A DNA stretch of 64,000 nt from an uncultured Rhodocyclaceae bacterium. Lineage in GTDB: Bacteria > Pseudomonadota > Gammaproteobacteria > Burkholderiales > Rhodocyclaceae. The position numbers and the translations under genes were made by a program. The notes under the pieces were generated by a model. It was not told where the DNA came from and did not search any database. It worked only from the letters and a program-made list of their open reading frames with translations. The stretch covers positions 124,001 through 188,000 of the forward strand of contig CAJQTY010000002.1 in the NCBI GenBank assembly GCA_907163075.1. The letters are read 5' to 3'. Shown here piece after piece: positions 1-64,000 of the stretch. The stretch's first letter is position 1. The number at the start of each line of letters is the position of its first letter.

Positions 1-693
1 TGTCGCTTCGAGCGAGATTGCCGCAGCCACCTGCAAGGCGGCGACAACGATCAGTGGCGGCAGGCAGTTGGGCAGCAGATGCCGGAAGAGGATGCGCGGC
101 GTGCTCAGACCAAGCAGGCGCGCGGCTTCGATGTATTCCTTGCGGCGCTCGACGAGTGCCGCGCTGCGCGTCGTGCGCGCATAGTAGGCCCACTGCACGG
201 CAAACAGCGCCGTGACGATCTTGCCGACGCCCTGCCCCAGCACGGCAAGTAGAACAAGCGCAATCAGGATCGCGGGAAACGACAGCTGAATGTCGGCGAC
301 GCGCATGATCAGCGTATCGAGCCGGCCGCCGAAATATCCGGCGAGCAGGCCGAGCGTCAGGCCGAAGGCCAGCGCCAGGAGTGTGCTGCTCACGCCCACG
401 GTCAGGCTGATGCGCAGACCGTAGAGGATGGCGGAGAACATGTCGCGGCCCTGATCGTCGCTGCCTAGCCAGTACCGGTGCAGGCCGCGCGGTGCGCCCT
501 CCTCGATGCCGATCGCGCTGGCCACGCTCCCCGGCGGCAAACGACCGTCCATGATGTTGAGTTGCGCCAGATCGTACGGATTCTGCGGCGAAATAAGCGG
601 CGCGGCCAGCGCACAGAGAATCAGTAATAACAGGATGATCAACGCCAGGCGCTCGGTCCGGCTCGATGAAAAAGCGTCGAGTAGCTGTTTCAT
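1..693 (-). CDS. ABC transporter permease, DppC/OppC type (partial, C-terminus outside window)
   Basis: This is the second inner membrane permease of an oligopeptide/dipeptide-type ABC importer. The ATG is at 693-691 and 231 codons are visible before the window edge removes the C-terminus. The N-terminal hydrophobic segment (about residues 16-34) is followed by a periplasmic loop with the family motif GSDDQGRDMFSAILYG (about 78-93), then membrane helices and the cytoplasmic EAA-type loop containing EAARLLGLSTPRILFRHLLP. It begins 4 bp after the stop of the DppB-type gene, so the two are one transcript. The substrate cannot be read from the permease; peptides, glutathione or nickel complexes are all possible in this family. 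Confidence 0.9.
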   Translation of the reverse strand, partial: MKQLLDAFSSSRTERLALIILLLLILCALAAPLISPQNPYDLAQLNIMDGRLPPGSVASAIGIEEGAPRGLHRYWLGSDDQGRDMFSAILYGLRISLTVGVSSTLLALAFGLTLGLLAGYFGGRLDTLIMRVADIQLSFPAILIALVLLAVLGQGVGKIVTALFAVQWAYYARTTRSAALVERRKEYIEAARLLGLSTPRILFRHLLPNCLPPLIVVAALQVAAAISLEAT

Positions 694-697
694 ACGG

Positions 698-1675
698 TCA
701 GCCGGCCTGGGCCTGCAAGCGAATCCGCGGATCGAGCAGCGAATACAGAATGTCGACCACGAGGTTGATCATCACGAACAGGCTAACCACGGTGAGCAGG
801 TAAGCCACGACCACCGGGCGATCGAGCAGATTGATCGATTCGATCAGCAGCTTGCCCATTCCTGGCCAGGCGAAAACCGATTCGGTCACGACGGCAAAGG
901 CAATCAGCGAGCCGAACTCCAGGCCGATCACCGTCACGATGGGAATCAGGATGTTCTTGAGGACATGGACGCCGACAATTCGCGCCGAACGCAGACCCTT
1001 GGCGCGCGCAAAGCGGACGTAGTCCTGCAACAGGGCTTCCTGGGTCCCGGCGCGCGTCAGGCGGATTACCAGCGAAATCTTGAACAGCGCGAGATTCAAG
1101 GCCGGCATCAGAATATGTTGAAGACCGTCCCAGGTCAGAAAGGACGCCGGGAAACCGAGTATCTCGGTACTTGCACCGCGCCCGTTCGACGGCAGCCAGC
1201 CCAGTTGCACCGAAAAGAGCATGATCAGCATCAGGCCAACCCAGAACGTCGGTAACGAGAAACCGAGAATCGACAGCCCCATGATCGCCCGCGCGCTCGG
1301 GCTGTCGGGCCGCAAGCCGGCCCACAGCCCGAGCGGGATGCCCAGCACGACGGCAATGAGCAAGGCCGCGACGGCCAGTTCCAGCGTCGCCGGCATCCGG
1401 TGAAGGATCAACTGCATGGCCGACGTGCCATGCACGAAGGAGGTACCGAAGTCACCGGCGAGCGCCTGGCGGAGGAAAATCAGGTATTGCATCCAGAGCG
1501 GCTTATCCAGGCCCAGCGCGGCCATCGTGCGTTCGATATCGGCCTGATCCGCTTCAGGATTGATCAGGAGCTCGACCGGATTTCCGATGGCATACACGCC
1601 GACGAAAACCAGCAGCGACATGACGAGCAGAACCACGCCGCTTTGCATCAGCCGGCGCAGCAGAAACACTAGCAT
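698..1675 (-). CDS. ABC transporter permease, DppB/OppB type
   Basis: A 325-residue permease that pairs with the DppC-type protein. The chosen start gives the usual N-terminus MLVFLLRRLMQSGVVLLVMS, with the first membrane helix straight after it; the frame stays open further upstream but that would run into the preceding gene. Family features include the RTFSV-equivalent region GDFGTSFVHG (about residues 77-86) and the EAA loop DYVRFARAKGLRSARIVGVH (about 220). The start codon overlaps the stop of the upstream glutamine amidotransferase gene by 7 bp, which points to translational coupling between an amidotransferase and a transporter. Confidence 0.92.
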   Translation of the reverse strand: MLVFLLRRLMQSGVVLLVMSLLVFVGVYAIGNPVELLINPEADQADIERTMAALGLDKPLWMQYLIFLRQALAGDFGTSFVHGTSAMQLILHRMPATLELAVAALLIAVVLGIPLGLWAGLRPDSPSARAIMGLSILGFSLPTFWVGLMLIMLFSVQLGWLPSNGRGASTEILGFPASFLTWDGLQHILMPALNLALFKISLVIRLTRAGTQEALLQDYVRFARAKGLRSARIVGVHVLKNILIPIVTVIGLEFGSLIAFAVVTESVFAWPGMGKLLIESINLLDRPVVVAYLLTVVSLFVMINLVVDILYSLLDPRIRLQAQAG

Positions 1676-2496
1676 TCTTGCGCTTCGCTGTTTTCCGGGA
1701 CGGCTTCGGGAGAAGCAGCCGGGCGGTATTGCCGAACGATTTCGCCATTGACGAACATGATCAGCTCGCCGCTGCCGCACGGGTGCCACTCTTCGTCGGA
1801 CGTCAGTGGCAAGGTCGCGATGACGGTAATCAGGTCGTTCGGATGGTTGTGCTGGCTGAAGTCAATGCTTATTTCACAGTCGACCAGTTGCGCGGTCGAG
1901 AACGGGTATCCCCGCTGAACCCAGTGCAGATTGGTCGAGCAATGCGCGAACATGGCATCGCCATTGGAAAGCAGGAAATTGAAGGTGCCGTGCTGAGCGA
2001 TCTCGCTGACGATTTCCTGAATGCTCCGAAACAGCGTATCGGCCAACGGCTCGCGGTAAGGATAGCGTTCGCGCAGACCTTGCAGGATGTAGCAGAAAGC
2101 GGTTTCGCTGTCGGTAAAGCCGACCGGCAAATACTGCCCGTTCAATGCCGGATGGAAGCCCTGGAGATCACCGTTATGAGCGAAAACCCAATACTTGCCC
2201 CATAACTCGCGCATGAAGGGATGGCAGTTCGGCAGGCTGATCTTGCCCTGTGTCGCTTTGCGGATGTGGGCGATGATGTTCGTCGATTTGATCGGATAGT
2301 GCTTGATCAACTGCGCAACCGGCGAGTCGATCGAGGCGTGATAGTCGACAAACAGCCGGCAACCGGTGTCTTCAAAGAACGCAATGCCCCAGCCGTCGCG
2401 GTGATGGTCGGTCAAACCACCGCGGGCGACGAACCCTTCAAACGAAAAAGTGATCGCCGATGGGTGATTGCTGTTCAGTGCGAGCAGTTGGCACAT
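1669..2496 (-). CDS. Class II glutamine amidotransferase, YafJ-like
   Basis: A 275-residue Ntn-type amidotransferase/amidohydrolase. The start is set at 2496 because Cys2 (MCQLLALNSN) is the catalytic nucleophile once Met1 is removed; the frame extends 11 codons further upstream, but those would bury the Cys. Other class II signatures are visible: DGWGIAFF (about residues 34-41), HIRKATQG (about 76), NCHPF and FAHNGDLQGF (about 90-115). The family is related to YafJ and to EgtC, whose EgtC member hydrolyses a gamma-glutamyl bond. Here the gene sits between the binding protein and the permeases of a peptide-type importer and overlaps the permease start. A role in trimming imported gamma-glutamyl compounds is an inference from that position. 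Confidence 0.88.
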   Translation of the reverse strand: MCQLLALNSNHPSAITFSFEGFVARGGLTDHHRDGWGIAFFEDTGCRLFVDYHASIDSPVAQLIKHYPIKSTNIIAHIRKATQGKISLPNCHPFMRELWGKYWVFAHNGDLQGFHPALNGQYLPVGFTDSETAFCYILQGLRERYPYREPLADTLFRSIQEIVSEIAQHGTFNFLLSNGDAMFAHCSTNLHWVQRGYPFSTAQLVDCEISIDFSQHNHPNDLITVIATLPLTSDEEWHPCGSGELIMFVNGEIVRQYRPAASPEAVPENSEAQEC

Positions 2497-2520
2497 AAAA
2501 TACTGAAGATTATATCGGGA

Positions 2521-2550
2521 GTGCCCCACCCCGACTTCGCGGAGTGGGAC
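2521..2550 (-). other. Intercistronic stem-loop between binding protein and amidotransferase genes
   Basis: The 30 bases form an imperfect hairpin (GTCCCACTCCG pairing with CGGGGTGGGGCAC, with two single-base bulges and a 6-nt loop). No U-run follows. Such hairpins after a binding-protein gene commonly protect the upstream message and lower expression of the downstream permease genes; that role is inferred here. Confidence 0.45.
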
Positions 2551-2577
2551 ACGAACATTATTTCATCGCCACAGCAT

Positions 2578-4173
2578 TCACTCAGGGTGGGCAAACTGCG
2601 CCAGCGTCGCTTCGTCAGGACGCGGCAAGTAACGAACGCCCTTGCGCGACGCCCAGGTCGCTACCTGGTTGTACAAGGGAATGATGGCAAAGTCCTTCTT
2701 GATTGCGATTTCCGCCGCCTCCTGGAAGAGTTTTTCGCGCTTCTTGTCATCGACCGTGCGCAGTGCCTCGATTAAGGTTGAGTCGTACTGCGCACTGCTA
2801 TAGCTGCTCCAGTTGCTCGTTCCCAAACCCTTGTCCTTGTCGGTCGTCGCCAGCACGCCGCGCAATGGACTGGACGGCTCACCACCGCCGACGCCCCAGC
2901 CGAGCAGACCGAAGCCCAGTTCCTTCTTCGAAGCCTTCGGGATATAACTCGCCATCGGCTGTGTCTGGACCTTCGTCGCGATACCGCCACGCGTCAGCAT
3001 CTGGCCGATGGCCTGAAGTACCTGCTCATCGTTGATGAAGCGGTCGTTCGGCCCAAAAATAGTGATGCCGAAACCATCGGGATAACCGGCATCGGCCAGC
3101 AGCTTCTTCGCTCCAGCCACATCGAGGACATCCGGCTTGAGGTTGGGGTTGTGTCCGAACATGCCGGGCGGCGCCGGGTTGGCATTAGGCACGCCGAGCT
3201 TGTCGAGCACGCGTTCCGTCAGCACGGTGCGGTCGATCAGTTTGGAGATCGCTTCACGAACGCGCACATCCTTGAGTGGATTCCTGTCGAGCGGCTTCCC
3301 GGCCTTGTCGGTCACAAAGGGCGACGTGTCGCGGTGATCGGTGTAAAGGAACATGTAACGATTCGACATTTTCTCGAACACGGTCAAATCCTTGTTTGCC
3401 TTGAACTGTGAAACCAGATTGGCTTGCACGTTCTCGATCAACTGCACATCGCTCGAAAGCAATGCCGCCATGCGCGCCGGATCGTTGGGAAGGAATTTCA
3501 GGGTGACGGATGACCAGGCCGGTTTGTTACCCCAATAAGCGTCGAAGCGGGAAAGCTGAAGATTTTCGCCCTTACTGAACTTGACCAGCTTGAATGGACC
3601 GCTTCCGGCCTCGACCTTGCCCTGGTTGAAATCGTCGGTCGTGGCATTTTCTGCCGCTTTGCGCGAAACAATGAATATCCGCGTCAGGTCGTTGGGCAGC
3701 AAGGGTGCTGGCGCAGCCGTGGTGAGCTGGATGGTGAGCGGGTCGACGATCTTCTTCCCCGCGATCGCCTTGGTGTAGGTGGTGTAAGAACTCGGGCTGT
3801 TTTGTATCGTCGCCGGGCGATCAAGCGAAAATACGACATCTTCGGCCGTAAAGTCGCTTCCGTCGTGGAATTTCACGCCCTTGCGCAGCTTGAACTCCCA
3901 GGTCGTGTCGTTCACGGCACGCCAGGAAACCGCCAGTGTCGGCAACAGTTTGCCCTCGGCGTCGATCGCAATCAGCGGCTCGTAGATATGGCTGCACAGC
4001 GCACTGATCGCGTCGTTATTGAAAAAATGCGGATCAACCGCCGCCGGGCTGCTGCTCAGGCCGATTTTCAGTTCCTGAGAGCTGACGCTACTTGTGGCAA
4101 ACGTCAAAGCCACGGCCAGCGACGTAAGGCAGGCGCTCAGTCTGAACGAACGCGGCTTAATGGAAAAATTCAT
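2578..4173 (-). CDS. Peptide-type ABC transporter substrate-binding protein (SBP family 5)
   Basis: A 531-residue periplasmic binding protein of the DppA/OppA family. The ATG at 4173 has a strong ribosome site (AAGGAGTGA) about 7 bases upstream; the TTG just before it is not needed. The N-terminus is a Sec signal peptide with a basic start and a hydrophobic core ending near SSVSSQE (about residue 32). The body carries the family 5 pattern: HIYEPLIAIDAEGKLLPTLA (about 60), WEFKLRKGVKFHDGSDFTAEDVVFSLDR (start about 90) and VREAISKLIDR (about 300). It delivers ligand to the DppB/DppC permeases encoded downstream; no ATPase gene is visible in the window, so it presumably lies to the left. Confidence 0.92.
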   Translation of the reverse strand: MNFSIKPRSFRLSACLTSLAVALTFATSSVSSQELKIGLSSSPAAVDPHFFNNDAISALCSHIYEPLIAIDAEGKLLPTLAVSWRAVNDTTWEFKLRKGVKFHDGSDFTAEDVVFSLDRPATIQNSPSSYTTYTKAIAGKKIVDPLTIQLTTAAPAPLLPNDLTRIFIVSRKAAENATTDDFNQGKVEAGSGPFKLVKFSKGENLQLSRFDAYWGNKPAWSSVTLKFLPNDPARMAALLSSDVQLIENVQANLVSQFKANKDLTVFEKMSNRYMFLYTDHRDTSPFVTDKAGKPLDRNPLKDVRVREAISKLIDRTVLTERVLDKLGVPNANPAPPGMFGHNPNLKPDVLDVAGAKKLLADAGYPDGFGITIFGPNDRFINDEQVLQAIGQMLTRGGIATKVQTQPMASYIPKASKKELGFGLLGWGVGGGEPSSPLRGVLATTDKDKGLGTSNWSSYSSAQYDSTLIEALRTVDDKKREKLFQEAAEIAIKKDFAIIPLYNQVATWASRKGVRYLPRPDEATLAQFAHPE

Positions 4174-4204
4174 CAACTCACTCCTTGTAGTGTGTGAACA
4201 CGTC

Positions 4205-4639
4205 CTAATTCAGATCTTCTTTCTTGAGGACCGGCAAACGCAGAACTTCAATACCCTCTTCGCGCAGATCTTCATACTCCTCCGCACTCGCTTCGCCGCG
4301 AATGGAGCGTTGCGGTGCCTCCATGTAGTGAATCTTGCGTGCCTCCCTGGCGAAGTCCTTGCCCACGTCGTCGCTGTTGGCGAGGATCGCCGACATGAGT
4401 TGCCGATAGGCCGCCAGTATACCCGGCAGCGTATTGGCTACAGGCCGATCCGGAAGCGTGGCGGGATCAGTCGCCGGTCTTGCCAGATGGACTGCCGACG
4501 GCACGCGGCGAATGTCCTTGGAGCCACAATGCGGACAGGAAATCAATCCACTCTCAAGTTGACGGTCGTAGGCGGTCTGTGACTGAAACCAGCCTTCGAA
4601 TCGATGGTTTTGCTTGCAGGACAGGTCGAATATGATCAT
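4205..4639 (-). CDS. DUF1178 family protein
   Basis: A 144-residue soluble protein of unknown function. It begins MIIFDLSCKQNHRFEGWFQS and has a Cys pair (CPHCGS, about residues 36-41) that, with Cys8, resembles a small zinc ribbon, followed by the SKDIRRVPSA stretch typical of DUF1178. The C-terminal half is acidic and helical (EARKIHYMEAPQR, then EEYEDLREEGI). It lies 31 bp upstream of the binding-protein gene and downstream of the tRNA cluster; the short spacing suggests cotranscription with the importer, but a functional link is not shown. Confidence 0.85.
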   Translation of the reverse strand: MIIFDLSCKQNHRFEGWFQSQTAYDRQLESGLISCPHCGSKDIRRVPSAVHLARPATDPATLPDRPVANTLPGILAAYRQLMSAILANSDDVGKDFAREARKIHYMEAPQRSIRGEASAEEYEDLREEGIEVLRLPVLKKEDLN

Positions 4640-4657
4640 TCAGGGAACGCAGGAGGA

Positions 4658-4744
4658 TGGTGCCCGGAACCGGAATCGAACCGGTACGACCTTACGGCCG
4701 AGAGATTTTAAGTCTCTTGTGTCTACCTATTTCACCATCCGGGC
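4658..4744 (-). tRNA. tRNA-Leu (anticodon TAA)
   Basis: An 87-nt sequence including an encoded CCA. The acceptor arm GCCCGGA pairs with the 3' end, the T arm reads GGTTCGATTCC, and a long variable arm is present as expected for class II tRNA-Leu. The anticodon loop CTTAAAA gives TAA. It is the last tRNA of the cluster that follows uvrC-pgsA. Confidence 0.95.
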
Positions 4745-4813
4745 TGAGGCTGGAAATTATACCTGCCTCGAAATGGAAAAAAGGGAAAGTGCAAAAGCAC
4801 TTTCCCTTGATTG

Positions 4814-4889
4814 TGGAGCGGGAGAAGAGTCTCGAACTCTCGACCTATACCTTGGCAAGGTATCGCTCTACCAACTGAGCTACTCCCGC
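4814..4889 (-). tRNA. tRNA-Gly (anticodon GCC), left copy
   Basis: A 76-nt tRNA with encoded CCA; the acceptor stem starts GCGGGAG, the anticodon loop TTGCCAA gives GCC, and the T arm reads GAGTTCGAGACTC. It appears identical to the copy at 15191-15266. The two lie on opposite sides of the integrated element, so the ancestral order was Gly-Cys-Gly-Leu. Confidence 0.95.
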
Positions 4890-4895
4890 AAAACC

Positions 4896-4943
4896 CTGGA
4901 GGCGCGAGCCGGAGTCGAACCGACCTACACGGATTTGCAATCC
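4896..4943 (-). repeat. Left attachment site: 3' fragment of tRNA-Cys
   Basis: This stretch matches 15048-15095 over 48 bp and contains the tRNA-Cys sequence from the anticodon arm to the CCA end. The sequence then diverges, so the 5' part of the tRNA is missing here. It is the displaced host copy left by site-specific integration. Confidence 0.93.
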
Positions 4944-5293
4944 TCCTAAAGGGCTTGGAGCCCTTGGAACGAGGCGCATTGTATGGGATGCCGTTGGATA
5001 TGTAAAGCTCACCGGATGATTAATCCGAAATATTTGACCCTTTTTTTGGCATATTTCTTCGAAAGAAAGATGCCTATTTTTACGTCATATTTTGCTTAGA
5101 ATATGGGCATCGTAGAATCTCACCAAGCCGGCGTCTTGCGCGTTCTGAAAACCGAATAAATGAAAGGTGGCTGCGGCGCCACCCCCCGCGCGCCCGGAGA
5201 GGCCCAGCCTCATAGGATGACCGATATGAAGCCCGGTGAGGATTAAGGCTGTAACCTAACGCGGCGGCCGATGCACTCGACACCCTGCACGTC
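4944..5293. other. Gene-free left end of the island
   Basis: No convincing reading frame is present in these 350 bp. Next to the attachment site is a small inverted repeat (GGGCTTGGAGCCC, about 4951-4963), then an AT-rich stretch (about 5020-5110), then a GC-rich part with a perfect 6-bp hairpin (GGTGGC at 5166-5171 and GCCACC at 5178-5183). The part from about 5190 onward may belong to the same structured RNA or DNA as the repeat that follows, because it contains further short pairings such as AGCC/GGCT around 5228-5252. Confidence 0.5.
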
Positions 5294-5388
5294 CGCCGTG
5301 CAGCCTGCACCGGCCCATGGGAATGAAGTGCAGTGGCCATGCAAGGACGATGCACCTGGCTAAGCTATGGGCGGTTACTCTCGCCTAG
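5294..5388. repeat. Structured tandem repeat, copy A
   Basis: A 95-bp unit about 90 percent identical by eye to copy B at 5445-5540; the last 37 bases are identical. It holds the palindrome CCCATGGG, an arm GTGCAGTGGCC with a degraded partner, and a GGCG/CGCC hairpin with an 8-nt loop. Copy A has lost part of the long stem that is perfect in copy B. No gene covers it. The strand of any transcript is unknown. Confidence 0.75.
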
Positions 5389-5444
5389 TATTGCCCCCGT
5401 TGAGCTGTTCAAAGCCAGCCCCAGGAGGGAGCGCCCCGCACGGT

Positions 5445-5540
5445 CGCCGTGCAGCATGTACCGTCCCATGGGAAGGAAGTGCAGTGGCCAACGCAAGGCC
5501 ACTGCACCTGGCTAAGCTATGGGCGGTTACTCTCGCCTAG
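5445..5540. repeat. Structured tandem repeat, copy B
   Basis: It contains a perfect 11-bp stem (GTGCAGTGGCC and GGCCACTGCAC around a 7-nt loop) and a second helix CACCTGGCTA (5505-5514) pairing with TAGCCAGGTG (5538-5547) that encloses the GGCG/CGCC hairpin. A further GCACGG/CCGTGC stem lies at its left edge. It ends 16 bp downstream of the capsid stop codon, so it would be in the 3' end of the capsid message. Candidates are a noncoding RNA, a packaging or cleavage site, or a transcript terminator; none is proven. Confidence 0.75.
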
Positions 5541-5556
5541 CCAGGTGTTCTTGCTA

Positions 5557-7362
5557 TCAGGAAGTCAGCGCGTCTTTGATGGCGGCAAAGCTGGCTGCAC
5601 GGCGGACGCCAATGTCACAATCCAAAAGGGCGACTACACGGAATCCGCCGCTAGTTGCCAAGCTGTACTGGTCTACAAGGATGTCCAGAGCGCCCCAGTG
5701 ACCGACAACCAGGTCGGCCCAATTTCCAATAACTATTGAAGAGCAAACGCTGCCGGATGACCCCTTGACCAGATTGCTCGGGACATTGTTGCTCGAAGCT
5801 GCCCGGTAGCCATTGATGCGGCCGAATCCGGCTTCGTCGCCGGTCGACGAGTCCCACACAAAGCCCGCGCCGGAGTCTGTTGATGCCTTTGTCGTCCCTT
5901 TTAGCTTGCGGCGAACCTTGGGATTCGTGATGTAGCCAACACTGCCGACGTCGGCGTTGACAGTCGCCAGCGCTTCCTCAAGCGCCAGCATATGCGCCCA
6001 GGTGGGAGCCCCGCCATCGGTTCCAATGGTCACGTTGCCGATGCCCGTTGTATTGAGCACGCCCAGCGGTTCAGCGCCAGAACCGGAACCGTTGATCGCT
6101 GTGCGGTCGAGTTCCACGGCTATGATGCTGGCTAAGTCACGCCGCACCAAATTTTCAATATCCGGAGAGGCTTGGAGTACCATTTTCCGCGTGTAATCAG
6201 TCCATCCCCCGATTGTTTTCGGCTCCAACAGGACTTGGCCAAAAGCCATACCGCTTTCCGTGGGCGAACTGCCCTCGGCAACCCAGTACGCGGTTCCGGA
6301 ACTGACTTGGCTTGGAATGGATAACTGGCCGCGCAAGTCGTGAATCTGCGTTGCGCCCATGGCAATAACCAGTGCTCTCTTGCGTAGCAGATCAATAAAC
6401 CCTTCAGCAAGATGCTCTGTTGGCCTGAGGTAGCCGCCAGTGGACGGCGTTCCAACGGCCAAATCACGAGACATCATGACCTCAGGCGGGACAAATATGC
6501 CCTGAGGCTCGCGCCCGATCTTCGCAGCGACCGCCCGCGAAGCTTCCATTTCAAACCCGGCGTAACGCTGGCCCCAGGAGGGATCAAGCTTGGCTTGAAT
6601 GGCCTTTACAAAACTGAACTGCCCAGCCTCGTGCTGGGTCAGGCCGATTTCAGGCGACTCGGAGACGCGGATCGCGCCATTGCCTTTGATGTTGCTGAGC
6701 ACAAATTTACGGAACCGCTCGACATTGGTTCCGTGCTCGTCCATAAAATCAATCACCTGACGAGTGGGAATTTTGAATTGCACGGCCGTCGCTAGAATTT
6801 CTTTGGTGTTGTCGCGGTTTTCTTCGTCAACATGGCTTAATGCCCGGCGCTGCGATCGGCTCATGTTGTTTCCAGAGGCTTGTTCTTGATTGGTTTCCAT
6901 GGGGTTTCCTTCATTAAATGAGCGGCCGATGCCGACAGTCACGTCGGCAGGAACGGACACAAGGGATACTTCGTAGGGCATCCAGCGACTGACAAGGTAG
7001 TCTTTGCCTTTCGCCGTGCCAGTGATGATTTGATAGCCGACGCTGGTATTGCGCAGCACGCCGGCCTGTACGTCTTTCCACACCTCCAGGGCGCGCTGGC
7101 TGGCGCCAAAGCGTAGAACTCCGCGAAGCTTTCCGCCTGAGACGCGAAGGTTCTCAACGATGGCAACGGGGGTCTCGGAACTATTGTGCGAGGTGAGTAC
7201 GGGCAGCGGACTGCGGGACAGATCAATAGCGCCGGGCGCGTGCGACAGAATCTCGTTGCCAACGCCATTGCGAAAGTATGGCGTTTCGCTCGATAGACTG
7301 GCTTCGACGGTGCGGTCAGCATCGTTGGGGTTTTCGAGCTGTAGTGCTCGGTAATGAAGCAT
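5557..7362 (-). CDS. Prohead protease fused to HK97-type major capsid protein
   Basis: A 601-residue fusion. Residues about 1-150 are an HK97-type (S78-like) prohead protease with a plausible triad His59 (LTSHNS), Ser107 (RNTSVGYQI) and Glu131 (WMPYEVSLVSVPAD). A linker from about 150 to 230 (rich in Q, N and charged residues) would be the scaffolding/delta domain. The rest is the HK97 capsid fold, with GGYLRPTEHLAEGFIDLLR, TAYWVAEGSSPTESGMAFGQ and DRTAINGSGSGAEPLGVLN. The frame is open to 7434 from a TTG; ATG at 7362 is preferred because GAGG lies 9 bases upstream and the sequence MLHYRALQLENP then matches the usual protease N-terminus; ATG at 7368 is possible. It appears complete and intact. 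No portal or large terminase gene accompanies it. Confidence 0.9.
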   Translation of the reverse strand: MLHYRALQLENPNDADRTVEASLSSETPYFRNGVGNEILSHAPGAIDLSRSPLPVLTSHNSSETPVAIVENLRVSGGKLRGVLRFGASQRALEVWKDVQAGVLRNTSVGYQIITGTAKGKDYLVSRWMPYEVSLVSVPADVTVGIGRSFNEGNPMETNQEQASGNNMSRSQRRALSHVDEENRDNTKEILATAVQFKIPTRQVIDFMDEHGTNVERFRKFVLSNIKGNGAIRVSESPEIGLTQHEAGQFSFVKAIQAKLDPSWGQRYAGFEMEASRAVAAKIGREPQGIFVPPEVMMSRDLAVGTPSTGGYLRPTEHLAEGFIDLLRKRALVIAMGATQIHDLRGQLSIPSQVSSGTAYWVAEGSSPTESGMAFGQVLLEPKTIGGWTDYTRKMVLQASPDIENLVRRDLASIIAVELDRTAINGSGSGAEPLGVLNTTGIGNVTIGTDGGAPTWAHMLALEEALATVNADVGSVGYITNPKVRRKLKGTTKASTDSGAGFVWDSSTGDEAGFGRINGYRAASSNNVPSNLVKGSSGSVCSSIVIGNWADLVVGHWGALDILVDQYSLATSGGFRVVALLDCDIGVRRAASFAAIKDALTS

Positions 7363-7572
7363 GAGCATGTTCCTCAACATGCCGGCCCGCAAAGAAAAAA
7401 GCGCGGTTCCGGCCAGTGAATAAACCGCCTCCAAGGAGGCAACTTTTTCACGTTTTTACCAGACACGCGCTTTGCGGTGCTCCTGCATTCCGGATCATCA
7501 ACCAGCACAGAGGCAAGCGCGAAGCTATTGGACCTTGTTGGTAGTTCTCGACGGAAGCTCAAACGTTGATGA

Positions 7573-7601
7573 ACTACAACAGGAAACGGGGCGGGTGTCA
7601 A
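7573..7601 (-). promoter_or_regulatory. Sigma-70-type promoter for the capsid gene
   Basis: A consensus -35 TTGACA is followed after exactly 17 bp by TGTAGT. It lies about 210 bp upstream of the capsid start, leaving a long leader. A GTTG/CAAC dyad overlaps the -10 region and could be an operator. The reading of this site as a promoter is by eye. Confidence 0.5.
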
Positions 7602-7612
7602 GAGAAAATTAT

Positions 7613-7798
7613 TCACGGTCGGCGGTTTGCTGGTCGACAGGTTCGCGTGGCGTGGTCGGTCATAACATCTATGAACCGCATTGCGGCGATGGCGCCACGG
7701 GCATAAGCGATGACCTGGCCGACACTGGTTAGGTCATCGGCCCTCGGGTCGATTTGCCGGGTATCGATAACCCGTTGGAGGTGGATTAATCCGTGCAA
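7613..7798 (-). CDS. Small hypothetical protein (61 aa)
   Basis: A possible 61-residue protein starting at a TTG, 24 bp after the small-terminase-like gene. Its composition is protein-like (LTSVGQVIAYARGAIAAMRFIDVMTDHA, two amphipathic helices). An ATGA overlap links it to a further 80-codon frame (7616-7374), but that frame covers the promoter TTGACA and has little protein character. No family is recognised. It could equally be a non-coding leader. Confidence 0.4.
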   Translation of the reverse strand: MHGLIHLQRVIDTRQIDPRADDLTSVGQVIAYARGAIAAMRFIDVMTDHATRTCRPANRRP

Positions 7799-7822
7799 GG
7801 CTAATTACCCGCAGGCCCCTCT

Positions 7823-8482
7823 TCAATCTCCACGCGCGAGGGCAGCGCGATACTCGTCAAAACCACTATTCATATCTTTTTCGAGCGCGGCATCGAGCAA
7901 AGCAAAAGTTTCCGCTAACCCCTTTTCACTTGCCACGTTGCGCGCGTGGTCAAGGAATCCAAGATCGCGATTCAGTCCTTTTTCGAGCGCGACATCGAGC
8001 CAACCAAGAATTGCCGCGAGACTCTCCCCAGGTGGAAGGCGGACGAGGTCGGCCCACTCGGCCAGCAAGCGCTTCTTGAACTGATCGAGCAACTGTGACA
8101 GATCGGAAGCGCTTGTTTCGAAGAATTCGGCATCTTCGGCGGCCGCCGCGGCGGCAGCGGCAAGCTTCGATATTTTTGCGGCCTGGCGCTGCAATTCGGA
8201 AACCAAAGGCGCTAGGACTTTCGACCGTAGCCGCGAGGGGTCGCCGGTACGAAGCAATTGCGCGACCGCCTGGCGAGGATCTAGGCGGCCATCTGCACCA
8301 AGGGTAACGCGGCCTGATTTCACCCATTCTGTGACCGCTTGCTTGCTGCACCCCATGATCCGCGAAAATTCCGCGCGGGTCACTCGGATGCCGGCTTTTT
8401 CCATCTCGCTTGACTCGAAGCCCAAAGAAAGTGTTTGTGGCACTTGCCGTGCTTTGCAGTCAGAATCAATGTAATTTGTCAT
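7823..8482 (-). CDS. Terminase small-subunit-like / HTH protein
   Basis: A 219-residue protein. The N-terminal third is a helix-turn-helix of the Nu1 type (VTRAEFSRIMGCSKQAVTEW, about residues 34-53, then a DPRQAVAQLL segment), as in small terminase subunits that recognise packaging DNA. Then comes a coiled-coil-like, Ala-rich helix (about 95-118) and a C-terminal helical region with two near-repeats (LDVALEKGLNRDLGFLDHAR and LLDAALEKDMNSGFDEYRAA). The start is uncertain: 8482 lacks a clear ribosome site and Met27 (8404) is an alternative. A phage regulator with the same HTH is the main alternative function. No large terminase gene is present. Confidence 0.62.
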   Translation of the reverse strand: MTNYIDSDCKARQVPQTLSLGFESSEMEKAGIRVTRAEFSRIMGCSKQAVTEWVKSGRVTLGADGRLDPRQAVAQLLRTGDPSRLRSKVLAPLVSELQRQAAKISKLAAAAAAAAEDAEFFETSASDLSQLLDQFKKRLLAEWADLVRLPPGESLAAILGWLDVALEKGLNRDLGFLDHARNVASEKGLAETFALLDAALEKDMNSGFDEYRAALARGD

Positions 8483-8542
8483 ATAGTCATCTATCAGTTG
8501 TCTATGTTTAGTTGCCAGTGCCTAGGGGATCAACGCGGTGCG

Positions 8543-8704
8543 AATTACCCGCAGGGGAGAGTTGCGGGGAGGACCCGTCGATGGTTTGGGTTTGCGGGTG
8601 ATGCGGGTAATGGCGGGGTACTTTCAGCCCATATATATATTTTTGTCTCTGACACTTTCCACGCCTTGTAGGGAAGTTATCCGCAATTACCCGCATCACC
8701 CGCA
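8543..8704. other. Candidate replication origin with 9-bp iterons
   Basis: The motif TGCGGGTRA occurs twice in tandem at 8593-8610 (plus strand) and twice in tandem in the opposite orientation at 8687-8704, forming a perfect 19-bp inverted repeat (8593-8611 and 8686-8704) with a 74-bp spacer. A fifth copy is at 8545-8553 (inverted) and a sixth at 7805-7813. The spacer includes an AT-rich run (8631-8645). The right arm overlaps the stop codon of the helicase gene. Iterons plus an AT-rich segment beside a replicative helicase gene are the hallmark of plasmid and satellite origins; function here is inferred. Confidence 0.6.
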
Positions 8705-10204
8705 TTTGACGATGCTCCACCTGAGGACTTTGGCGTGCCCATCCGTTCCTGACTGGCGTAGTTGCAAGCCGTCGACGATCCGTTCACGATGCGCCCGCAG
8801 CCAGTAGCCGAGTCGTCTGCTGTTTGGTTTCTCGGCACAGACCAATTGCAGTGCATCCCGTAGGTCGGCATTGATGTAGTCGCTGCTCATCGGTGTTGTT
8901 GCCATGCCAGCAGTGACGACATCGGCCACGGTGGTGGGGATGCTGGCGAACGAGGCGTACCAGGACGAGAACAGCAGGCGCATGGCCTCGATATCCGGGT
9001 CTTGGTCGCGCAATCCTTCGGAAGCTTCCAGCGGATCGGGAAGGCCGATCCAGACCAGCGGACGACGAACCATACGGTCCCATATCTCGAACCCGCCAAG
9101 CGCGTGAAGGCCGGCTATCTTTGGCGCGCCAGACCTCAGGTAAGAGAGTGTGAGAGTAAGCGCGGCCGTGATGATCTCGCCCCGACGTTCCGACACGGTG
9201 GCGAGGTGGTCGGTATCGAACGTGCGTTGCTCCGGGCGTTCGATACCGGAGTCGAGTCGGACCAGCACCACGCGGCGCTTGAGGTCGCCAACGATCGACA
9301 GATTGTTGCCGGTCGCCACCAGCAAGGCATGCGTTGGAATGCTCAGCATGCCCGATCCGCCCAGCGGACGCAGCCTGACGAATTGTTGCGTAGTTACCTG
9401 GCACAGCAAATCACCCTTGAGCGGACGTTCGATGTTGTCGATTGAAATAACCGCATCGCCGGCCAGCAGAACGCCGGTAAGTCGCTTCTCTGTTTCCGCG
9501 TCATCATGACCAAGGCTTAGCACACTGGCGCGGCGATCCGTGGCAAGTATCGCCAGCGTTTCACACAACAGCGTTTTCCCGGTCCCCGGTGTTGGGGACG
9601 TAATGGCAAACATGGGCGCGGCCGGTAGCATGCGGCGCATCATGGCGGTCAGGACGCCGGCCAGCATCGCCGCGCGGTCGGATTCGTCAACGAAGGGGAA
9701 GGAGTCAAACAGCCCGCACAATATTGCCAGAGCCTGCTCAGCGTCAATTTTGGAGGGTTTGAGCGGCGGCCGTTGATAACCGGCAATCGTCGCATACGCC
9801 GCAAAAAGACCTGTTTCGGCGTCGTAGCCGGGTTGATCGATCAACCGAGCTGCCGGCGTGATCGTGGGGCCCTCGACAAACCCGGTCAGCGGCGGCAATT
9901 CCGGCCAGTGGCCGCGCGCCAGATAGCAGTCAGCCGCCCGCCTCGGCATGTCGCACGGCACGAACTGCATCGAGCGGGAATCCCATTTTTCATGGATCGC
10001 GGCGCGGCCGGCCAATTCGACCAGATGGGCCGGTTCAACCGGATGAACCATCAAGGCGCCAGCAGGTCGGCAAACATCACCGCTCGTGGCCTCGCTGGCC
10101 TGATAGACGCGTGCCAGGCGGCCGGCATAGCGGTATAGATTGGCCTTGGCGTCAGCCAATGCCGAGCCTATCAAGTCAATGATATTCGGGAGCTCACCCG
10201 CTAA

Positions 10205-11394
10205 GGAGACTCTGATCAAGTCAGGACATGGCTGAGCTGAGCGGGGATAATTTCGGTATTGCACCGAGATGAGCGAGAAATCGATGAAGCAACTGAGTCT
10301 GGCCGAAACGGGATTTCTGCCGAAGCGTGGCAAGGTGACGCGCAAGGCTGAGTTTCTTGCGGAGATGAACGCGGTGGTGCCGTGGTTTCGGCTCGAAGGC
10401 CTGATTGAACCGGTTTATCCGAAGGCTGGTCGTGGCCGCCGTCCGATGCCTCTGTCGGTGATGTTGCGGATTCACTTTATGCAGCACTGGTTTGGCTACT
10501 CGGACCCGGCAATGGAAGAAGCGCTGCATGACATTCCGCTCTTGCGCCAGTTCGCTGGCTTGGACGCCTTTGAGGATACGATCCCGGACGAGACAACGAT
10601 CCTGAAGTTCCGCCATCTTCTTGAAGCTAATGCACTGGCGGTCGCGCTGTTTGCCGAGGTCAATGCGGTGCTGTCGGAGAAAGGCCTTTCGTTGCGACAC
10701 GGCACGGCGGTCGACGCCACGCTCATTGCCGCGCCGAGTTCGACCAAGAATAAGGACGGCAAGCGCGACCCCGAGATGCATCAGACCAAGAAAGGCAATC
10801 AGTGGCATTTCGGAATGAAAGCGCACATCGGCGTCGATGCCGATTCAGGCCTGGTTCATACGGTGATTGGCACGGCAGCGAACGTTAATGACGTGACCCA
10901 AGCCAATGCCTTGCTGCATGGTGAGGAGGAAGAGGCGTTCGGCGACGCGGGCTATCAAGGCGCCGAGAAACGCCCTGACGCCACGGGCAAGGCGCGCTGG
11001 AACGTCGCCATGCGTCCGGGGAAGCGTCGCGTGCTCGACAAGAGCCTGAAATCAACGACGCTCATCGAGCAACTTGAACATCTCAAGGCCAGCATCCGCG
11101 CCAAGGTTGAACATCCGTTCCGCGTCATCAAGCGCCAGTTCGGATTCACGAAAGTTCGCTATCGCGGCCTGGCCAAGAATACCGCGGCGTTGATGACGCT
11201 CTTCGCCTTATCAAATCTCTGGATGGCTCGGCGGCGATTGTTGGCGATGACACCCGAGGTGTGCCCATGAAACGGGATACACGGAAGTTCATGCGAAAAC
11301 CGCCGCCAAACCGCCTCGTTTTACGAATCAGCTGCTCTTGCTGTTGCGTTCTGACACCGATGCTCAGCTTTGGCGGCAGTTGTTCAGACCATCC
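10205..11394 (+). mobile_element. IS5-family insertion sequence
   Basis: A 1190-bp element with imperfect terminal inverted repeats (left GGAGACTCTGATCAAGT, right end complement GGATGGTCTGAACAACT) and a 4-bp target duplication CTAA at 10201-10204 and 11395-11398. CTAA fits the YTAR target of the IS5 subgroup. It is the only plus-strand coding unit in the island. Confidence 0.93.
10269..11270 (+). CDS. IS5-family transposase
   Basis: A 333-residue DDE transposase, full length for the IS5 subgroup. Visible landmarks are the N-terminal DUF772-type domain (MLRIHFMQHWFGYSDPAMEE, about residues 66-85), the first catalytic Asp in HGTAVDATLIAAPSS (about 150), the second in FGDAGYQGAEKR (about 226) and the Glu in KVEHPFRVIKRQFGF (about 290). 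It appears intact and could still be mobile. It lies inside the split helicase gene in the opposite direction. Confidence 0.95.
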   Translation: MSEKSMKQLSLAETGFLPKRGKVTRKAEFLAEMNAVVPWFRLEGLIEPVYPKAGRGRRPMPLSVMLRIHFMQHWFGYSDPAMEEALHDIPLLRQFAGLDAFEDTIPDETTILKFRHLLEANALAVALFAEVNAVLSEKGLSLRHGTAVDATLIAAPSSTKNKDGKRDPEMHQTKKGNQWHFGMKAHIGVDADSGLVHTVIGTAANVNDVTQANALLHGEEEEAFGDAGYQGAEKRPDATGKARWNVAMRPGKRRVLDKSLKSTTLIEQLEHLKASIRAKVEHPFRVIKRQFGFTKVRYRGLAKNTAALMTLFALSNLWMARRRLLAMTPEVCP

Positions 11395-11523
11395 CTAAGT
11401 GCCGAATAACCGGCCGGCCCGTTGAATCGTAGCTGCCGGTGGATTTCTGCGACGGGGGCCGGCGTCCGCCCTTGCCGGTTTTCGCCAGTTTCTCGGCGGC
11501 TTTTTCCAGTGAGGTGACGTTAT

Positions 11524-11943
11524 TCATAGGCCAGCCCCATTTGCCGCGCCCCGGATGCGTTCAGCGGCGACCAGTAGGCGCTCCCTATCTACCGAACCGA
11601 GCGGTTGACCAGAGGCCAGGGACGAAGCGGAAGCGGCAACTACCAGGCACTCGAAGGCAACGCAGCGCAAGGCGTCACTAGCGGCGAACGGCCGGCGTTC
11701 ACCCGGTTTTCTTATCTCGGCGCGTTCGGGGAAAAGATCGGTCATTTCCAGGCCGACGGCGGCCAGGATGTCGGCCACGCTATCGCCGGCAAAGTCATGG
11801 ATCAGCAAGCGGCCATCGTCAAGCTCTCGGGCGCTGCCCGATGGGCGTTTGTCTTTCCGGGTAGGAACGCGAAATATCCAGCGCCCGGCGCCAGTCTGTT
11901 TCACTCCGTCGACGAGGGATAGGAATTTTTCCGCGGGGGTCAT
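11524..11943 (-). CDS. Primase zinc-domain-like protein without zinc ligands
   Basis: A 139-residue protein that resembles the N-terminal domain of phage primases: GAGRWIFRVPTRKDKRPSGS followed by ELDDGRLLIHDFAGDSVADI and LEMTDLFPER (about residues 18-73). In related proteins I know, this layout carries a CPAH and a HCFAGC motif that bind zinc; here the corresponding positions are VPTR and HDFAGD, so the metal site is absent. The C-terminal half is helical (AFECLVVAASASSLASG). It overlaps the helicase start by ATGA, so the two are translationally coupled and probably act together in replication. Confidence 0.7.
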   Translation of the reverse strand: MTPAEKFLSLVDGVKQTGAGRWIFRVPTRKDKRPSGSARELDDGRLLIHDFAGDSVADILAAVGLEMTDLFPERAEIRKPGERRPFAASDALRCVAFECLVVAASASSLASGQPLGSVDRERLLVAAERIRGAANGAGL

Positions 11944-12257
11944 AGGATGCCTCCAGGCGCAGATATCAGCGGTACGCCAGTTTCAGGATCCAGGACCGTC
12001 AACCAGAGTCCGTGACGCAAATGAAACTTAATCCCGCGCCAGGTAACCGAGCGCTTCGTGGAATACGCGGCGGCCCGCGCCAGGTCTACAAGCGGAGTAT
12101 TTTCACGCATCGAAAACGATGACCTTTGCCGCGCTATCGATTCGGCGCGAAGTTCGGCCAGCAGTCTTTGCCGTGTGAATGTTGCGGGTTTCCTTCGTGG
12201 TTTGCCTGGCTTTTTCACGCCGGTCTTGATCGTCAGTTTGATGATCTTGGCGGTCAT
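11940..12257 (-). CDS. Hypothetical protein (105 aa)
   Basis: A basic 105-residue protein. The N-terminal 30 residues are rich in Lys and Arg, followed by a helical segment (RQRLLAELRAESIARQRSSF) and a C-terminal beta-rich part (VTWRGIKFHLRHGLWLTVLDPETGVPLIS). The family is not recognised. It overlaps both neighbours by ATGA, which supports it being a real gene of the replication operon; a nucleic-acid-binding role is only suggested by charge. Confidence 0.65.
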   Translation of the reverse strand: MTAKIIKLTIKTGVKKPGKPRRKPATFTRQRLLAELRAESIARQRSSFSMRENTPLVDLARAAAYSTKRSVTWRGIKFHLRHGLWLTVLDPETGVPLISAPGGIL

Positions 12258-12403
12258 TTAAGGCACCGTTTCCAGGTGCGTTTCACGTGACGATTGAGCC
12301 GGCTTGGCTTCGTTCCTTCGGCGCGTTCTTCGAGACAACATGGCGCTTTGGCGTGCTCTGGTTTGTGGCGCGGAGCGTGGCGGCTCTTTCCTTTGCTTGT
12401 CAT
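12254..12403 (-). CDS. Small basic protein (49 aa) in coupled operon
   Basis: A 49-codon gene found from its overlaps: its ATG lies in the ATGA that ends the upstream gene and its TGA lies in the ATGA that starts the next one. The product is strongly basic (many Lys, Arg and His) with one Cys-Cys pair (APCCLEE). A longer version of the same frame, up to 12595, would overlap the upstream gene heavily and is not preferred. No family is recognised. Confidence 0.5.
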   Translation of the reverse strand: MTSKGKSRHAPRHKPEHAKAPCCLEERAEGTKPSRLNRHVKRTWKRCLK

Positions 12404-12636
12404 TGCCAACCGCCGCTCACCTGGTTTGCGACAACGCGCTGATACTCGGTCCAGAATCTGGTCCGATGCAGAAACAAATGTGTGCCGACTTTTGCCATCG
12501 CACCAGCTTCGATCAGCTCGCGCTGAATCGGCTTGGTGTGGTAGTGCAATAACTTGTCGGAATTGAATACGGGCTGACCGTATTCTCGAAACCACGTTTT
12601 AAGTGGTAGAAAATCAGACGGCTTTGTGTTTTCCAT
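12400..12636 (-). CDS. Small phage-type DNA-binding/regulatory protein (78 aa)
   Basis: A 78-residue protein with the pattern FLPLKTWFREYGQPVFNSDK, then IQRELIEAGAMAKVGTHLFL and RTRFWTEYQRVV. I recognise this layout from small proteins of integrated phage-like elements that behave as excisionase or AlpA-like regulators (winged-helix size and spacing); the assignment is by resemblance only. It has a good ribosome site (AAGGA, 6 bases before ATG) and is first in the chain of ATGA-coupled genes, so it may control the replication operon. Confidence 0.65.
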   Translation of the reverse strand: MENTKPSDFLPLKTWFREYGQPVFNSDKLLHYHTKPIQRELIEAGAMAKVGTHLFLHRTRFWTEYQRVVANQVSGGWQ

Positions 12637-12641
12637 TGCGT

Positions 12642-12688
12642 ATCCTTAAAGGTAGCGTCCGGCTTGGCGGGCTGGGACGATTAAGGAT
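12642..12688. promoter_or_regulatory. Inverted repeat upstream of the replication operon
   Basis: ATCCTTAA (12642-12649) and TTAAGGAT (12681-12688) form a perfect 8-bp inverted repeat across the leader of the first gene of the chain; the left arm contains the ribosome site. It could be an operator or an RNA switch that hides the ribosome site. Evidence is the symmetry alone. Confidence 0.35.
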
Positions 12689-12727
12689 AAGAACGGGCTT
12701 CAAAACCCTATAACAGAGTGAAGGCTT

Positions 12728-13261
12728 TTACTTTGCAATACCCGGAACGTCGTTACTGAAGGCTGAAAGGAAGCGCCGAACGGCGTCTTCTTTCGTCTCT
12801 TTGGACCCATCCCAGCCAGCTATAAACAAAGCGTGCGCTGAGGCCTCGCTGAAGCGTTCTTCTTCAAGTATCAGATCGTCGAGAAGGCGCTTAAGCGTTC
12901 GCTCCCGGTCGGGAATCCGGCCCCCATCAAAACTAGCCTCTAGTTTGTCCAATGCCTCGGCGTAGAAGATTTTGCCGTCAATGACTTCGCGCGCAATCTC
13001 CCTTTGTGGCGATCGAAAACCAAAATCCTCTGCCTTGTATTGCGTGTTTTTTCGTTTTGGCGTTTTCAGAATCCTGCGCCCCTCAGCTGAGTCCGCAAGC
13101 CTGGCCAAAACCAAGGACGCAACCAGCGCATCGTCCAGACTAATGGCGATCGGCTCCTTGCTGAAAACCGCTGTTTGAACCGATGCAATGAATCGTGCGA
13201 TGCACTCGTTCGCCCCGCCGCTTTCTATCAATCTAACGGCTTCAAGAATGTTCAGTCCCAT
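12728..13261 (-). CDS. Hypothetical protein (177 aa)
   Basis: A 177-residue acidic, mostly helical protein of unknown function. The start at 13261 is chosen for the ribosome site AAGGGG just upstream; the frame is open 12 codons further. The N-terminal part (LNILEAVRLIESGGANECIARFIASVQ) and the C-terminal part (ILEEERFSEASAHALFIAGW) look amphipathic. No membrane segment or known motif is seen. It stands between the RadC-like gene and the replication operon, separated from the latter by a leader of about 90 bp. Confidence 0.6.
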   Translation of the reverse strand: MGLNILEAVRLIESGGANECIARFIASVQTAVFSKEPIAISLDDALVASLVLARLADSAEGRRILKTPKRKNTQYKAEDFGFRSPQREIAREVIDGKIFYAEALDKLEASFDGGRIPDRERTLKRLLDDLILEEERFSEASAHALFIAGWDGSKETKEDAVRRFLSAFSNDVPGIAK

Positions 13262-13359
13262 TTCGCACCCCTTCTGGTGCCCTTCAGTAGGTGCCACCCC
13301 CAGGCGGTGAAGGATTCCGCTTTTCGCCTGGCCGGGCTAGGGAGTGGCGTATCAGTAGC

Positions 13360-13886
13360 TTACAACAAGCCTCTTTCAAAAAACGATACCGGCATGGCGT
13401 TTCCGCAAACAATGAAATGATCAAGCAACTTGACGTCGACAAGAGCAAGCGCGGCTTTCAGTCCTTTTGTCAAACGCTCGTCCTCCAGGCTTGGGGTGGG
13501 GGCCCTGATGGGTGGTTGTGAGAAAAAACTACGGCGGACGCGTTGTGTTTCAAGGCTGCTTTTATCACCTCGCGCGGGTAGACGCTTGTTTGTGTGAGCG
13601 TTCCAGTAAACATGCGGTCAAAAGCGATGACGTGATTCTGTGCGTCGATCCAGATGGCGTGAAACTCCTCGTGCTCAAGGGCGGCGAGTTTAAGTTTGAG
13701 GTAGGCCCGAATGGCGCCGGGGGTGCTCACAGCCTCGGTGCAGTAGACGGCGCTCTGCTCCAAGAGCACGGTCGCCCGCTCCACGGCCAAACGAACCCGT
13801 TTGTCCATCCGATAAAAACAGCTTGGCGCCCCAATTTCTACCGGTGGCGGGGTGATGACTTTTTTTGGTCTTCCGCTAGTCGCCAT
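13360..13886 (-). pseudogene. RadC-like JAB/MPN domain gene with a frameshift
   Basis: Codons from 13886 encode a RadC C-terminal domain: EFHAIWIDAQNHVIAFDRMF, TSVYPREVIKAALKHNASAV and the metal motif FSHNHPSG. The frame then shifts at about 13503-13505, reading PPPQAWRTSV and a stop. In the next frame the family sequence resumes: LEDERLTKGLKAALALVDVK, then LLDHFIVCGNAMPVSFFERG and a stop at 13360. One extra G in the GGG/CCC run would join them to give 175 residues. The Asp that completes the metal site (in LEDERL) lies after the break. RadC-like proteins are common in mobile islands. A sequencing error is the alternative. Confidence 0.82.
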
Positions 13887-14079
13887 TGCAAACCCTCCGC
13901 CCTGAGAAGGTGGGGTTGACGGTATTGGCGCGGTCTTTTCGCTCCGCGCCGGCCATTTGCTGCCAATGGTGGAAAACGGTTTCCATTTGATAGAGGTCGG
14001 CGTCTGACAACTGGCGCATATCGTCGCCGGTCATTCGGTTGCGCAGAAGCGCAATGGCTTGTTGTGCGGTGTTTTCCAT
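13876..14079 (-). CDS. Hypothetical protein (67 aa)
   Basis: A 67-residue protein with an N-terminal helix (MENTAQQAIALLRNRMTGDD) and a second helix (SDADLYQMETVFHHWQQMAG). It starts 9 bp after the integrase stop with GAGGG upstream of the ATG, and its end overlaps the RadC-like start by 11 bp, consistent with one transcript. No family is recognised. Confidence 0.55.
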   Translation of the reverse strand: MENTAQQAIALLRNRMTGDDMRQLSDADLYQMETVFHHWQQMAGAERKDRANTVNPTFSGRRVCNGD

Positions 14080-14088
14080 GAGCCACCC

Positions 14089-14973
14089 TCACGCAAACAC
14101 GTTGTTGATGGTACTGGCGCGGCCCTTGATGCACAGATGGCTATAGCGGCGCGTCATGGTCAATGAACGGTGTCCGGCGTGTTCGGCGATGGCGAGGATA
14201 TCCACGCCCGCTTGAGCGAGCCGCGAGCAGCTCGTGTGGCGCAGGGTGTGGAACGACACGCCCTCGAGGCTGGCGGTCCTGCACGCTTCGCTAAAGCCAT
14301 GCCGGAAATCATGCGGCCGATTGCGATACTTGCCAGAAAAGATCAATTCGCCGTCCTCGCTCTTGATACGCCGCATCCGCCGGAACTCTTGAACGAGATC
14401 AGGCGTAATCGGGGATACGTGGGAATCGCCGTTCTTGGTGCGCTCTACAGCCACGTGAGGCGCGTCACCATCGAGCACCACATCACGCCAGCACAGCGAC
14501 AGTAGCGCCCCTCGACGCAAGCCGGTGACGATGGCCAGACGGATCAGCAGGGGCAACAGCACCCAGGACTGCAAGCGGGCGGCATCCATGAGGCGCCGTT
14601 CTTCGTCCGGCGTCAGGAAACGCAGCTTGCCGGGGTTTTCCTTGTGTTGTGGAATGTCTTGCAGTGGAGAAACCCAGCCGCGCGGTAGAAGGCGCTTCTG
14701 CTTGGCAAAGCGGATAGCCGACTGCAACGCCATCCGGTAACGGTTCACGGTGGGGCCGGATTTTACCTTGCCGTTCTTGCCGGGGCTGGTTTCCAGTTCG
14801 GCCAATCCGGCGTCAATGTCGTCCGGCGTTAACTCAGCCAGCGGCTTGGTGCCGAATCGCTCGACCCAGAATGACAGGCGGGGCCGAATCATCGTGTCCC
14901 GCATCGGAGTCAACGACAAAAAGACAGCGGCAATTTCTGCGACTGTCTGGGGGCTGTGGTACTCAGTTTTCAT
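14089..14973 (-). CDS. Tyrosine recombinase (island integrase)
   Basis: A 294-residue phage-type integrase. The N-terminal SAM-like core-binding domain covers about residues 8-105. The catalytic residues are all visible: Arg153 (TGLRRGALLSL), His242 and Arg245 (FHTLRHT), His268 (HAGHRSL) and Tyr277 (MTRRYSHL). The gene lies 75 bp from the right attachment site, the usual position, and would catalyse integration into tRNA-Cys and, with a directionality factor, excision. An AATCCG/CGGATT inverted repeat next to a T/A run lies in the space between gene and site (about 14991-15005) and may bind the integrase or a repressor. Confidence 0.93.
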   Translation of the reverse strand: MKTEYHSPQTVAEIAAVFLSLTPMRDTMIRPRLSFWVERFGTKPLAELTPDDIDAGLAELETSPGKNGKVKSGPTVNRYRMALQSAIRFAKQKRLLPRGWVSPLQDIPQHKENPGKLRFLTPDEERRLMDAARLQSWVLLPLLIRLAIVTGLRRGALLSLCWRDVVLDGDAPHVAVERTKNGDSHVSPITPDLVQEFRRMRRIKSEDGELIFSGKYRNRPHDFRHGFSEACRTASLEGVSFHTLRHTSCSRLAQAGVDILAIAEHAGHRSLTMTRRYSHLCIKGRASTINNVFA

Positions 14974-15047
14974 GTGGGCATCCCTTAAATCCGCTACGGA
15001 TTAAAAAAATGTCCCAAGTGGCCGCCAAGCCTTGCTAATACTTGTTT

Positions 15048-15095
15048 CTGGAGGCGCGAGCCGGAGTCGAACCGACCTACACGGATTTGCAATCC
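15048..15095 (-). repeat. Right attachment site within tRNA-Cys
   Basis: The 48 bases match 4896-4943. They form the 3' part of the intact tRNA-Cys, which shows that the element carries a copy of the tRNA 3' end that keeps the gene functional after integration. Confidence 0.93.
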
Positions 15096-15122
15096 GGTGC
15101 ATAACCGCTTTGCTATCGCGCC
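15049..15122 (-). tRNA. tRNA-Cys (anticodon GCA)
   Basis: A 74-nt tRNA with encoded CCA. The acceptor GGCGCGA pairs with TCGCGCC, the anticodon loop TTGCAAA gives GCA, and the T arm reads GGTTCGACTCC. It is intact; its 3' half is supplied by the island's attachment sequence. Confidence 0.95.
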
Positions 15123-15190
15123 GCGCCTACCTCACGATAGGTACTGCCTTAACTGCTGAAGAAAAGCAAACGCTGCTTTCCGCCAAATTC

Positions 15191-15266
15191 TGGAGCGGGA
15201 GAAGAGTCTCGAACTCTCGACCTATACCTTGGCAAGGTATCGCTCTACCAACTGAGCTACTCCCGC
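15191..15266 (-). tRNA. tRNA-Gly (anticodon GCC), right copy
   Basis: A 76-nt tRNA that appears identical to the left copy at 4814-4889. It follows pgsA by about 90 bp, the position of glyW in the conserved uvrC-pgsA-tRNA arrangement. Confidence 0.95.
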
Positions 15267-15356
15267 GTGAAGCGAGTGCGCATTATAAAGGCTTGGAAAG
15301 ACCTGTCAAGGATTTGCCTTATTATTGCCTTGATTTTTCCGGTCTCGCCCAACGAA

Positions 15357-15935
15357 TCAATGCTTCTTGCCCTGATCGGTCAGATACGGCCACGCCATTC
15401 GCATGTAGTAGCCCATCGACCACAATGTCAGCACGGCGGCAACGTAGATGAGCCAGGTGCCGATCCTTTGCACGTCGAAACCGCTGATTGGCGCGTGATA
15501 AAGCAATAGCGGAATGGACGTCATCTGGGCAACTGTCTTGATCTTGCCGATCATCGAGACGGCGACGCTCTTGTGCGCGCCGATCTGGGCCATCCACTCG
15601 CGCAGGGCGGAAATGGTGATCTCGCGGCCGATTATGATCGCGGCAACGATGGCATCGAGCCGCCCCAACTGAACCAGCATGATCAGCGCGGCGGCGACGA
15701 CCAGTTTGTCGGCAACCGGGTCCAGGAAGGCGCCGAATGACGAGGTTTCGTTCCAGCGGCGTGCCAGGTAGCCGTCCAGCCAGTCCGTTGCCCCGGCGAC
15801 GACAAAAACCAGCATGGCGGCAAAATCGCGGCCTATTCCATCGATCCACGAGTCTGGAACATAGTAGATGGCGATCATCAGAGGAATCATGACGATTCGC
15901 AGCCAGGTCAGAAGAATCGGTATGTTGAAGGGCAT
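15357..15935 (-). CDS. pgsA: CDP-diacylglycerol-glycerol-3-phosphate 3-phosphatidyltransferase
   Basis: A 192-residue inner membrane enzyme that makes phosphatidylglycerol phosphate. The CDP-alcohol phosphotransferase signature is complete: DWLDGYLARR followed by GAFLDPVADK (about residues 57-84). Several hydrophobic segments follow. The start ATG shares one base with the uvrC stop (TGATG), so translation is coupled to uvrC. tRNA-Gly and tRNA-Cys follow, as in the widely conserved uvrC-pgsA-tRNA order. Confidence 0.95.
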   Translation of the reverse strand: MPFNIPILLTWLRIVMIPLMIAIYYVPDSWIDGIGRDFAAMLVFVVAGATDWLDGYLARRWNETSSFGAFLDPVADKLVVAAALIMLVQLGRLDAIVAAIIIGREITISALREWMAQIGAHKSVAVSMIGKIKTVAQMTSIPLLLYHAPISGFDVQRIGTWLIYVAAVLTLWSMGYYMRMAWPYLTDQGKKH

Positions 15936-17752
15936 CAATGTAAGGCCGAATAAATTGTTTCTGCCAATTCCCGGCTGATGCCTGGAACGGCTGTCAGTTG
16001 GTCAACCCCTGCATTGGAGATCCCTTGCAAGCCACCAAAATGCGAAATCAGGGCTTTGCGCCGCTTCGGCCCGATACCGCTGATTTCGTCAAGTCGCGAA
16101 GTCCGTCGTGTCTTGCTGCGCTGGGCCCGATGGCCGGAAATCGCAAAGCGGTGCGCTTCGTCGCGAATTTCCTGAATCAGGTGCAGCGCAGGATGTTCCG
16201 CCGGTAATTGTACCGGTTCGCGCCCGTCAGCGAAAATAAGGGTTTCCAGTCCCGGCTTGCGCGCTTCGCCTTTGGCCACGCCAAGCATCGGCAAATGGGC
16301 CAGGCCAAGCTCCTCCATCGCGGAAAACGCAGAGCTGACCTGCCCTTTGCCGCCGTCGATCAGGATCAGGGCGGGGGCGATCCCCTCGCCGGCGACCACT
16401 TTCCCATAGCGGCGCAGTACCGCCTGCCGGATGGCGGCGTAGTCGTCGCCGGGCTGAATGTCTTGAATGTTGAAGCGCCGGTATTCCGACTTGCGCATCC
16501 CGTTTCCCTGGTAAACGACACAGGAAGCCACGGTCGATTCGCCCTGCGTGTGGCTGATGTCGAAACACTCGATCCGCACTTCCGTGCCTTCTTCGACGTC
16601 CAGGGCGAGAAGTTCGCACAATGCGTCGAGACGCAGCGTCTGGCGCGATAGCACGCTGCGACGGGAAAGAATGGCCAGCTTGGCGTTTTGCTCGGCCATT
16701 TCGACCCAGATTCGCTGCATCGTCAGACGCGCTTCGGCGAGCGGGACGGGGCGTCCGGCCAGCACGCTCAGGTTGTCCTGCAGTTCGCTGTCGGCAAGCG
16801 TTCGATTGAGGTAGACGCGCGCCGGGATCGGATGCAGCAGATAGTGCTGGACCAGGAAAGCGGAAAGCACTTCGGTCGGCGAGCTATCGCCGGCATTGCT
16901 CGGAAATTGCGTCTTGTCGCCCAGATGCCGTCCGCCGCGAACCATCGCCAGATTCACGCAGATCATGCCATTATCCTCGACGACGACAACGATATCGACG
17001 TCTTCGCCCTTGCTGCTCTCAACGTATTGCTTGTCCTGCACCTGGCGCAGTGACTGGATCTGGTCGCGGTAGACGGCGGCCTGCTCGAAAGCCAGTTCGG
17101 CGGCGGCCTGCTCCATGGCCGCGCCGAGTCGCCCGATGACTTCCTGTTGCCGCCCCTGCAGAAACATCGACGCCATCTGCACGTCTTGCGCGTAGGCTTC
17201 CGGGGCGATCAGGGCGACACACGGCGCCGAGCAGCGTTTGATCTGGTAAAGCAGGCACGGCCGCGAGCGGTTGTTGAACACCGAGCTCTCGCAGGTGCGC
17301 AGGCGAAACATCTTCTGCAAGAGGTTGATGCTCTCGCGCACCGCCGTTGACGAGGGGAAAGGGCCGAAATAGTCGGCTTTCCGATCGGTATTGCCGCGGA
17401 AAAAGCCGATCCGAGGAGATGAGTCGCGGGTAATGACGATGTAGGGATACGACTTGTCGTCGCGAAAAAGGATGTTGTAACGCGGCGAAAGACTTTTGAT
17501 CAGGTTGTTTTCGAGCAGCAACGCTTCGGCTTCCGAACGCGTAACGGTCGTTTCCACTTTGGCGATCTGAGCCACCATCAGGGCAATGCGCGGGCTCGGA
17601 TGGTTCGCGCGAAAGTACGAGGCCACGCGTTTCTTGAGGTTCTTCGCCTTACCCACATAAAGCACCTGGCCCGCAGCGTCGAGCATGCGGTAGACACCGG
17701 GCAACTCGGTCAGCGTCGCAAGCAGCACTTTGGCGTCAAACGTTTCGTCCAT
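15935..17752 (-). CDS. uvrC: Excinuclease ABC subunit C
   Basis: A 605-residue nucleotide excision repair nuclease that makes both incisions with UvrB bound to damage. Domains in order: GIY-YIG endonuclease (LPGVYRMLDAAGQVLYVGKA, about residues 17-95), UVR UvrB-binding motif (AAAELAFEQAAVYRDQIQSL, about 212-231), the RNase H-like C-terminal nuclease (IECFDISHTQGE, about 396) and a helix-hairpin-helix pair (LDEISGIGPKRRKALISHFG, about 553-572). Length is normal. The partner uvrB lies at 46344-48413. Confidence 0.97.
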   Translation of the reverse strand: MDETFDAKVLLATLTELPGVYRMLDAAGQVLYVGKAKNLKKRVASYFRANHPSPRIALMVAQIAKVETTVTRSEAEALLLENNLIKSLSPRYNILFRDDKSYPYIVITRDSSPRIGFFRGNTDRKADYFGPFPSSTAVRESINLLQKMFRLRTCESSVFNNRSRPCLLYQIKRCSAPCVALIAPEAYAQDVQMASMFLQGRQQEVIGRLGAAMEQAAAELAFEQAAVYRDQIQSLRQVQDKQYVESSKGEDVDIVVVVEDNGMICVNLAMVRGGRHLGDKTQFPSNAGDSSPTEVLSAFLVQHYLLHPIPARVYLNRTLADSELQDNLSVLAGRPVPLAEARLTMQRIWVEMAEQNAKLAILSRRSVLSRQTLRLDALCELLALDVEEGTEVRIECFDISHTQGESTVASCVVYQGNGMRKSEYRRFNIQDIQPGDDYAAIRQAVLRRYGKVVAGEGIAPALILIDGGKGQVSSAFSAMEELGLAHLPMLGVAKGEARKPGLETLIFADGREPVQLPAEHPALHLIQEIRDEAHRFAISGHRAQRSKTRRTSRLDEISGIGPKRRKALISHFGGLQGISNAGVDQLTAVPGISRELAETIYSALH

Positions 17753-17808
17753 GGCGTGGAGCGGTTAGGATGTCGGTTTTGATGTTATCACGCCTGTTCG
17801 CCGCGTCC

Positions 17809-18972
17809 ATGCCCTTCCCCGCCACGAAATCCGAATGGGATATTTTCTGCCATGTCGTCGACAACTTCGGCGACATCGGCGTGTGCTGGCGCCTGGCGCG
17901 CCAGTTGGCCGCTGAACACGGCGTCGGCGTTCGCCTGTGGGTCGATGAACTGGAGAGTTTCCAGCGAATCTGCCCGGCAATCGATCCGCGCCAGTCCATC
18001 CAGCGGGCGCATGGCGTTGAAGTGCGGCACTGGACCGCCGATTTTCCCGACCTTGTTCCCGGCGACGTGGTGATTGAGGCTTTTGCCTGCCATTTGCCCG
18101 AGCGCTTTGTCGCCGGCATGGTCGGGCGCCATCCGCCGCCGGTCTGGATCAACCTTGATTACCTCAGCGCCGAAGCCTGGGTAGCGGGCTGCCACGCCCT
18201 GCCCTCGCCGCATCCGCGCCTGCCGCTGACCAAGTACTTTTTCTTCCCCGGCTTCAACGAGGAAACCGGCGGACTACTGCGCGAAGCCAATCTGCCGGCC
18301 CTCAGACAGGCTTACGACGCCTCGCCAGAGCAGCAAAAGAACTTCTGGCGTGCGCTGGAACTGTCGCCACCGGCTCCCGATGTCTTGCTTGTTTCGCTGT
18401 TTTCCTACGCAAACCCGGCCATCACGGATCTGCTCGATATCTGGGCGCGAGGCCGGATGCGCGTCTGTTGCCTGGCGCCGGTGACGCGCAGCCTGTCCGC
18501 CATCGAAGCCTTCGCCGGGCGCCCGCTAAAGGCGGGTGACAGTGTTCGTCGCGGCACGCTTGAAATCCGCATGCTTCCGTTTGTCACGCAAACCGAATAC
18601 GACCGCCTGTTGTGGTCGTGCGACATCAACCTCGTGCGCGGTGAGGACTCCTTCGTGCGCGCCCAGTGGGCGGCAAAGCCGATGCTGTGGCACATCTATC
18701 CGCAGCAGGACGAGGCGCATCTAATCAAGCTCGGCGCCTTCCTCGACCGGTATTGTGCCCGGTTGCCGGATGCCGCATCGCAAGTGCTGCGCCAGCTACA
18801 CATGGCCTGGAATGGCGCACCAGCCGCCGGGGCGATTACGACAGATCTGTGGGCGCAGTGGATCGACGCGCTTCCCGATCTGCGCAGGCACGCCGTGAAA
18901 TGGGAAGAAATCCGCTCCAAACAGGAAGATTTGTGCAGCAATCTGGTACGTTTCTGCCGTTCCAAGTTATAA
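17809..18972 (+). CDS. earP: EF-P arginine rhamnosyltransferase EarP
   Basis: A 387-residue GT-B type enzyme that uses dTDP-rhamnose to modify Arg32 of elongation factor P. The N-terminal DNFGDIGVCWRLARQL carries the catalytic Asp pair, and INLVRGEDSFVRAQWA (about residues 270-290) is the signature with the nucleotide-binding Glu and Asp. The start at 17809 is preferred because it gives the usual short N-terminus before WDIFCHVVDNFGD; earlier ATGs at 17770 and 17782 would place the gene within 30 bp of the divergent uvrC. It is followed after 38 bp by efp, its substrate gene. Confidence 0.93.
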   Translation: MPFPATKSEWDIFCHVVDNFGDIGVCWRLARQLAAEHGVGVRLWVDELESFQRICPAIDPRQSIQRAHGVEVRHWTADFPDLVPGDVVIEAFACHLPERFVAGMVGRHPPPVWINLDYLSAEAWVAGCHALPSPHPRLPLTKYFFFPGFNEETGGLLREANLPALRQAYDASPEQQKNFWRALELSPPAPDVLLVSLFSYANPAITDLLDIWARGRMRVCCLAPVTRSLSAIEAFAGRPLKAGDSVRRGTLEIRMLPFVTQTEYDRLLWSCDINLVRGEDSFVRAQWAAKPMLWHIYPQQDEAHLIKLGAFLDRYCARLPDAASQVLRQLHMAWNGAPAAGAITTDLWAQWIDALPDLRRHAVKWEEIRSKQEDLCSNLVRFCRSKL

Positions 18973-19010
18973 TGCCCGGCTAATTTTTCCCGTTATCTCC
19001 GGAACGAACT

Positions 19011-19568
19011 ATGAAAACCGCACAAGAACTCCGCGCTGGCAACGTATTCATGGTCGGCAACGACCCGATGGTTGTCCTCAAGGCTGAATACAGCAAATCG
19101 GGCCGCAATGCTTCGGTCGTCAAAATGAAGATGAAAAATCTTCTGACGGACTCCCCAAGCGAAACCGTCTATCGCGCCGACGACAAGTTCGACGTCGTTC
19201 AGCTCGACCGCAAGGAAGTGAACTATTCCTACTTCGCCGACCCGATGTACGTATTCATGGATGCGGAGTACAACCAGTACGAAATCGAAGCCGACTGCAT
19301 GGCCGATGCGCTCAGCTACCTCGAAGAAGGCATGCCCTGCGAAGTCGTGTTTTACGAGGGCAAGGCGATCTCGGTCGCCATGCCGAACAGCCTGGTGCGT
19401 GAGGTGATTTACACCGAACCGGCGGTAAAGGGCGATACCTCGGGCAAGGTCATGAAGCCGGCCCGCCTGGCCACCGGCTTCGAACTCCCGGTTCCTGCCT
19501 TCGTCGAAATCGGTGACAAGATTGAAATCGACACGCGAACCAACGAATACCGGGCGCGCGTGAAATAG
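19011..19568 (+). CDS. efp: Elongation factor P
   Basis: A 185-residue three-domain translation factor that relieves ribosome stalling at proline stretches. Residue 32 at the tip of the first domain is Arg (SKSGRNASV), the position rhamnosylated by EarP, rather than the Lys used with EpmA/EpmB. This matches the earP gene directly upstream. The C-terminal OB domain holds [21 protein letters not shown] ribosome site (CGGAAC-rich, weak) precedes the ATG. Confidence 0.97.
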
Positions 19569-19586
19569 GTTCTGCACCGCTTCGGG

Positions 19587-19615
19587 AAAAAGCAGCCTTT
19601 GGCTGCTTTTTTTTT
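19587..19615 (+). terminator. Rho-independent terminator of efp
   Basis: AAAAAGCAGCC and GGCTGCTTTTT form an 11-bp stem with a 3-nt loop, followed by further Ts on the plus strand. It stands between the convergent efp and nagZ and, being rich in A at its other end, may work in both directions. Confidence 0.92.
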
Positions 19616-19626
19616 GTCCGGCCGGA

Positions 19627-20646
19627 TCAGCCGTTGAGAATTTCCGAGAACTTCACCCCGGCAAGATAGTGCGGATCGCCGCCGATGACCGGCGGCACTG
19701 CCTTGGGCAGCAGGCGCGCAACGCGTGCCGAGCGCACCGGCTCGAACGCGGGTCGCCAGCGTTCCAGCAGATCGCCCACCGACTCCGGGGAATTGCATAC
19801 CAGCAGCATGTCGCAGCCGGCAGCCCATGCCGCGCTGACGCGGCCGACGATGTCGCCGGCGATGCCGGCGGCCTGCATCGAGAGATCGTCGCTGAAAACC
19901 ACACCGTCGAACCCAAGTTCCTCGCGCAGCTTACCGATCCAGACCGGAGAAAAACCGGCGGGACGCGAATCCACCTGCGGGTAGACGACGTGTGCCGGCA
20001 TGACCGCATCGAGCTTGAGCTGGCGATAGGGCGCCATATCCACGGCGAGTTCGGCGAGGCTGCGTTGATCGACCGGGATGGCGAAGTGCGAGTCGGCTTC
20101 GGCCCAGCCATGACCGGGGAAATGCTTGCCGCAGGCAGACATGCCTGCGCGCCGCAAGCCTTCGATCAGCGCCCCGGCCAGTTGCACGACGACCGCCGGA
20201 TCGCTATGGAACGAACGGTTGCCGACGACGCCGCTGCGCCCCCAGTCGAGGTCAAGTACCGGCGTAAAGGACAGGTCGACGCCATTTTTACGCAGTTCGG
20301 CGGCCAGTACATAGCCTATGTCGCGTGCGGCGCTCAGCGCTTCGTGCTGATTCTCGTCCCACAACTCGCCGAGGCGGCGCATGGGCGGCAGGCGCGTGAA
20401 TCCGTCGCGGCAACGCTGCACTCTGCCGCCTTCATGATCAATGGCGATTGGTAGCGGCGGCGAGCGAAGCGCGTGGACCTCGGCGGTCAATCGCGCCAGT
20501 TGTTTAGGCGACTGATAGTTGCGGGTGAAGAGGATAAGTCCGCCAACCAACGGGTGTGCGCAGCGCTGGCGGTCGAAGTCGGTAAGTTCCAGCCCGGTGA
20601 TGTCGATCATCAGCGGGCCGTACGGCAGCTTTATCGGCGAAGTCAT
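19627..20646 (-). CDS. nagZ: Beta-N-acetylhexosaminidase
   Basis: A 339-residue cytosolic glycosidase of family GH3 that removes N-acetylglucosamine from anhydro-muropeptides in peptidoglycan recycling. The family signature KHFPGHGWAEADSH (about residues 160-173) includes the catalytic His, and the nucleophile Asp lies in VVFSDDLSMQAAG (about 240). No signal peptide is present, as expected. It is last in a minus-strand run, 3 bp after acpS. Confidence 0.95.
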   Translation of the reverse strand: MTSPIKLPYGPLMIDITGLELTDFDRQRCAHPLVGGLILFTRNYQSPKQLARLTAEVHALRSPPLPIAIDHEGGRVQRCRDGFTRLPPMRRLGELWDENQHEALSAARDIGYVLAAELRKNGVDLSFTPVLDLDWGRSGVVGNRSFHSDPAVVVQLAGALIEGLRRAGMSACGKHFPGHGWAEADSHFAIPVDQRSLAELAVDMAPYRQLKLDAVMPAHVVYPQVDSRPAGFSPVWIGKLREELGFDGVVFSDDLSMQAAGIAGDIVGRVSAAWAAGCDMLLVCNSPESVGDLLERWRPAFEPVRSARVARLLPKAVPPVIGGDPHYLAGVKFSEILNG

Positions 20647-20649
20647 GTC

Positions 20650-21027
20650 TCAGGCGTGCTCCAGAACGACGAAGGCCAGGGCGAAATCCTGTTCGTCGCT
20701 GATTGTAAGATGGGCGACCAGCCCGTGCTCGGCGAGCCGTTGCGCCAGTTCGGGGGCGTAGGCGAAGGCCGGCTTACCGAGTGCGTCGTGCACCACCGCG
20801 ATGTTCGGCAGAGTGGCCGGGCTGGCGACGCCGATGCCGAGCGCCTTGCCGAACGCCTCCTTGGCGGCAAAGCGCTTGGCCAGGAAACGCGCGGGATCCT
20901 TGGCTTTTTCAAAATCGGCGCGCTCGGCCGGCGCCAGCAATTTCGCCAGCGCGCGTTCGCCGTGCCGCGCGTAAAGCTTGCCCACGCGAGCCACAGCGAC
21001 GATGTCGGTACCGATGCCGAAAATCAT
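20650..21027 (-). CDS. acpS: Holo-[acyl-carrier-protein] synthase
   Basis: A 125-residue transferase that attaches 4'-phosphopantetheine from CoA to acyl carrier protein. Signatures are GIGTDIVAVARV (about residues 3-14, Mg-binding Asp) and KRFAAKEAFGKALGIGV (about 50-66, with the catalytic Glu). The start overlaps the pdxJ stop by ATGA. Its substrate is the AcpP encoded at 33498. Confidence 0.95.
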   Translation of the reverse strand: MIFGIGTDIVAVARVGKLYARHGERALAKLLAPAERADFEKAKDPARFLAKRFAAKEAFGKALGIGVASPATLPNIAVVHDALGKPAFAYAPELAQRLAEHGLVAHLTISDEQDFALAFVVLEHA

Positions 21028-21779
21028 TTGCTGAAGTTTTGCGCCTCGCGCATCAGGCGCTTCATTTCGCGCACGGCTTCGCGCAGGCCAACGAAAACGG
21101 CGCGGCTGACAATGGCGTGACCGATGTGCAATTCGCGGATTCCGGGCAATTGGGCCACCGGTTGCACGTTGAAGTAGTTGAGCGCGTGGCCGGCATTGAA
21201 GCGCATGCCGTGGCTGCGAATCGCTTCGCCGGCGATGCGGATTTTTTCGAGCTCGGCCAGGACCGCCGGACTTTCGGCGTCGCGCCCCTTGTGATGGAAT
21301 GCATGCGCGTAGGGGCCGGTATGGATTTCGCAGACGCGCGCGCCGATGCGCGCCGCCGCGTCGATCTGATCGAGTTCGGCGTCGATAAAGACGCTGCTGA
21401 TGATACCCGCGGTGCTCAGCCGGTCGATGGCCTTCTTGAGCTTGGCTTCCTGCGAGACGATGTCCAGGCCGCCCTCGGTGGTAACCTCGTGCCGCCCCTC
21501 AGGGACCAGCATGGCCATCTCCGGCTTGAGGCGGCAGGCGATTTCGACCATCTCGTCGGTGGCCGCCATCTCCAGGTTGAGTTTGATCTGGGTCAGCGTG
21601 CGCAATTTTTCGACATCGGCATCCTGGATGTGCCGACGATCTTCCCGCAGGTGAACGGTGATGCCGTCGGCGCCGCCGAGATGGGCTTCGACGGCGGCCC
21701 AGGCCGGTTCCGGTTCATAGGTTTTTCGCGCCTGACGAATTGTCGCGACGTGGTCGATATTTACACCCAGTTCGATCAT
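21024..21779 (-). CDS. pdxJ: Pyridoxine 5'-phosphate synthase
   Basis: A 251-residue TIM-barrel enzyme that condenses 1-deoxyxylulose 5-phosphate with 3-amino-1-hydroxyacetone phosphate in vitamin B6 synthesis. It begins with the family motif MIELGVNIDHVATIRQARKT; GGADGITVHLREDRRHI (about residues 35-51) and FNAGHALNYFNV (near 200) are also typical. It overlaps recO and acpS by ATGA on each side. Confidence 0.96.
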   Translation of the reverse strand: MIELGVNIDHVATIRQARKTYEPEPAWAAVEAHLGGADGITVHLREDRRHIQDADVEKLRTLTQIKLNLEMAATDEMVEIACRLKPEMAMLVPEGRHEVTTEGGLDIVSQEAKLKKAIDRLSTAGIISSVFIDAELDQIDAAARIGARVCEIHTGPYAHAFHHKGRDAESPAVLAELEKIRIAGEAIRSHGMRFNAGHALNYFNVQPVAQLPGIRELHIGHAIVSRAVFVGLREAVREMKRLMREAQNFSK

Positions 21780-22489
21780 AGCTCCTGTAACTCCATAAAA
21801 ATCCGGCGCGATTGCAAACCCTGGCCGCCGGTATAGTGCGCAATCAGCGCCCGCATCAACTGCTTTGCTTCAAGCAGCGAACGTGGGTCGGAAAAATCGT
21901 CGTGCGCCAGATCGATCAGGGTCTTGCCGCTCACCGACAGGGCTGATTTTCCGGGACGCGGGAGCCGGATCGGCCCCTCTTCGATCTCGTAAGCGTAGTG
22001 TCCGCTGATGTCGATCGGCGCTCCCCTGGCATCGCTCTCAAGCGTCAGCCCGTAGCCCAGTTCCTTCAGGAAGGCCCGCTCGAAGCAGCGCAGGTCGGCT
22101 TCCTTCAACTCTGTGGCGAAGTGGCACAAGGTTTCAGCATATACCGAGAACAGTCGCACATGGGCATCCTCACGCGGTAGCAGATGCAGCAGGAGTTCGT
22201 TGAGGTAGTAGGCGCAAAACAGTGCCTTGCCGGTCAGCAAGGGCTGTCCACCTTGCCACTCGGCCTTCATCAGGGTTTGCACCTCGCCCTTGCCGGCCCA
22301 CGCCAGTTCGAGCGGCTGAAAGGCCAGCAACAATCCACGCAAGGCCGAACGCGGACGCCGCGCGCCGCGCGCCAGCAAGGCGACCCGGCCGAAGTCGCGC
22401 GAGAAGATTTCGACGATCAGGCTGGTTTCCCGGTAGGGGTAGGTGTGCAGCACGAAAGCAGGCTGGCCTTCGACTTTGTGCCGGTACAT
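21776..22489 (-). CDS. recO: DNA repair protein RecO
   Basis: A 237-residue protein that loads RecA with RecR at gaps. The N-terminal OB fold (AFVLHTYPYRETSLIVEIFS, about residues 10-29) is followed by a helical domain and the RSALRGLLLAFQPLEL segment. No zinc-finger Cys cluster is seen, as in many proteobacterial RecO proteins. It sits 23 bp after era, in the rnc-era-recO-pdxJ-acpS order common in proteobacteria. Confidence 0.94.
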   Translation of the reverse strand: MYRHKVEGQPAFVLHTYPYRETSLIVEIFSRDFGRVALLARGARRPRSALRGLLLAFQPLELAWAGKGEVQTLMKAEWQGGQPLLTGKALFCAYYLNELLLHLLPREDAHVRLFSVYAETLCHFATELKEADLRCFERAFLKELGYGLTLESDARGAPIDISGHYAYEIEEGPIRLPRPGKSALSVSGKTLIDLAHDDFSDPRSLLEAKQLMRALIAHYTGGQGLQSRRIFMELQEL

Positions 22490-22512
22490 CGCGTCAGAAT
22501 CCAGTCCGGAAT

Positions 22513-23397
22513 TTACTCGTAACCAAGGCTCTTGAGCAGCCGCTCGTCGTCGTTCCAGCCGGACTTGACCTTGACAAAAACTTCCAGGAAAACCCTGCCA
22601 TCGAACAGCCGTTCCATGTCCTGCCGGGCTTCGGAAGCGATTCGTTTCAGTGTGTCGCCGCCCTTGCCGATGACGATGCCCTTGTGTGCCTGGCGATCAA
22701 CCACGATGGCCGCGCTGATACGGCGCAGCGCCCCGTCGATCTCGAATTTTTCAACCTCGACGGTCGCGGCGTAGGGCAATTCATCGCCGATCAGGCGAAA
22801 TAGCTTTTCGCGGATATATTCGGCGGCGATAAATTTTTCGCTCTTGTCGGTGATCTCGTCCGCGCCAAACAGCAATTCGTCGTTCGGCAGATGTTTGCGG
22901 GTTTCCGCGAGCAAATCCTCGAGTTGACTGCCCTTTGCGGCACTGATCGGAACGATGGCGGCAAAAGCATGCTGCTCGGCCAATTTGGAAAGGACTGGCA
23001 ATAGCCGGACCTTATCCTTGATCTGGTCGATCTTGTTAACGGCCAGGATGACCGGGCGTTCCGTCGGCAGGAGTTTGATGACTGCCTTGTCTCTTTCGTC
23101 GAAATGATCGGCATCGAGAACAAAGATCACCACGTCGACATCCGCCAGCGCCTGCGTTACGCCGCGGTTCATCGCGCGGTTGAGCGCATTGGTGTGTTTG
23201 GTCTGAAAGCCCGGGGTGTCGACGAAGACGTACTGGGCATCTGGCCTGGTCAGAATGCCCATGATCCGATGACGGGTCGTCTGCGCCTTGCGCGAAACAA
23301 TGCTGATCTTTTCGCCGATCAGTCGATTGAGCAGGGTCGACTTGCCGACGTTCGGACGGCCAACGATTGCGATCGTGCCGGATTTAAGTTTGTTCAC
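22513..23397 (-). CDS. era: GTPase Era
   Basis: A 294-residue GTPase that binds the 3' end of 16S rRNA during 30S assembly. GTPase motifs: GRPNVGKSTLLNRLIG (G1, about residues 13-28), VDTPGFQ (G3, about 59) and NKIDQIK (G4, about 119). The C-terminal KH domain contains HKGIVIGKGGDTLKRIASEA (about 240-259). The start overlaps the rnc stop by ATGA. Confidence 0.97.
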   Translation of the reverse strand: MNKLKSGTIAIVGRPNVGKSTLLNRLIGEKISIVSRKAQTTRHRIMGILTRPDAQYVFVDTPGFQTKHTNALNRAMNRGVTQALADVDVVIFVLDADHFDERDKAVIKLLPTERPVILAVNKIDQIKDKVRLLPVLSKLAEQHAFAAIVPISAAKGSQLEDLLAETRKHLPNDELLFGADEITDKSEKFIAAEYIREKLFRLIGDELPYAATVEVEKFEIDGALRRISAAIVVDRQAHKGIVIGKGGDTLKRIASEARQDMERLFDGRVFLEVFVKVKSGWNDDERLLKSLGYE

Positions 23398-24062
23398 TGT
23401 TGTTGCAGTCTTTCCAGCGCGCGTTCGGCGGCCATTTGTTCAGCGGCACGACGGCTAGCGCCGCTGCCTTCGGTATTGACGAGCAGCGACTCGATCGCGC
23501 AGCTCATCTTGAATTGCTGCGCGTGTGCTTCGCCCGCAGTGCCCGCCAGGGAGTACTTCGGCAGCGGCAAACGCCGGCCTTGCAGGTATTCCTGCAGGCG
23601 CGTCTTGGCATCCTTGATCGGTTGTCCGGGGACAATGGCCGCGAGCATGTCACCGTAAAGCCGCACGATGACGGCGCTGGCGATATCGAAACCGGCGTCA
23701 AGCCAGATCGCGCCAAACAGCGCTTCCAGTGCATCGGCGAGGATCGACGGTCGCTGAACACCGCCACTCTTCAGTTCCCCCTCGCCCAGTCTGAGACATT
23801 CACCGAGCGATAGCGACAGCGCCAGTTGATGGAGGCTGTCCTGGCGCACCAGATTGGCGCGCAGGCGCGAAAGATCGCCCTCGGGCACGTCGGGGAAGCG
23901 ATCGAAAAGCTGGCGGGCGATGACGCCGCTGAGGATGGCGTCGCCAAGAAACTCGAGCCGCTCATTGTGCGGCGAGCTGTGGCTGCGATGCGTCAGCGCC
24001 ATCAGCAGCAGGGATGAATCCGAAAACGCGTGGCCGAGCGCCTGCTCGAGTCGAGTGGACAT
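23394..24062 (-). CDS. rnc: Ribonuclease III
   Basis: A 222-residue double-strand-specific RNase that processes rRNA precursors and some mRNAs. The catalytic signature NERLEFLGDAILSGVIA (about residues 33-49) is intact, with the second acidic cluster in ALEALFGAIWLDAG (about 110). The C-terminal dsRNA-binding domain (DAKTRLQEYLQGRRLPLPKY, about 150) is present. It follows a DUF4845 gene by 5 bp. Confidence 0.97.
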   Translation of the reverse strand: MSTRLEQALGHAFSDSSLLLMALTHRSHSSPHNERLEFLGDAILSGVIARQLFDRFPDVPEGDLSRLRANLVRQDSLHQLALSLSLGECLRLGEGELKSGGVQRPSILADALEALFGAIWLDAGFDIASAVIVRLYGDMLAAIVPGQPIKDAKTRLQEYLQGRRLPLPKYSLAGTAGEAHAQQFKMSCAIESLLVNTEGSGASRRAAEQMAAERALERLQQQ

Positions 24063-24067
24063 TCGCC

Positions 24068-24424
24068 TTATTCGTTCCCGGACGACGAGCCCTGAAAATC
24101 GATCAGCAGGCTGATGTTGGCGAACAAGGGAACGCGTTTCTCATAGGCAAAGGCTATGACGATCGTGTTTCCTTCCTTTGAAATATCGAGATCGGTCGCC
24201 GTGATCGATTCGACGTGTTCCACGTTCATGTATTTGCCGAAGGCGGCACGAATTTCGGGGACCGTTTTGCCCGTTGATTCGAGTGCAATGGATTTGGTGG
24301 CCTTGAGGATCTTGAAGTAGGTCAGATACTCCGGCGCTACCTTCATGCCAAGCACCGCAACCAGGGCGATAATAATGCCCCAGACCAACAGGCCCGATAA
24401 CGCCGCGCCTCGCTGATTGTTCAT
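24068..24424 (-). CDS. DUF4845 family membrane-anchored protein
   Basis: A 118-residue protein with a single N-terminal membrane segment (GLLVWGIIIALVAVLGMKVAP, residues 12-32 in outline) and a periplasmic domain (EYLTYFKILKATKSIALES). The family is found between lepB and rnc in betaproteobacteria; its function is unknown. It lies 13 bp after lepB and 5 bp before rnc, clearly in the same operon. Confidence 0.9.
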   Translation of the reverse strand: MNNQRGAALSGLLVWGIIIALVAVLGMKVAPEYLTYFKILKATKSIALESTGKTVPEIRAAFGKYMNVEHVESITATDLDISKEGNTIVIAFAYEKRVPLFANISLLIDFQGSSSGNE

Positions 24425-24437
24425 GACGGAAACTCCT

Positions 24438-25226
24438 CTACTTGAATGAACCGATACGTTTCAGATCGCTGAAGTTGAACCAGATGAAAAATGCCTTGCC
24501 AACGATGTTTTCTTCCCGAACAAAGCCCCAATAACGGCTATCACGGCTGTTGTCGCGATTGTCACCCATCGTGAAGTAATGACCGGCCGGCACCGTGCAG
24601 ATCACGCCAGCATTATTGTAGAGGCAATTTTCGCGATACTGAAACGGAGTGGCGCCTGCGATGAAGCCGGGCGCATCGCCATCGTTGAGTATTCGGTACT
24701 CGATCCGCTCGGACTTCTCGACGAACTGCTTCGAGTAATAAAGCCGCTCCGGGTGCAGATAATCGTCCATTGGCACCGTTTCGATCGGCTGCCCATTGAT
24801 GGTCAGCCGCTTGTTCTGATAGGCCACTTTGTCACCGGGAACACCGATGACGCGCTTGATGTAATCGAGCGACGGGTCTTCCGGGTAACGGAAGACCATG
24901 ACATCCCCGCGTTGCGGCTGGTTGATGTCGATGATTTTCTTGTTGATCACCGGCAGGCGAATACCGTAGGTGAACTTGTTGACGAGGATGAAATCACCAA
25001 CCTCGAGCGTCGGAATCATCGACCCCGAGGGGATCTTGAACGGTTCGACAATGAACGAGCGCAGCCCGAAGACAAGGAGTATGACTGGGAAGAAACTGGC
25101 TCCATACTCGACCCACCACGGATCCTTGGCGCCGGGCGCCCGGCGTTTGCTGAAAACGAGCACATCGGCTAACCAGATGGCTCCGCTGACGAGCAGCAGG
25201 CAGAACAGGATCAATGCAAAATTCAC
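24438..25226 (-). CDS. lepB: Signal peptidase I
   Basis: A 262-residue membrane protease that removes Sec signal peptides at the outer face of the inner membrane. Two N-terminal membrane segments (about residues 1-22 and 44-62) are followed by the catalytic Ser in [10 protein letters not shown] (about 67-76), the Lys in [13 protein letters not shown] (about 125) and the [16 protein letters not shown] box (about 221-236). It follows lepA by 12 bp, the classical pairing. Confidence 0.97.
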
Positions 25227-25238
25227 CGTACAACTCCC

Positions 25239-27029
<1,791 letters not shown>

Positions 27030-27072
27030 TCGCATCGTATTTGCGCTGTCGCGGCAAGGCCGCGCCTGAAGA

Positions 27073-27096
27073 AAAGGGTGCCGGCGGGCACCCTTT
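27073..27096 (-). terminator. Terminator-like hairpin before lepA
   Basis: AAAGGGTGCC and GGCACCCTTT form a 10-bp stem with a 4-nt loop. On the minus strand it is followed by TCTTC, so the U-run is short; it may be a partial terminator between the glutaredoxin-like gene and lepA. Confidence 0.65.
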
Positions 27097-27122
27097 GTTT
27101 GATTAGCCAGAAGGCGCGGATT

Positions 27123-27365
27123 TTAGCGGATTTCGCTCAAATAATCACGGACTTTGGCTTCGTCGAGGAAGTAATGGCACAGTTCAGTTCCATGGTGTAG
27201 CAATACTGGTACCAACTGGTCGTAAAGTGCTTCCAGCTCGGGGTTGGCGTCGACATCAACAACGTCGACGCCAACCCCGAATTCCGTTGCCAAAGGGCGA
27301 AGCGCCAACTCCATGTCATGACAAAGATGGCAATACGTTCTCGAGATCAAAGTCAGCGTGGTCAA
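27123..27365 (-). CDS. Glutaredoxin-like thiol-disulfide protein (DUF836 type)
   Basis: An 80-residue thioredoxin-fold protein. It opens LTTLTLISRTYCHLCHDMEL with a CHLC redox pair, then VDVVDVDANPEL and the cis-Pro region QLVPVLLHHGTELCHY. The start is a TTG at 27365, one base after the degQ stop and 9 bases after AAGG; this gives the family's usual length. An upstream start inside degQ would add residues without family resemblance. The physiological partner is unknown. Confidence 0.8.
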   Translation of the reverse strand: MTTLTLISRTYCHLCHDMELALRPLATEFGVGVDVVDVDANPELEALYDQLVPVLLHHGTELCHYFLDEAKVRDYLSEIR

Positions 27366-27366
27366 A

Positions 27367-28809
27367 TCATTCGGCCTTGCTGTCTGGCAGTCCCCGGATC
27401 GTGACAAAAGTCTGCAATTCCCCGCGTTTTACCAGCAGCGTAACGTTGGCTGTCTTGTCGAATTGGGCGAGCAATCTGTTGAACTGATCGATACTTTTGA
27501 TCTCGGTGCTCTCACCCCGAGCAATAAGCGCCAGAATGATATCGCCGGGGCGCAGATCGGCTCGGGCGGCGTTGCCGCGGATATCTTCGACGAGCAGGCC
27601 GCTATTTACCTTCAGATCCCGTTTTTGTTCACTGCCAAGCTCGGAAACGACCAGACCTAGTCGATTGGCCGCCTGATCCGCCGGTTTTTGGCCTTTCCCA
27701 CTCTTGGCGATGGTCTTCTCTTCATTTGTTTCACCGACGACGACCGTCAGATCGCGGGTCGAACCCTTGCGCCACACCTGCATGACAATCCTTGTTCCTG
27801 GCTTGGTCATGCCGACGATGCGTGGCAAATCGCCGGAACTGTTCACCGGCTTGCCATCGAATTTGAGAATGACGTCACCCGGTTCGACGCCGGCCTTTTC
27901 AGCCGGCCCTCCCCTTTCGACCGCATTTACGGCGGCCCCCTGAGCTTTGCTCAGGCCGAAGGATTCAGCCAAGTCCTTGCTAACTTCCTGAATAACAACG
28001 CCGATTCGTCCCCGATTGACTTTGCCATTGGCTCGCAGTTGGCTCTGCACGTCCATCGCCACGTCGATCGGAATGGCAAATGAAATTCCCATGAATCCGC
28101 CGGAGCGGCTATATATCTGCGAGTTGATGCCGACCACTTCGCTCTTCATGTTAAACAGGGGGCCGCCCGAATTCCCCGGGTTTATCGCCACGTCGGTTTG
28201 TATGAAGGGGACAAAATTTTCCTGCGGCAGCGAACGCCCCTTGGCGCTGACAATTCCGGCCGTCACGCTGTTCTCAAAGCCAAATGGCGAACCGATCGCG
28301 ACAACCCATTCGCCAACCTTGAGAACGCCTGGATCGCCCATTCTTACAACCGGCAGGCCACCGGCTTCGATCTTGAGCAGAGCCACGTCGGTCCGTTTGT
28401 CTGCGCCAATGACCTTGGCCTTGAATTCGCGCTTGTCAGTCAATCTGACGAGTATTTCGTCTGCCGCCTCGACCACGTGGGCATTGGTCAGGATGAACCC
28501 GTCGCTACTGATGATGAAACCGGAACCAAGCGATCGACTCTCGAAGTTACGCGGCACCGCCGGTGCGCCGGGAGCGCCAGGTTGACGCGGGATGAAGCGT
28601 CGGAAGAAATCAGACATCGGATCGTCTTCGTCAAACGGGAAGGTTTGCCCCCCCCTGCCGCTCCCGCGAATGAGCTGGGTTGTACTGATGTTAACAACGG
28701 CCGCCCCCTGCTTTTCTACGAGTTCGGTAAAGTCGGGCAATCCCTTGTTCTGTGCCTCGACCGCCAGAGAAAGGAGCGCGAAGAGAAATGCCGTAAGGAT
28801 CTGCTTCAT
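27367..28809 (-). CDS. Periplasmic serine protease, DegQ/MucD family
   Basis: A 480-residue HtrA-type protease and chaperone. Start at 28809 gives a clear signal peptide (MKQILTAFLFALLSLAVEA). The catalytic triad is His (ILTNAHVVEAADE, about residue 115), Asp (DKRTDVALLKIE, about 145) and Ser (INPGNSGGPLFNM, about 220). Two PDZ domains follow (about 265-355 and 385-475; the first starts at GRIGVVIQEVSKDLAE). It degrades misfolded envelope proteins. Lying downstream of rpoE and rseC, it is probably part of the sigma-E response. Confidence 0.94.
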   Translation of the reverse strand: MKQILTAFLFALLSLAVEAQNKGLPDFTELVEKQGAAVVNISTTQLIRGSGRGGQTFPFDEDDPMSDFFRRFIPRQPGAPGAPAVPRNFESRSLGSGFIISSDGFILTNAHVVEAADEILVRLTDKREFKAKVIGADKRTDVALLKIEAGGLPVVRMGDPGVLKVGEWVVAIGSPFGFENSVTAGIVSAKGRSLPQENFVPFIQTDVAINPGNSGGPLFNMKSEVVGINSQIYSRSGGFMGISFAIPIDVAMDVQSQLRANGKVNRGRIGVVIQEVSKDLAESFGLSKAQGAAVNAVERGGPAEKAGVEPGDVILKFDGKPVNSSGDLPRIVGMTKPGTRIVMQVWRKGSTRDLTVVVGETNEEKTIAKSGKGQKPADQAANRLGLVVSELGSEQKRDLKVNSGLLVEDIRGNAARADLRPGDIILALIARGESTEIKSIDQFNRLLAQFDKTANVTLLVKRGELQTFVTIRGLPDSKAE

Positions 28810-28877
28810 GGCGACAAATACCTCTCGTGTGTCAGCAAAAGATTCGGGACGAGAAGATCGGGACGAACGCACTGAAA

Positions 28878-29294
28878 TCAATATCTGATATAGGGCAGAG
28901 AACCGTTATCGCGGTCGCAACGAACATGGGCGATGCGTAGCGTCAACCAGGAACCGAGCAATCCGACGATCGCGCCGACAATGGCGCCGGCTTCTCCGGC
29001 CAACGCTGATCCACTCAGCGTGCCGACGAACAGTGCGAGCAATGGCAGGCCGTAGGCGAGCGCAGCACTGCGTCGAACCGCGCCCTCGGCAATCGCGACG
29101 TTTACTCGCTCGCCAACGGTCGAATCTCCCGGATTGAGAACGCGAAAAGTTTGCGGCGCATGGCAGAACATCTTTCCAATGTTATTGCCGCCACAACCGC
29201 CCTCCTCGTGGCAACGGCCGCAACCGGCTTCGTCCATGCGCACGATCGCATACTTGCCGTCCAGAGCAGTAATCGTTCCTCGAGCTTCAATCAT
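28878..29294 (-). CDS. rseC: SoxR-reducing/sigma-E regulator RseC-MucC family
   Basis: A 138-residue inner membrane protein. From the chosen ATG the sequence begins MIEARGTITALDGKYAIVRM, followed by the conserved Cys-rich motif CGRCHEEGGCGG (about residues 24-35) and two adjacent membrane helices (about 79-120, ALAYGLPLLALFVGTLSG then AIVGAIVGLLGSWLTL). The frame is open 18 codons upstream but without family similarity. It follows rpoE directly; rseA and rseB, which usually lie between, are absent here. Confidence 0.92.
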   Translation of the reverse strand: MIEARGTITALDGKYAIVRMDEAGCGRCHEEGGCGGNNIGKMFCHAPQTFRVLNPGDSTVGERVNVAIAEGAVRRSAALAYGLPLLALFVGTLSGSALAGEAGAIVGAIVGLLGSWLTLRIAHVRCDRDNGSLPYIRY

Positions 29295-29357
29295 GTGCTT
29301 ATGTGAATCTGCTCCCATTGATGATCGCAAGTGCAAATCATAATACATCGACGGCCA

Positions 29358-29957
29358 CTACCATCGGTGATCAGGCGCCGTATCAAGCAAGGGCCTCAGC
29401 TTTTCAGCCACCGCCTCGCGGGCACGAAAGATGCGTGAACGCACCGTACCGATCGGGCAGTTCATTTCCTCTGCAATTTCCTCATAGCTCAAGCCTTCGA
29501 TTTCGCGCAAGACAATGGCGTTGCGCAGTTCTTCCGGCAGGGCTTCCATCGCCGCATTGACCGTCTGCCCAATCTGTTTGGACTGCAACAACCTCTCGGG
29601 CGTGTTGATGTCGCGCAACTGGTCCGCATCCTCAAATGACTCTGCCTCATCGGCGTCGAAATCGGTCGATGTGGGCGCGCGGCGACCTTTTGCAACAAGA
29701 TAGTTCTTGGCGGTATTGATGCCAATCCGGTACAGCCAGGTATAAAACGCACTTTCGCCGCGAAACGACGGCAGCGCTCGATAGGCCTTGATGAACGCCT
29801 CTTGCGCCACGTCTTCAACCTCCGCGTGGTCGCGTATGAAGCGCGAGAGCAGTCGACCAAGCTTGCGCTGATATTTTTCAACCAGTCGCTCGAAGGCTTT
29901 CTTGTCACCTGCTTGCGCGCGCTCGACCAATTCTTGGTCAATTTCGCGTTCGTTCAT
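29358..29957 (-). CDS. rpoE: RNA polymerase sigma factor RpoE
   Basis: A 199-residue ECF sigma factor for envelope stress. Start at 29957 gives MNEREIDQELVERAQAGDKK. Region 2 contains VEDVAQEAFIKAYRALPSF (about residues 48-66) and region 4 contains LSYEEIAEEMNCPIGTVRSR (about 155-174). It is divergent from nadB. I see no clear GAACTT/TCAAA-type self-promoter; a TATACT box lies about 45 bp upstream of the start. The missing anti-sigma gene is the notable point. Confidence 0.95.
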   Translation of the reverse strand: MNEREIDQELVERAQAGDKKAFERLVEKYQRKLGRLLSRFIRDHAEVEDVAQEAFIKAYRALPSFRGESAFYTWLYRIGINTAKNYLVAKGRRAPTSTDFDADEAESFEDADQLRDINTPERLLQSKQIGQTVNAAMEALPEELRNAIVLREIEGLSYEEIAEEMNCPIGTVRSRIFRAREAVAEKLRPLLDTAPDHRW

Positions 29958-30162
29958 GCTCTGTGGATTCCCTGTCGGACACGGTGTTGTGGTTTTCGAC
30001 AGAGTATAACGCAACCACATAGCCGACGAAGCGAACGGGTATAAACTAATGCGTCAGCTCATCCAAATATTGAAGTGATACTTTTCGCGCTGTTCTCGCT
30101 GCGTGGCAGATACCTTGAAGAGCGCGTGTTATAGTGCATTGCTTTGCGTCAAGGTATACAAA

Positions 30163-31746
30163 ATGGCGTTCCGTTTCGACATTCTTGTTATTGGTAGCGG
30201 CCTCGCCGGACAGTCGGCTGCACTTCGGCTGGCAAATACCTGCAAGGTTGGCTTGATCAGCAAACGTACCTTGGAAGACAGTGCCTCCAGTTGGGCTCAG
30301 GGGGGTATTGCGGCCGTTCTGGATAGTCAGGATTCCATCGAGTCGCACATTCGCGACACAATTACAGCGGGAGCCTTTCTCAACGATCCCGCAGCTACGC
30401 GGTTCGTCATTGAAAATGGCCGCCGTGCGATCGATTGGCTTGTCGAACAAGGTGTTCCCTTTACCCGCGACCAGGCCGGTTACCATTTGACTCGCGAAGG
30501 CGGTCACAGTGCCCGCCGCGTCATTCACGTTGCCGACACAACCGGCCTGGCCGTACAGGAAACCCTGACACGCAAGGTCCGTCAGAATTCAAACATTACC
30601 GCTCTCGAGCGCCACATTGCCATTGATCTGATTACTGGCGACAAGCTGGGGCTTGCCGACAAGCGGTGCTACGGCGCCTATGCACTCGATAGCGACAGCG
30701 GTGAAGTGGTAACCGTCAGTGCGCCCCACACATTGATTGCGACCGGCGGTGCGGGTAAGGTCTATCTGTATACCACGAATCCGGATACCTCGACCGGAGA
30801 CGGCATTGCAATGGCCTGGCGTGCCGGGTGCCGGGTGGCTAACATGGAATTCATTCAGTTTCATCCAACCTGCCTTTACCACCCGCAAGCCAAGTCATTC
30901 CTGATATCCGAAGCCGTACGTGGCGAAGGAGGCCTCCTGCTCCTCCCGGATGGTACGCGCTTCATGCCCGAGCACGATCGGCGGGCCGAACTTGCACCAC
31001 GCGATGTCGTTGCCAGAGCCATCGATTTTGAGATGAAGAAGCGCGGACTGGACTGTGTTTACCTCGACATTTCGCACAAGCCGGCGGAATTTCTCAGCGA
31101 GCACTTCCCGAACATTCTTGCGCGCTGCCTTGAACTAGGTATCGACATTACCCGCCAAGCAATCCCGGTGGTTCCTGCCGCTCACTACACCTGTGGCGGC
31201 ATTGTCACCGACTTGCGGGCACGCACCAGTATTCCCGGACTCTATGTGGCTGGAGAAGCCTCCTGCACCGGCCTCCATGGCGCGAACCGATTGGCCAGCA
31301 ATTCGCTGCTTGAATGCCTGGTTTTTTCGGAAGCCGCGGTCAATGATATTCTCGCCCAGCCTGCCATCGATGTGCCTGACCTACCGGAATGGGATGCCAG
31401 TCGGGTGGCTGATCCGGACGAAGAGATTGTCATTTCACACAATTGGGATGAACTGCGCCGCTTCATGTGGGATTATGTTGGCATCGTTCGCACCACCAAG
31501 CGACTGCAGCGTGCCCAGCATCGCATCCGTCTCCTGAAAAGGGAGATCGACGAGTATTACTCAAACTTCCGCGTCAGCCACGATTTGCTGGAACTGCGCA
31601 ATCTGGTTGTGACAGCCGATCTGATTGTTCGCTGTGCCCTGCAGCGGCGTGAAAGTCGAGGTTTGCACTTCAGCCGCGACTATCCGGACATGCTCCCGAA
31701 AGCGAAAAATACACAGCTTAGAAGGCAATCCCGGCGTTACCCTTAG
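30163..31746 (+). CDS. nadB: L-aspartate oxidase
   Basis: A 527-residue FAD enzyme that oxidises aspartate to iminoaspartate, the first step of de novo NAD synthesis. The start at 30163 gives [20 protein letters not shown] with the dinucleotide-binding motif at residues 8-16; [13 protein letters not shown] (about 42) and [18 protein letters not shown] (about 372) bind flavin, and RARTS and [10 protein letters not shown] mark the active site region. An earlier ATG at 30103 lacks family similarity. Its 3' end overlaps the convergent ygfX gene by 29 bp. Confidence 0.96.
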
Positions 31747-32152
31747 GTTCAGCGTGCCAACGCAACCATAGGCAAAGCACCCGAAACTGCTCGGCAGACA
31801 TCTGATCGGGCAGCAGCACAAGGCTACTTGCCCGCTTTTCCTCGCCAATATGCATTCGCAATATTATTAATTGGCTAAATACCGTGCTGTCCGGTCGCAC
31901 GGAGAGCGTAGCGCGATTTTCGTCAGCCAGTAGACAATCGAGCCTGTCTCGCCCCGCAAGGTGTAACCCGACTATTCTTGGGGAACGAAAAATGTGCCAT
32001 ACCGACACCCCGACGAGTACCAGAACGACGGTGCGTAGAAACCACGGCCATGGCAATACGATTACGCAGGCGGCGGCGACCACGTGAAACAGGAGCAGCA
32101 GAAAGGAAAAGAGAGGTGAGCGGTGTAGTCTTATGAAAACCGGGAACTGCAC
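31718..32152 (-). CDS. YgfX-type membrane protein
   Basis: A 144-residue protein with two membrane helices close to the N-terminus ([20 protein letters not shown] and [18 protein letters not shown]) and a soluble tail that ends [19 protein letters not shown]. This layout matches the YgfX/CptA-like family often found beside nadB and rpoE; its role is debated. A GTG at 32152 is chosen because it lies 14 bases after the fabF stop; the frame is open to 32242 inside fabF. Confidence in the start is moderate. Confidence 0.72.
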
Positions 32153-32165
32153 CGCTCTGAAAAAT

Positions 32166-33410
32166 TCAACTAGAGAGCCGTTTGAAGACGACGGTTGCGT
32201 TCGTTCCGCCGAAGCCGAAGGAGTTGGAAATGGCGACATCAATCTTCATGTTGCGCGCCTCGTTGGCACAATAATCAAGATCGCACAATTCATCCTGATT
32301 GAAGATGTTTATCGTCGGAGGCGATATCTGGTTGTAAATCGCCAACACCGAGAACACCGCCTCGATACCTCCAGCCGCACCGAGGAGGTGACCGGTCATC
32401 GACTTGGTGGAATTGACAATCAGACTTCTGGCGTGATCGCCAAAAGCACGTTTGACGGCGACCGTTTCTGCCTTGTCGCCGAGCGGCGTTGACGTTCCGT
32501 GGGCGTTGAGGTACTGCACGTCCTGCGGATTCAGTTGCGCATTGCGCAGTGCGTTGGTCATGCAGCGGGCAGCTCCCTCCCCGTCTTCGCAGGGGGCGGT
32601 CATGTGATTGGCATCAGCACTCATGCCAAATCCGGCCAGTTCGCCATAAATCCTGGCGCCACGTGCCTTGGCGTGTTCGTACTCCTCGAGCACCATCACT
32701 CCGGCACCCTCGCCCAAGACAAAGCCGTCGCGATCCTTGTCCCAGGGACGGCTGGCCGTTTTCGGATCATCGTTGCGTGTCGAAAGTGCTCGGGCAGCGC
32801 AGAATCCGCCAAGTCCAAGCGGTGAGACCGTGCATTCGGCACCGCCGGCGATCATTATGTCGGCATCACCGTACTCGATTAGTCGACCTGCATCGCCAAT
32901 ACTGTGCGTGCCCGTGGAACAAGCACTGACCAAGGCAATATTCGGCCCCTTATACCCGTAGAGGATCGATAAGTTGCCCGAGATCATGTTGATAATCGAA
33001 CCAGGGACAAAAAAGGGCGATATCTTTCTTACACCGGAAGCAACGTACTCGTCACGTGTAGCCTCGATCATTGGCAAACCGCCGATACCGGAGCCAATGG
33101 AAACGCCAATACGCTCGGCATTGGCTGGGTGGGTCTCAAGTCCCGCGTCCTTGATTGCCTGAATACCCGCAGCCATACCATAATGAATAAAATAATCCAT
33201 GCGACGCGCATCCTTCGCCGGAATATACTGCGTAATGTCGAAATCCTTGACTTCACCGGCAATCTGCACGGGGAACGCCGAAGCATCGAATCGCGTGATT
33301 CGGTCGATTCCGGAACGTCCGGCAACAACATTTTGCCAAGCCTGTTCGACGGCATTGCCGACCGGAGAAACGATTCCGAGGCCGGTGATGACAACTCTGC
33401 GACGTGTCAA
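32166..33410 (-). CDS. fabF: 3-oxoacyl-[acyl-carrier-protein] synthase II
   Basis: A 414-residue condensing enzyme that elongates acyl-ACP with malonyl-ACP. The catalytic triad is Cys in VSACSTGTHSIGDA (about residue 164), His in NAHGTSTPLGDKAE (about 304) and His in STKSMTGHLLGAAGG (about 341). It is last of the fab genes here, after acpP, which is the usual acpP-fabF order. Confidence 0.97.
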   Translation of the reverse strand: MTRRRVVITGLGIVSPVGNAVEQAWQNVVAGRSGIDRITRFDASAFPVQIAGEVKDFDITQYIPAKDARRMDYFIHYGMAAGIQAIKDAGLETHPANAERIGVSIGSGIGGLPMIEATRDEYVASGVRKISPFFVPGSIINMISGNLSILYGYKGPNIALVSACSTGTHSIGDAGRLIEYGDADIMIAGGAECTVSPLGLGGFCAARALSTRNDDPKTASRPWDKDRDGFVLGEGAGVMVLEEYEHAKARGARIYGELAGFGMSADANHMTAPCEDGEGAARCMTNALRNAQLNPQDVQYLNAHGTSTPLGDKAETVAVKRAFGDHARSLIVNSTKSMTGHLLGAAGGIEAVFSVLAIYNQISPPTINIFNQDELCDLDYCANEARNMKIDVAISNSFGFGGTNATVVFKRLSS

Positions 33411-33451
33411 TTTTTTCTCCGGAGAAAAACAGGAAGAATACTAAATGGGGG

Positions 33452-33479
33452 CTGCGGGCAGAGTCAGGACTGCCCGCAG
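33452..33479 (-). other. Hairpin between acpP and fabF
   Basis: CTGCGGGCAG and CTGCCCGCAG form a perfect 10-bp stem with an 8-nt loop. There is no U-run, so it is more likely an mRNA-protecting or attenuating structure after the highly expressed acpP than a full terminator. Confidence 0.55.
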
Positions 33480-33497
33480 ACGAGGTCCGCGGGAGGA

Positions 33498-33734
33498 CTA
33501 CTTCTTGTGATTCAAGACGTAATCAATGGCTTGCTGAACGTTGGTGATTTTCTCGGCTTCATCATCAGGGATCTCGCACTCGAATTCTTCTTCAAGCGCC
33601 ATAACCAGTTCAACTGTATCCAACGAATCCGCGCCAAGGTCGTCAACAAACGAGGATTCGTTCTTGATGTCCGCTTCATTAACGCCGAGTTGCTCAGCGA
33701 CAATTTTTCTGACGCGTTGTTCGATATTTTCCAT
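33498..33734 (-). CDS. acpP: Acyl carrier protein
   Basis: A 78-residue acidic carrier protein for fatty acid synthesis. The phosphopantetheine attachment site is Ser37 in [19 protein letters not shown]. The ATG at 33734 follows GGAGGAGC, one of the strongest ribosome sites in the window, which fits its abundance. It has its own promoter at 33780-33808. AcpS (20650-21027) is its activating enzyme. Confidence 0.98.
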
Positions 33735-33779
33735 CAAAGTGCTCCTCCAAAAGGTTCATGTGTAAAACAAAAACGCACC

Positions 33780-33808
33780 ATTCTACCAAAATGACCGTCT
33801 CTTACCAA
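33780..33808 (-). promoter_or_regulatory. Sigma-70 promoter of acpP
   Basis: TTGGTA and TAGAAT are separated by exactly 17 bp, about 45 bp upstream of the acpP start in the 119-bp gap after fabG. This would allow acpP-fabF to be transcribed above the level of the upstream fab genes. Confidence 0.65.
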
Positions 33809-33853
33809 ACAAGCAAGCGAACCGGTCTTTCTCGCCTACTGCCCATAAGGGCG

Positions 33854-34594
33854 TCAATCCAGATACATACCGCCATTGACGTGAATCGTCGTACCGGTGA
33901 TGTATGCGGCGCCCGGTGAGGCCAGAAAACCAACCGCAGCAGCAACGTCTTCGGGCAAACCAAGGCGCCCAAGCGGAATGCCTGAAAGCAGCAGTTCCCG
34001 CTGCTTTTCGTCCAGGATCTTGGTCATGTCAGTGTCGATGAGGCCGGGCGCAACACAGTTTACCGTGATGTTGCGACCTCCCAGTTCACGCGCCAGCGAA
34101 CGTGTCATGCCAGCCACCCCGGCTTTTGCCGCGCAATAATTGGCTTGCCCGGGATTGCCCGAATGTCCGACGATCGACGTAATATTGATGATACGACCAT
34201 TACGCGCTTTCATCATGCCACGCATCACAGCTTTGGACAGGCGGAAAACGGCTTTCAGGTCGGTGTCAAGAACCGCATCCCACTCGTCATCCTTCATGCG
34301 CATCGAAAGGTTGTCGCGCGTGATCCCTGCGTTGTTCACCAGAATCGTCACGGAACCGTATTTCTTCTCAACCAGCGCGATCAGGTCGTCTATCTGTTTT
34401 TGCTCACGTACCTCAAGGATGAGTCCCTCTCCCTTGATGCCCGCTGCAGACAGATATTGAGAAATATTTGCCGCTCCATCACCACTGGTGGCTGTGCCAA
34501 TAAGCGTTGCACCCATTCTCCCCAAGGCAAGGGAGATGGCACGTCCGATCCCGCGCGAGGCACCGGTAACGAGTGCGACTTGTCCGCTAAGCAT
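33854..34594 (-). CDS. fabG: 3-oxoacyl-[acyl-carrier-protein] reductase
   Basis: A 246-residue short-chain dehydrogenase that reduces beta-ketoacyl-ACP with NADPH. The cofactor motif TGASRGIGRAISLALG (about residues 10-25), NNAGITRDNL (about 88) and the active-site Ser-Tyr-Lys (INITSIVGHSGNPGQANYCAAKAG, Tyr about 151) are all present. It begins 2 bp after the fabD stop. Confidence 0.97.
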   Translation of the reverse strand: MLSGQVALVTGASRGIGRAISLALGRMGATLIGTATSGDGAANISQYLSAAGIKGEGLILEVREQKQIDDLIALVEKKYGSVTILVNNAGITRDNLSMRMKDDEWDAVLDTDLKAVFRLSKAVMRGMMKARNGRIINITSIVGHSGNPGQANYCAAKAGVAGMTRSLARELGGRNITVNCVAPGLIDTDMTKILDEKQRELLLSGIPLGRLGLPEDVAAAVGFLASPGAAYITGTTIHVNGGMYLD

Positions 34595-34596
34595 GT

Positions 34597-35538
34597 CTAT
34601 TCCAGCGTCGAAATGGCTGCTTCGATCGCCGCTAGGTCAGCCAGCGCAAGCCCGGTCACTCCCTCGGCGCAACGTTTGGCAAGTCCTGCCAATACTTTGC
34701 CCGGGCCGCATTCAGCGACCGTTACGATGCCCATCGAAGCAATCTTCTGAACCGTCTCGACCCAGCGTACTGGCGAGTAAGCCTGTCGAACCAAAGCATC
34801 CTTGATTTTTTCCGGATCGGTTTCAATGTTGACATCCACGTTATTGATCACCGGGATTTTTGGCGGCGCAAAATTCAACTCGGCGAGACGGGCACCCAGT
34901 TTGTCCGCGGCTGGACGAATCAACGATGAATGAAAAGGAGCAGAAACATGCAGGAGAACGGCACGCTTGGCGCCGCGAGCCTTGCATCCTTCGCAGGCAC
35001 GCTCAACGGCAGCCTTGTTTCCGGCAATCACAGTTTGTCCGGGACCGTTGAAATTGACCGGTTCAACAATCTCGCCGTTGCCGATTTCGATCTGAGCTTC
35101 AGTACAGGCTTCGCGAATTTTTTCGTCATCAAGGTTGAGAATGGCGGCCATCGCTCCCGTACCGACGGGCACCGCCTCCTGCATCGCCGCAGCGCGCAGT
35201 CGAACCAGAGGAATCGCATCCTTGAAGTCAATGACGCCTGCCGCAACCAGCGCCGAATACTCGCCAAGGCTATGGCCTGCAACGACTGCCGGAAGTTTGC
35301 CCCCTTTGTCGAGCCACAGGCGATAAGCCGCAATAGCAGCAGTCAACATGAGCGGTTGCGTATTGACTGTATTCGCCAGTAATTCAACGGGACCATCGGC
35401 AACAAGTTGCCATAGATCCTGGTCGAGCGTTGCCGATGCCTCGTTAAATGTCGACCGTACTACTTCAGAACCACCGTACGCCGCCATCATGCCGACTGAC
35501 TGGGATCCCTGACCAGGAAAAACGAAAGCGAATGCCAT
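34597..35538 (-). CDS. fabD: Malonyl CoA-acyl carrier protein transacylase
   Basis: A 313-residue acyltransferase that loads malonate onto ACP. It opens MAFAFVFPGQGSQSVGM; the nucleophile is Ser in VAGHSLGEYSALVAAG (about residue 92), with the catalytic His in HVSAPFHSSLIRPA (about 201). Normal length. It follows fabH by 11 bp. Confidence 0.97.
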   Translation of the reverse strand: MAFAFVFPGQGSQSVGMMAAYGGSEVVRSTFNEASATLDQDLWQLVADGPVELLANTVNTQPLMLTAAIAAYRLWLDKGGKLPAVVAGHSLGEYSALVAAGVIDFKDAIPLVRLRAAAMQEAVPVGTGAMAAILNLDDEKIREACTEAQIEIGNGEIVEPVNFNGPGQTVIAGNKAAVERACEGCKARGAKRAVLLHVSAPFHSSLIRPAADKLGARLAELNFAPPKIPVINNVDVNIETDPEKIKDALVRQAYSPVRWVETVQKIASMGIVTVAECGPGKVLAGLAKRCAEGVTGLALADLAAIEAAISTLE

Positions 35539-35549
35539 AAATATTCCTT

Positions 35550-36509
35550 TTAGAACTCCAGCAAAACGGCGCCCCAGGTAAAACCGCCACCAACGCCTTC
35601 AAGCAGAATTTTCTGTCCCGCCTTAATGCGTCCATCACGAACCGCTGCATCCAGTGCGAGCGGTATTGAAGCAGCGGACGTGTTGCCGTGACCGTCAACC
35701 GTTACGATGACTTTGTCCATGCCAAGCCCCAACTTCTTGGCGGTAGACTCAAGAATTCGAATGTTTGCCTGATGCGGAATCAGCCAGTCAATCTCAGAAG
35801 AGGAAACACCCGCATTGTCACAGCACTCTCTCGCCACTTCAGCGAGAACACGAACTGCAAACTTGAATACGGCTTGCCCGTCCATTCGCAAAAAGGGATC
35901 ACCGATCACTTTCCCGCCACTTACGCTGCCCGGCACCGACAGAATGCCACTATGGGAGCCGTCGGCATGGGCTACGGCAGCCAAAATACCCGGTGTTTCG
36001 GACGCCTCCAGAACCACGGCACCGGCGCCATCACCAAATAGCACGCAGGTGGCGCGATCGTCCCAGTCAAGAATCCGTGAAAATACTTCCGCACCGACGA
36101 CCAAGGCCTTTTTGTGGCTACCGGAGCGAATGAATTTGTCGGCTATGCTCAAAGCGTAGACAAAGCCGCTGCACACCGCCTGGACATCGAAGGCCATAGC
36201 GCCACGGTTGGCCAGTTTCGCCTGCAAAAGACAAGCCGTACTCGGAAAAATAAAGTCGGGGGTCGACGTTGCAACGATAATCAGATCAAGTTCAGCAGCA
36301 TCAATCATCGCCGCCGCAAGCGCCCGGCGACTGGCCTCAAGAGCCAAATCACTCGAGGTGACGCCAGCCTCGGCGAGGTGGCGTGCTTTGATGCCCGTTC
36401 GGCTGACGATCCATTCGTCATTGGTCTCGACCCCTCGCTGAAAGAGATCGTTGTTGCTTACAGGCTCACCCGGCAGATAACTGCCGACGCCTGTGATGCG
36501 TGCAAACAT
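35550..36509 (-). CDS. fabH: 3-oxoacyl-[acyl-carrier-protein] synthase III
   Basis: A 319-residue initiating condensing enzyme (acetyl-CoA plus malonyl-ACP). Start at 36509 gives [20 protein letters not shown]; the longer open frame upstream lies inside plsX. Catalytic residues: Cys in [14 protein letters not shown] (about 114), His in [11 protein letters not shown] (about 246) and Asn in [14 protein letters not shown] (about 276). It starts one base after the plsX stop. Confidence 0.97.
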
Positions 36510-36510
36510 G

Positions 36511-37524
36511 TTATGCGCTCTCCGGCAATGGTTGTTGTAGCGCGACGCGTTCGGTGATGCGTTGCAGTACGCCTGTTCTCGCTTCCTCTGCCGCGCGACC
36601 AAGGGCGTTGGAAAAGGAAAAGACGTCGGCAGAACCATGGCTTTTTACGACGATCCCTTTGAGGCCAAGCAGGGTGGCACCATTGTAGCGCCTGTGGTCG
36701 ACATGTTTCCTGAAGTTCTTCAGCACGGGCATGGCGATCAAAGCCACGAATTTGGTCAATAGATTGCGCTTGAACTCCTGCCTCAGAAATGTTGCCAGCA
36801 TTTGCGCCAGTCCTTCCGATGCCTTGAGGGCGACGTTTCCGACAAAACCGTCACAAACCACGACTTCGGCCTCACCCTTGTAGATTCCATCGCCCTCGAC
36901 GTTACCCACAAAATTCAGACCCGATTCTCTGAGAAGTTCCGCCGCACGTTTGACAACATCGTTGCCTTTGATGTCCTCTTCGCCGATATTGAGAATACCA
37001 ACCGTAGGGCGATCTTTGTGCTCAATCGCTCCAACCAGCGACGCGCCCATGATACCAAACTGCAACAAGTGTTCGGGGCTGCAATCGACATTGGCACCAA
37101 GGTCAAGCACGTGAGTGTGCCCTTTGGCCGTAGGAAGAATGGCACAGATCGCCGGACGATCAATGCCGGGAAGCATCTTTAGGACGAACCGCGAAATGGC
37201 CATCAAGGCACCGGTATTGCCGGCAGAAACGCAAGCATCGGCCTCCCCTTGTTTGACAAGGTTAATGGCAACACGCATTGAGGAGTCTTTTTTGCTGCGC
37301 AGAGCCAGCGCCGGGGGTTCATCCATCGCCACAACTTCTGTTGCGTGGAGAACAGAAATGCGGCCATTCACGTCGTTCGAAAGAAAGGTCCGTATCTCGG
37401 CCTCAAGACCAACGAGGATAACGCGCACGTCTTCGTACTTGCTCACAAAGTCAAGCGCTGCGGGCACGGTGACGACGGGACCATGGTCCCCGCCCATGCA
37501 ATCGATAGCGACAGTAACTGCCAT
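36511..37524 (-). CDS. plsX: Phosphate acyltransferase PlsX
   Basis: A 337-residue enzyme that converts acyl-ACP to acyl phosphate for phospholipid synthesis. The N-terminus [20 protein letters not shown] is the family signature. [19 protein letters not shown]-like segment ([15 protein letters not shown], about residues 143-157) and [13 protein letters not shown] equivalent ([20 protein letters not shown]) are typical. It lies between rpmF and fabH and is preceded by a strong hairpin that may attenuate transcription from rpmF. Confidence 0.96.
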
Positions 37525-37543
37525 CAAAAAAAGGTAAAAGAAA

Positions 37544-37580
37544 AGGCAGGAAATTCCCGACAAAGGGAATTTACCTGCCT
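37544..37580 (-). terminator. Attenuator-type hairpin between rpmF and plsX
   Basis: A stem of 15 pairs with one bulged base (AGGCAGG plus AAATTCCC against GGGAATTT plus CCTGCCT) and a 6-nt loop is followed on the minus strand by TTTTCTTTT. It stands 13 bp after rpmF and 20 bp before plsX, so readthrough would set the ratio of ribosomal to lipid genes. Confidence 0.75.
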
Positions 37581-37593
37581 AATTCCTTAAGCC

Positions 37594-37773
37594 TTATTCG
37601 CCAGTGCCCTTGGTGACCTTCTTGCCGCGATAATAGCCCGACGGGCTGATATGGTGGCGCTGGTGCACCTCACCCGTTGTTGGCTCAACGGCCAGTGGTG
37701 GATTGGTCAGAAAATCGTGCGCGCGATGCATACCGCGCTTGGACGGGGACTTCTTGTTCTGTTGAACGGCCAT
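37594..37773 (-). CDS. rpmF: 50S ribosomal protein L32
   Basis: A 59-residue basic ribosomal protein. It begins [20 protein letters not shown] and ends [17 protein letters not shown], the typical L32 layout. There are no Cys pairs, so this is the zinc-independent form usual in proteobacteria. It lies between yceD and plsX, the classical yceD-rpmF-plsX order. Confidence 0.97.
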
Positions 37774-37797
37774 AAATTACTCCATATATCAAATTCA

Positions 37798-38289
37798 CTA
37801 TGCCTCGCCCTTAAAGCCCTTGAGCACAGAAAACGGTGAAATTTCCCCGGTTCCCTGCCGTGAGTCAGGCAAAGCACAACTTTCGTGACGCGGCGCCGAA
37901 GGTAGGCTGAGAATAAGCTCGTCCTCGATCAACGCAACAGCATCGATTTCACTTTGCGTCGGGAAAAAATCCTTTGAATCATCCTCAATTTCCTCCTGCG
38001 TCAAATCTTCTTCGTCGTCGACAAACTCCAGCACACTGCGCACTTCAACCGGATAATCAATCTTTTCAAGGCAACGCTGACAACAAACCGACAATTGACC
38101 GTCCACTTGCAGCAGAAGTTGCGGCCTGTTGCGCGAACCAAGCCTACCTTCGATCTTGTAACTCAAACTGCCCGCAGAATCGTTAAGCATATCAACTATG
38201 CGAGTCAAACCGGCGATCGGCAATTCGCCTTGCAGCGAGCCTGCTTCCCGCGCAAACGTGTGACTGTTGATAACAATCCGTTGCGGCAT
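37798..38289 (-). CDS. yceD: YceD/DUF177 family protein
   Basis: A 163-residue protein. The family marker is the Cys pair in LSVCCQRCLEKIDYPVEV (about residues 67-84), followed by acidic segments (EFVDDEEDLTQEEIEDDSKD). In several bacteria the family supports 23S rRNA maturation or accumulation. It is cotranscribed with rpmF (24 bp gap) and divergent from maf. Confidence 0.93.
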   Translation of the reverse strand: MPQRIVINSHTFAREAGSLQGELPIAGLTRIVDMLNDSAGSLSYKIEGRLGSRNRPQLLLQVDGQLSVCCQRCLEKIDYPVEVRSVLEFVDDEEDLTQEEIEDDSKDFFPTQSEIDAVALIEDELILSLPSAPRHESCALPDSRQGTGEISPFSVLKGFKGEA

Positions 38290-38406
38290 AAGGGGCGCAT
38301 GATATTATTTTTGCGTTTCGAAGTCAAAGCGGCGATGCAACTATTTGGATTTTTTCTATTTTTTCAGTTTTGCCGCTAGCGTGGCAGCATTTTCGAATAA
38401 TTTTCC

Positions 38407-38991
38407 ATGACCACTACACAAATTGTCCTTGCCTCGACCTCCCCATTCCGTCGGGAACTGCTAACACGGCTAGGCTTGCCATTTCAAACGGCGAATCCTG
38501 ATACCGACGAATCCGCACTTAACGACGAGATGCCCGAGGCAACGGCGCTTCGTCTCTCCGAAGCCAAGGCTCGCGCTGTTTCTGCGCGGTACCCTGAAGC
38601 ACTGATCATTGGCAGCGACCAGATTGCCTGTCTTGACGGCCAAATTTTTGGCAAGCCCGGATCACATGAAAAAGCGGTCAAGCAGTTGCAAACGATGCGC
38701 GGTCGTACCGTCAATTTCTACACCGGTTTGTGCCTGCTCAACGCAAAGACTAATCGTGTACAGTTGTGTGGCGTGCCAACCTTCGTTACTTTCCGAAAAC
38801 TAACCGATGATGAGATCGAAAACTATCTGCAAAAGGAGCAACCCTATAACTGTGCTGGCAGTGCCAAATCCGAGGGGTTGGGAATTGCCGTTATCGCCAA
38901 AATTGAGGGCGACGATCCGAACGCGCTAATCGGGTTGCCTTTGATCGCGCTCTGTGACTTGCTAAAAAAAGAAAATGTAAACTTAATATAA
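38407..38991 (+). CDS. Maf family nucleoside triphosphate pyrophosphatase (YceF type)
   Basis: A 194-residue house-cleaning pyrophosphatase that hydrolyses modified nucleotides such as m7GTP. Family motifs: [19 protein letters not shown] (about residues 8-26), DTDESAL (about 33), [19 protein letters not shown] (about 67-85) and the C-terminal [20 protein letters not shown] (about 154-173). It is divergent from yceD, a conserved neighbourhood for this paralogue. Confidence 0.92.
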
Positions 38992-39024
38992 ACAAATAAT
39001 TATATAAACAACTTAAAGTAATTT

Positions 39025-39735
39025 ATGATTAAAGGTCGGCTCTGTTTAATTCCGGTACCGCTAGGGCAGACTCCGGTATCTGAGGTCTTGCCACAGCCGG
39101 TTCGTGATTGCGCGAGGCAACTCAAGCATTTCGTCGCGGAGGATGCAAAATCGGCTCGTGCTTTCCTGAAGGCGCTCCCTTCCGATTCACCCCTGCAACA
39201 AATCGAAATTCGCGAACTCAACGAACACACACCACAAAGTATGCTAGTCGAACTATTGGCCCCCCTTCTTGCGGGTGTGGACGTCGGCCTTATATCCGAG
39301 GCCGGTTGCCCCGCTGTGGCGGATCCGGGTGCCAATCTCGTGGCTCTGGCACACGCTGAAGGGATCCTGGTAAAGCCCTTGATCGGCCCATCATCGATAC
39401 TCCTCGCGTTGATGGGTTCGGGGCTGTCGGGCCAGAACTTCGCCTTCCACGGCTACCTGCCGGCAAAGGAAGATCAGCGGCAAAAAAAAATTCGTGATAT
39501 CGAGAAGGATTCACGTCAGGAAAAAAGGACACAAATCTTCATCGAGACGCCTTATCGAAATCGGCAACTGCTCGAAACTCTGCTCAACACCTGCGCCCCG
39601 AATACGAAAATCTGCGTTGCCACAAATCTTACGCTGAGAAGCGAATGCATCATGACACACACTCCTGCGCAATGGCGGAATCGGGAAGCGCCAAATATTG
39701 ACCGCCGCCCGACCGTATTCTTGCTTCAGGCCTGA
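39025..39735 (+). CDS. SAM-dependent methyltransferase, RsmI-like paralogue
   Basis: A 236-residue protein of the tetrapyrrole methylase fold. It begins IKGRLCLIPVPLGQTPVSEV and has GLISEAGCPAVADPGANLV (about residues 89-107), the glycine-rich SAM site, then IGPSSILLALMGSGL (about 119). RsmI methylates 16S rRNA C1402, but this family is a shorter paralogue with unknown target. There is an AT-rich 33-bp gap after maf and no clear ribosome site before the ATG. Confidence 0.85.
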   Translation: MIKGRLCLIPVPLGQTPVSEVLPQPVRDCARQLKHFVAEDAKSARAFLKALPSDSPLQQIEIRELNEHTPQSMLVELLAPLLAGVDVGLISEAGCPAVADPGANLVALAHAEGILVKPLIGPSSILLALMGSGLSGQNFAFHGYLPAKEDQRQKKIRDIEKDSRQEKRTQIFIETPYRNRQLLETLLNTCAPNTKICVATNLTLRSECIMTHTPAQWRNREAPNIDRRPTVFLLQA

Positions 39736-39765
39736 AAAACCTGGTCCTCAGCGAAAAACCCGGAT

Positions 39766-40725
39766 TTAGCGAAGCACCGCCCGGTCGCTGCCGAACAAGC
39801 GGAATGCGATGCTTTGACCCATATCTGCTCCCAGACGTTTGGCAAAACGCTCGGCAATATTCTCTTTGACCGAGTAGTCCAGAATATTTTCAACCTTAAT
39901 TAAATCTCGAGCCACCGAATCGACCGTCCCAAAATCATCGGCAAGGCCCATCGCAATGCTCTGACTGCCGGTCCACATCAGTCCGGAAAACATCTCGGCG
40001 GTTTCCTTTAGACGCTTTCCGCGCCCCTTGCGGACGACTTCAATAAACTGCTTGTGTATTTCGCTCAGTAAGACTTGTGCATGCTCTTTCTGTTTTTCGT
40101 CCTGCGGGGAAAAAGGATCCAGGAATCCCTTGTTCGCTCCCGCCGTCAGCAAACGCCGCTCAACCCCGAACTTGTCCATGGCTCCCGTAAAACCGAATCC
40201 GTCCATCAGCACGCCGATCGAACCAACGATGCTGGCCTTGTCAACGAAGATCTTGTCTGCGGCAGAAGCAATGTAGTACCCCCCCGACGCACAAAGATCT
40301 TCAACCACCACATAGAGGGGAATCTCCGGATGCTTGGCGCGCAAGCGACGTATTTCATCGTAGACGATTCCGGATTGCACCGGACTGCCGCCGGGGCTGT
40401 TGATTCGCATGATGATGCCGGCCGTTCCCTTGTCCTCGAACGCTGATTGCAGTGCGCCATTGATCTTTTCGGCGCTGGCTTCGCCGTTTGCTTCAATCGT
40501 CCCACGCACATTAATCAGCGCCGTGTGCTTGTTGTCCACCAGCTTTTCAGAACCGCCCCAATCGACGACGAGAACGAGGACTGCGACCAGATAAGCCAAA
40601 ATCGCAAGCTTGAAAAAAATTCCCCAGCGACGTTTCGCCCTTTGCTCCTTCAGCGAAGCAAAAGCAATCTTCTCCAGCAGTTGTCGTTCCCATTGCGGGT
40701 CGTTATTTGGCTTGGGTATTTCCAC
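39766..40725 (-). CDS. Signal peptide peptidase SppA-type S49 protease
   Basis: A 319-residue membrane-anchored serine protease that degrades cleaved signal peptides. One N-terminal membrane segment (GIFFKLAILAYLVAVLVLVV, about residues 35-54) precedes the S49 domain. RINSPGGSPVQSG (about 107), the nucleophile Ser in LCASGGYYIASAADKI (about 146) and the Lys in KIFVDKASIVGSIGV (about 165-170) are present. It is the short single-domain form. Confidence 0.93.
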   Translation of the reverse strand: MEIPKPNNDPQWERQLLEKIAFASLKEQRAKRRWGIFFKLAILAYLVAVLVLVVDWGGSEKLVDNKHTALINVRGTIEANGEASAEKINGALQSAFEDKGTAGIIMRINSPGGSPVQSGIVYDEIRRLRAKHPEIPLYVVVEDLCASGGYYIASAADKIFVDKASIVGSIGVLMDGFGFTGAMDKFGVERRLLTAGANKGFLDPFSPQDEKQKEHAQVLLSEIHKQFIEVVRKGRGKRLKETAEMFSGLMWTGSQSIAMGLADDFGTVDSVARDLIKVENILDYSVKENIAERFAKRLGADMGQSIAFRLFGSDRAVLR

Positions 40726-40842
40726 GATACGTTCTCAGATCAAGTGAATCAAACGATAGCGGCAGTCCGCGCGAGAAAAAGGCACAAACTCTGCGCGCTG
40801 CGGGGTCAAAGTATAGCCTTGAATCATAAGACCGGATAAAGG

Positions 40843-41499
40843 TCAAGCGTTTGTCCGCAGCCATTCGGTCAATTCCCCGATGTCGTGCAATCTCGCCAGT
40901 GGACTTAAGGTGTCAAGCGCATCGGCCGAATGCGCACCATAAGCCACCGCCAGGCCGGCCACTCCCGCGTTTACGGCCATCTTCAAATCGTGCGTGGTGT
41001 CACCGATCATCAGGGTCCGCTCCGGTCGCACGGAGAATTCGTCCATTAATTCTTGCAGCATCTGTGGATGCGGCTTGGAAAAACACTCGTCAGCGCAGCG
41101 CGTTGCGGAAAAATACTGACCAAGACCGCTATGCGTCATGGCTCGATTCAGCCCGAGACGACTTTTTCCTGTCGCCACGGCCAGCAGGAAGCCTGACGCG
41201 TGGAGTTCAGCGATCAGTTCCGCGGCCCCGTCAAACAATTTCAGGCCTTGGTCTCGCGACAGATAGTGGTATCTATAACGCTCGACCATTTGCGGAAACC
41301 TATCCTCTGAAAGACCCGGTACGGAATGCCGCAGGGCATCGACGAGCCCAAGACCGATTACCTGGCACGCGTGATCGCTTGACGGTTCCGGCTGATCGAG
41401 ATCCCGGCAGGCCGCCTGAACTGCCTCGACAATTGCCCCAGTCGAATCGAGCAATGTGCCGTCCCAGTCGAATACAAGAAGATCAAATCTTTTGACCAT
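40843..41499 (-). CDS. HAD family hydrolase, phosphoglycolate phosphatase-like
   Basis: A 218-residue HAD phosphatase. Motif I is VFDWDGTLLDSTG (about residues 8-20), motif II is VATGKSRLGLNRAM (about 112), motif III is the Lys in CFSKPHPQMLQEL (about 144) and motif IV is MIGDTTHDLKMAVNAG (about 166). The start at 41499 overlaps the rluC 3' end by 17 bp, and the pair rluC-HAD phosphatase is conserved in betaproteobacteria. The natural substrate is uncertain. Confidence 0.9.
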   Translation of the reverse strand: MVKRFDLLVFDWDGTLLDSTGAIVEAVQAACRDLDQPEPSSDHACQVIGLGLVDALRHSVPGLSEDRFPQMVERYRYHYLSRDQGLKLFDGAAELIAELHASGFLLAVATGKSRLGLNRAMTHSGLGQYFSATRCADECFSKPHPQMLQELMDEFSVRPERTLMIGDTTHDLKMAVNAGVAGLAVAYGAHSADALDTLSPLARLHDIGELTEWLRTNA

Positions 41500-42475
41500 A
41501 GTCCTGAGGTTCACTAAGCGAAAGTTTTTGTAGGAATGCTTCAAGAGCTCCGGGCAATGCGGCTTCCAGGGACATGGCGGCACCGCTGACCGGATGTGGA
41601 AACTGGATCTTCCAGGCGTGTAAAAACATGCGTTTGAGTCCGTACTTCGGCAGTCCCTTGTTCAATGCGAAATCGCCATATTTCTCATCACCGGCGATCG
41701 GAAACCCCAAATGCGCAAGATGCACGCGAATCTGATGCGTACGACCAGATTTGAGCTCGGCTTCCAGCAGGCTGAAGCTCTCCCAGCGAGCAAGCAGTCG
41801 AAATACCGTGTGAGCGGCTTTCCCCTCGTCCGAAACGCGGACACGCCGCTCACCCGAATCCAGCAAGTACTTGAAAAGAGGCAACTTCACATTGCGCACC
41901 TGATCCATCCAGCGCCCCTTGACCAGCACCAGATAGCGCTTGTCGGCCCCGCGTCGACCTCCAGCAAGGCCTCCTTCACGAAACATCTCGTGCAGTGCGA
42001 CAAGAGCGGAACGTTTTTTTCCAACCAGCAACAATCCGGAAGTCTCGCGGTCGAGACGGTGCGCAAGTTCAAGAAAGCGGGCCTGCGGCCGCTGCCGCCG
42101 CAGCGCCTCGATGACTCCGAAACTAACGCCGCTGCCCCCATGGACAGCAATTCCCGAAGGTTTATCCACTACCAGCATGGCCTCGTCTTCATAGACGATC
42201 GGCAACTCGGCCTTGATCTCCGCCCCGGCAACGATTTCTTCCGCTCGCGGCGCAATGCGGACAGGTGGTATACGCAAAATATCGCCGATCTTGAGGCGAT
42301 ACGAAGCATCTACCCGCTTGCTGTTTACCCGGATTTCACCACTGCGAACAATACGGTACACATGGCTTTTCGGCACCCCCTTGCAAATCTTTAGAAGGAA
42401 GTTGTCGAGGCGTTGTCCGTGCTCGTTTTCGCTGATGATGGCCTGTGTAACGGAACTTTTGCTTACCTCGGCCAT
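41483..42475 (-). CDS. rluC: 23S rRNA pseudouridine synthase, RluC type
   Basis: A 330-residue RNA modification enzyme. An S4 domain (RLDNFLLKICKGVPKSHVYR, about residues 21-40) is followed by the RluA-type catalytic domain with Asp in LAHRLDRETSGLLLVGKKR (about 137) and KSGRTHQIRVHLAHLG (about 243). RluC modifies positions 955, 2504 and 2580 of 23S rRNA in E. coli. The ATG at 42475 is preferred; another ATG lies 10 codons upstream, and neither has a clear ribosome site. It is divergent from rne, as in E. coli. Confidence 0.92.
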   Translation of the reverse strand: MAEVSKSSVTQAIISENEHGQRLDNFLLKICKGVPKSHVYRIVRSGEIRVNSKRVDASYRLKIGDILRIPPVRIAPRAEEIVAGAEIKAELPIVYEDEAMLVVDKPSGIAVHGGSGVSFGVIEALRRQRPQARFLELAHRLDRETSGLLLVGKKRSALVALHEMFREGGLAGGRRGADKRYLVLVKGRWMDQVRNVKLPLFKYLLDSGERRVRVSDEGKAAHTVFRLLARWESFSLLEAELKSGRTHQIRVHLAHLGFPIAGDEKYGDFALNKGLPKYGLKRMFLHAWKIQFPHPVSGAAMSLEAALPGALEAFLQKLSLSEPQDYGQKI

Positions 42476-42505
42476 TTTGAATATACTAAACTTGATTTGC
42501 GTCAT

Positions 42506-42876
42506 CGATTGAAAGAGGCGCTGACCCGTAAGACCGTCGAGCGACGCCGATTTTTTTTGTTAATGCGACGCACTTTCCGGCAGGCATCAACCGCCTCGCT
42601 TGCACCGACCTGTGCAAGATCAAGCAGCGCAAATCACCTGGTTAAGTACGCTCACCAAAAGTAGCGATACTACTTGATTTGCGCGCGCCTAGCACGTTCG
42701 GATCGCCTCAAGCAGATTCCTGAACCCTGATTTATCACGGTTCGAACAAGAATAAATTCAGCGAGCCTTTGCAATTAGTTGCCATACCGGAAGCCCATGA
42801 AGCACCCAACCCACAACTAATCTGTCGCTGCCTGCACAAGGCGCTCCCCCCGTACTTGCGCGTGGGAGCCCACTAT
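42506..42876 (+). promoter_or_regulatory. Intergenic region and long 5' leader of rne
   Basis: These 371 bp separate rluC and rne and hold no convincing gene. A perfect inverted repeat, GCGCAAATCA (42627-42636) and TGATTTGCGC (42675-42684), encloses a smaller hairpin with GTAG/CTAC arms. In E. coli the long rne leader is folded and lets RNase E shorten its own mRNA; the same control is likely here by position and structure. Confidence 0.55.
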
Positions 42877-45585
42877 ATGAAACGCATGCTTTTCAACGCG
42901 ACACAGGCCGAAGAACTTCGTGTCGCCATTGTCGATGGTCAGAAACTCGTTGATCTCGATATTGAGTCGGCCGCCAAGGAACAGAAAAAGAGCAACATCT
43001 ACAAAGCGGTCATCACCCGTATTGAACCCAGTCTCGAAGCGGCGTTCGTCGACTACGGCGCCGAACGGCATGGCTTTCTGCCCTTCAAGGAAATTTCGCG
43101 CAGCTATTTCCAACCAGGTGTCGAGGCCAATCGCGCGACCATCAAAGAAGCTCTGCGCGAAGGCCAGGAACTGATTGTTCAGGTCGACAAGGACGAGCGT
43201 GGAAACAAGGGCGCCGCGCTTACCACGTTTGTCAGTCTGGCCGGACGTTACCTGGTACTGATGCCCAACAATCCAAGGGGGGGCGGTGTCTCGCGCCGTG
43301 TCGAGGGCGATGAGCGCGCCGAACTACGCGATGTCATGGATCAATTGCAGGTACCGCAGGGCATGAGCCTGATCGCCCGCACTGCAGCCATTGGCCGCAA
43401 CGAGGAAGAACTGCAGTGGGACCTCAACTACCTGATGCAGTTGTGGAAAGCAATCGATGGTGCGGCCAACCAGCAAAAAGGAGCGTTCCTCATTTATCAG
43501 GAAGGCAGCCTCGTCATCCGCGCCATTCGCGACTATTTCCAGCCGGATATCGGTGAAATCCTGATCGACACCGACGAGGTTTTCGAGCAGGCCAGCCAAT
43601 TCATGGCGCATGTGATGCCCGGGACGGTCAACCGGATCAAGCGCTATCGGGACGATGTTCCGCTCTTTTCGCGTTTCCAGATCGAGCATCAGATCGAATC
43701 CGCGTATTCGCGCCAGGTTACGCTGCCGTCGGGCGGCGCGATCGTCATCGACCATACCGAAGCGCTGGTCTCAGTCGACGTCAATTCCGGACGCTCGACG
43801 CGTGGTGCAGACATTGAAGAAACGGCTTTCAAGACCAACCTGGAAGCCGCTGAGGAAGTCGCACGCCAGTTGCGCCTGCGCGACCTTGGTGGCCTAATCA
43901 TTATCGACTTTATCGACATGGAAAGTCAGCGCAACCAGCGCGAAGTCGAAAACCGCCTGCGTGATGGCCTCCGCCTTGATCGGGCTCGTGTGCAAACAGG
44001 TAAGATCAGCCGCTTTGGCCTAATGGAACTATCGCGTCAGCGCCTCCGCCCGGCGCTGGCCGAAACCAGCTATATCCCCTGCCCGCGCTGCTCCGGCACC
44101 GGCCACATTCGTAGCGCGGAATCGGCTGCTCTGCATATTCTGCGCATCCTCGAAGAAGTAGCGATGAAGGACAACACTGCCGCCGTGCATACGCAGGTCC
44201 CGGTTGACGTCGCCACATTCTTGCTCAATGAAAAACGTGCGGATATTCAGGCCATCGAATTGCGGCACAAGGTCAGCATCCTGCTGATCCCCAACGTTCA
44301 TCTTGAAACACCGCAGCACAGCATTGTTCGTCTTCGTCATGACGAGCTGAACCAAGATGATGTGCAACAACCGTCCTACAAGATGGTTGATGTCCCCTCA
44401 GAAGAATCAGCCAAGCAGGCGTCAGCCACCGGCGAAGCCAGGGCGCCGCGCCAAGAAGCGGCGATCAAGGGCATCACGTCGACACAACCCGCGCCTATTG
44501 TTCCCGAAAAACAAAAAGAGGTCGCTGAAAAATTGGAAATCGGCTTCATCGCCAAAATTCTTGCATGGTTCCGAGGCAATACTGAGTCCGCGCCCGAACC
44601 GACGCCGGAAAGAAAGCCGCGAAGCAACCTGCAACGTGACGGGCAACGCGACGGACAACGAGATGGGCGGCGTGGAGGGCGCAACAAGCAGCGCAGTGAC
44701 GAGGATCGCGAGGGACGTGAGCCACGTCCCAATCGTGAGCAAAAGGAAGTTCGCGAGCCGCGCCCGGTACAGGCTTCCGCGCGTGACGAAAATCAAAAGC
44801 CGCGCGAACCCAGAGAGGCGCGTGAGCCTCGTCGTCAACGCGAACCGCGCCCGGAGCGCAAGGAACAAACGGAGGCGGTAGCGGTTTCTGAAGAGAAAAG
44901 TAATGTTCCCGCCAATATTGAAAGCCCGGAGAAACTTGCCGAGGAAGGAAACAACGCGGGGTCACGTCGCCGCGGTCGCCGCGGTGGTCGCCGTGATCGC
45001 GGGGAACGTATCGAAAATCAGGCCGAAGGCTTGGCCAGCGAAGTTGCACTTTCGGGAACGGCCGTCGCCGAAACTGTCGCCGGAACGGTAACTTCACTGG
45101 CTTCGGAAGCCCGTAGCGAAACCGCCGCGCCGTCAATTGAGGAACGGGCCGAACCACGAACTATTATTGGCCAAGCAGTCGCCGCTGAATTGCCAGCGGC
45201 ATCATCCGAGCCCGCGCACGTCGAATCACCAGCGATTGCTATTGCGCTTGAAACCGAGATTGCCGTCCCTAATATGCCTGAAGTCGTTTCTGCGCCAATG
45301 GTTGTTGAAAAGCTGGAACCGGTTGAAGTTCTACAGGCAGCAATGCTGGAACCGGTTGCTGTTGAACAGCCTCCTGTTGTTGCCAAGCTTCCGTCAATTG
45401 CTCCCGAGAAGGCTTTGGAGACAAGCGGCCTGGTGATGGTTGAAACGAGCGCAGAGAAAATAAAATCGTGGCAACCCGAGGTGGCGGTTAGTGAAGCCAT
45501 GCCACGCGCTCGTCGCAAACCGCCAGTTGCCGTCGCAATGTCCAATGAACCGCTGGTCATGGTGGAAACGAGCAGGTCGGAATAG
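42877..45585 (+). CDS. rne: Ribonuclease E
   Basis: A 902-residue endoribonuclease that starts mRNA decay and processes rRNA and tRNA. Start at 42877 gives MKRMLFNATQAEELRVAIVD; the open frame upstream lacks similarity. The S1 domain covers about residues 35-125. Catalytic Asp residues lie in LVSVDVNSGRS (about 300) and IIIDFIDMES (about 344); the zinc-link is CPRCSGTGHIRS (about 404). The C-terminal half is disordered, first rich in Arg and Glu (RDGQRDGRRGG and similar), then rich in Val, Glu and Ala, the usual scaffold for degradosome partners. A strong terminator follows. Confidence 0.96.
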   Translation: MKRMLFNATQAEELRVAIVDGQKLVDLDIESAAKEQKKSNIYKAVITRIEPSLEAAFVDYGAERHGFLPFKEISRSYFQPGVEANRATIKEALREGQELIVQVDKDERGNKGAALTTFVSLAGRYLVLMPNNPRGGGVSRRVEGDERAELRDVMDQLQVPQGMSLIARTAAIGRNEEELQWDLNYLMQLWKAIDGAANQQKGAFLIYQEGSLVIRAIRDYFQPDIGEILIDTDEVFEQASQFMAHVMPGTVNRIKRYRDDVPLFSRFQIEHQIESAYSRQVTLPSGGAIVIDHTEALVSVDVNSGRSTRGADIEETAFKTNLEAAEEVARQLRLRDLGGLIIIDFIDMESQRNQREVENRLRDGLRLDRARVQTGKISRFGLMELSRQRLRPALAETSYIPCPRCSGTGHIRSAESAALHILRILEEVAMKDNTAAVHTQVPVDVATFLLNEKRADIQAIELRHKVSILLIPNVHLETPQHSIVRLRHDELNQDDVQQPSYKMVDVPSEESAKQASATGEARAPRQEAAIKGITSTQPAPIVPEKQKEVAEKLEIGFIAKILAWFRGNTESAPEPTPERKPRSNLQRDGQRDGQRDGRRGGRNKQRSDEDREGREPRPNREQKEVREPRPVQASARDENQKPREPREAREPRRQREPRPERKEQTEAVAVSEEKSNVPANIESPEKLAEEGNNAGSRRRGRRGGRRDRGERIENQAEGLASEVALSGTAVAETVAGTVTSLASEARSETAAPSIEERAEPRTIIGQAVAAELPAASSEPAHVESPAIAIALETEIAVPNMPEVVSAPMVVEKLEPVEVLQAAMLEPVAVEQPPVVAKLPSIAPEKALETSGLVMVETSAEKIKSWQPEVAVSEAMPRARRKPPVAVAMSNEPLVMVETSRSE

Positions 45586-45605
45586 GCCGTCGCGCCGAGA
45601 TGAAT

Positions 45606-45637
45606 AAGAAACGGGGCGCCAAGGCGCCCCGTTTCTT
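45606..45637. terminator. Bidirectional terminator between rne and the phosphatase gene
   Basis: AAGAAACGGGGCGCC and GGCGCCCCGTTTCTT form a perfect 15-bp stem with a 2-nt loop. It lies between convergent genes (rne ends 20 bp to the left, the phosphatase gene 8 bp to the right) and can serve both strands. Confidence 0.88.
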
Positions 45638-45644
45638 CATGTGC

Positions 45645-46178
45645 CTATTGAAAATCACTATTTTGCGTGGATTTCTTATCCATTTTTTTGTCCGATCCTG
45701 TTGTCAAAGACGAGTGCTCTTTGACCATCTCGAGCAGACCGTTGGTTGCATCTTCAACCATATCGAGAACCAGATCAAATCCCTGGCCCAGACCATAGTA
45801 GGGATCCGGCACTTCGTCATCTTCGAAGTTTTTTGAATAGTCCATGAACAACCCCAGACGATCCGTCCGCTCCGGAGGGCAAACAAGATGGAGCGCTTCG
45901 AGACTGCTTCTGTCCATCGCGAGGATCAGGTCAAAATAGTCAAGATCCTGTCGCGCTATCTTGCGGGCGCGTATGCTGGAGAGATCATAGCCACGTCGCG
46001 CAGCCGCCCTTTGCGTGCGCTGATCCGGGGCTTCTCCAATGTGATATCCATGAGTACCTGCCGAGGCCACATCCACTTTATCCTCGAGGCCTTTCTCACG
46101 CAGCAACTTGCGAAAGACGCCCTCGGCAGTTGGAGAACGACAGATATTGCCCATGCAGACAAACAACACTCGAATCAT
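45645..46178 (-). CDS. Low molecular weight protein-tyrosine-phosphatase family protein
   Basis: A 177-residue phosphatase. The catalytic P-loop VCMGNICRSPTAEG (about residues 7-20) holds the Cys nucleophile and Arg, and the general acid Asp is in DEVPDPYYG (about 122). The C-terminus carries an extra polar tail (TTGSDKKMDKKSTQNSDFQ, about 20 residues) beyond the usual end of the fold. The substrate is unknown; related proteins act on tyrosine kinases or on arsenate. Confidence 0.92.
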   Translation of the reverse strand: MIRVLFVCMGNICRSPTAEGVFRKLLREKGLEDKVDVASAGTHGYHIGEAPDQRTQRAAARRGYDLSSIRARKIARQDLDYFDLILAMDRSSLEALHLVCPPERTDRLGLFMDYSKNFEDDEVPDPYYGLGQGFDLVLDMVEDATNGLLEMVKEHSSLTTGSDKKMDKKSTQNSDFQ

Positions 46179-46343
46179 TCAGCCACCATTAACTAAGATT
46201 ATTCGAACGCTAGCATTTTGACAGTCATGCCCAACCCCGAGGAATATATCGCGAATCATCTTATCACTGGCTAAATATAGCCTGTTTGTCCTGAACAGAT
46301 GCGAAAAACTCCAAAAATCGTGACAATTTTCTTCTCGATTCGT

Positions 46344-48413
46344 TCATGTTCCCGTATCGTGCATTGCCGTACCAAATAATTGCGCCTTGATGCGAAATAG
46401 CTTGTCTCGCGTTGCGGCGGCTTCTTCAAACTCCAGATTTCTGGCGTGGTCTGTCATTTCCTTTTCTAGTCGCTTGAATTCACGCGTCAAGTCCTTTTCG
46501 CTCATCACTTCATAGCTGGCATTCTGCTGCGCCGCCTTGAGTTCGCGCTGAACATTCGCGGAATCATAAACGCCGTCAATGATATCCTTGATTCGCTTCG
46601 TCACCCCGATCGGGGTAATGGCATGCAATTCGTTATGGCGGATCTGTTTCTCCCGTCGACGTTCGGTTTCATTGATGGCGCGTTTCATTGAATCGGTTAC
46701 GCGATCAGCATACAGGATGGCAGTGCCGTTGAGGTGGCGCGCCGCGCGACCGATGGTTTGAATGAGCGAGCGCTCAGACCGCAAGAAACCTTCCTTGTCG
46801 GCATCAAGAATGGCCACCAGCGAGACTTCGGGGATGTCGAGCCCTTCACGCAGAAGATTGATACCAACCAACACGTCGAATTGGCCCAGGCGCAGATCGC
46901 GTATGATTTCAACGCGTTCGACAGTATCGATATCCGAGTGCAAATAGCGTACGGCAACGCCGTTTTCCCCCAGGTAGTCGGTCAATTCCTCGGACATTCG
47001 CTTGGTCAGTGTTGTCACCAGAACCCGCTCCTCACGTGCTATCCGCAACCTGATTTCGGACAGCAGATCGTCAACCTGGGTTGTCGCCGGGCGGACAACG
47101 ATGACCGGATCAACCAGGCCAGTCGGGCGAACGACCTGCTCGACCACCTGCCCCTGGTGCGTACTTTCGTATTCCGACGGTGTTGCCGAAACAAAAATCG
47201 TCTGGCGTAGCAGTGCCTCGTATTCCTCAAATTTGAGCGGACGGTTGTCCAGCGCCGATGGCAGCCGGAATCCGTAATTGACGAGATTCTCCTTGCGCGA
47301 ACGATCGCCTTTGTACATGGCACCAACCTGCGGAATCGCAACGTGTGATTCATCGATGAACATCAAGGCATCGGCTGGCAGGTAGTCAATCAGGGTCGGC
47401 GGTGGATCTCCGACCTGACGCCCGGACAAATGGCGCGAATAGTTTTCGATGCCTTTGCAGAAGCCCAGTTGATCGAGCATCTCGAGGTCGAAGCGGGTAC
47501 GCTGTTCGATGCGTTGCGCTTCGATCAACCGGCTTTCCTTGTTGAAAAACTCGATACGCTCACGCAACTCGTTCTTGATTGCTTCAATCGCCCTGACTAC
47601 GGTTTCGCGCGGCGTAACGTAATGCGACGAGGGAAAGACGGTAAAGCGGGCAAGCCTGCCCTGCAGATGCCCGGTCAGCGGGTCGAACAACTGCAGGCCT
47701 TCGATTTCATCGTCGAAGAGGGTAATCCGGACGGCGTGATCGGCGTGTTCGGCCGGAAAAACATCGATGATGTCACCGCGCACGCGGAAAGTTCCGCGAT
47801 GGAAATCGATCTCGTTGCGCTCGTACTGCATTTCCGCGAGTCGTTTTATCACCTCGCGCTGACCTGTGCGATCACCGACACGCATGGTCAAAATCATTTT
47901 ATGGTACTCATCGCGGTCTCCGATACCGTAGATACAGGAGACCGTCGCAACAATCACGCAGTCGCGACGTTCCAGCAGACTTTTGGTCGCCGAAAGACGC
48001 ATCTGCTCGATATGCTCGTTGATCGAGGAATCCTTCTCGATGAACAGATCGCGCGCCGGAACGTAAGCTTCAGGCTGATAGTAATCGTAGTACGAGACAA
48101 AATACTCGACCGCGTTATCAGGAAAGAACTCGCGGAATTCGGAATATAGCTGGGCCGCCAGCGTCTTGTTGGGTGCCAGCACCAGCGCCGGACGTCCCGT
48201 ACGGGCAATCACGTTGGCCATGGTGTAGGTTTTTCCCGATCCCGTTACGCCAAGCAGCGTCTGGAAGGAAAGTCCGTCTTCAAGCCCTTCGATCAGCCGG
48301 GCAATGGCCTCTGGCTGATCACCGGCGGGCAAGAATGGCCGGTAAAGATGGAAAGGACTGCCTTCAAAGGAGATGAACGAAGGTTTTTTCGGAGGATGCA
48401 GAGGGATCGTCAT
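46344..48413 (-). CDS. uvrB: Excinuclease ABC subunit B
   Basis: A 689-residue helicase-like damage-verifying subunit. Walker A is [19 protein letters not shown] (about residues 54-72); the beta-hairpin region [20 protein letters not shown] (about 108-127) clamps damaged DNA; the C-terminal UVR motif that binds UvrC is [20 protein letters not shown]-like ([20 protein letters not shown], about 645). The product works with uvrC at 15935-17752. It is divergent from the aminotransferase gene. Confidence 0.97.
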
Positions 48414-48584
48414 GATAGAATTCTACGTGGATTCTGTACTGCCTACCGCGGATCGTCACGACAAATTGTGCACTGCGGCACCACTGCAGAACGATTCTAC
48501 CGACTTATTAACATGTGGCGCGACGTGCAACGCCTCACCGCCAACCGACTCGCGCCACACTGACCAGAATAGAGTGAACTGCTC

Positions 48585-49787
48585 ATGACCTCCTCAATTT
48601 TTGCGGCTGTAGAGATGGCCCCGCGTGATCCAATCTTGGGCCTGAACGAGCTTTTTAACGCGGACACCCGCTCGACCAAGGTCAACCTCGGTGTCGGTGT
48701 CTATTTCGACGACAACGGCAAGATTCCGCTGCTCAGCGCGGTTAAGGTGGCAGAAAAGGCCCGGCTGGAAAGTATGCCAACGCGCGGTTACCAGCCGATC
48801 GAGGGACTTGGTGCCTACAACCAGGCCGTGCAGACGCTGCTCTTCGGCAAGGAGTCCGCACTGCTTTCCGAGGGACGGGTAGTTACGGCCGAAGCACTGG
48901 GTGGCACCGGCGCACTCAAGGTCGGTGCCGACTACCTGAAGCGCCTGGTGCCGCAGGCCACGGTCTATATCAGCGACCCGAGTTGGGAGAACCACCGCGG
49001 TATCTTCGAGTCCGCCGGTTTCCCGGTTGAATCCTATACCTACTATGATGCAGTTACACGCGGGGTAAACTTCGATGGCATGAAGGCCAAGCTGAACGTT
49101 CTGCCGGCCGGTTCGATCATTGTGCTGCACGCCTGTTGCCATAACCCGACCGGTGCCGATCTGACTGAAGCGCAGTGGCGCGAGACCATTGAAATTGTCC
49201 GCGAACGCAAGTTGGTTGCTTTTATCGACATGGCCTACCAGGGCTTCGCCGATGGCCTCGCGGATGACGCTCTGGCGCTCAATCTGTTTTCCGCCTCAGG
49301 ACTGCAGTTCTTCGTCGCGAGTTCATTCTCAAAGTCTTTCTCGCTCTACGGCGAGCGGGTTGGCGCGCTGTCGGTCGTTACTGCTTCGAAAGACGAATCG
49401 GCGCGCGTAATGTCGCAAATCAAACGTATCATCCGTACCAATTACTCCAACCCACCGATACACGGCGGTGCGGTGGTTGCGGCGGTACTCGCGAGTCCGG
49501 AATTGCGCCAGATGTGGGAAGAGGAACTGGCCGGGATGCGGGACCGTATCCGTGCCATACGCAGCAGCCTGGTCGAAAAACTGAAGGCCAGGGGGACAGC
49601 CCAGGACTATTCTTTCATCATCAAGCAGCGTGGGATGTTCTCGTATACTGGCCTGACAGCCGAGCAGGTGGCACGCATGCAAAGCGAGTTCGGAGTTTAT
49701 GCAGTCAATACAGGCCGTGTCTGTCTGGCTGCACTGAACACCAAAAATATCGACTACGTGGCGGACACGATCGCCGCAGTCTCGTGA
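48585..49787 (+). CDS. Aromatic amino acid / aspartate aminotransferase
   Basis: A 400-residue class I PLP enzyme of the AspC/TyrB subgroup. VNLGVGVYFDDNGKIPLLSA (about residues 33-52), CCHNPTGADLT (about 185) and the PLP-binding Lys in VASSFSKSFSLYGERVGAL (about 247) identify it. TyrB-like and AspC-like members cannot be told apart reliably by eye. It has a 171-bp divergent region shared with uvrB. Confidence 0.93.
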   Translation: MTSSIFAAVEMAPRDPILGLNELFNADTRSTKVNLGVGVYFDDNGKIPLLSAVKVAEKARLESMPTRGYQPIEGLGAYNQAVQTLLFGKESALLSEGRVVTAEALGGTGALKVGADYLKRLVPQATVYISDPSWENHRGIFESAGFPVESYTYYDAVTRGVNFDGMKAKLNVLPAGSIIVLHACCHNPTGADLTEAQWRETIEIVRERKLVAFIDMAYQGFADGLADDALALNLFSASGLQFFVASSFSKSFSLYGERVGALSVVTASKDESARVMSQIKRIIRTNYSNPPIHGGAVVAAVLASPELRQMWEEELAGMRDRIRAIRSSLVEKLKARGTAQDYSFIIKQRGMFSYTGLTAEQVARMQSEFGVYAVNTGRVCLAALNTKNIDYVADTIAAVS

Positions 49788-50112
49788 GTCGTTGCGTCGT
49801 CGAATTGTAGGGCTATGTCACTGTTAAATGGTGATCTATACTTTTTTCTATTTAAATCAGTGAGATAAGCGCGGCGATGGGCGCTGATGAATTTCAGGGC
49901 TTGGCAGAAAAAGTTGAGCACCTGAGAAACTGACGCCGCATCAGAGAGGTATGCTGGCGGAACGTCTGTCAAAGATTGGGCATGTATAGGCTGTGCGTTG
50001 GCGGTGTCGGTGTATCCCAGGTGCGGTCATGACGAGATTGCGCGCTGGGGTTCGGCGCCGGGATTGCAGCGCTACCTGGCTTTATATGGTATTACTGCGG
50101 TGGTCCCGGTCG
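49788..50112. other. Gene-free stretch before the IS3 element
   Basis: No protein with plausible composition and no RNA gene is seen in these 325 bp. There is an AT-rich patch at about 49825-49862 and no recognisable remnant of a gene. It may be the intact part of an intergenic region into which the IS inserted. Confidence 0.5.
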
Positions 50113-50357
50113 TTTGGACAGCCACCGGGCAGGAATAAGCTAAGGCCGGTGCCGGGGTTTTGGTTTTGACTTTCCCGGATTTTATAGCGATTGGATCGAG
50201 CGCTGTGGAGCTTGTGGGCCGCCGCCGACCTGTGGGCAAGCGGTGGGCAACGCGCAGCGTTGTCCACGGTTTGTCCATAGGGGACCGCGCTGGCGCGGTC
50301 AGGCGGGAACCGGCGTAGCCGGCTGTCCATAAATCCACAGTGCATTGCTTTTGCATT

Positions 50358-51191
50358 TCAGGCTGCCTGCGGCTGGGCGTTGTCCCGCGCCCCGAAGTAG
50401 GTCTCGTCCGGCGTCTGCCAGTTCAGCGACTGATGCGGTCGGCGGCGGTTGTACCAGTCGAAACATTCAGCCAGGCTCTGCTTCTGCTCGATGCCGTTTT
50501 CGCAGGGACGCAGATAGACCCATTCGTGTTTCACCGTCCACCACAATCGCTCGACGAAGATGTTGTCATGACAACACCCGCGTCCGTCCATGCTGATCTG
50601 GATGCCGTGCGCCTTGAGCACATCGGTGAATTCCGCGCTGGTGAATTGGCTGCCCTGGTCGGTGTTGAAGATTTCCGGTGTGCCATAGCGGGACAGTGCC
50701 TCGGTCAGTGCCGCCGTGCAGAAGTCGGTGGTCAGTGTGTTCGACAGGCGCCACGCCAGCACCTTGCGCGTCGCCCAGTCCAGGATGGCGCACAGGTACA
50801 GGAACCCGTGGCGCATCCGGATGTAGGTGATGTCGGTGGCCCAGACGTGATTGGGCCGCTCGATGGTCAGGCCGCGCAGGAGATACGGATACACCTTGTG
50901 CTCAGGATGCGGCTTGCTGGTGTCTGGCTTCGGCCCAACAGCCCACAGGCCCAGCTTCTTCATCAGGCGACGGATGCGGCGGCGACCAACCAGAACGCCC
51001 TCGCGCTTGAGCATTTGCTGCAGGCGCCGGCTGCCATACATCGGATTCTCCGTGAAGAGCTCATCCAGACGCTTGAGCAGATCGAGCTCTTCCTGCGATT
51101 CCGGACGGGGCCGGTAATAGACGCTGCTGCGTGATATCCCGAGCAACTTGGCTTGCCGGGCGACGGACAGCTCACTTCCCGGGGCAATCAT
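50358..51191 (-). CDS. IS3-family transposase OrfB
   Basis: A 277-residue DDE integrase-type transposase. An HTH_21-like region (LLKRLDELFTENPMYGSRRL, about residues 38-57) precedes the rve core: Asp in VWATDITYIRMRHG (about 120), Asp in FNTDQGSQFTSAEF (about 182) and Glu in DNIFVERLWWTVKHEW (about 215). Its start overlaps the orfA stop by ATGA, so orfB could be made by coupled initiation rather than only by frameshifting. It appears intact. Confidence 0.94.
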   Translation of the reverse strand: MIAPGSELSVARQAKLLGISRSSVYYRPRPESQEELDLLKRLDELFTENPMYGSRRLQQMLKREGVLVGRRRIRRLMKKLGLWAVGPKPDTSKPHPEHKVYPYLLRGLTIERPNHVWATDITYIRMRHGFLYLCAILDWATRKVLAWRLSNTLTTDFCTAALTEALSRYGTPEIFNTDQGSQFTSAEFTDVLKAHGIQISMDGRGCCHDNIFVERLWWTVKHEWVYLRPCENGIEQKQSLAECFDWYNRRRPHQSLNWQTPDETYFGARDNAQPQAA

Positions 51192-51493
51192 TGTCCGCCT
51201 TTCAACAGGCGGGCAATGGCGGGCTGTCCGGCCAAGAAATCCCGTTCAACCTGCAACTGCCCAATCTTGCGATGCAGGTTGTCAATCACGGCCTGCGGGT
51301 CGGCAGCCTTCTTGTTGCCGCGTTCGAATACCTCCTTGGCGTTCTTCACCAACTCCTGCTTCCAGGTGCTGATCATCGTCGGATGGACGCCGTACGCCGA
51401 CGCCAGTTCCGCCAGCGTCTTGTCTCCCGCCACGGCCGCCATCGCTACTTGCGCCTTGAATTCGGCACTGTGCTGCTTGCGCTTCGTTCCCAT
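51188..51493 (-). CDS. IS3-family transposase OrfA
   Basis: A 101-residue HTH protein (KRKQHSAEFKAQVAMAAVAG, then LAELASAYGVHPTMISTWKQ, about residues 28-47) with a C-terminal leucine-zipper-like helix (AVIDNLHRKIGQLQVERDFL). It provides DNA binding at the IS ends. It is intact. Confidence 0.94.
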   Translation of the reverse strand: MGTKRKQHSAEFKAQVAMAAVAGDKTLAELASAYGVHPTMISTWKQELVKNAKEVFERGNKKAADPQAVIDNLHRKIGQLQVERDFLAGQPAIARLLKGGQ

Positions 51494-51732
51494 CCTTCAC
51501 GTTCCTTTCAACCGGTCAGCCTTAGCTTAGCCGACTGTCCAAAAAAACGTGACCGCCGCAGCCACCGCCGGAAACGGCACGGCGGCTAGGCGATGCACTT
51601 TCGATGCTGGCTGACGTCTTGCGCGGCAAGAGATGAACAGCAACACACGGCGCGCCACGTCACGGAACGCGTCGCTGGCGGTCGCCACCGAATTTCTACA
51701 CTACACCTGAGCCAAGCCGTCCGGAAGATCAA

Positions 51733-52053
51733 CTACTCAATCTCGAGTTCACCCGCGCCCTTCTTCATTACTTTGCCTTCCGCCGCCCTTTGCTTGCGCA
51801 CTTCCTTCGGGTCGGCGATCAGGGGCCGGTAAATTTCGACCCGATCGCGGTCGCGCAAGCTTGCATCCGGTTTGGTCAGCTTGGCGAAGACGCCGAGTTT
51901 GTTTTTCGCCAGGTCGATCTCGGGATATTTTTGCAGAATGCCCGAGGCTTCGATCGCCTGGCGAACCGTCGCGCCCGCAGGCAACTTGACGCTAAAAACT
52001 TCCTGCTTCTGGGGCAGCGGGTAAACTACTTCGATGCTAATCAACTCAGGCAT
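51733..52053 (-). CDS. rnfH: RnfH family ubiquitin-like protein
   Basis: A 106-residue beta-grasp protein. Start at 52053 gives MPELISIEVVYPLPQKQEVF; VGVFGK-like segment (NKLGVFAKLTKPDASLRDRD, about residues 49-68) and VEIYRPLIADPKEVRKQRA (about 70) are typical. The start overlaps the ratA stop by 8 bp, and the ratA-rnfH pair is widely conserved. Its cellular role is not established. The IS3 element lies about 190 bp downstream. Confidence 0.92.
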   Translation of the reverse strand: MPELISIEVVYPLPQKQEVFSVKLPAGATVRQAIEASGILQKYPEIDLAKNKLGVFAKLTKPDASLRDRDRVEIYRPLIADPKEVRKQRAAEGKVMKKGAGELEIE

Positions 52054-52489
52054 TTGAAACTCCATAGACCTCGTCGGCGCGTCGCACGAACGCATCAACG
52101 AAGGTGTTGGTAATCTTGCCAAAAACCGGGCCGATGACTTTTTCGAACATCTTGCTGGAAAATTCATAGGACAACTGAAACTCGATCTTGCAGGCATTTT
52201 CGGCCAGTGGCTTGAAACGCCACAAACCCTCGAGCCGGCGAAACGGGCCATCGACCAGTTTTATGCTCATCCGCAGCGGGATGTCCTTGTCGTTTTCCGT
52301 CGTGAAGTGAGACTTGACGCTCAGATAGTTGATATGCAGCGTTGCCACCGTCTTTTTCTCATCGCGGAACTCGACCCGAGTCGTGCTGCACCAAGGCAAG
52401 AACTGCGGGTAATCCTCGACACCATCGACGAGATTGAACATCTGTTGTGCCGAACGTTCGATCAGTACCGATTTCTCAACCATGACCAT
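52046..52489 (-). CDS. ratA: RatA/SRPBCC-type ribosome-associated protein
   Basis: A 147-residue START-like protein. VEKSVLIERSAQQMFNLVDG (about residues 4-23), DYPQFLPWCSTTRV (about 26) and LEGLWRFKPL (about 86) are typical of the RatA/YfjG coenzyme Q-binding family. In E. coli it was reported to block 70S formation, while homologues of Coq10 handle ubiquinone; which applies here cannot be told. It is divergent from smpB, a conserved arrangement. Confidence 0.92.
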   Translation of the reverse strand: MVMVEKSVLIERSAQQMFNLVDGVEDYPQFLPWCSTTRVEFRDEKKTVATLHINYLSVKSHFTTENDKDIPLRMSIKLVDGPFRRLEGLWRFKPLAENACKIEFQLSYEFSSKMFEKVIGPVFGKITNTFVDAFVRRADEVYGVSNA

Positions 52490-52565
52490 CTTTAGCCGCG
52501 CCCCGTGAATCCTGTAGAATCGCCGATTCTAGCATCCTCGCGCAACAACCTCTGAGAACCGCACC

Positions 52566-53012
52566 ATGAGCATCATCGCCAACAAGAAAGCCTTCCACGA
52601 CTACTTCATCGAAGAAAAATTCGAGGCCGGCATTTCACTCCAAGGCTGGGAGGTCAAAGCTATTCGCGGCGGTCGGGCCAACATCAAGGAATCGTACGTG
52701 GTTATTCGCGGCGGCGAGGTTTTCATTTTTGGCATGCATATCACGCCGATGGCCGAAGCATCGACACACGTCAGCCCCGACCCTATCCGTACGCGCAAAT
52801 TGCTGCTGCATGCCAAGCAGATCAGCAAGCTGATCGGCCAGGTCGAGCGCGCAGGATACACGCTGATGCCGCTGGACCTGCACTTTCAGCGCGGCCGGAT
52901 CAAGCTTGAAATCGGCCTGGCGAAAGGCAAGAAGCAGCACGATAAGCGCGAAAGCGAAAAAGAACGCGACTGGGAGCGGGAAAAGGCGCGAATGATGCGC
53001 GTCAAAGTCTGA
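52566..53012 (+). CDS. smpB: SsrA-binding protein SmpB
   Basis: A 148-residue tmRNA partner that brings trans-translation to stalled ribosomes. The OB-fold core is visible ([40 protein letters not shown], about residues 8-42), followed by the basic C-terminal tail ([20 protein letters not shown]) that enters the decoding site. No tmRNA gene is visible in the window. Confidence 0.97.
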
Positions 53013-53025
53013 GCGGCTCTGAGCG

Positions 53026-53811
53026 CTAAAACGATTGACGCTGGCGAACGGTCTCGAACAGGCAGACGGCGGCGGCGGCGGCCACGTTTAGCGATTCGGT
53101 CGCGCCCGGCATCGGAATGCGAACCCGCAATGGCGTTGATTCCGACACTTCCGGCCGGACGCCCTGCCCTTCGCTGCCAAACACCCAGGCTAGCGGCCCG
53201 CGCAGATCCATGGCATAGAGGCCGGTCGTCGCATCCAGTGTCGTAAGTATGGCCTGCCGGCGATAGCCGCCCAGGAAAGCGGGCAAATCGCAGCTTTCGT
53301 GAATATCCAGTTGAAAATGCGCCCCCATTCCGGCGCGCAGTGTTTTGGGCGACCAGGCCTGAGCACAATCGGCGGACAGAAGCACTTGCCGGAAACCGGC
53401 GGCGGCCGAACTGCGCAGGATCGAACCGAGGTTGCCGGGATCCTGGATGCCGTCGAGCAGAATGGCGTCAATTTCCTGGTTGACCCCGTGCGCACATCGG
53501 GGCTGGGCAATGACGGCCATGACACCGCTGGGTGTCTCGACGGCGGCCAATTCATCAAACAAGGCGTCAGCCAGGATAGTGAGCGTCATGCCGGCATCGC
53601 CGCTTTCCAGGTAGCGTTCGATTTCCTCGCGCCCGGCGCCGCTGTCGCTGACGACAATTTCTTCCGGCTTACCGAAACGCCGGACATAGCTCTCGATGAG
53701 GTGCATGCCGTCAAGCACGGCGTGCCCTGTCTTACGGCGTTCGCGGCCACTCTGGCAGAGTTTTTTCAGCGCCTTGAAGTGCGGGTTTTCACGCGAGGCG
53801 ATGTGTTTCAT
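53026..53811 (-). CDS. SpoU/TrmH family RNA methyltransferase
   Basis: A 261-residue SPOUT enzyme for 2'-O-methylation of rRNA or tRNA. The N-terminal substrate-binding domain ([20 protein letters not shown]) precedes the knotted fold with [20 protein letters not shown] (about residues 117-136), [14 protein letters not shown] (about 210) and [20 protein letters not shown] (about 232-251). The exact target is unknown. Its start overlaps the rnhB stop by ATGA, and it converges with smpB. Confidence 0.92.
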
Positions 53812-54395
53812 CGGAGCAGTAACCTAGCCACTGGCGCGTAACTGCGCCGGTGCACCGGGCTCACGCCATGTTCCTGCAGTGCCTTGACGTGCAGCGCGGT
53901 GGGATAGCCCATGTGCCGATCAAACCCGTACATCGGGTAGACGGCATGCAGTTCCATCATGCCGGCGTCACGAACGGTCTTGGCCAGAATGGACGCCGCA
54001 GCAATCGAAGCCACCTTGCCGTCACCGCCGACAATGGCTTCTGCCGGGCAGCACAGTTTCGGGCAGCGGTTGCCGTCGATCAGGGCGCGAGTCGGTAACA
54101 GGCCAAGCGCGTCGACGGCACGCTGCATGGCCAGCATGCTGGCCTGCAGGATGTTGATCCGGTCGATTTCCTCGACACTGGCCTGGGCGACCGCCCACGC
54201 CAGCGCCTTTGCGCGGATCTCGATGACCAGTGCTGCGCGGCGTTTGGCGGAAAGTTTCTTGGAGTCGTTCAAACCGACGATGGGATTGGCCGGGTCAAGG
54301 ATTACCGCAGATGCCACCACCGGCCCGGCCAGCGGCCCCCGACCTGCCTCGTCAACGCCGCAGACCAGCCCTTCAGGAAACAATAGCAAAGACAT
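53808..54395 (-). CDS. rnhB: Ribonuclease HII
   Basis: A 195-residue RNase H that removes ribonucleotides from [23 protein letters not shown] (about residues 13-32) holds the first Asp-Glu pair, ALIDGNRCP (about 101) and [17 protein letters not shown] (about 124-140) the rest of the site. The ATG at 54395 is chosen for the family N-terminus and overlaps the lpxB end by 23 bp, consistent with the lpxA-lpxB-rnhB operon. Confidence 0.96.
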
Positions 54396-55557
54396 TGTTG
54401 CGCACGGCTGCGGGCAGGCTATCGAGGACCGCAGCGGCCGCTTTCTCGGCAGTATTCTGCTTGAGCTGCACGTGAATTCCGTAGAAAACGTCAGCGATGC
54501 GGGCGCAGGTCGCCTTGTCGGAATAAAAGTTGAGCAGCGCCTGAGCAAGGTTTTCCGGCGTTGCATCGTTCTGGATGAACTCGGGCACGACAAATTCGCC
54601 GGCCAGGATATTGGGCAGACCGACGTAGGGCAAGTAGCCCATGCCTTTCATCATGCGGTAGGAAAATGGCGCCATCTTGTAAACAATGGCCATTGGCCGC
54701 TTGATCAGCGCGGCTTCGAGCGTCGCCGTCCCGCTCGCGACCAGCACGACGTCCGCGGCCATCATCGCTTCATGGGCGTGTCCGAACAGCATGCGGATCG
54801 GTAAATCGCTGGCATTGCAGCGATAGAGCGCCGTTTCGAACAGCAGCCGGGTTTCTCGCGTAGCCAGGGGGACGAGAAAAAGCGCATCGGGCAGCGTTTT
54901 ACTGATTTCATGCGCCGTCGCGATAAACGTGTCCGCCATGTACTGCAGTTCGGATTGCCGGCTACCCGGTAGCAGCGCAAAGACGGGCTGTTGCGCGTGC
55001 AGATCGAGAAGGTCGCGTGCCGCTTCGCGTTCGTCGTCGAGAGGCAAGATGTCGGCCAGCGGATGGCCGACATAGCTCACGGGTATTCCCTGTTTCTCGT
55101 AGAGCGCGGGCTCAAACGGAAACAAGGCCAGCACCCGCGACACCGCGGCGCCAATTTTGTGGATGCGCTTGCCACGCCAGGCCCAAATCGATGGACTGAC
55201 ATAGTGAATGCTCGGAACTCCGCGTTGTTTGAGCGATTTTTCCAGCGCCAGGTTGAAGTCCGGCGCATCGACACCGATGAAGACATCGGGAGGGTCCGCC
55301 AGCAGACGACGCGTCAGGTCATGGCGAATGGCCGAGATTTCACGATAATGCCTGAGTACCTCGACATAACCTCGCACGGCCAGTTTTTCCAACGGATGCC
55401 AGGCGTCAAATCCTTGCGCAAGCATTTTCGGCCCGCCGACGCCATAGAAGACGGCATTCGGCAATTTGGCCCTGAGGGCCTGTATCAGATGGCTGGCAAG
55501 CAAATCGCCCGAGGCCTCGCCGGCCACCATCGCGATGCGAACAACACCCGATGTCAT
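54373..55557 (-). CDS. lpxB: Lipid-A-disaccharide synthase
   Basis: A 394-residue GT-B glycosyltransferase that joins UDP-diacylglucosamine and lipid [21 protein letters not shown] (about residues 10-29), FYGVGGPKM (about 37) and [15 protein letters not shown] (about 190) are family marks; [17 protein letters not shown] (about 280) lies in the UDP site. It is coupled to lpxA by an ATGA overlap. Confidence 0.97.
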
Positions 55558-56324
55558 CGGATGATGCCGCGCTTGGATACCGCGAGAAAATCGAGAATGG
55601 GCTGGATTTCGGGATGCGCCTTGACTTCTTCTTCAAGCTTGGTGCGCGCCTCTTCAAGCATCAAGCCGGACTTGTAGAGCGTCCGGTAAGCACGCTTGAG
55701 CGCCATCAAGGCGTCGGGCGAGAAGCCACGGCGCTTCAGGCCCTCAGCGTTGATGCCAAAGGGGCTGGCCGTATTGCCGGCCGCCATGACGTAGGGGGGA
55801 ATGTCTTGCAATACAACGGTTCCAACCGCCGTCATGGTGTGCGCACCGACGCGGCAGAATTGATGGACCCCGGTATAGCCCCCAAGGATGGCCCAATCGT
55901 CAATGTGTACGTGCCCGGCCAACTGGGCGTTGTTGGCAAAGGTTGTGCGGTTTCCGACCTGACAATCATGCGCTATGTGCACATAAGCCATGATCCAGTT
56001 GTCGTCACCCAGGCGGGTGACACCCACGTCCTGCGCGGTACCCAGATTGAACGTGCAGAATTCACGGATCGTGTTGCGGTCGCCAATCTCGAGGCGCGTC
56101 GGCTCGCCGGAATACTTTTTATCCTGCGGCACCTCGCCGATCGAGCAGAACTGAAAGATACGGTTATCCTGACCAATCCGCGTATGCCCGGAAATGATGA
56201 CATGCGGCGCGATCGTTGTGTTGTCGCCGATCTCGACATGCTCGCCGATAATTGAATAGGCGCCAACAGAAACGTTGGCACCCAGTTTGGCTCCCGGATG
56301 AATGATTGCACTTGGATGGATCAT
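55554..56324 (-). CDS. lpxA: UDP-N-acetylglucosamine acyltransferase
   Basis: A 256-residue left-handed beta-helix enzyme for the first step of lipid A synthesis. Hexapeptide repeats fill residues about 1-185; the catalytic His lies in [20 protein letters not shown] (about 118-137). The C-terminal part is helical ([20 protein letters not shown]). The start at 56324 gives [15 protein letters not shown]; an upstream ATG lies inside fabZ. Confidence 0.97.
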
Positions 56325-56343
56325 TTTTTCGCTCAAGCTGTTT

Positions 56344-56781
56344 TTAGACCACGTCGCGTTTGGCACACATTAGTTCGGCCTCGGCGACAACCTCGCCGTC
56401 AACCCGGGCTTCAACCTTGTATTTCCAGATACCACGCATCTGGCGCAGTATCTCGACATGCAAATGGAGCTGGTCGCCAGCGGTTACCGTCTTCTTGAAT
56501 CGTGCGTTGTCGATTCCGACAAAGTAAAAGAGTGAGTTTTCGTCAGGCTTGACACCCAGGGTCTTGAACGAGAGGATGCCCGCCGCCTGTGCCAGCGCCT
56601 CCATGATCAATACGCCAGGCATCACCGGATGATGCGGGAAATGCCCGGTGAAAAACGGTTCGTTGATCGTGACGTTCTTGTAGGCATGGATTGATTTCCC
56701 CGGCTCGAACTCAACCACCCGATCCACGAGCAGGAATGGATAGCGGTGCGGGAGATGTTCTAGTATTTCGTGAATATCCAT
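56344..56781 (-). CDS. fabZ: 3-hydroxyacyl-[acyl-carrier-protein] dehydratase FabZ
   Basis: A 145-residue hot-dog fold dehydratase that acts in the fatty acid cycle and supplies hydroxyacyl-ACP balance for lipid [21 protein letters not shown] (about residues 12-31) and the catalytic His in [20 protein letters not shown] (about 46-65) are present. The ATG at 56781 is preferred over a TTG three codons earlier. It lies 5 bp after lpxD. Confidence 0.97.
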
Positions 56782-56786
56782 TGAAT

Positions 56787-57818
56787 TCAAGATCTTTTCT
56801 CCAATTGTTCGAGTTTTTTATCAAGTTCGGAAACCCGCTCGGCAAGCTTCGCCAAACGTTTGATCTGTGCTGCGCTGTGCAACCACTCTTCGTGAGCTCC
56901 AAATGGAAAAACGCCGGTGTACTGTCCAGGCTTGCGCAAACTTTTCGTGATCATCGTACCGGCCGAAACATGCACATCGTCAGCAAGATCGATATGCCCG
57001 ACGATCATTCCGGCGCCACCCACCGTACAGCGGCGCCCGACTTTGGTACTGCCGGCAATGCCGACGCAGCCTGCCATGGCTGTGTGATCGCCGATAAGCA
57101 CGTTATGGGCAATCTGGATCTGGTTATCCAGCTTGACGCCGTTCCCGATCACCGTATCGTCCAGTGCGCCTCGATCGATCGACGTATTGGCGCCAATTTC
57201 AACGTCATCACCGATCACGACACGACCAATTTGCGGAATCTTGACCCAGCACTCGCCTTCCCTGGCAAAACCAAAACCGTCGCCGCCAATGACTGCTCCT
57301 GCCTGAATGATTGCCCGTCGGCCAATAACACAGTCGTGATAGACGACGACGTTCGGATAAAGCAGGCAATCGTCGCCGATGGAAACGCCGTCGCCGACAA
57401 CGCAACCCGGATAAATGCATACGTTCTCACCAATCCGGACACCGACACCAACGACAACGTGTTCGCCAATGCAGGCCGATGCGGGAATCTCCGAATGCAC
57501 AACCGCAGATGAGTGAACACCGCGCGGACGTGGCCGCGGTGGATTGAGCAGAGCGACCACGCGCGCGTAATAGGCGTAGGGGTTTGGATGAACGATTCGC
57601 GGAAGACTCGTATCCGCGGCAAACTGAGGCGGTACGATGACTGCGGCAGCCAGGGTGGCCTGCAACTGCTGCCGATACTTTGGACTGGCAAGGAAGGCGA
57701 TTTGCCGCGGCCCGGCGGAGGCCAGGCTACCAACCTGCGACACAAGGACTGAACCGTCACCCGCAAGCGAGCCGCCGAGGCGGGTGACGATTTCGACGAG
57801 CCGAAGACCTTCTTGCAC
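56787..57818 (-). CDS. lpxD: UDP-3-O-acylglucosamine N-acyltransferase
   Basis: A 343-residue beta-helix acyltransferase, third step of lipid A synthesis. The N-terminal uridine-binding domain (about residues 1-98) contains [13 protein letters not shown]; hexapeptide repeats run to about 300 with the catalytic His in [19 protein letters not shown] (about 236); a C-terminal coiled coil ends the chain ([19 protein letters not shown]). It follows skp by 7 bp. Confidence 0.97.
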
Positions 57819-57825
57819 GGGCAGG

Positions 57826-58344
57826 CTACTTACTTGCCGTTCCTTCAGACAATGCTTTGATGATTTTGTCCGTCACATCGAGTTTCGGGCTGACCCAGAC
57901 AACATCCTGAACGATCAGGTCGTATTTGTCGGTCTCGGCGAGTTGCTTGATCGCCTTGTTGGCTTTCTCGATAATCGCCGCATTTTCCTCGTTCTGACGA
58001 AGGTTCAGATCTTCGCGGAACTCGCGCTGCTTGCGCTGAAACTCCCGGGACTGCTCGTTCAGATCTTTTTCCTTGGCACGACGCTCGGACTCGGGCATCG
58101 TCACGGCATTCTTTTCGAGCGATTCCTGCAAAGACTGAACTTGCTTGGCCAGACGCTGCAAATCCTGATCACGCTTGGAAAATTCCGCCTCGATCTTCTT
58201 GGCAGCCTTAACGGCAGTCGGTGCATCACGAAAAATTCGCTGGGTATTGACATACCCAATCTTCAATGTGTCTGATGCCGACGCATAAGACACTGGCAGC
58301 GAAGCCATCAGCGCGACCAGCAACGTGGCAATTTTCGTGTTCAA
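57826..58344 (-). CDS. skp: OmpH/Skp family periplasmic chaperone
   Basis: A 172-residue secreted chaperone for outer membrane proteins. The signal peptide (MNTKIATLLVALMASLPVSYASA) is followed by a short beta part (IGYVNTQRIFRDAPTAVKAA) and long charged helices (REFQRKQREFREDLNLRQNE) that form the tentacles of the trimer. It lies 15 bp after bamA. Confidence 0.95.
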   Translation of the reverse strand: MNTKIATLLVALMASLPVSYASASDTLKIGYVNTQRIFRDAPTAVKAAKKIEAEFSKRDQDLQRLAKQVQSLQESLEKNAVTMPESERRAKEKDLNEQSREFQRKQREFREDLNLRQNEENAAIIEKANKAIKQLAETDKYDLIVQDVVWVSPKLDVTDKIIKALSEGTASK

Positions 58345-58359
58345 GCTATTTCTCCTGGG

Positions 58360-60726
58360 TTAAAAGGCCTGTCCCATCTGGAACTGGAAGCGCTGAATTT
58401 TATCATTAACTTGATCGTTAAGTGGCTGTGCCAGACTGAATTTGAGCGGACCAAAGGGTGATAACCAAGTGGCCGCAAGACCCACCGACATACGCATCGA
58501 ACCGCTGTCATAAACACCCGAACCCTTGGTCACGTCCGAGTAAACCTGACCCGCGTCAAAAAACGGACCGAAACGAACTGATTTATCAAGCCCAATACCT
58601 GGAATGGGCATCGACAATTCGGCATTGAATACGACACGGCTCGTGCCGCCGAGATGGACCGGGTCAGTAGAAGATGACGAGATTTCATAGGGGCCAAGAC
58701 TTGCCGTCTCGTAACCCCTGACAGAGCCTGAACCGCCAGCGTAAAAGTTCTTGTAGAAAGGCACTTCCTGACCCGACAGGCCCTTGGCGTAGCCGAGTTC
58801 GCCATTAAGCATAAGCACCATGCTTCGGGTTACAGGAAAAAATCGCTGATGCTGATAGGTCGCTTTATAGTATTTGAGATCTCCGCCTGGAATAGCGACT
58901 TCGAGAATGGCTTTTTGAAACGCCCCTCGTGTCGGGTAAATTGCGCTGTCCTTCGAGTCACTTACCCAGCCAACCGTCAACGGCAGAGTTATGTTGGTAC
59001 ACGACGTCGGAATTTCGCTGTCAGGAATGCCGGTAATATTGGAGGTACCCGAACCGCAGAAGGCATTGTTGAATTTTTTATACTGGCTTGGAGTCTCCGG
59101 GTATCCTACTGGCTCAATATCGACCTGAGTCTGATCAATCGCCAAACCGAAATTAATCGACTGTTTCTCTGAAATCGGAATACCAAAACGGATGCCACCG
59201 CCCGTAGATACCGTATTGTAATAATACCCAAGCGTCGTCGGATTGGATTTACGGTGATAAACGTCAAATCCCTGGCTGACACCATCGACCGTGAAATAGG
59301 GGTTGGTATAGCTGAGGCCGAGAGCACGGTTGATTTTGCCCGTATTGACCTGCACCGACACGAATTTTCCGCTACCGAAGATGTTCGATTGTGAAATCGA
59401 GCCGGAGAGAATTATCCCTTCCGCTTGCGAATAGCCTGCGCCCAACGAGAGATTCCCGGTAGACTTTTCCGTTACATTGACATTGACGTCGACCTGGTCG
59501 CTCGTGCCCGGCACCGGGGGCGTTTCGACATTGACCTCGCTAAAGTAGTCGGTCTTGTCGATCCTCTGTTTCGAGAGCTTCACCCGCTCATCGTCATACC
59601 ATGCGCCTTCCATCTGACGAATCTCTTGTCGAACCACTTCGTCCCGCGTTTTCGTATTTCCCGTTACGTTGATACGGCGAACGTAGGCACGTTTCCCCGG
59701 ATCAACGAAAACGGTGAAGGCGACCTGCCTTTTCTCTTTGTTAAGTTCGGGCGCCGCATTGACGTTGGCAAAGGCGTAGCCTTTAGCGGATAGTTTGTCG
59801 CTGATCGCTTTAGTGCTTTCGTTAAGATTCTCACGCGAAAACACGTCGCCGGGCTTCACCTTCATGGCCGTCCTGAACTCTTCTTCCGGAAGGATGAGTT
59901 CACCAGCCAGCTTGACCGAGGATACGACATAGCGATCACCCTCGGAAATGCTTATGGATATGTAGATATCCTTTTTGTCAGGGCTGATCGACACCTGGGT
60001 CGATTCAACGTTGAATTCCAGGTAACCACGATTGAGATAGTACGAGCGCAAGGTCTCAAGGTCGGCGGCAAGCTTCTGTTTTGAGTACTGATCATTTTTT
60101 GTGTACCAGCTGACCCAGTTGGGTGTCTGCAACTGGAAAAGAGCCTGCAAGTCCTTTTCCTTGAACGCCTGGGCGCCGACAATGTTGATCTGCTTGATTC
60201 TCGATGCATCACCCTCGTCAATGTTGAAATTGATCGATACGCGGTTGCGTTCAAGCGGCGTTACCGTAGTCGTGATCGACACTCCGTATTTTCCGCGCGT
60301 GAGATACTGACGCTTCAACTCCTGCTCGGCTCGCTCGAGCATACTGCGGTCAAAAGAGCGGGATACGGCAAATCCAGACTCCTTCAACCCCTTGATCAGT
60401 TGATCCTTATCGAACTCCTTGAGACCGACAAAGTCAATCTGTGCGATAGCCGGGCGCTCCTCAAGCGCCACGATGACCACGCCACCATCGATCTCAATGC
60501 GCACATCCTTGAAAAAACCCGTGGCAAATAATGCCTTGATCGCCTGTGCGGCCTTATCGTCAGTCATGGTTTCACCGACCTTGACCGGGAGATAACTGAA
60601 CACGGTACCGGCTTCAGTACGCTGAATACCGTCGACCCGAATATCTTTCACGGTGAACGGTTCGAAAGCGGACGCGCCGGAAGCGAAAAGCGTGGCGATA
60701 ACACCCGCTAGAAGGTTTTTCTTCAT
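58360..60726 (-). CDS. bamA: Outer membrane protein assembly factor BamA
   Basis: A 788-residue outer membrane protein insertase. The signal peptide ends near ASGASA (about residue 20), five POTRA domains cover about 23-420, and the 16-strand barrel follows (LSLGAGYSQAEGIILSGSIS, about 426). The surface loop 6 motif VRGYETASLGPYEI (about 672) is conserved, and the C-terminal residue is Phe, the usual barrel end. It sits between rseP and skp as in most proteobacteria. Confidence 0.97.
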   Translation of the reverse strand: MKKNLLAGVIATLFASGASAFEPFTVKDIRVDGIQRTEAGTVFSYLPVKVGETMTDDKAAQAIKALFATGFFKDVRIEIDGGVVIVALEERPAIAQIDFVGLKEFDKDQLIKGLKESGFAVSRSFDRSMLERAEQELKRQYLTRGKYGVSITTTVTPLERNRVSINFNIDEGDASRIKQINIVGAQAFKEKDLQALFQLQTPNWVSWYTKNDQYSKQKLAADLETLRSYYLNRGYLEFNVESTQVSISPDKKDIYISISISEGDRYVVSSVKLAGELILPEEEFRTAMKVKPGDVFSRENLNESTKAISDKLSAKGYAFANVNAAPELNKEKRQVAFTVFVDPGKRAYVRRINVTGNTKTRDEVVRQEIRQMEGAWYDDERVKLSKQRIDKTDYFSEVNVETPPVPGTSDQVDVNVNVTEKSTGNLSLGAGYSQAEGIILSGSISQSNIFGSGKFVSVQVNTGKINRALGLSYTNPYFTVDGVSQGFDVYHRKSNPTTLGYYYNTVSTGGGIRFGIPISEKQSINFGLAIDQTQVDIEPVGYPETPSQYKKFNNAFCGSGTSNITGIPDSEIPTSCTNITLPLTVGWVSDSKDSAIYPTRGAFQKAILEVAIPGGDLKYYKATYQHQRFFPVTRSMVLMLNGELGYAKGLSGQEVPFYKNFYAGGSGSVRGYETASLGPYEISSSSTDPVHLGGTSRVVFNAELSMPIPGIGLDKSVRFGPFFDAGQVYSDVTKGSGVYDSGSMRMSVGLAATWLSPFGPLKFSLAQPLNDQVNDKIQRFQFQMGQAF

Positions 60727-60730
60727 AAGC

Positions 60731-62095
60731 TCAGCCGGAAATCAATCGATTGATATCATTGTAGAATGCAAACGCCATCAGCAGCAGCATCAGCGCCAGG
60801 CCAATCTGCTGGCCTATCTCCATGCTGCGCTCGGAAAGCGGACCACGTATTATTTCGAGCACATAGTACAGCAAATGTCCGCCATCCAGAATCGGAATGG
60901 GCAGCAAGTTCAGCACGGCCAGACTAATGCTGACCAGCGCCAGGAACTTGAGGTAGTAGTCGATCCCGAGTTTGGCGGACTGGCCGGCATAGTCGGCAAT
61001 CGTTACCGGGCCACTGATGTTGCGCCAAGACACTTCGCCGGTGACCATTTTACCCATCATCACCAGGCTGAATACCGATTTATCCCAGGTCTCGTCGAAC
61101 GCTTTCCCAAGCGCAGACAGCGGTCCATAGCTCACCGTTATCATCAGGTCGCCCCGCGCCAGGCCGGCGTCTCTGACGGCGACCCCGATGCGGCCGATTC
61201 CCCGACCACCCTCCTCGACAACGACTGGCGTTATCTTGAAGACGCGGCGTTCTCCACTGCGCAGGATCTCGAAATTCAGTGCTTGCCCAGGCGAATTGCG
61301 CACGATATGCACGACCTCCGACCATGCACTGGTCGGCTTTCCGTCGATCGCGAGAATTTCATCGCCTGCAGACAGGCCGGCTTCGGCAGCGGCACTCTGC
61401 GGACTGATGGTTCCGAGCACCGGCGGAATTTTTGGGCGGTAAAAGCGGATTCCAAGCTTTTCCAGGGCGTCGCCTTCCCAGCCATCCGCGCGAGATGAGG
61501 AAACATCGAGGCGGCGAATTGCGATTTCGCCTTTCTGATTGATCAGCTCAAACTCGATCGCATCCTCATCTACAGCCTTGCGCAGCAATGACCAGCGCAT
61601 ATCCTGCCAGGTTTGAACCAATTCGCCGCCGACCTTTAGCACGCGTTCGCCGTTCTCGATTCCCGCCGCGGCGGCTGGACTGGAAATGGATGGCATGCCG
61701 AGAATAGGCTTGGGTTCCTCCATGCCGTGCCAGAACAGCCCCCAGTAAACGAGTACGGCCAACACCAGATTTGCTACCGGCCCGGCGGCAACGATCGCGA
61801 TACGTCGCCCTACGCTCTGCCGGTTGAAGCTGCGGTGCTGTTCTTCGGGAGCGACCGCACCCTCGCGTTCGTCGAGCATTTTGACGTAACCGCCGAGCGG
61901 AAATAATCCAATTGCCCATTCGGTACCGTCGTTTCCAATCCGCTTCGACCATACAGGCCGGCCAAAACCCACCGAAAAACGCAAAACCTTGACACCCGAC
62001 CAACGCGCCACGAGGTAGTGTCCGTATTCGTGTACGATGATCAGCACCCCGAGAACCAGCGCAAAAGCCGCCAGGTAGAACAGAAAATTGCTCAT
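60731..62095 (-). CDS. rseP: Site-2 protease RseP
   Basis: A 454-residue intramembrane zinc protease. The HExxH motif is in [16 protein letters not shown] (about residues 20-35), two PDZ domains lie at about 120-300, and the second active-site motif [17 protein letters not shown] (about 397-413) supplies the zinc-binding Asp. In E. coli it cuts anti-sigma factor RseA after DegS; no rseA is visible beside rpoE here, so its sigma-E role in this organism is open. It overlaps dxr by ATGA. Confidence 0.96.
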
Positions 62096-63276
62096 GAGCG
62101 ACCCAGTTCACCAACGGCCCGCTCGGCAATCAGGCGAGCTGCGCTGTCGGCGGCGAGCACGTCTGCAAGCGTCGCGAGTACCGATACCGGACACTGGTCC
62201 ATAACGGTTGCAATAATTCTTGGGATTTCGGTAAAGCCGATTTTCCCGTCAAGAAATGACTGAACGGCAACCTCGTTGGCCGCATTGAGCGACGCCGGTG
62301 CGCTGTCGCCCTCACGCAGGGCACGATATGCGAGGGCAAGACAGGGAAAACGCTCAAAGTCCGGGCGTTCAAAATGCAGGGAAGCGATTTCAAACAGATC
62401 AAGCGGCTCGACACCGGCTGTGATCCGCTCCGGATAAGCCAGTGCGTGAGCAATCGGCGTACGCATGTCCGGATTGCCCAGTTCGGCGATTACCGAACCG
62501 TCAACGTACTGCACCAGCGAGTGAATGACGCTCTGCGGATGAATGACGATCTCGATCCGCTCCGCCGGGACGTTGAATAGCCAATGAGCCTCGATCATTT
62601 CGAGCCCCTTGTTCATCATTGTCGCCGAATCGACCGAGATTTTCCTCCCCATAATCCAGTTGGGGTGCGCGCAGGCTTCTTCAGGGGTGACATTTTCGAG
62701 ATCGGTGATCAAGGTATTTCGGAACGGTCCACCGGAAGCGGTGAGCAACAAGCTGTGCACGCCACTTTTTAATAAATCACCTGAATAGTCTCTCGGAAGT
62801 GATTGAAATATAGCGTTATGTTCACTGTCGATTGGCAACAGAGTCGCCCCGCTTTCACGCACGGCGCGAATGAAGACTGGCCCCGCCATGACCAATGCTT
62901 CCTTATTCGCCAACAGGACCCGCTTGCCGGCCACCGCCGCGGCCAGCGTGGGAGGCAGACCGGCAGCACCGACAATTGCCGCCATCACCGAATCAACTTC
63001 GGGCAACTCGGCCATTTGCACCAAGGCTTCGGGTCCGAATTGCACGATGGTCGGACAGGAAGCAGCGCGCAGACGCTGACTCAACTCGGATGCCAATTGC
63101 GCATCGCGAATCACCGCAAAACGCGGCTGAAACTCAAGACACTGATCGAACAGACGGTCGATCTGACTATGCGCACAAAGAGCGATCACCCGATAACGTT
63201 GCGGATGTCGTCGAATCACATCCAGTGTATTGACACCAATTGAGCCTGTTGATCCAAGAATCGTGAGCTTTTGCAT
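62092..63276 (-). CDS. dxr: 1-deoxy-D-xylulose 5-phosphate reductoisomerase
   Basis: A 394-residue NADPH enzyme of the MEP isoprenoid pathway. The cofactor motif [15 protein letters not shown] is at residues about 6-20, [12 protein letters not shown] (about 120) and [10 protein letters not shown] (about 181) line the active site, and [20 protein letters not shown] (about 204-223) binds metal and substrate. The start at 63276 gives [12 protein letters not shown] at 63282 is possible. It follows cdsA by 15 bp. Confidence 0.96.
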
Positions 63277-63291
63277 GGTCATCGCAAACAA

Positions 63292-64000
63292 TCAATACAG
63301 AGTGGTCAGCCAGATCAGGGCGGCCAATGGCAAAGTCGAAGTCAGACTATCAATGCGGTCAAGAACGCCACCATGTCCCGGCAGAATGTTACTGCTGTCC
63401 TTCAACCCCGCCTGGCGCTTGAGCAGCGACTCGAAGAGGTCACCAACGACACTGACCACCGTCACGAGAACAAGGACAACGAGCAATAGTACGTAGTTGC
63501 CTGAAAGAACGGCCGGCAGTTTTGGTGAAAGAACAAATCCGTAAACGATGACCGCCGAGGCTCCGCCGATTGCACCCTCCCAAGTCTTGCCGGGACTGAT
63601 GCTTGGCGCCAACTTGTGTTTCCCGAAGGTGCGCCCGAAGAAATAGGCGGCAATGTCGGCCACCCAGACCGTAGCCATGATTGCCAGCAGAAAAGTTGCT
63701 CCGGCTTGCCGGAGTTGCACCAAGGCCAACCAGGTCGGCAAGAGCAGCAACATACCAATAATCAACCCCGGTATCGATCTCGGCAGACGCCAGCGGTAGC
63801 GCATCCACAACGGCGCAACGAGCAACCAGAAAGCGGCAGCCGGCACATAAAACCAGCGCCCCAGACGCCAAGCCGCCGCTGAAAACCCTGGCTCAAGCCC
63901 CAGGGCCGCCGGCTCGAGCGCAACGAGTGCCATGCAGATCAAAACAAGTGCCATGCTCAGGGCGACGCGCGGCGCATTGCTCAAGCCTATCAGTGCGCCC
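63292..64000 (-). CDS. cdsA: Phosphatidate cytidylyltransferase (partial, N-terminus outside window)
   Basis: The C-terminal 235 codons of a polytopic membrane enzyme that makes CDP-diacylglycerol; the frame is open to the window edge without a convincing start. WVADIAAYFFGRTFGKHKLA, SISPGKTWEGAIGG and the family signature from GDLFESLLKRQAGLKDSS to LPGHGGVLDRIDS are intact. It is first in the visible cdsA-dxr-rseP-bamA run; its product feeds pgsA. Confidence 0.95.
   Translation of the reverse strand, partial: GALIGLSNAPRVALSMALVLICMALVALEPAALGLEPGFSAAAWRLGRWFYVPAAAFWLLVAPLWMRYRWRLPRSIPGLIIGMLLLLPTWLALVQLRQAGATFLLAIMATVWVADIAAYFFGRTFGKHKLAPSISPGKTWEGAIGGASAVIVYGFVLSPKLPAVLSGNYVLLLVVLVLVTVVSVVGDLFESLLKRQAGLKDSSNILPGHGGVLDRIDSLTSTLPLAALIWLTTLY

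Follow-up and report, generated by a model that had tools for sequence, protein, structure and literature searches.

A portal-less, capsid-carrying island in a Rhodocyclaceae tRNA-Cys gene, probably a PICI-type phage satellite of a distinct lineage

The window, a 64,000-nucleotide stretch of the genome of an uncultured Rhodocyclaceae bacterium, carries an integrated island bounded by an exact 48-nt direct repeat, with the distal att copy at 4896-4943 and the other at 15048-15095, inside the tRNA-Cys(gca) gene that serves as integration target (15049-15122, minus strand; ARAGORN and Rfam). A tyrosine integrase of 294 aa occupies one end (14089-14973, minus strand; PF00589, 6e-27). The initial annotation had proposed the att duplication, the target gene and the end integrase, and all of them were recovered. 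Its statement that all genes lie on one strand holds for the island genes it described, which are on the minus strand, but not for the transposase of an IS5 element on the other strand, and its size of 10.2 kb agrees with the att spacing (10152 bp), which however includes the 1205-bp insertion; without it the island measures about 8.95 kb.

Also on the minus strand, ORFs of 67 aa (13876-14079), 189 aa (12728-13297) and 105 aa (11940-12257) had no family in Pfam or PHROGs, and an ORF of 78 aa (12400-12636) had neither a family nor an AlpA match. The RadC-like gene described earlier was found (13470-13886, minus strand), but in truncated form, matching positions 2-78 of the 121 in PF04002. An int-alpA RNA (RF02996; 13280-13347, minus strand) scored 57.8 bits against a gathering score of 35.8, and is present in the Thauera island L029 too. 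Pfam revealed no AlpA-like protein in the window copy; among the relatives described below, PF05930 was above cut-off in L059, HTH_17 was found in L059 and L077, and L035 gave a sub-threshold AlpA match.

The proposed helicase with iterons was recovered in part. An N-terminal primase piece (11524-11943, minus strand; phrog_6088, 9e-07) and a C-terminal primase/helicase piece (8696-10197, minus strand; phrog_29234, 3e-120, profile positions 359-863) are present, but the gene is split by the IS5 element (10198-11402, plus strand; transposase NF033581), whose length and ends follow from two further full copies present elsewhere in that genome, and only weak tandem repeats were seen there. An inverted repeat adjoining the replicase (8593-8704, minus strand), with 31-nt arms at 8593-8623 and 8674-8704 that are 87% complementary, is a possible replication origin. 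Given the replication gene broken by IS5 and the shortened RadC, the window copy is probably defective, and with its replication gene in two pieces it is probably unable to replicate alone.

The late part of the island encodes packaging and capsid functions. The small-terminase-like protein (TerS) noted previously is a 219-aa product (7823-8482, minus strand; phrog_57, 3e-10), and comparison places a lambda-type cos-like site upstream of it (about 8508-8580, minus strand), with GGGTCCTCCC at 8567-8576. The protease-capsid fusion was likewise substantiated: the open reading frame at 5557-7434 matches phrog_617 over residues 28-622 (2.5e-129) and PF05065 (1e-33), and from the ATG at 7362 it would give a prohead protease/major capsid protein (MCP) fusion of about 601 aa (5557-7362, minus strand). 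Its protease half matches PHROG protease and protease-head families and stays below the curated cut-offs of PF04586 (E 0.014) and TIGR01543 (E 2e-6, 28 of 59 bits).

The portal, large terminase (TerL), tail and lysis genes had been reported missing, and no such family was found in the window ORFs scanned (ten with Pfam and PHROGs, nine with NCBIfam, small ORFs being covered in part). The window's own genome yielded no portal relative, in searches one of which had no positive control. By portal profile, a portal is present at 231 of the 315 MCP-matching loci, at a median of 159 bp before the MCP, and at none of the satellite loci, several of the loci being copies of one place. Among the loci with no portal and at least 1.5 kb of upstream sequence (41), 12 are satellite loci, representing 10 distinct elements, and 29 are others. 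The non-satellite loci read at length looked like phage contigs in which tail genes surround the MCP, or were excerpts; specifically, L151 and L152 are excerpts with a portal in the wider stretch, L159, L161 and L163 are excerpts of a wider stretch that is a class B island, and most of the remainder are 4-kb excerpts.

The initial annotation had suggested a search for the same island elsewhere, and 12 further islands or fragments with close capsid relatives were found, portal and TerL being absent from them. Relatives in other genera remain near 9 kb in size and carry an integrase, a replicase, a TerS (unclear in one, L059) and the protease-capsid gene. Seven islands, that of the window among them, have both att ends; they span 7.9-9.1 kb, and six fall within 8.8-9.1 kb, with att spacings of 8834, 8936, 8888, 8953, 9085 and 7875 bp and, in the window, 10152 bp with its insertion sequence; since L077 measures 7.9 kb, satellite size is not absolute. 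Their target genes are tRNA-Cys, Val, Thr, Asn, Arg, Gly and Leu, an end integrase at a tRNA or other attC site being typical of Gram-negative phage-inducible chromosomal islands (PICIs). The shared layout was seen in G106, a one-contig genome, in Thauera sp. 28, presumably an isolate since it is not labelled a MAG in its own record, in a Hydrogenophilales MAG, in G618, in two IMG/VR contigs that include both att ends, and in fragments. The capsid lineage is constant while the types of integrase, replicase and TerS vary between members. On sequence comparison, what emerges is tRNA integration with a predicted replication protein of the island's own, a cos-like site, a TerS-like protein and conserved RNAs, with neither portal nor TerL.

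These relatives bear on whether the island is a deletion derivative, or a decayed prophage that kept its capsid gene by chance. The window copy, with its IS5 element, split replicase and truncated RadC, would fit such an origin; the relatives, however, have the same reduced content in several orders, with portal and TerL absent across the group, which makes it extremely improbable. Close homologues extending into portal and terminase genes, the result named beforehand as refuting a satellite, were not seen among the matches listed. We rejected the decayed prophage since no relative of comparable identity was found to have a more complete set of phage genes, and the 12 further portal-less and TerL-less islands or fragments support the earlier view that this is not simply a prophage in decay.

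A quick MCP tree has a branch (SH-aLRT 97, the only support measure used) that separates all of the 12 satellite MCPs from 70 portal-phage MCPs. The phages were reduced from 192 to 72 by dereplication at 60%, 70 of the 72 being used, and the tree omits the partial MCP of L024/L030 and the non-satellite portal-less loci. Among the matches listed, MCPs at least about 49% identical to that of the window belong to satellites or satellite fragments, and portal-bearing relatives reach at most 46%. Because identity is as low as 42-43% in the satellites L059 and L077, it fails on its own to split satellites from portal phages, and the separation rests on the tree. In the viral-contig search the single window protein gave no match and alignment queries did. 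Pairwise dN/dS between eight MCPs was 0.15-0.37 in all 28 pairs, many with dS above 1; on this comparison, purifying selection acts on the protease-capsid gene in the relatives.

Two RNA elements that were not found in Rfam are tied to the satellite capsid genes. The capsid-gene leader (7363-7545, minus strand) has a GCTTCGCGCTTGC box at 7513-7525 followed by a long terminator-like hairpin with a U-run, and the box was present in all 11 distinct satellites with enough sequence versus one of 229 portal loci. The exact pattern was found in three of 198 genomes, always at the capsid leader, and an exact longer pattern in 19 IMG/VR stretches, three of which are already known satellites. The other 16 had no match to capsid or portal/TerL references near the pattern, and we read the pattern in them as chance or coding, nine lying inside one related phage gene. 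Covariation in a MAFFT-based fold is weak (term -0.02, with double changes at 5 of 15 pairs), so the leader structure rests on single-sequence folds, which in nine sequences gave z values of -0.6 (L062) and from -1.8 (L031) to -5.1 (L029). We suspected an Ash/Icd-type leader like that of P4; two leader ORFs examined for this idea had no Pfam match, and the L028 leader had no match in E. coli.

The second element lies 3' of the capsid gene, with an intact copy at 5470-5548 (minus strand), identified by comparison and fold, and a further copy at 5275-5400 (minus strand), identified by comparison, in which the outer stem is not formed and which does not fold (z +1.4). Changes on both sides were seen at 10 of 11 stem pairs in five distinct sequences, the stem having been defined from the same sequences. 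The variant present in L031 and L061 (GCGAGAC) came to light only on inspection of the sequence after their MCP, and the element had no match in 7 of the 12 satellite stretches. Rfam scans detected neither RNA element in the window, nor at gathering scores in 13 loci, a set that excluded L059, L062 and L077.

Taken together, we moderately favour viewing this island as an integrated phage satellite, Gram-negative PICI in type, from a distinct capsid-carrying lineage that would build its own shell on a helper portal. Like the PICIs PmCI172 and EcCICFT073 it has an end integrase, one gene direction, and a replication zone followed by a late zone. Among Gram-negative PICIs, TerS is carried sometimes and a lone capsid gene often, and many elements lie in tRNA genes; their stated sizes are 10-20 kb versus about 9 kb here, and their hosts lie in Enterobacteriaceae and Pasteurellaceae versus Rhodocyclales and other groups here. 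The satellites described here differ from these PICIs in having their own leader and 3' RNA elements, and AlpA was recognised only in some members. According to PMC10111431, 21 of 29 reference elements carry an MCP gene, often lone, and the E. coli element 11capE has a capsid gene belonging to the lambda E family, versus the phrog_617-type fusion here. The initial annotation had envisaged a smaller class that borrows portal, motor and tail; the portal-less relatives of about 9 kb favour it, but since lone capsid genes are known in Gram-negative PICIs the class is not wholly new.

Capsid-forming PICIs (cfPICIs) carry a portal, TerL and connectors besides the capsid. The satellites resemble them in having their own capsid protein and, judged from the genes, in depending on a helper; we rejected this assignment since their own portal and large terminase were not found with the capsid.

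The capsid gene could instead be a captured late gene of little role, with concatemers packaged into normal helper heads. For the E. coli PICI model, PMC10111431 and PMC6092414 describe a capsid gene that is not needed for transfer, and full-size heads, and some relatives here bear one or two short tape-measure-like or neck/minor-tail proteins, as capture predicts. The single MCP lineage of all 12 members on the tree, dN/dS below 0.4, the conserved leader, the 3' element in some members and the narrow size range nevertheless make this improbable. In those same sources, small heads are reported for PmCI172 of Pasteurella multocida (PMC6092414), and for the Pasteurella capsid gene a genetic test is lacking and tools are wanting (PMC6092414, PMC10111431).

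Candidate helpers are suggested by the similarity of TerS and cos. A lambda-like cos motif precedes TerS in nine satellite members, and the TerS proteins of G106, L031 and L035 are 52-65% identical to those of the prophages L165-L168, which, in contrast to the satellites, have TerL and a portal; a similar cos-like site was found in L165, L167 and L168. Homology of the MCPs of L165, L166 and L168 extends over nearly the whole length at 37-42% identity to the G106 and window proteins. Among the loci retrieved, no portal-bearing phage matched the TerS proteins found in the window, L029, L062 and L033. Phages of the phrog_617 type (RcRhea, VP882 and S-LBS1), which also differ in having TerL and a portal, have an MCP homologous over nearly the whole length at 31-36% (among 40 of 96 matches listed).

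This similarity matters for a further alternative, in which the MCP builds no shell of its own and enters helper capsids at some positions, as Ccm does, and shrinks or poisons them. SaPIbov5 resembles the satellites in having a satellite-coded capsid homologue, Ccm, and a helper-type cos site; Ccm is reported to sit at pentamers (PMC8569155, PMC6893505) and is 23% identical to the helper capsid protein (PMC6893505), with no protease identified (PMC8569155). A satellite without a portal must use that of the helper for assembly, and since identity to helper-like prophage MCPs (37-42%) exceeds that of Ccm, mixing is conceivable. Unlike SaPIbov5, however, the satellites have TerS and keep an MCP of full length with a protease fused to it, and we regard interference of this kind as possible but doubtful.

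Returning to the favoured satellite reading, an own capsid, a likely packaging signal and an adaptor with no portal or motor suggest that portal, motor and tail are probably borrowed from a phage, the satellite protein acting as builder of a small shell on the helper portal. On helper growth the satellite would excise and replicate, its TerS would bring its cos to the helper TerL, and its protease-MCP, by itself or together with helper MCP, would assemble on the helper portal into a small shell with room for a single genome of about 9 kb. Motor and portal would come from the helper, as would the neck and tail, mostly or entirely, and the leader upstream of the MCP gene probably delays capsid synthesis until the late phase. 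A stricter version is offered only tentatively: hybrid particles with a complete small shell of satellite protease-MCP only on a helper portal, filled by helper TerL via a satellite cos and TerS swapped to match helpers, with a terminator-type leader gating the capsid gene and the second conserved RNA closing it. From the genome length such a shell would be about T=3; T=4, which is larger, has been reported for several satellites.

Lone capsid genes are common in Gram-negative PICIs, and here the capsid is the part that one lineage has kept; the presumed isolate Thauera sp. 28, which carries a member, makes their purpose testable. Matches to the MCP also occur in 137 plasmid records, with a best identity of 35% among the 15 listed.

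The island in the window is an integrated element, borne in a tRNA gene, that carries its own replication, small terminase (TerS) and capsid genes together with a cos-like site, and lacks a portal and a large terminase (TerL). It is bounded by an exact 48-nt att repeat (4896-4943 and 15048-15095), the right copy lying at tRNA-Cys, and on the minus strand it contains, in this order, the integrase, a truncated RadC, the int-alpA RNA, small unknown genes, a primase piece, an IS5, a helicase piece, an inverted repeat, the cos-like site, the TerS-like protein, an RNA leader, an open fusion of a protease to the major capsid protein (MCP), and two copies of an RNA element that follows the MCP gene (the 3' element). 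When its ORFs were scanned with family profiles, nothing matched portal, TerL, tail or lysis families. Since the IS5 spans 10198-11402, between the primase and helicase pieces, the island measures about 8.95 kb once it is subtracted, and because these pieces leave a gap in the profiles, further replicase sequence beside the IS5 may have been lost too. Two other full-length IS5 copies in the same genome (C1:2150222-2151426 and C3:476492-477690) are 100% identical as printed, so the insertion looks recent. Outside the att repeats, the island is flanked by a tRNA-Gly pair (4814-4889 and 15191-15266; 99% alike over 80 nt), which could represent either a native tandem or another target for recombination.

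Queries with the window MCP gave matches in 13 of 198 relatives (E 0.001), 15 of 249 genomes of the family and 14 of 399 of the order (both at 1e-60), 3 of 369 of the class and 6 of 398 of the phylum (1e-80), in samples that overlap in part and always counting the own genome; GTDB contigs contributed seven loci, and IMG/VR was searched four times, three of these searches covering the best 80 matches each. Thirteen distinct elements group with the window capsid: the window, G106 (L021), G057/L028, G092/L030, Thauera sp. 28 (L029), a Hydrogenophilales MAG (L031), a Gammaproteobacteria MAG (L033), L035, G435 (L039), G618 (L059), L061, L062 and L077 (G, genomes; L, fetched loci). These satellites are spread over several bacterial orders. 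Both att ends are present in seven, with repeats 90-100% identical, spaced 10152 (window, IS included), 8834, 8936, 8888, 8953, 9085 and 7875 bp apart, the target genes being tRNA-Cys, Val, Thr, Asn, Arg, Gly and Leu. In L031 the repeat recurs a third time, in a weaker copy farther out; L035 is an 8764-bp contig without such repeats, and the remaining elements are fragments.

The portal profile divided the 315 loci with an MCP match into 231 with a portal (phages or prophages), 43 too short upstream and 41 that were roomy yet portal-less; none of the satellite loci among them has a portal. In the phages this gene lies directly upstream of the MCP, at a median distance of 159 bp and, for 207/231, no more than 1.5 kb away. 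Among the matches listed, portal-bearing relatives reach at most 46% identity to the window MCP, and every match of at least ~49% is a satellite or a fragment. Identity alone fails to sort the groups, since the MCPs of satellites L059 and L077 (42-43%) fall below the portal-bearing maximum. In a quick maximum-likelihood tree, the 12 satellite MCPs used occupy one side of a branch, against 70 portal-phage MCPs (SH-aLRT 97; 0/500 label shuffles as low), L265 being the nearest portal phage. The simplest reading of these sequences would be that a phage capsid gene was captured once, long ago.

The leader box GCTTCGCGCTTGC, allowing one mismatch, lies ~160-240 nt upstream of the matched MCP region in all 11 distinct satellites with enough upstream sequence and in 1/229 portal loci, with one further portal locus at two mismatches; a longer exact pattern occurred in 3/198 relatives, always at the capsid leader. 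Most of the nine leaders folded form a long hairpin, then a U-run, immediately 5' of the MCP gene, a terminator-like arrangement that might gate capsid expression. Two copies of the 3' element (GCGAGAG...CCATAGC plus a covarying stem) lie in the window, and L021 and L024/L030 have it too; L031 and L061 carry a variant, and in L350/L351 the element follows a different MCP. It is missing in 7/12 satellite stretches, and no further fetched locus showed its full pattern. Both sides of the stem changed in 10/11 pairs (five distinct sequences), which 0/500 shuffles equalled.

The satellites have several kinds of integrase, replicase and TerS. The TerS of G106, L031 and L035 is 52-65% identical to that of Rhodocyclaceae-family prophages with TerL and portal (L165-L168), and the genome carrying L165 (G1333) shares its genus code with G106. 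A cos-like core, GGGTCCTTCC with 0-2 mismatches, lies roughly 60-120 nt upstream of TerS in the window, L021, L029, L031, L033, L035 (two sites), L061, L062 and L077; L059, without a clear TerS, has such a site upstream of the MCP. The lambda cos junction resembles it, with one mismatch to GGGTCCTTCC, and the core, allowing up to one mismatch, occurs in the 1.5 kb preceding TerL in 23 of the 61 phages with enough sequence, the background being 0.017 per kb and strand. Beside TerS lies a ~97-aa protein in L031, L021 and L061 (L035 and L029 by eye), or a second small family in L062 and L077 (L033 by eye); neither was recognised in the window.

We propose that a helper would drive satellite excision and replication, that the satellite TerS/cos would dock on the helper TerL, and that the satellite MCP would build a small shell upon the helper portal. 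T=7 shells correspond to ~40 kb and T=4 shells to ~15-17 kb, and by this scaling about T=3 would suit a 9-kb genome. Alternatively, the MCP could act inside helper capsids by analogy with Ccm, the capsid homologue of SaPIbov5, the precedent in PMC8569155 and PMC6893505. A bystander MCP is disfavoured: the E. coli model PICI is transferred without its capsid gene (PMC10111431 and PMC6092414), but selection on the MCP (dN/dS 0.15-0.37 over 28 pairs of eight MCPs; 0.24 for L031/L061 and 0.19 for L061/L035, the least saturated) and its conserved flanks speak against it. In the own genome, neither a PF04860 profile search, with positive controls in four genomes, nor the L165 portal query, run without one, found a portal, and thus no resident helper was recognised.

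Satellites of the cfPICI class have a portal and TerL; both are missing from the window island, and this identity was rejected. The island would work like Gram-negative PICIs, to which it is probably related in plan, since their order of integration, small-gene/RNA zone, replication and late zone is its own, and most reference PICIs (21/29) have a major capsid gene, according to PMC10111431. A homologue of the capsid gene is also carried by PmCI172, for which PMC6092414 reports small heads. The island differs from PICIs in host range, size, protease-fused capsid family, RNA elements and uneven AlpA. No satellite of the window group was found in the published literature searched, which took in few subscription journals.

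The int-alpA RNA occurs in two members, between integrase and replicase (window 13280-13347; L029:6087-6155), and the literature locates PICI immunity RNAs at the equivalent place. After the MCP, some satellites encode a short protein of tape-measure-like type (415 and 460 aa), a neck/minor-tail protein, or both (L059:8282-10098, L062:6878-8260, L029:11974-12861), which could perhaps shape tails or interfere with helper tail assembly. A second set of capsid islands in the same bacterial family (L350:9105-19525, L351 and L349:2817-11546) has another MCP without a fused protease. A search for an att repeat in L349 found none, and the TerS next to its MCP is of the window type, at about 40% over 139 aa; L350 also lies in a tRNA-Cys gene, has exact 45-nt repeats spaced 10376 bp apart, and carries a cos-like site.
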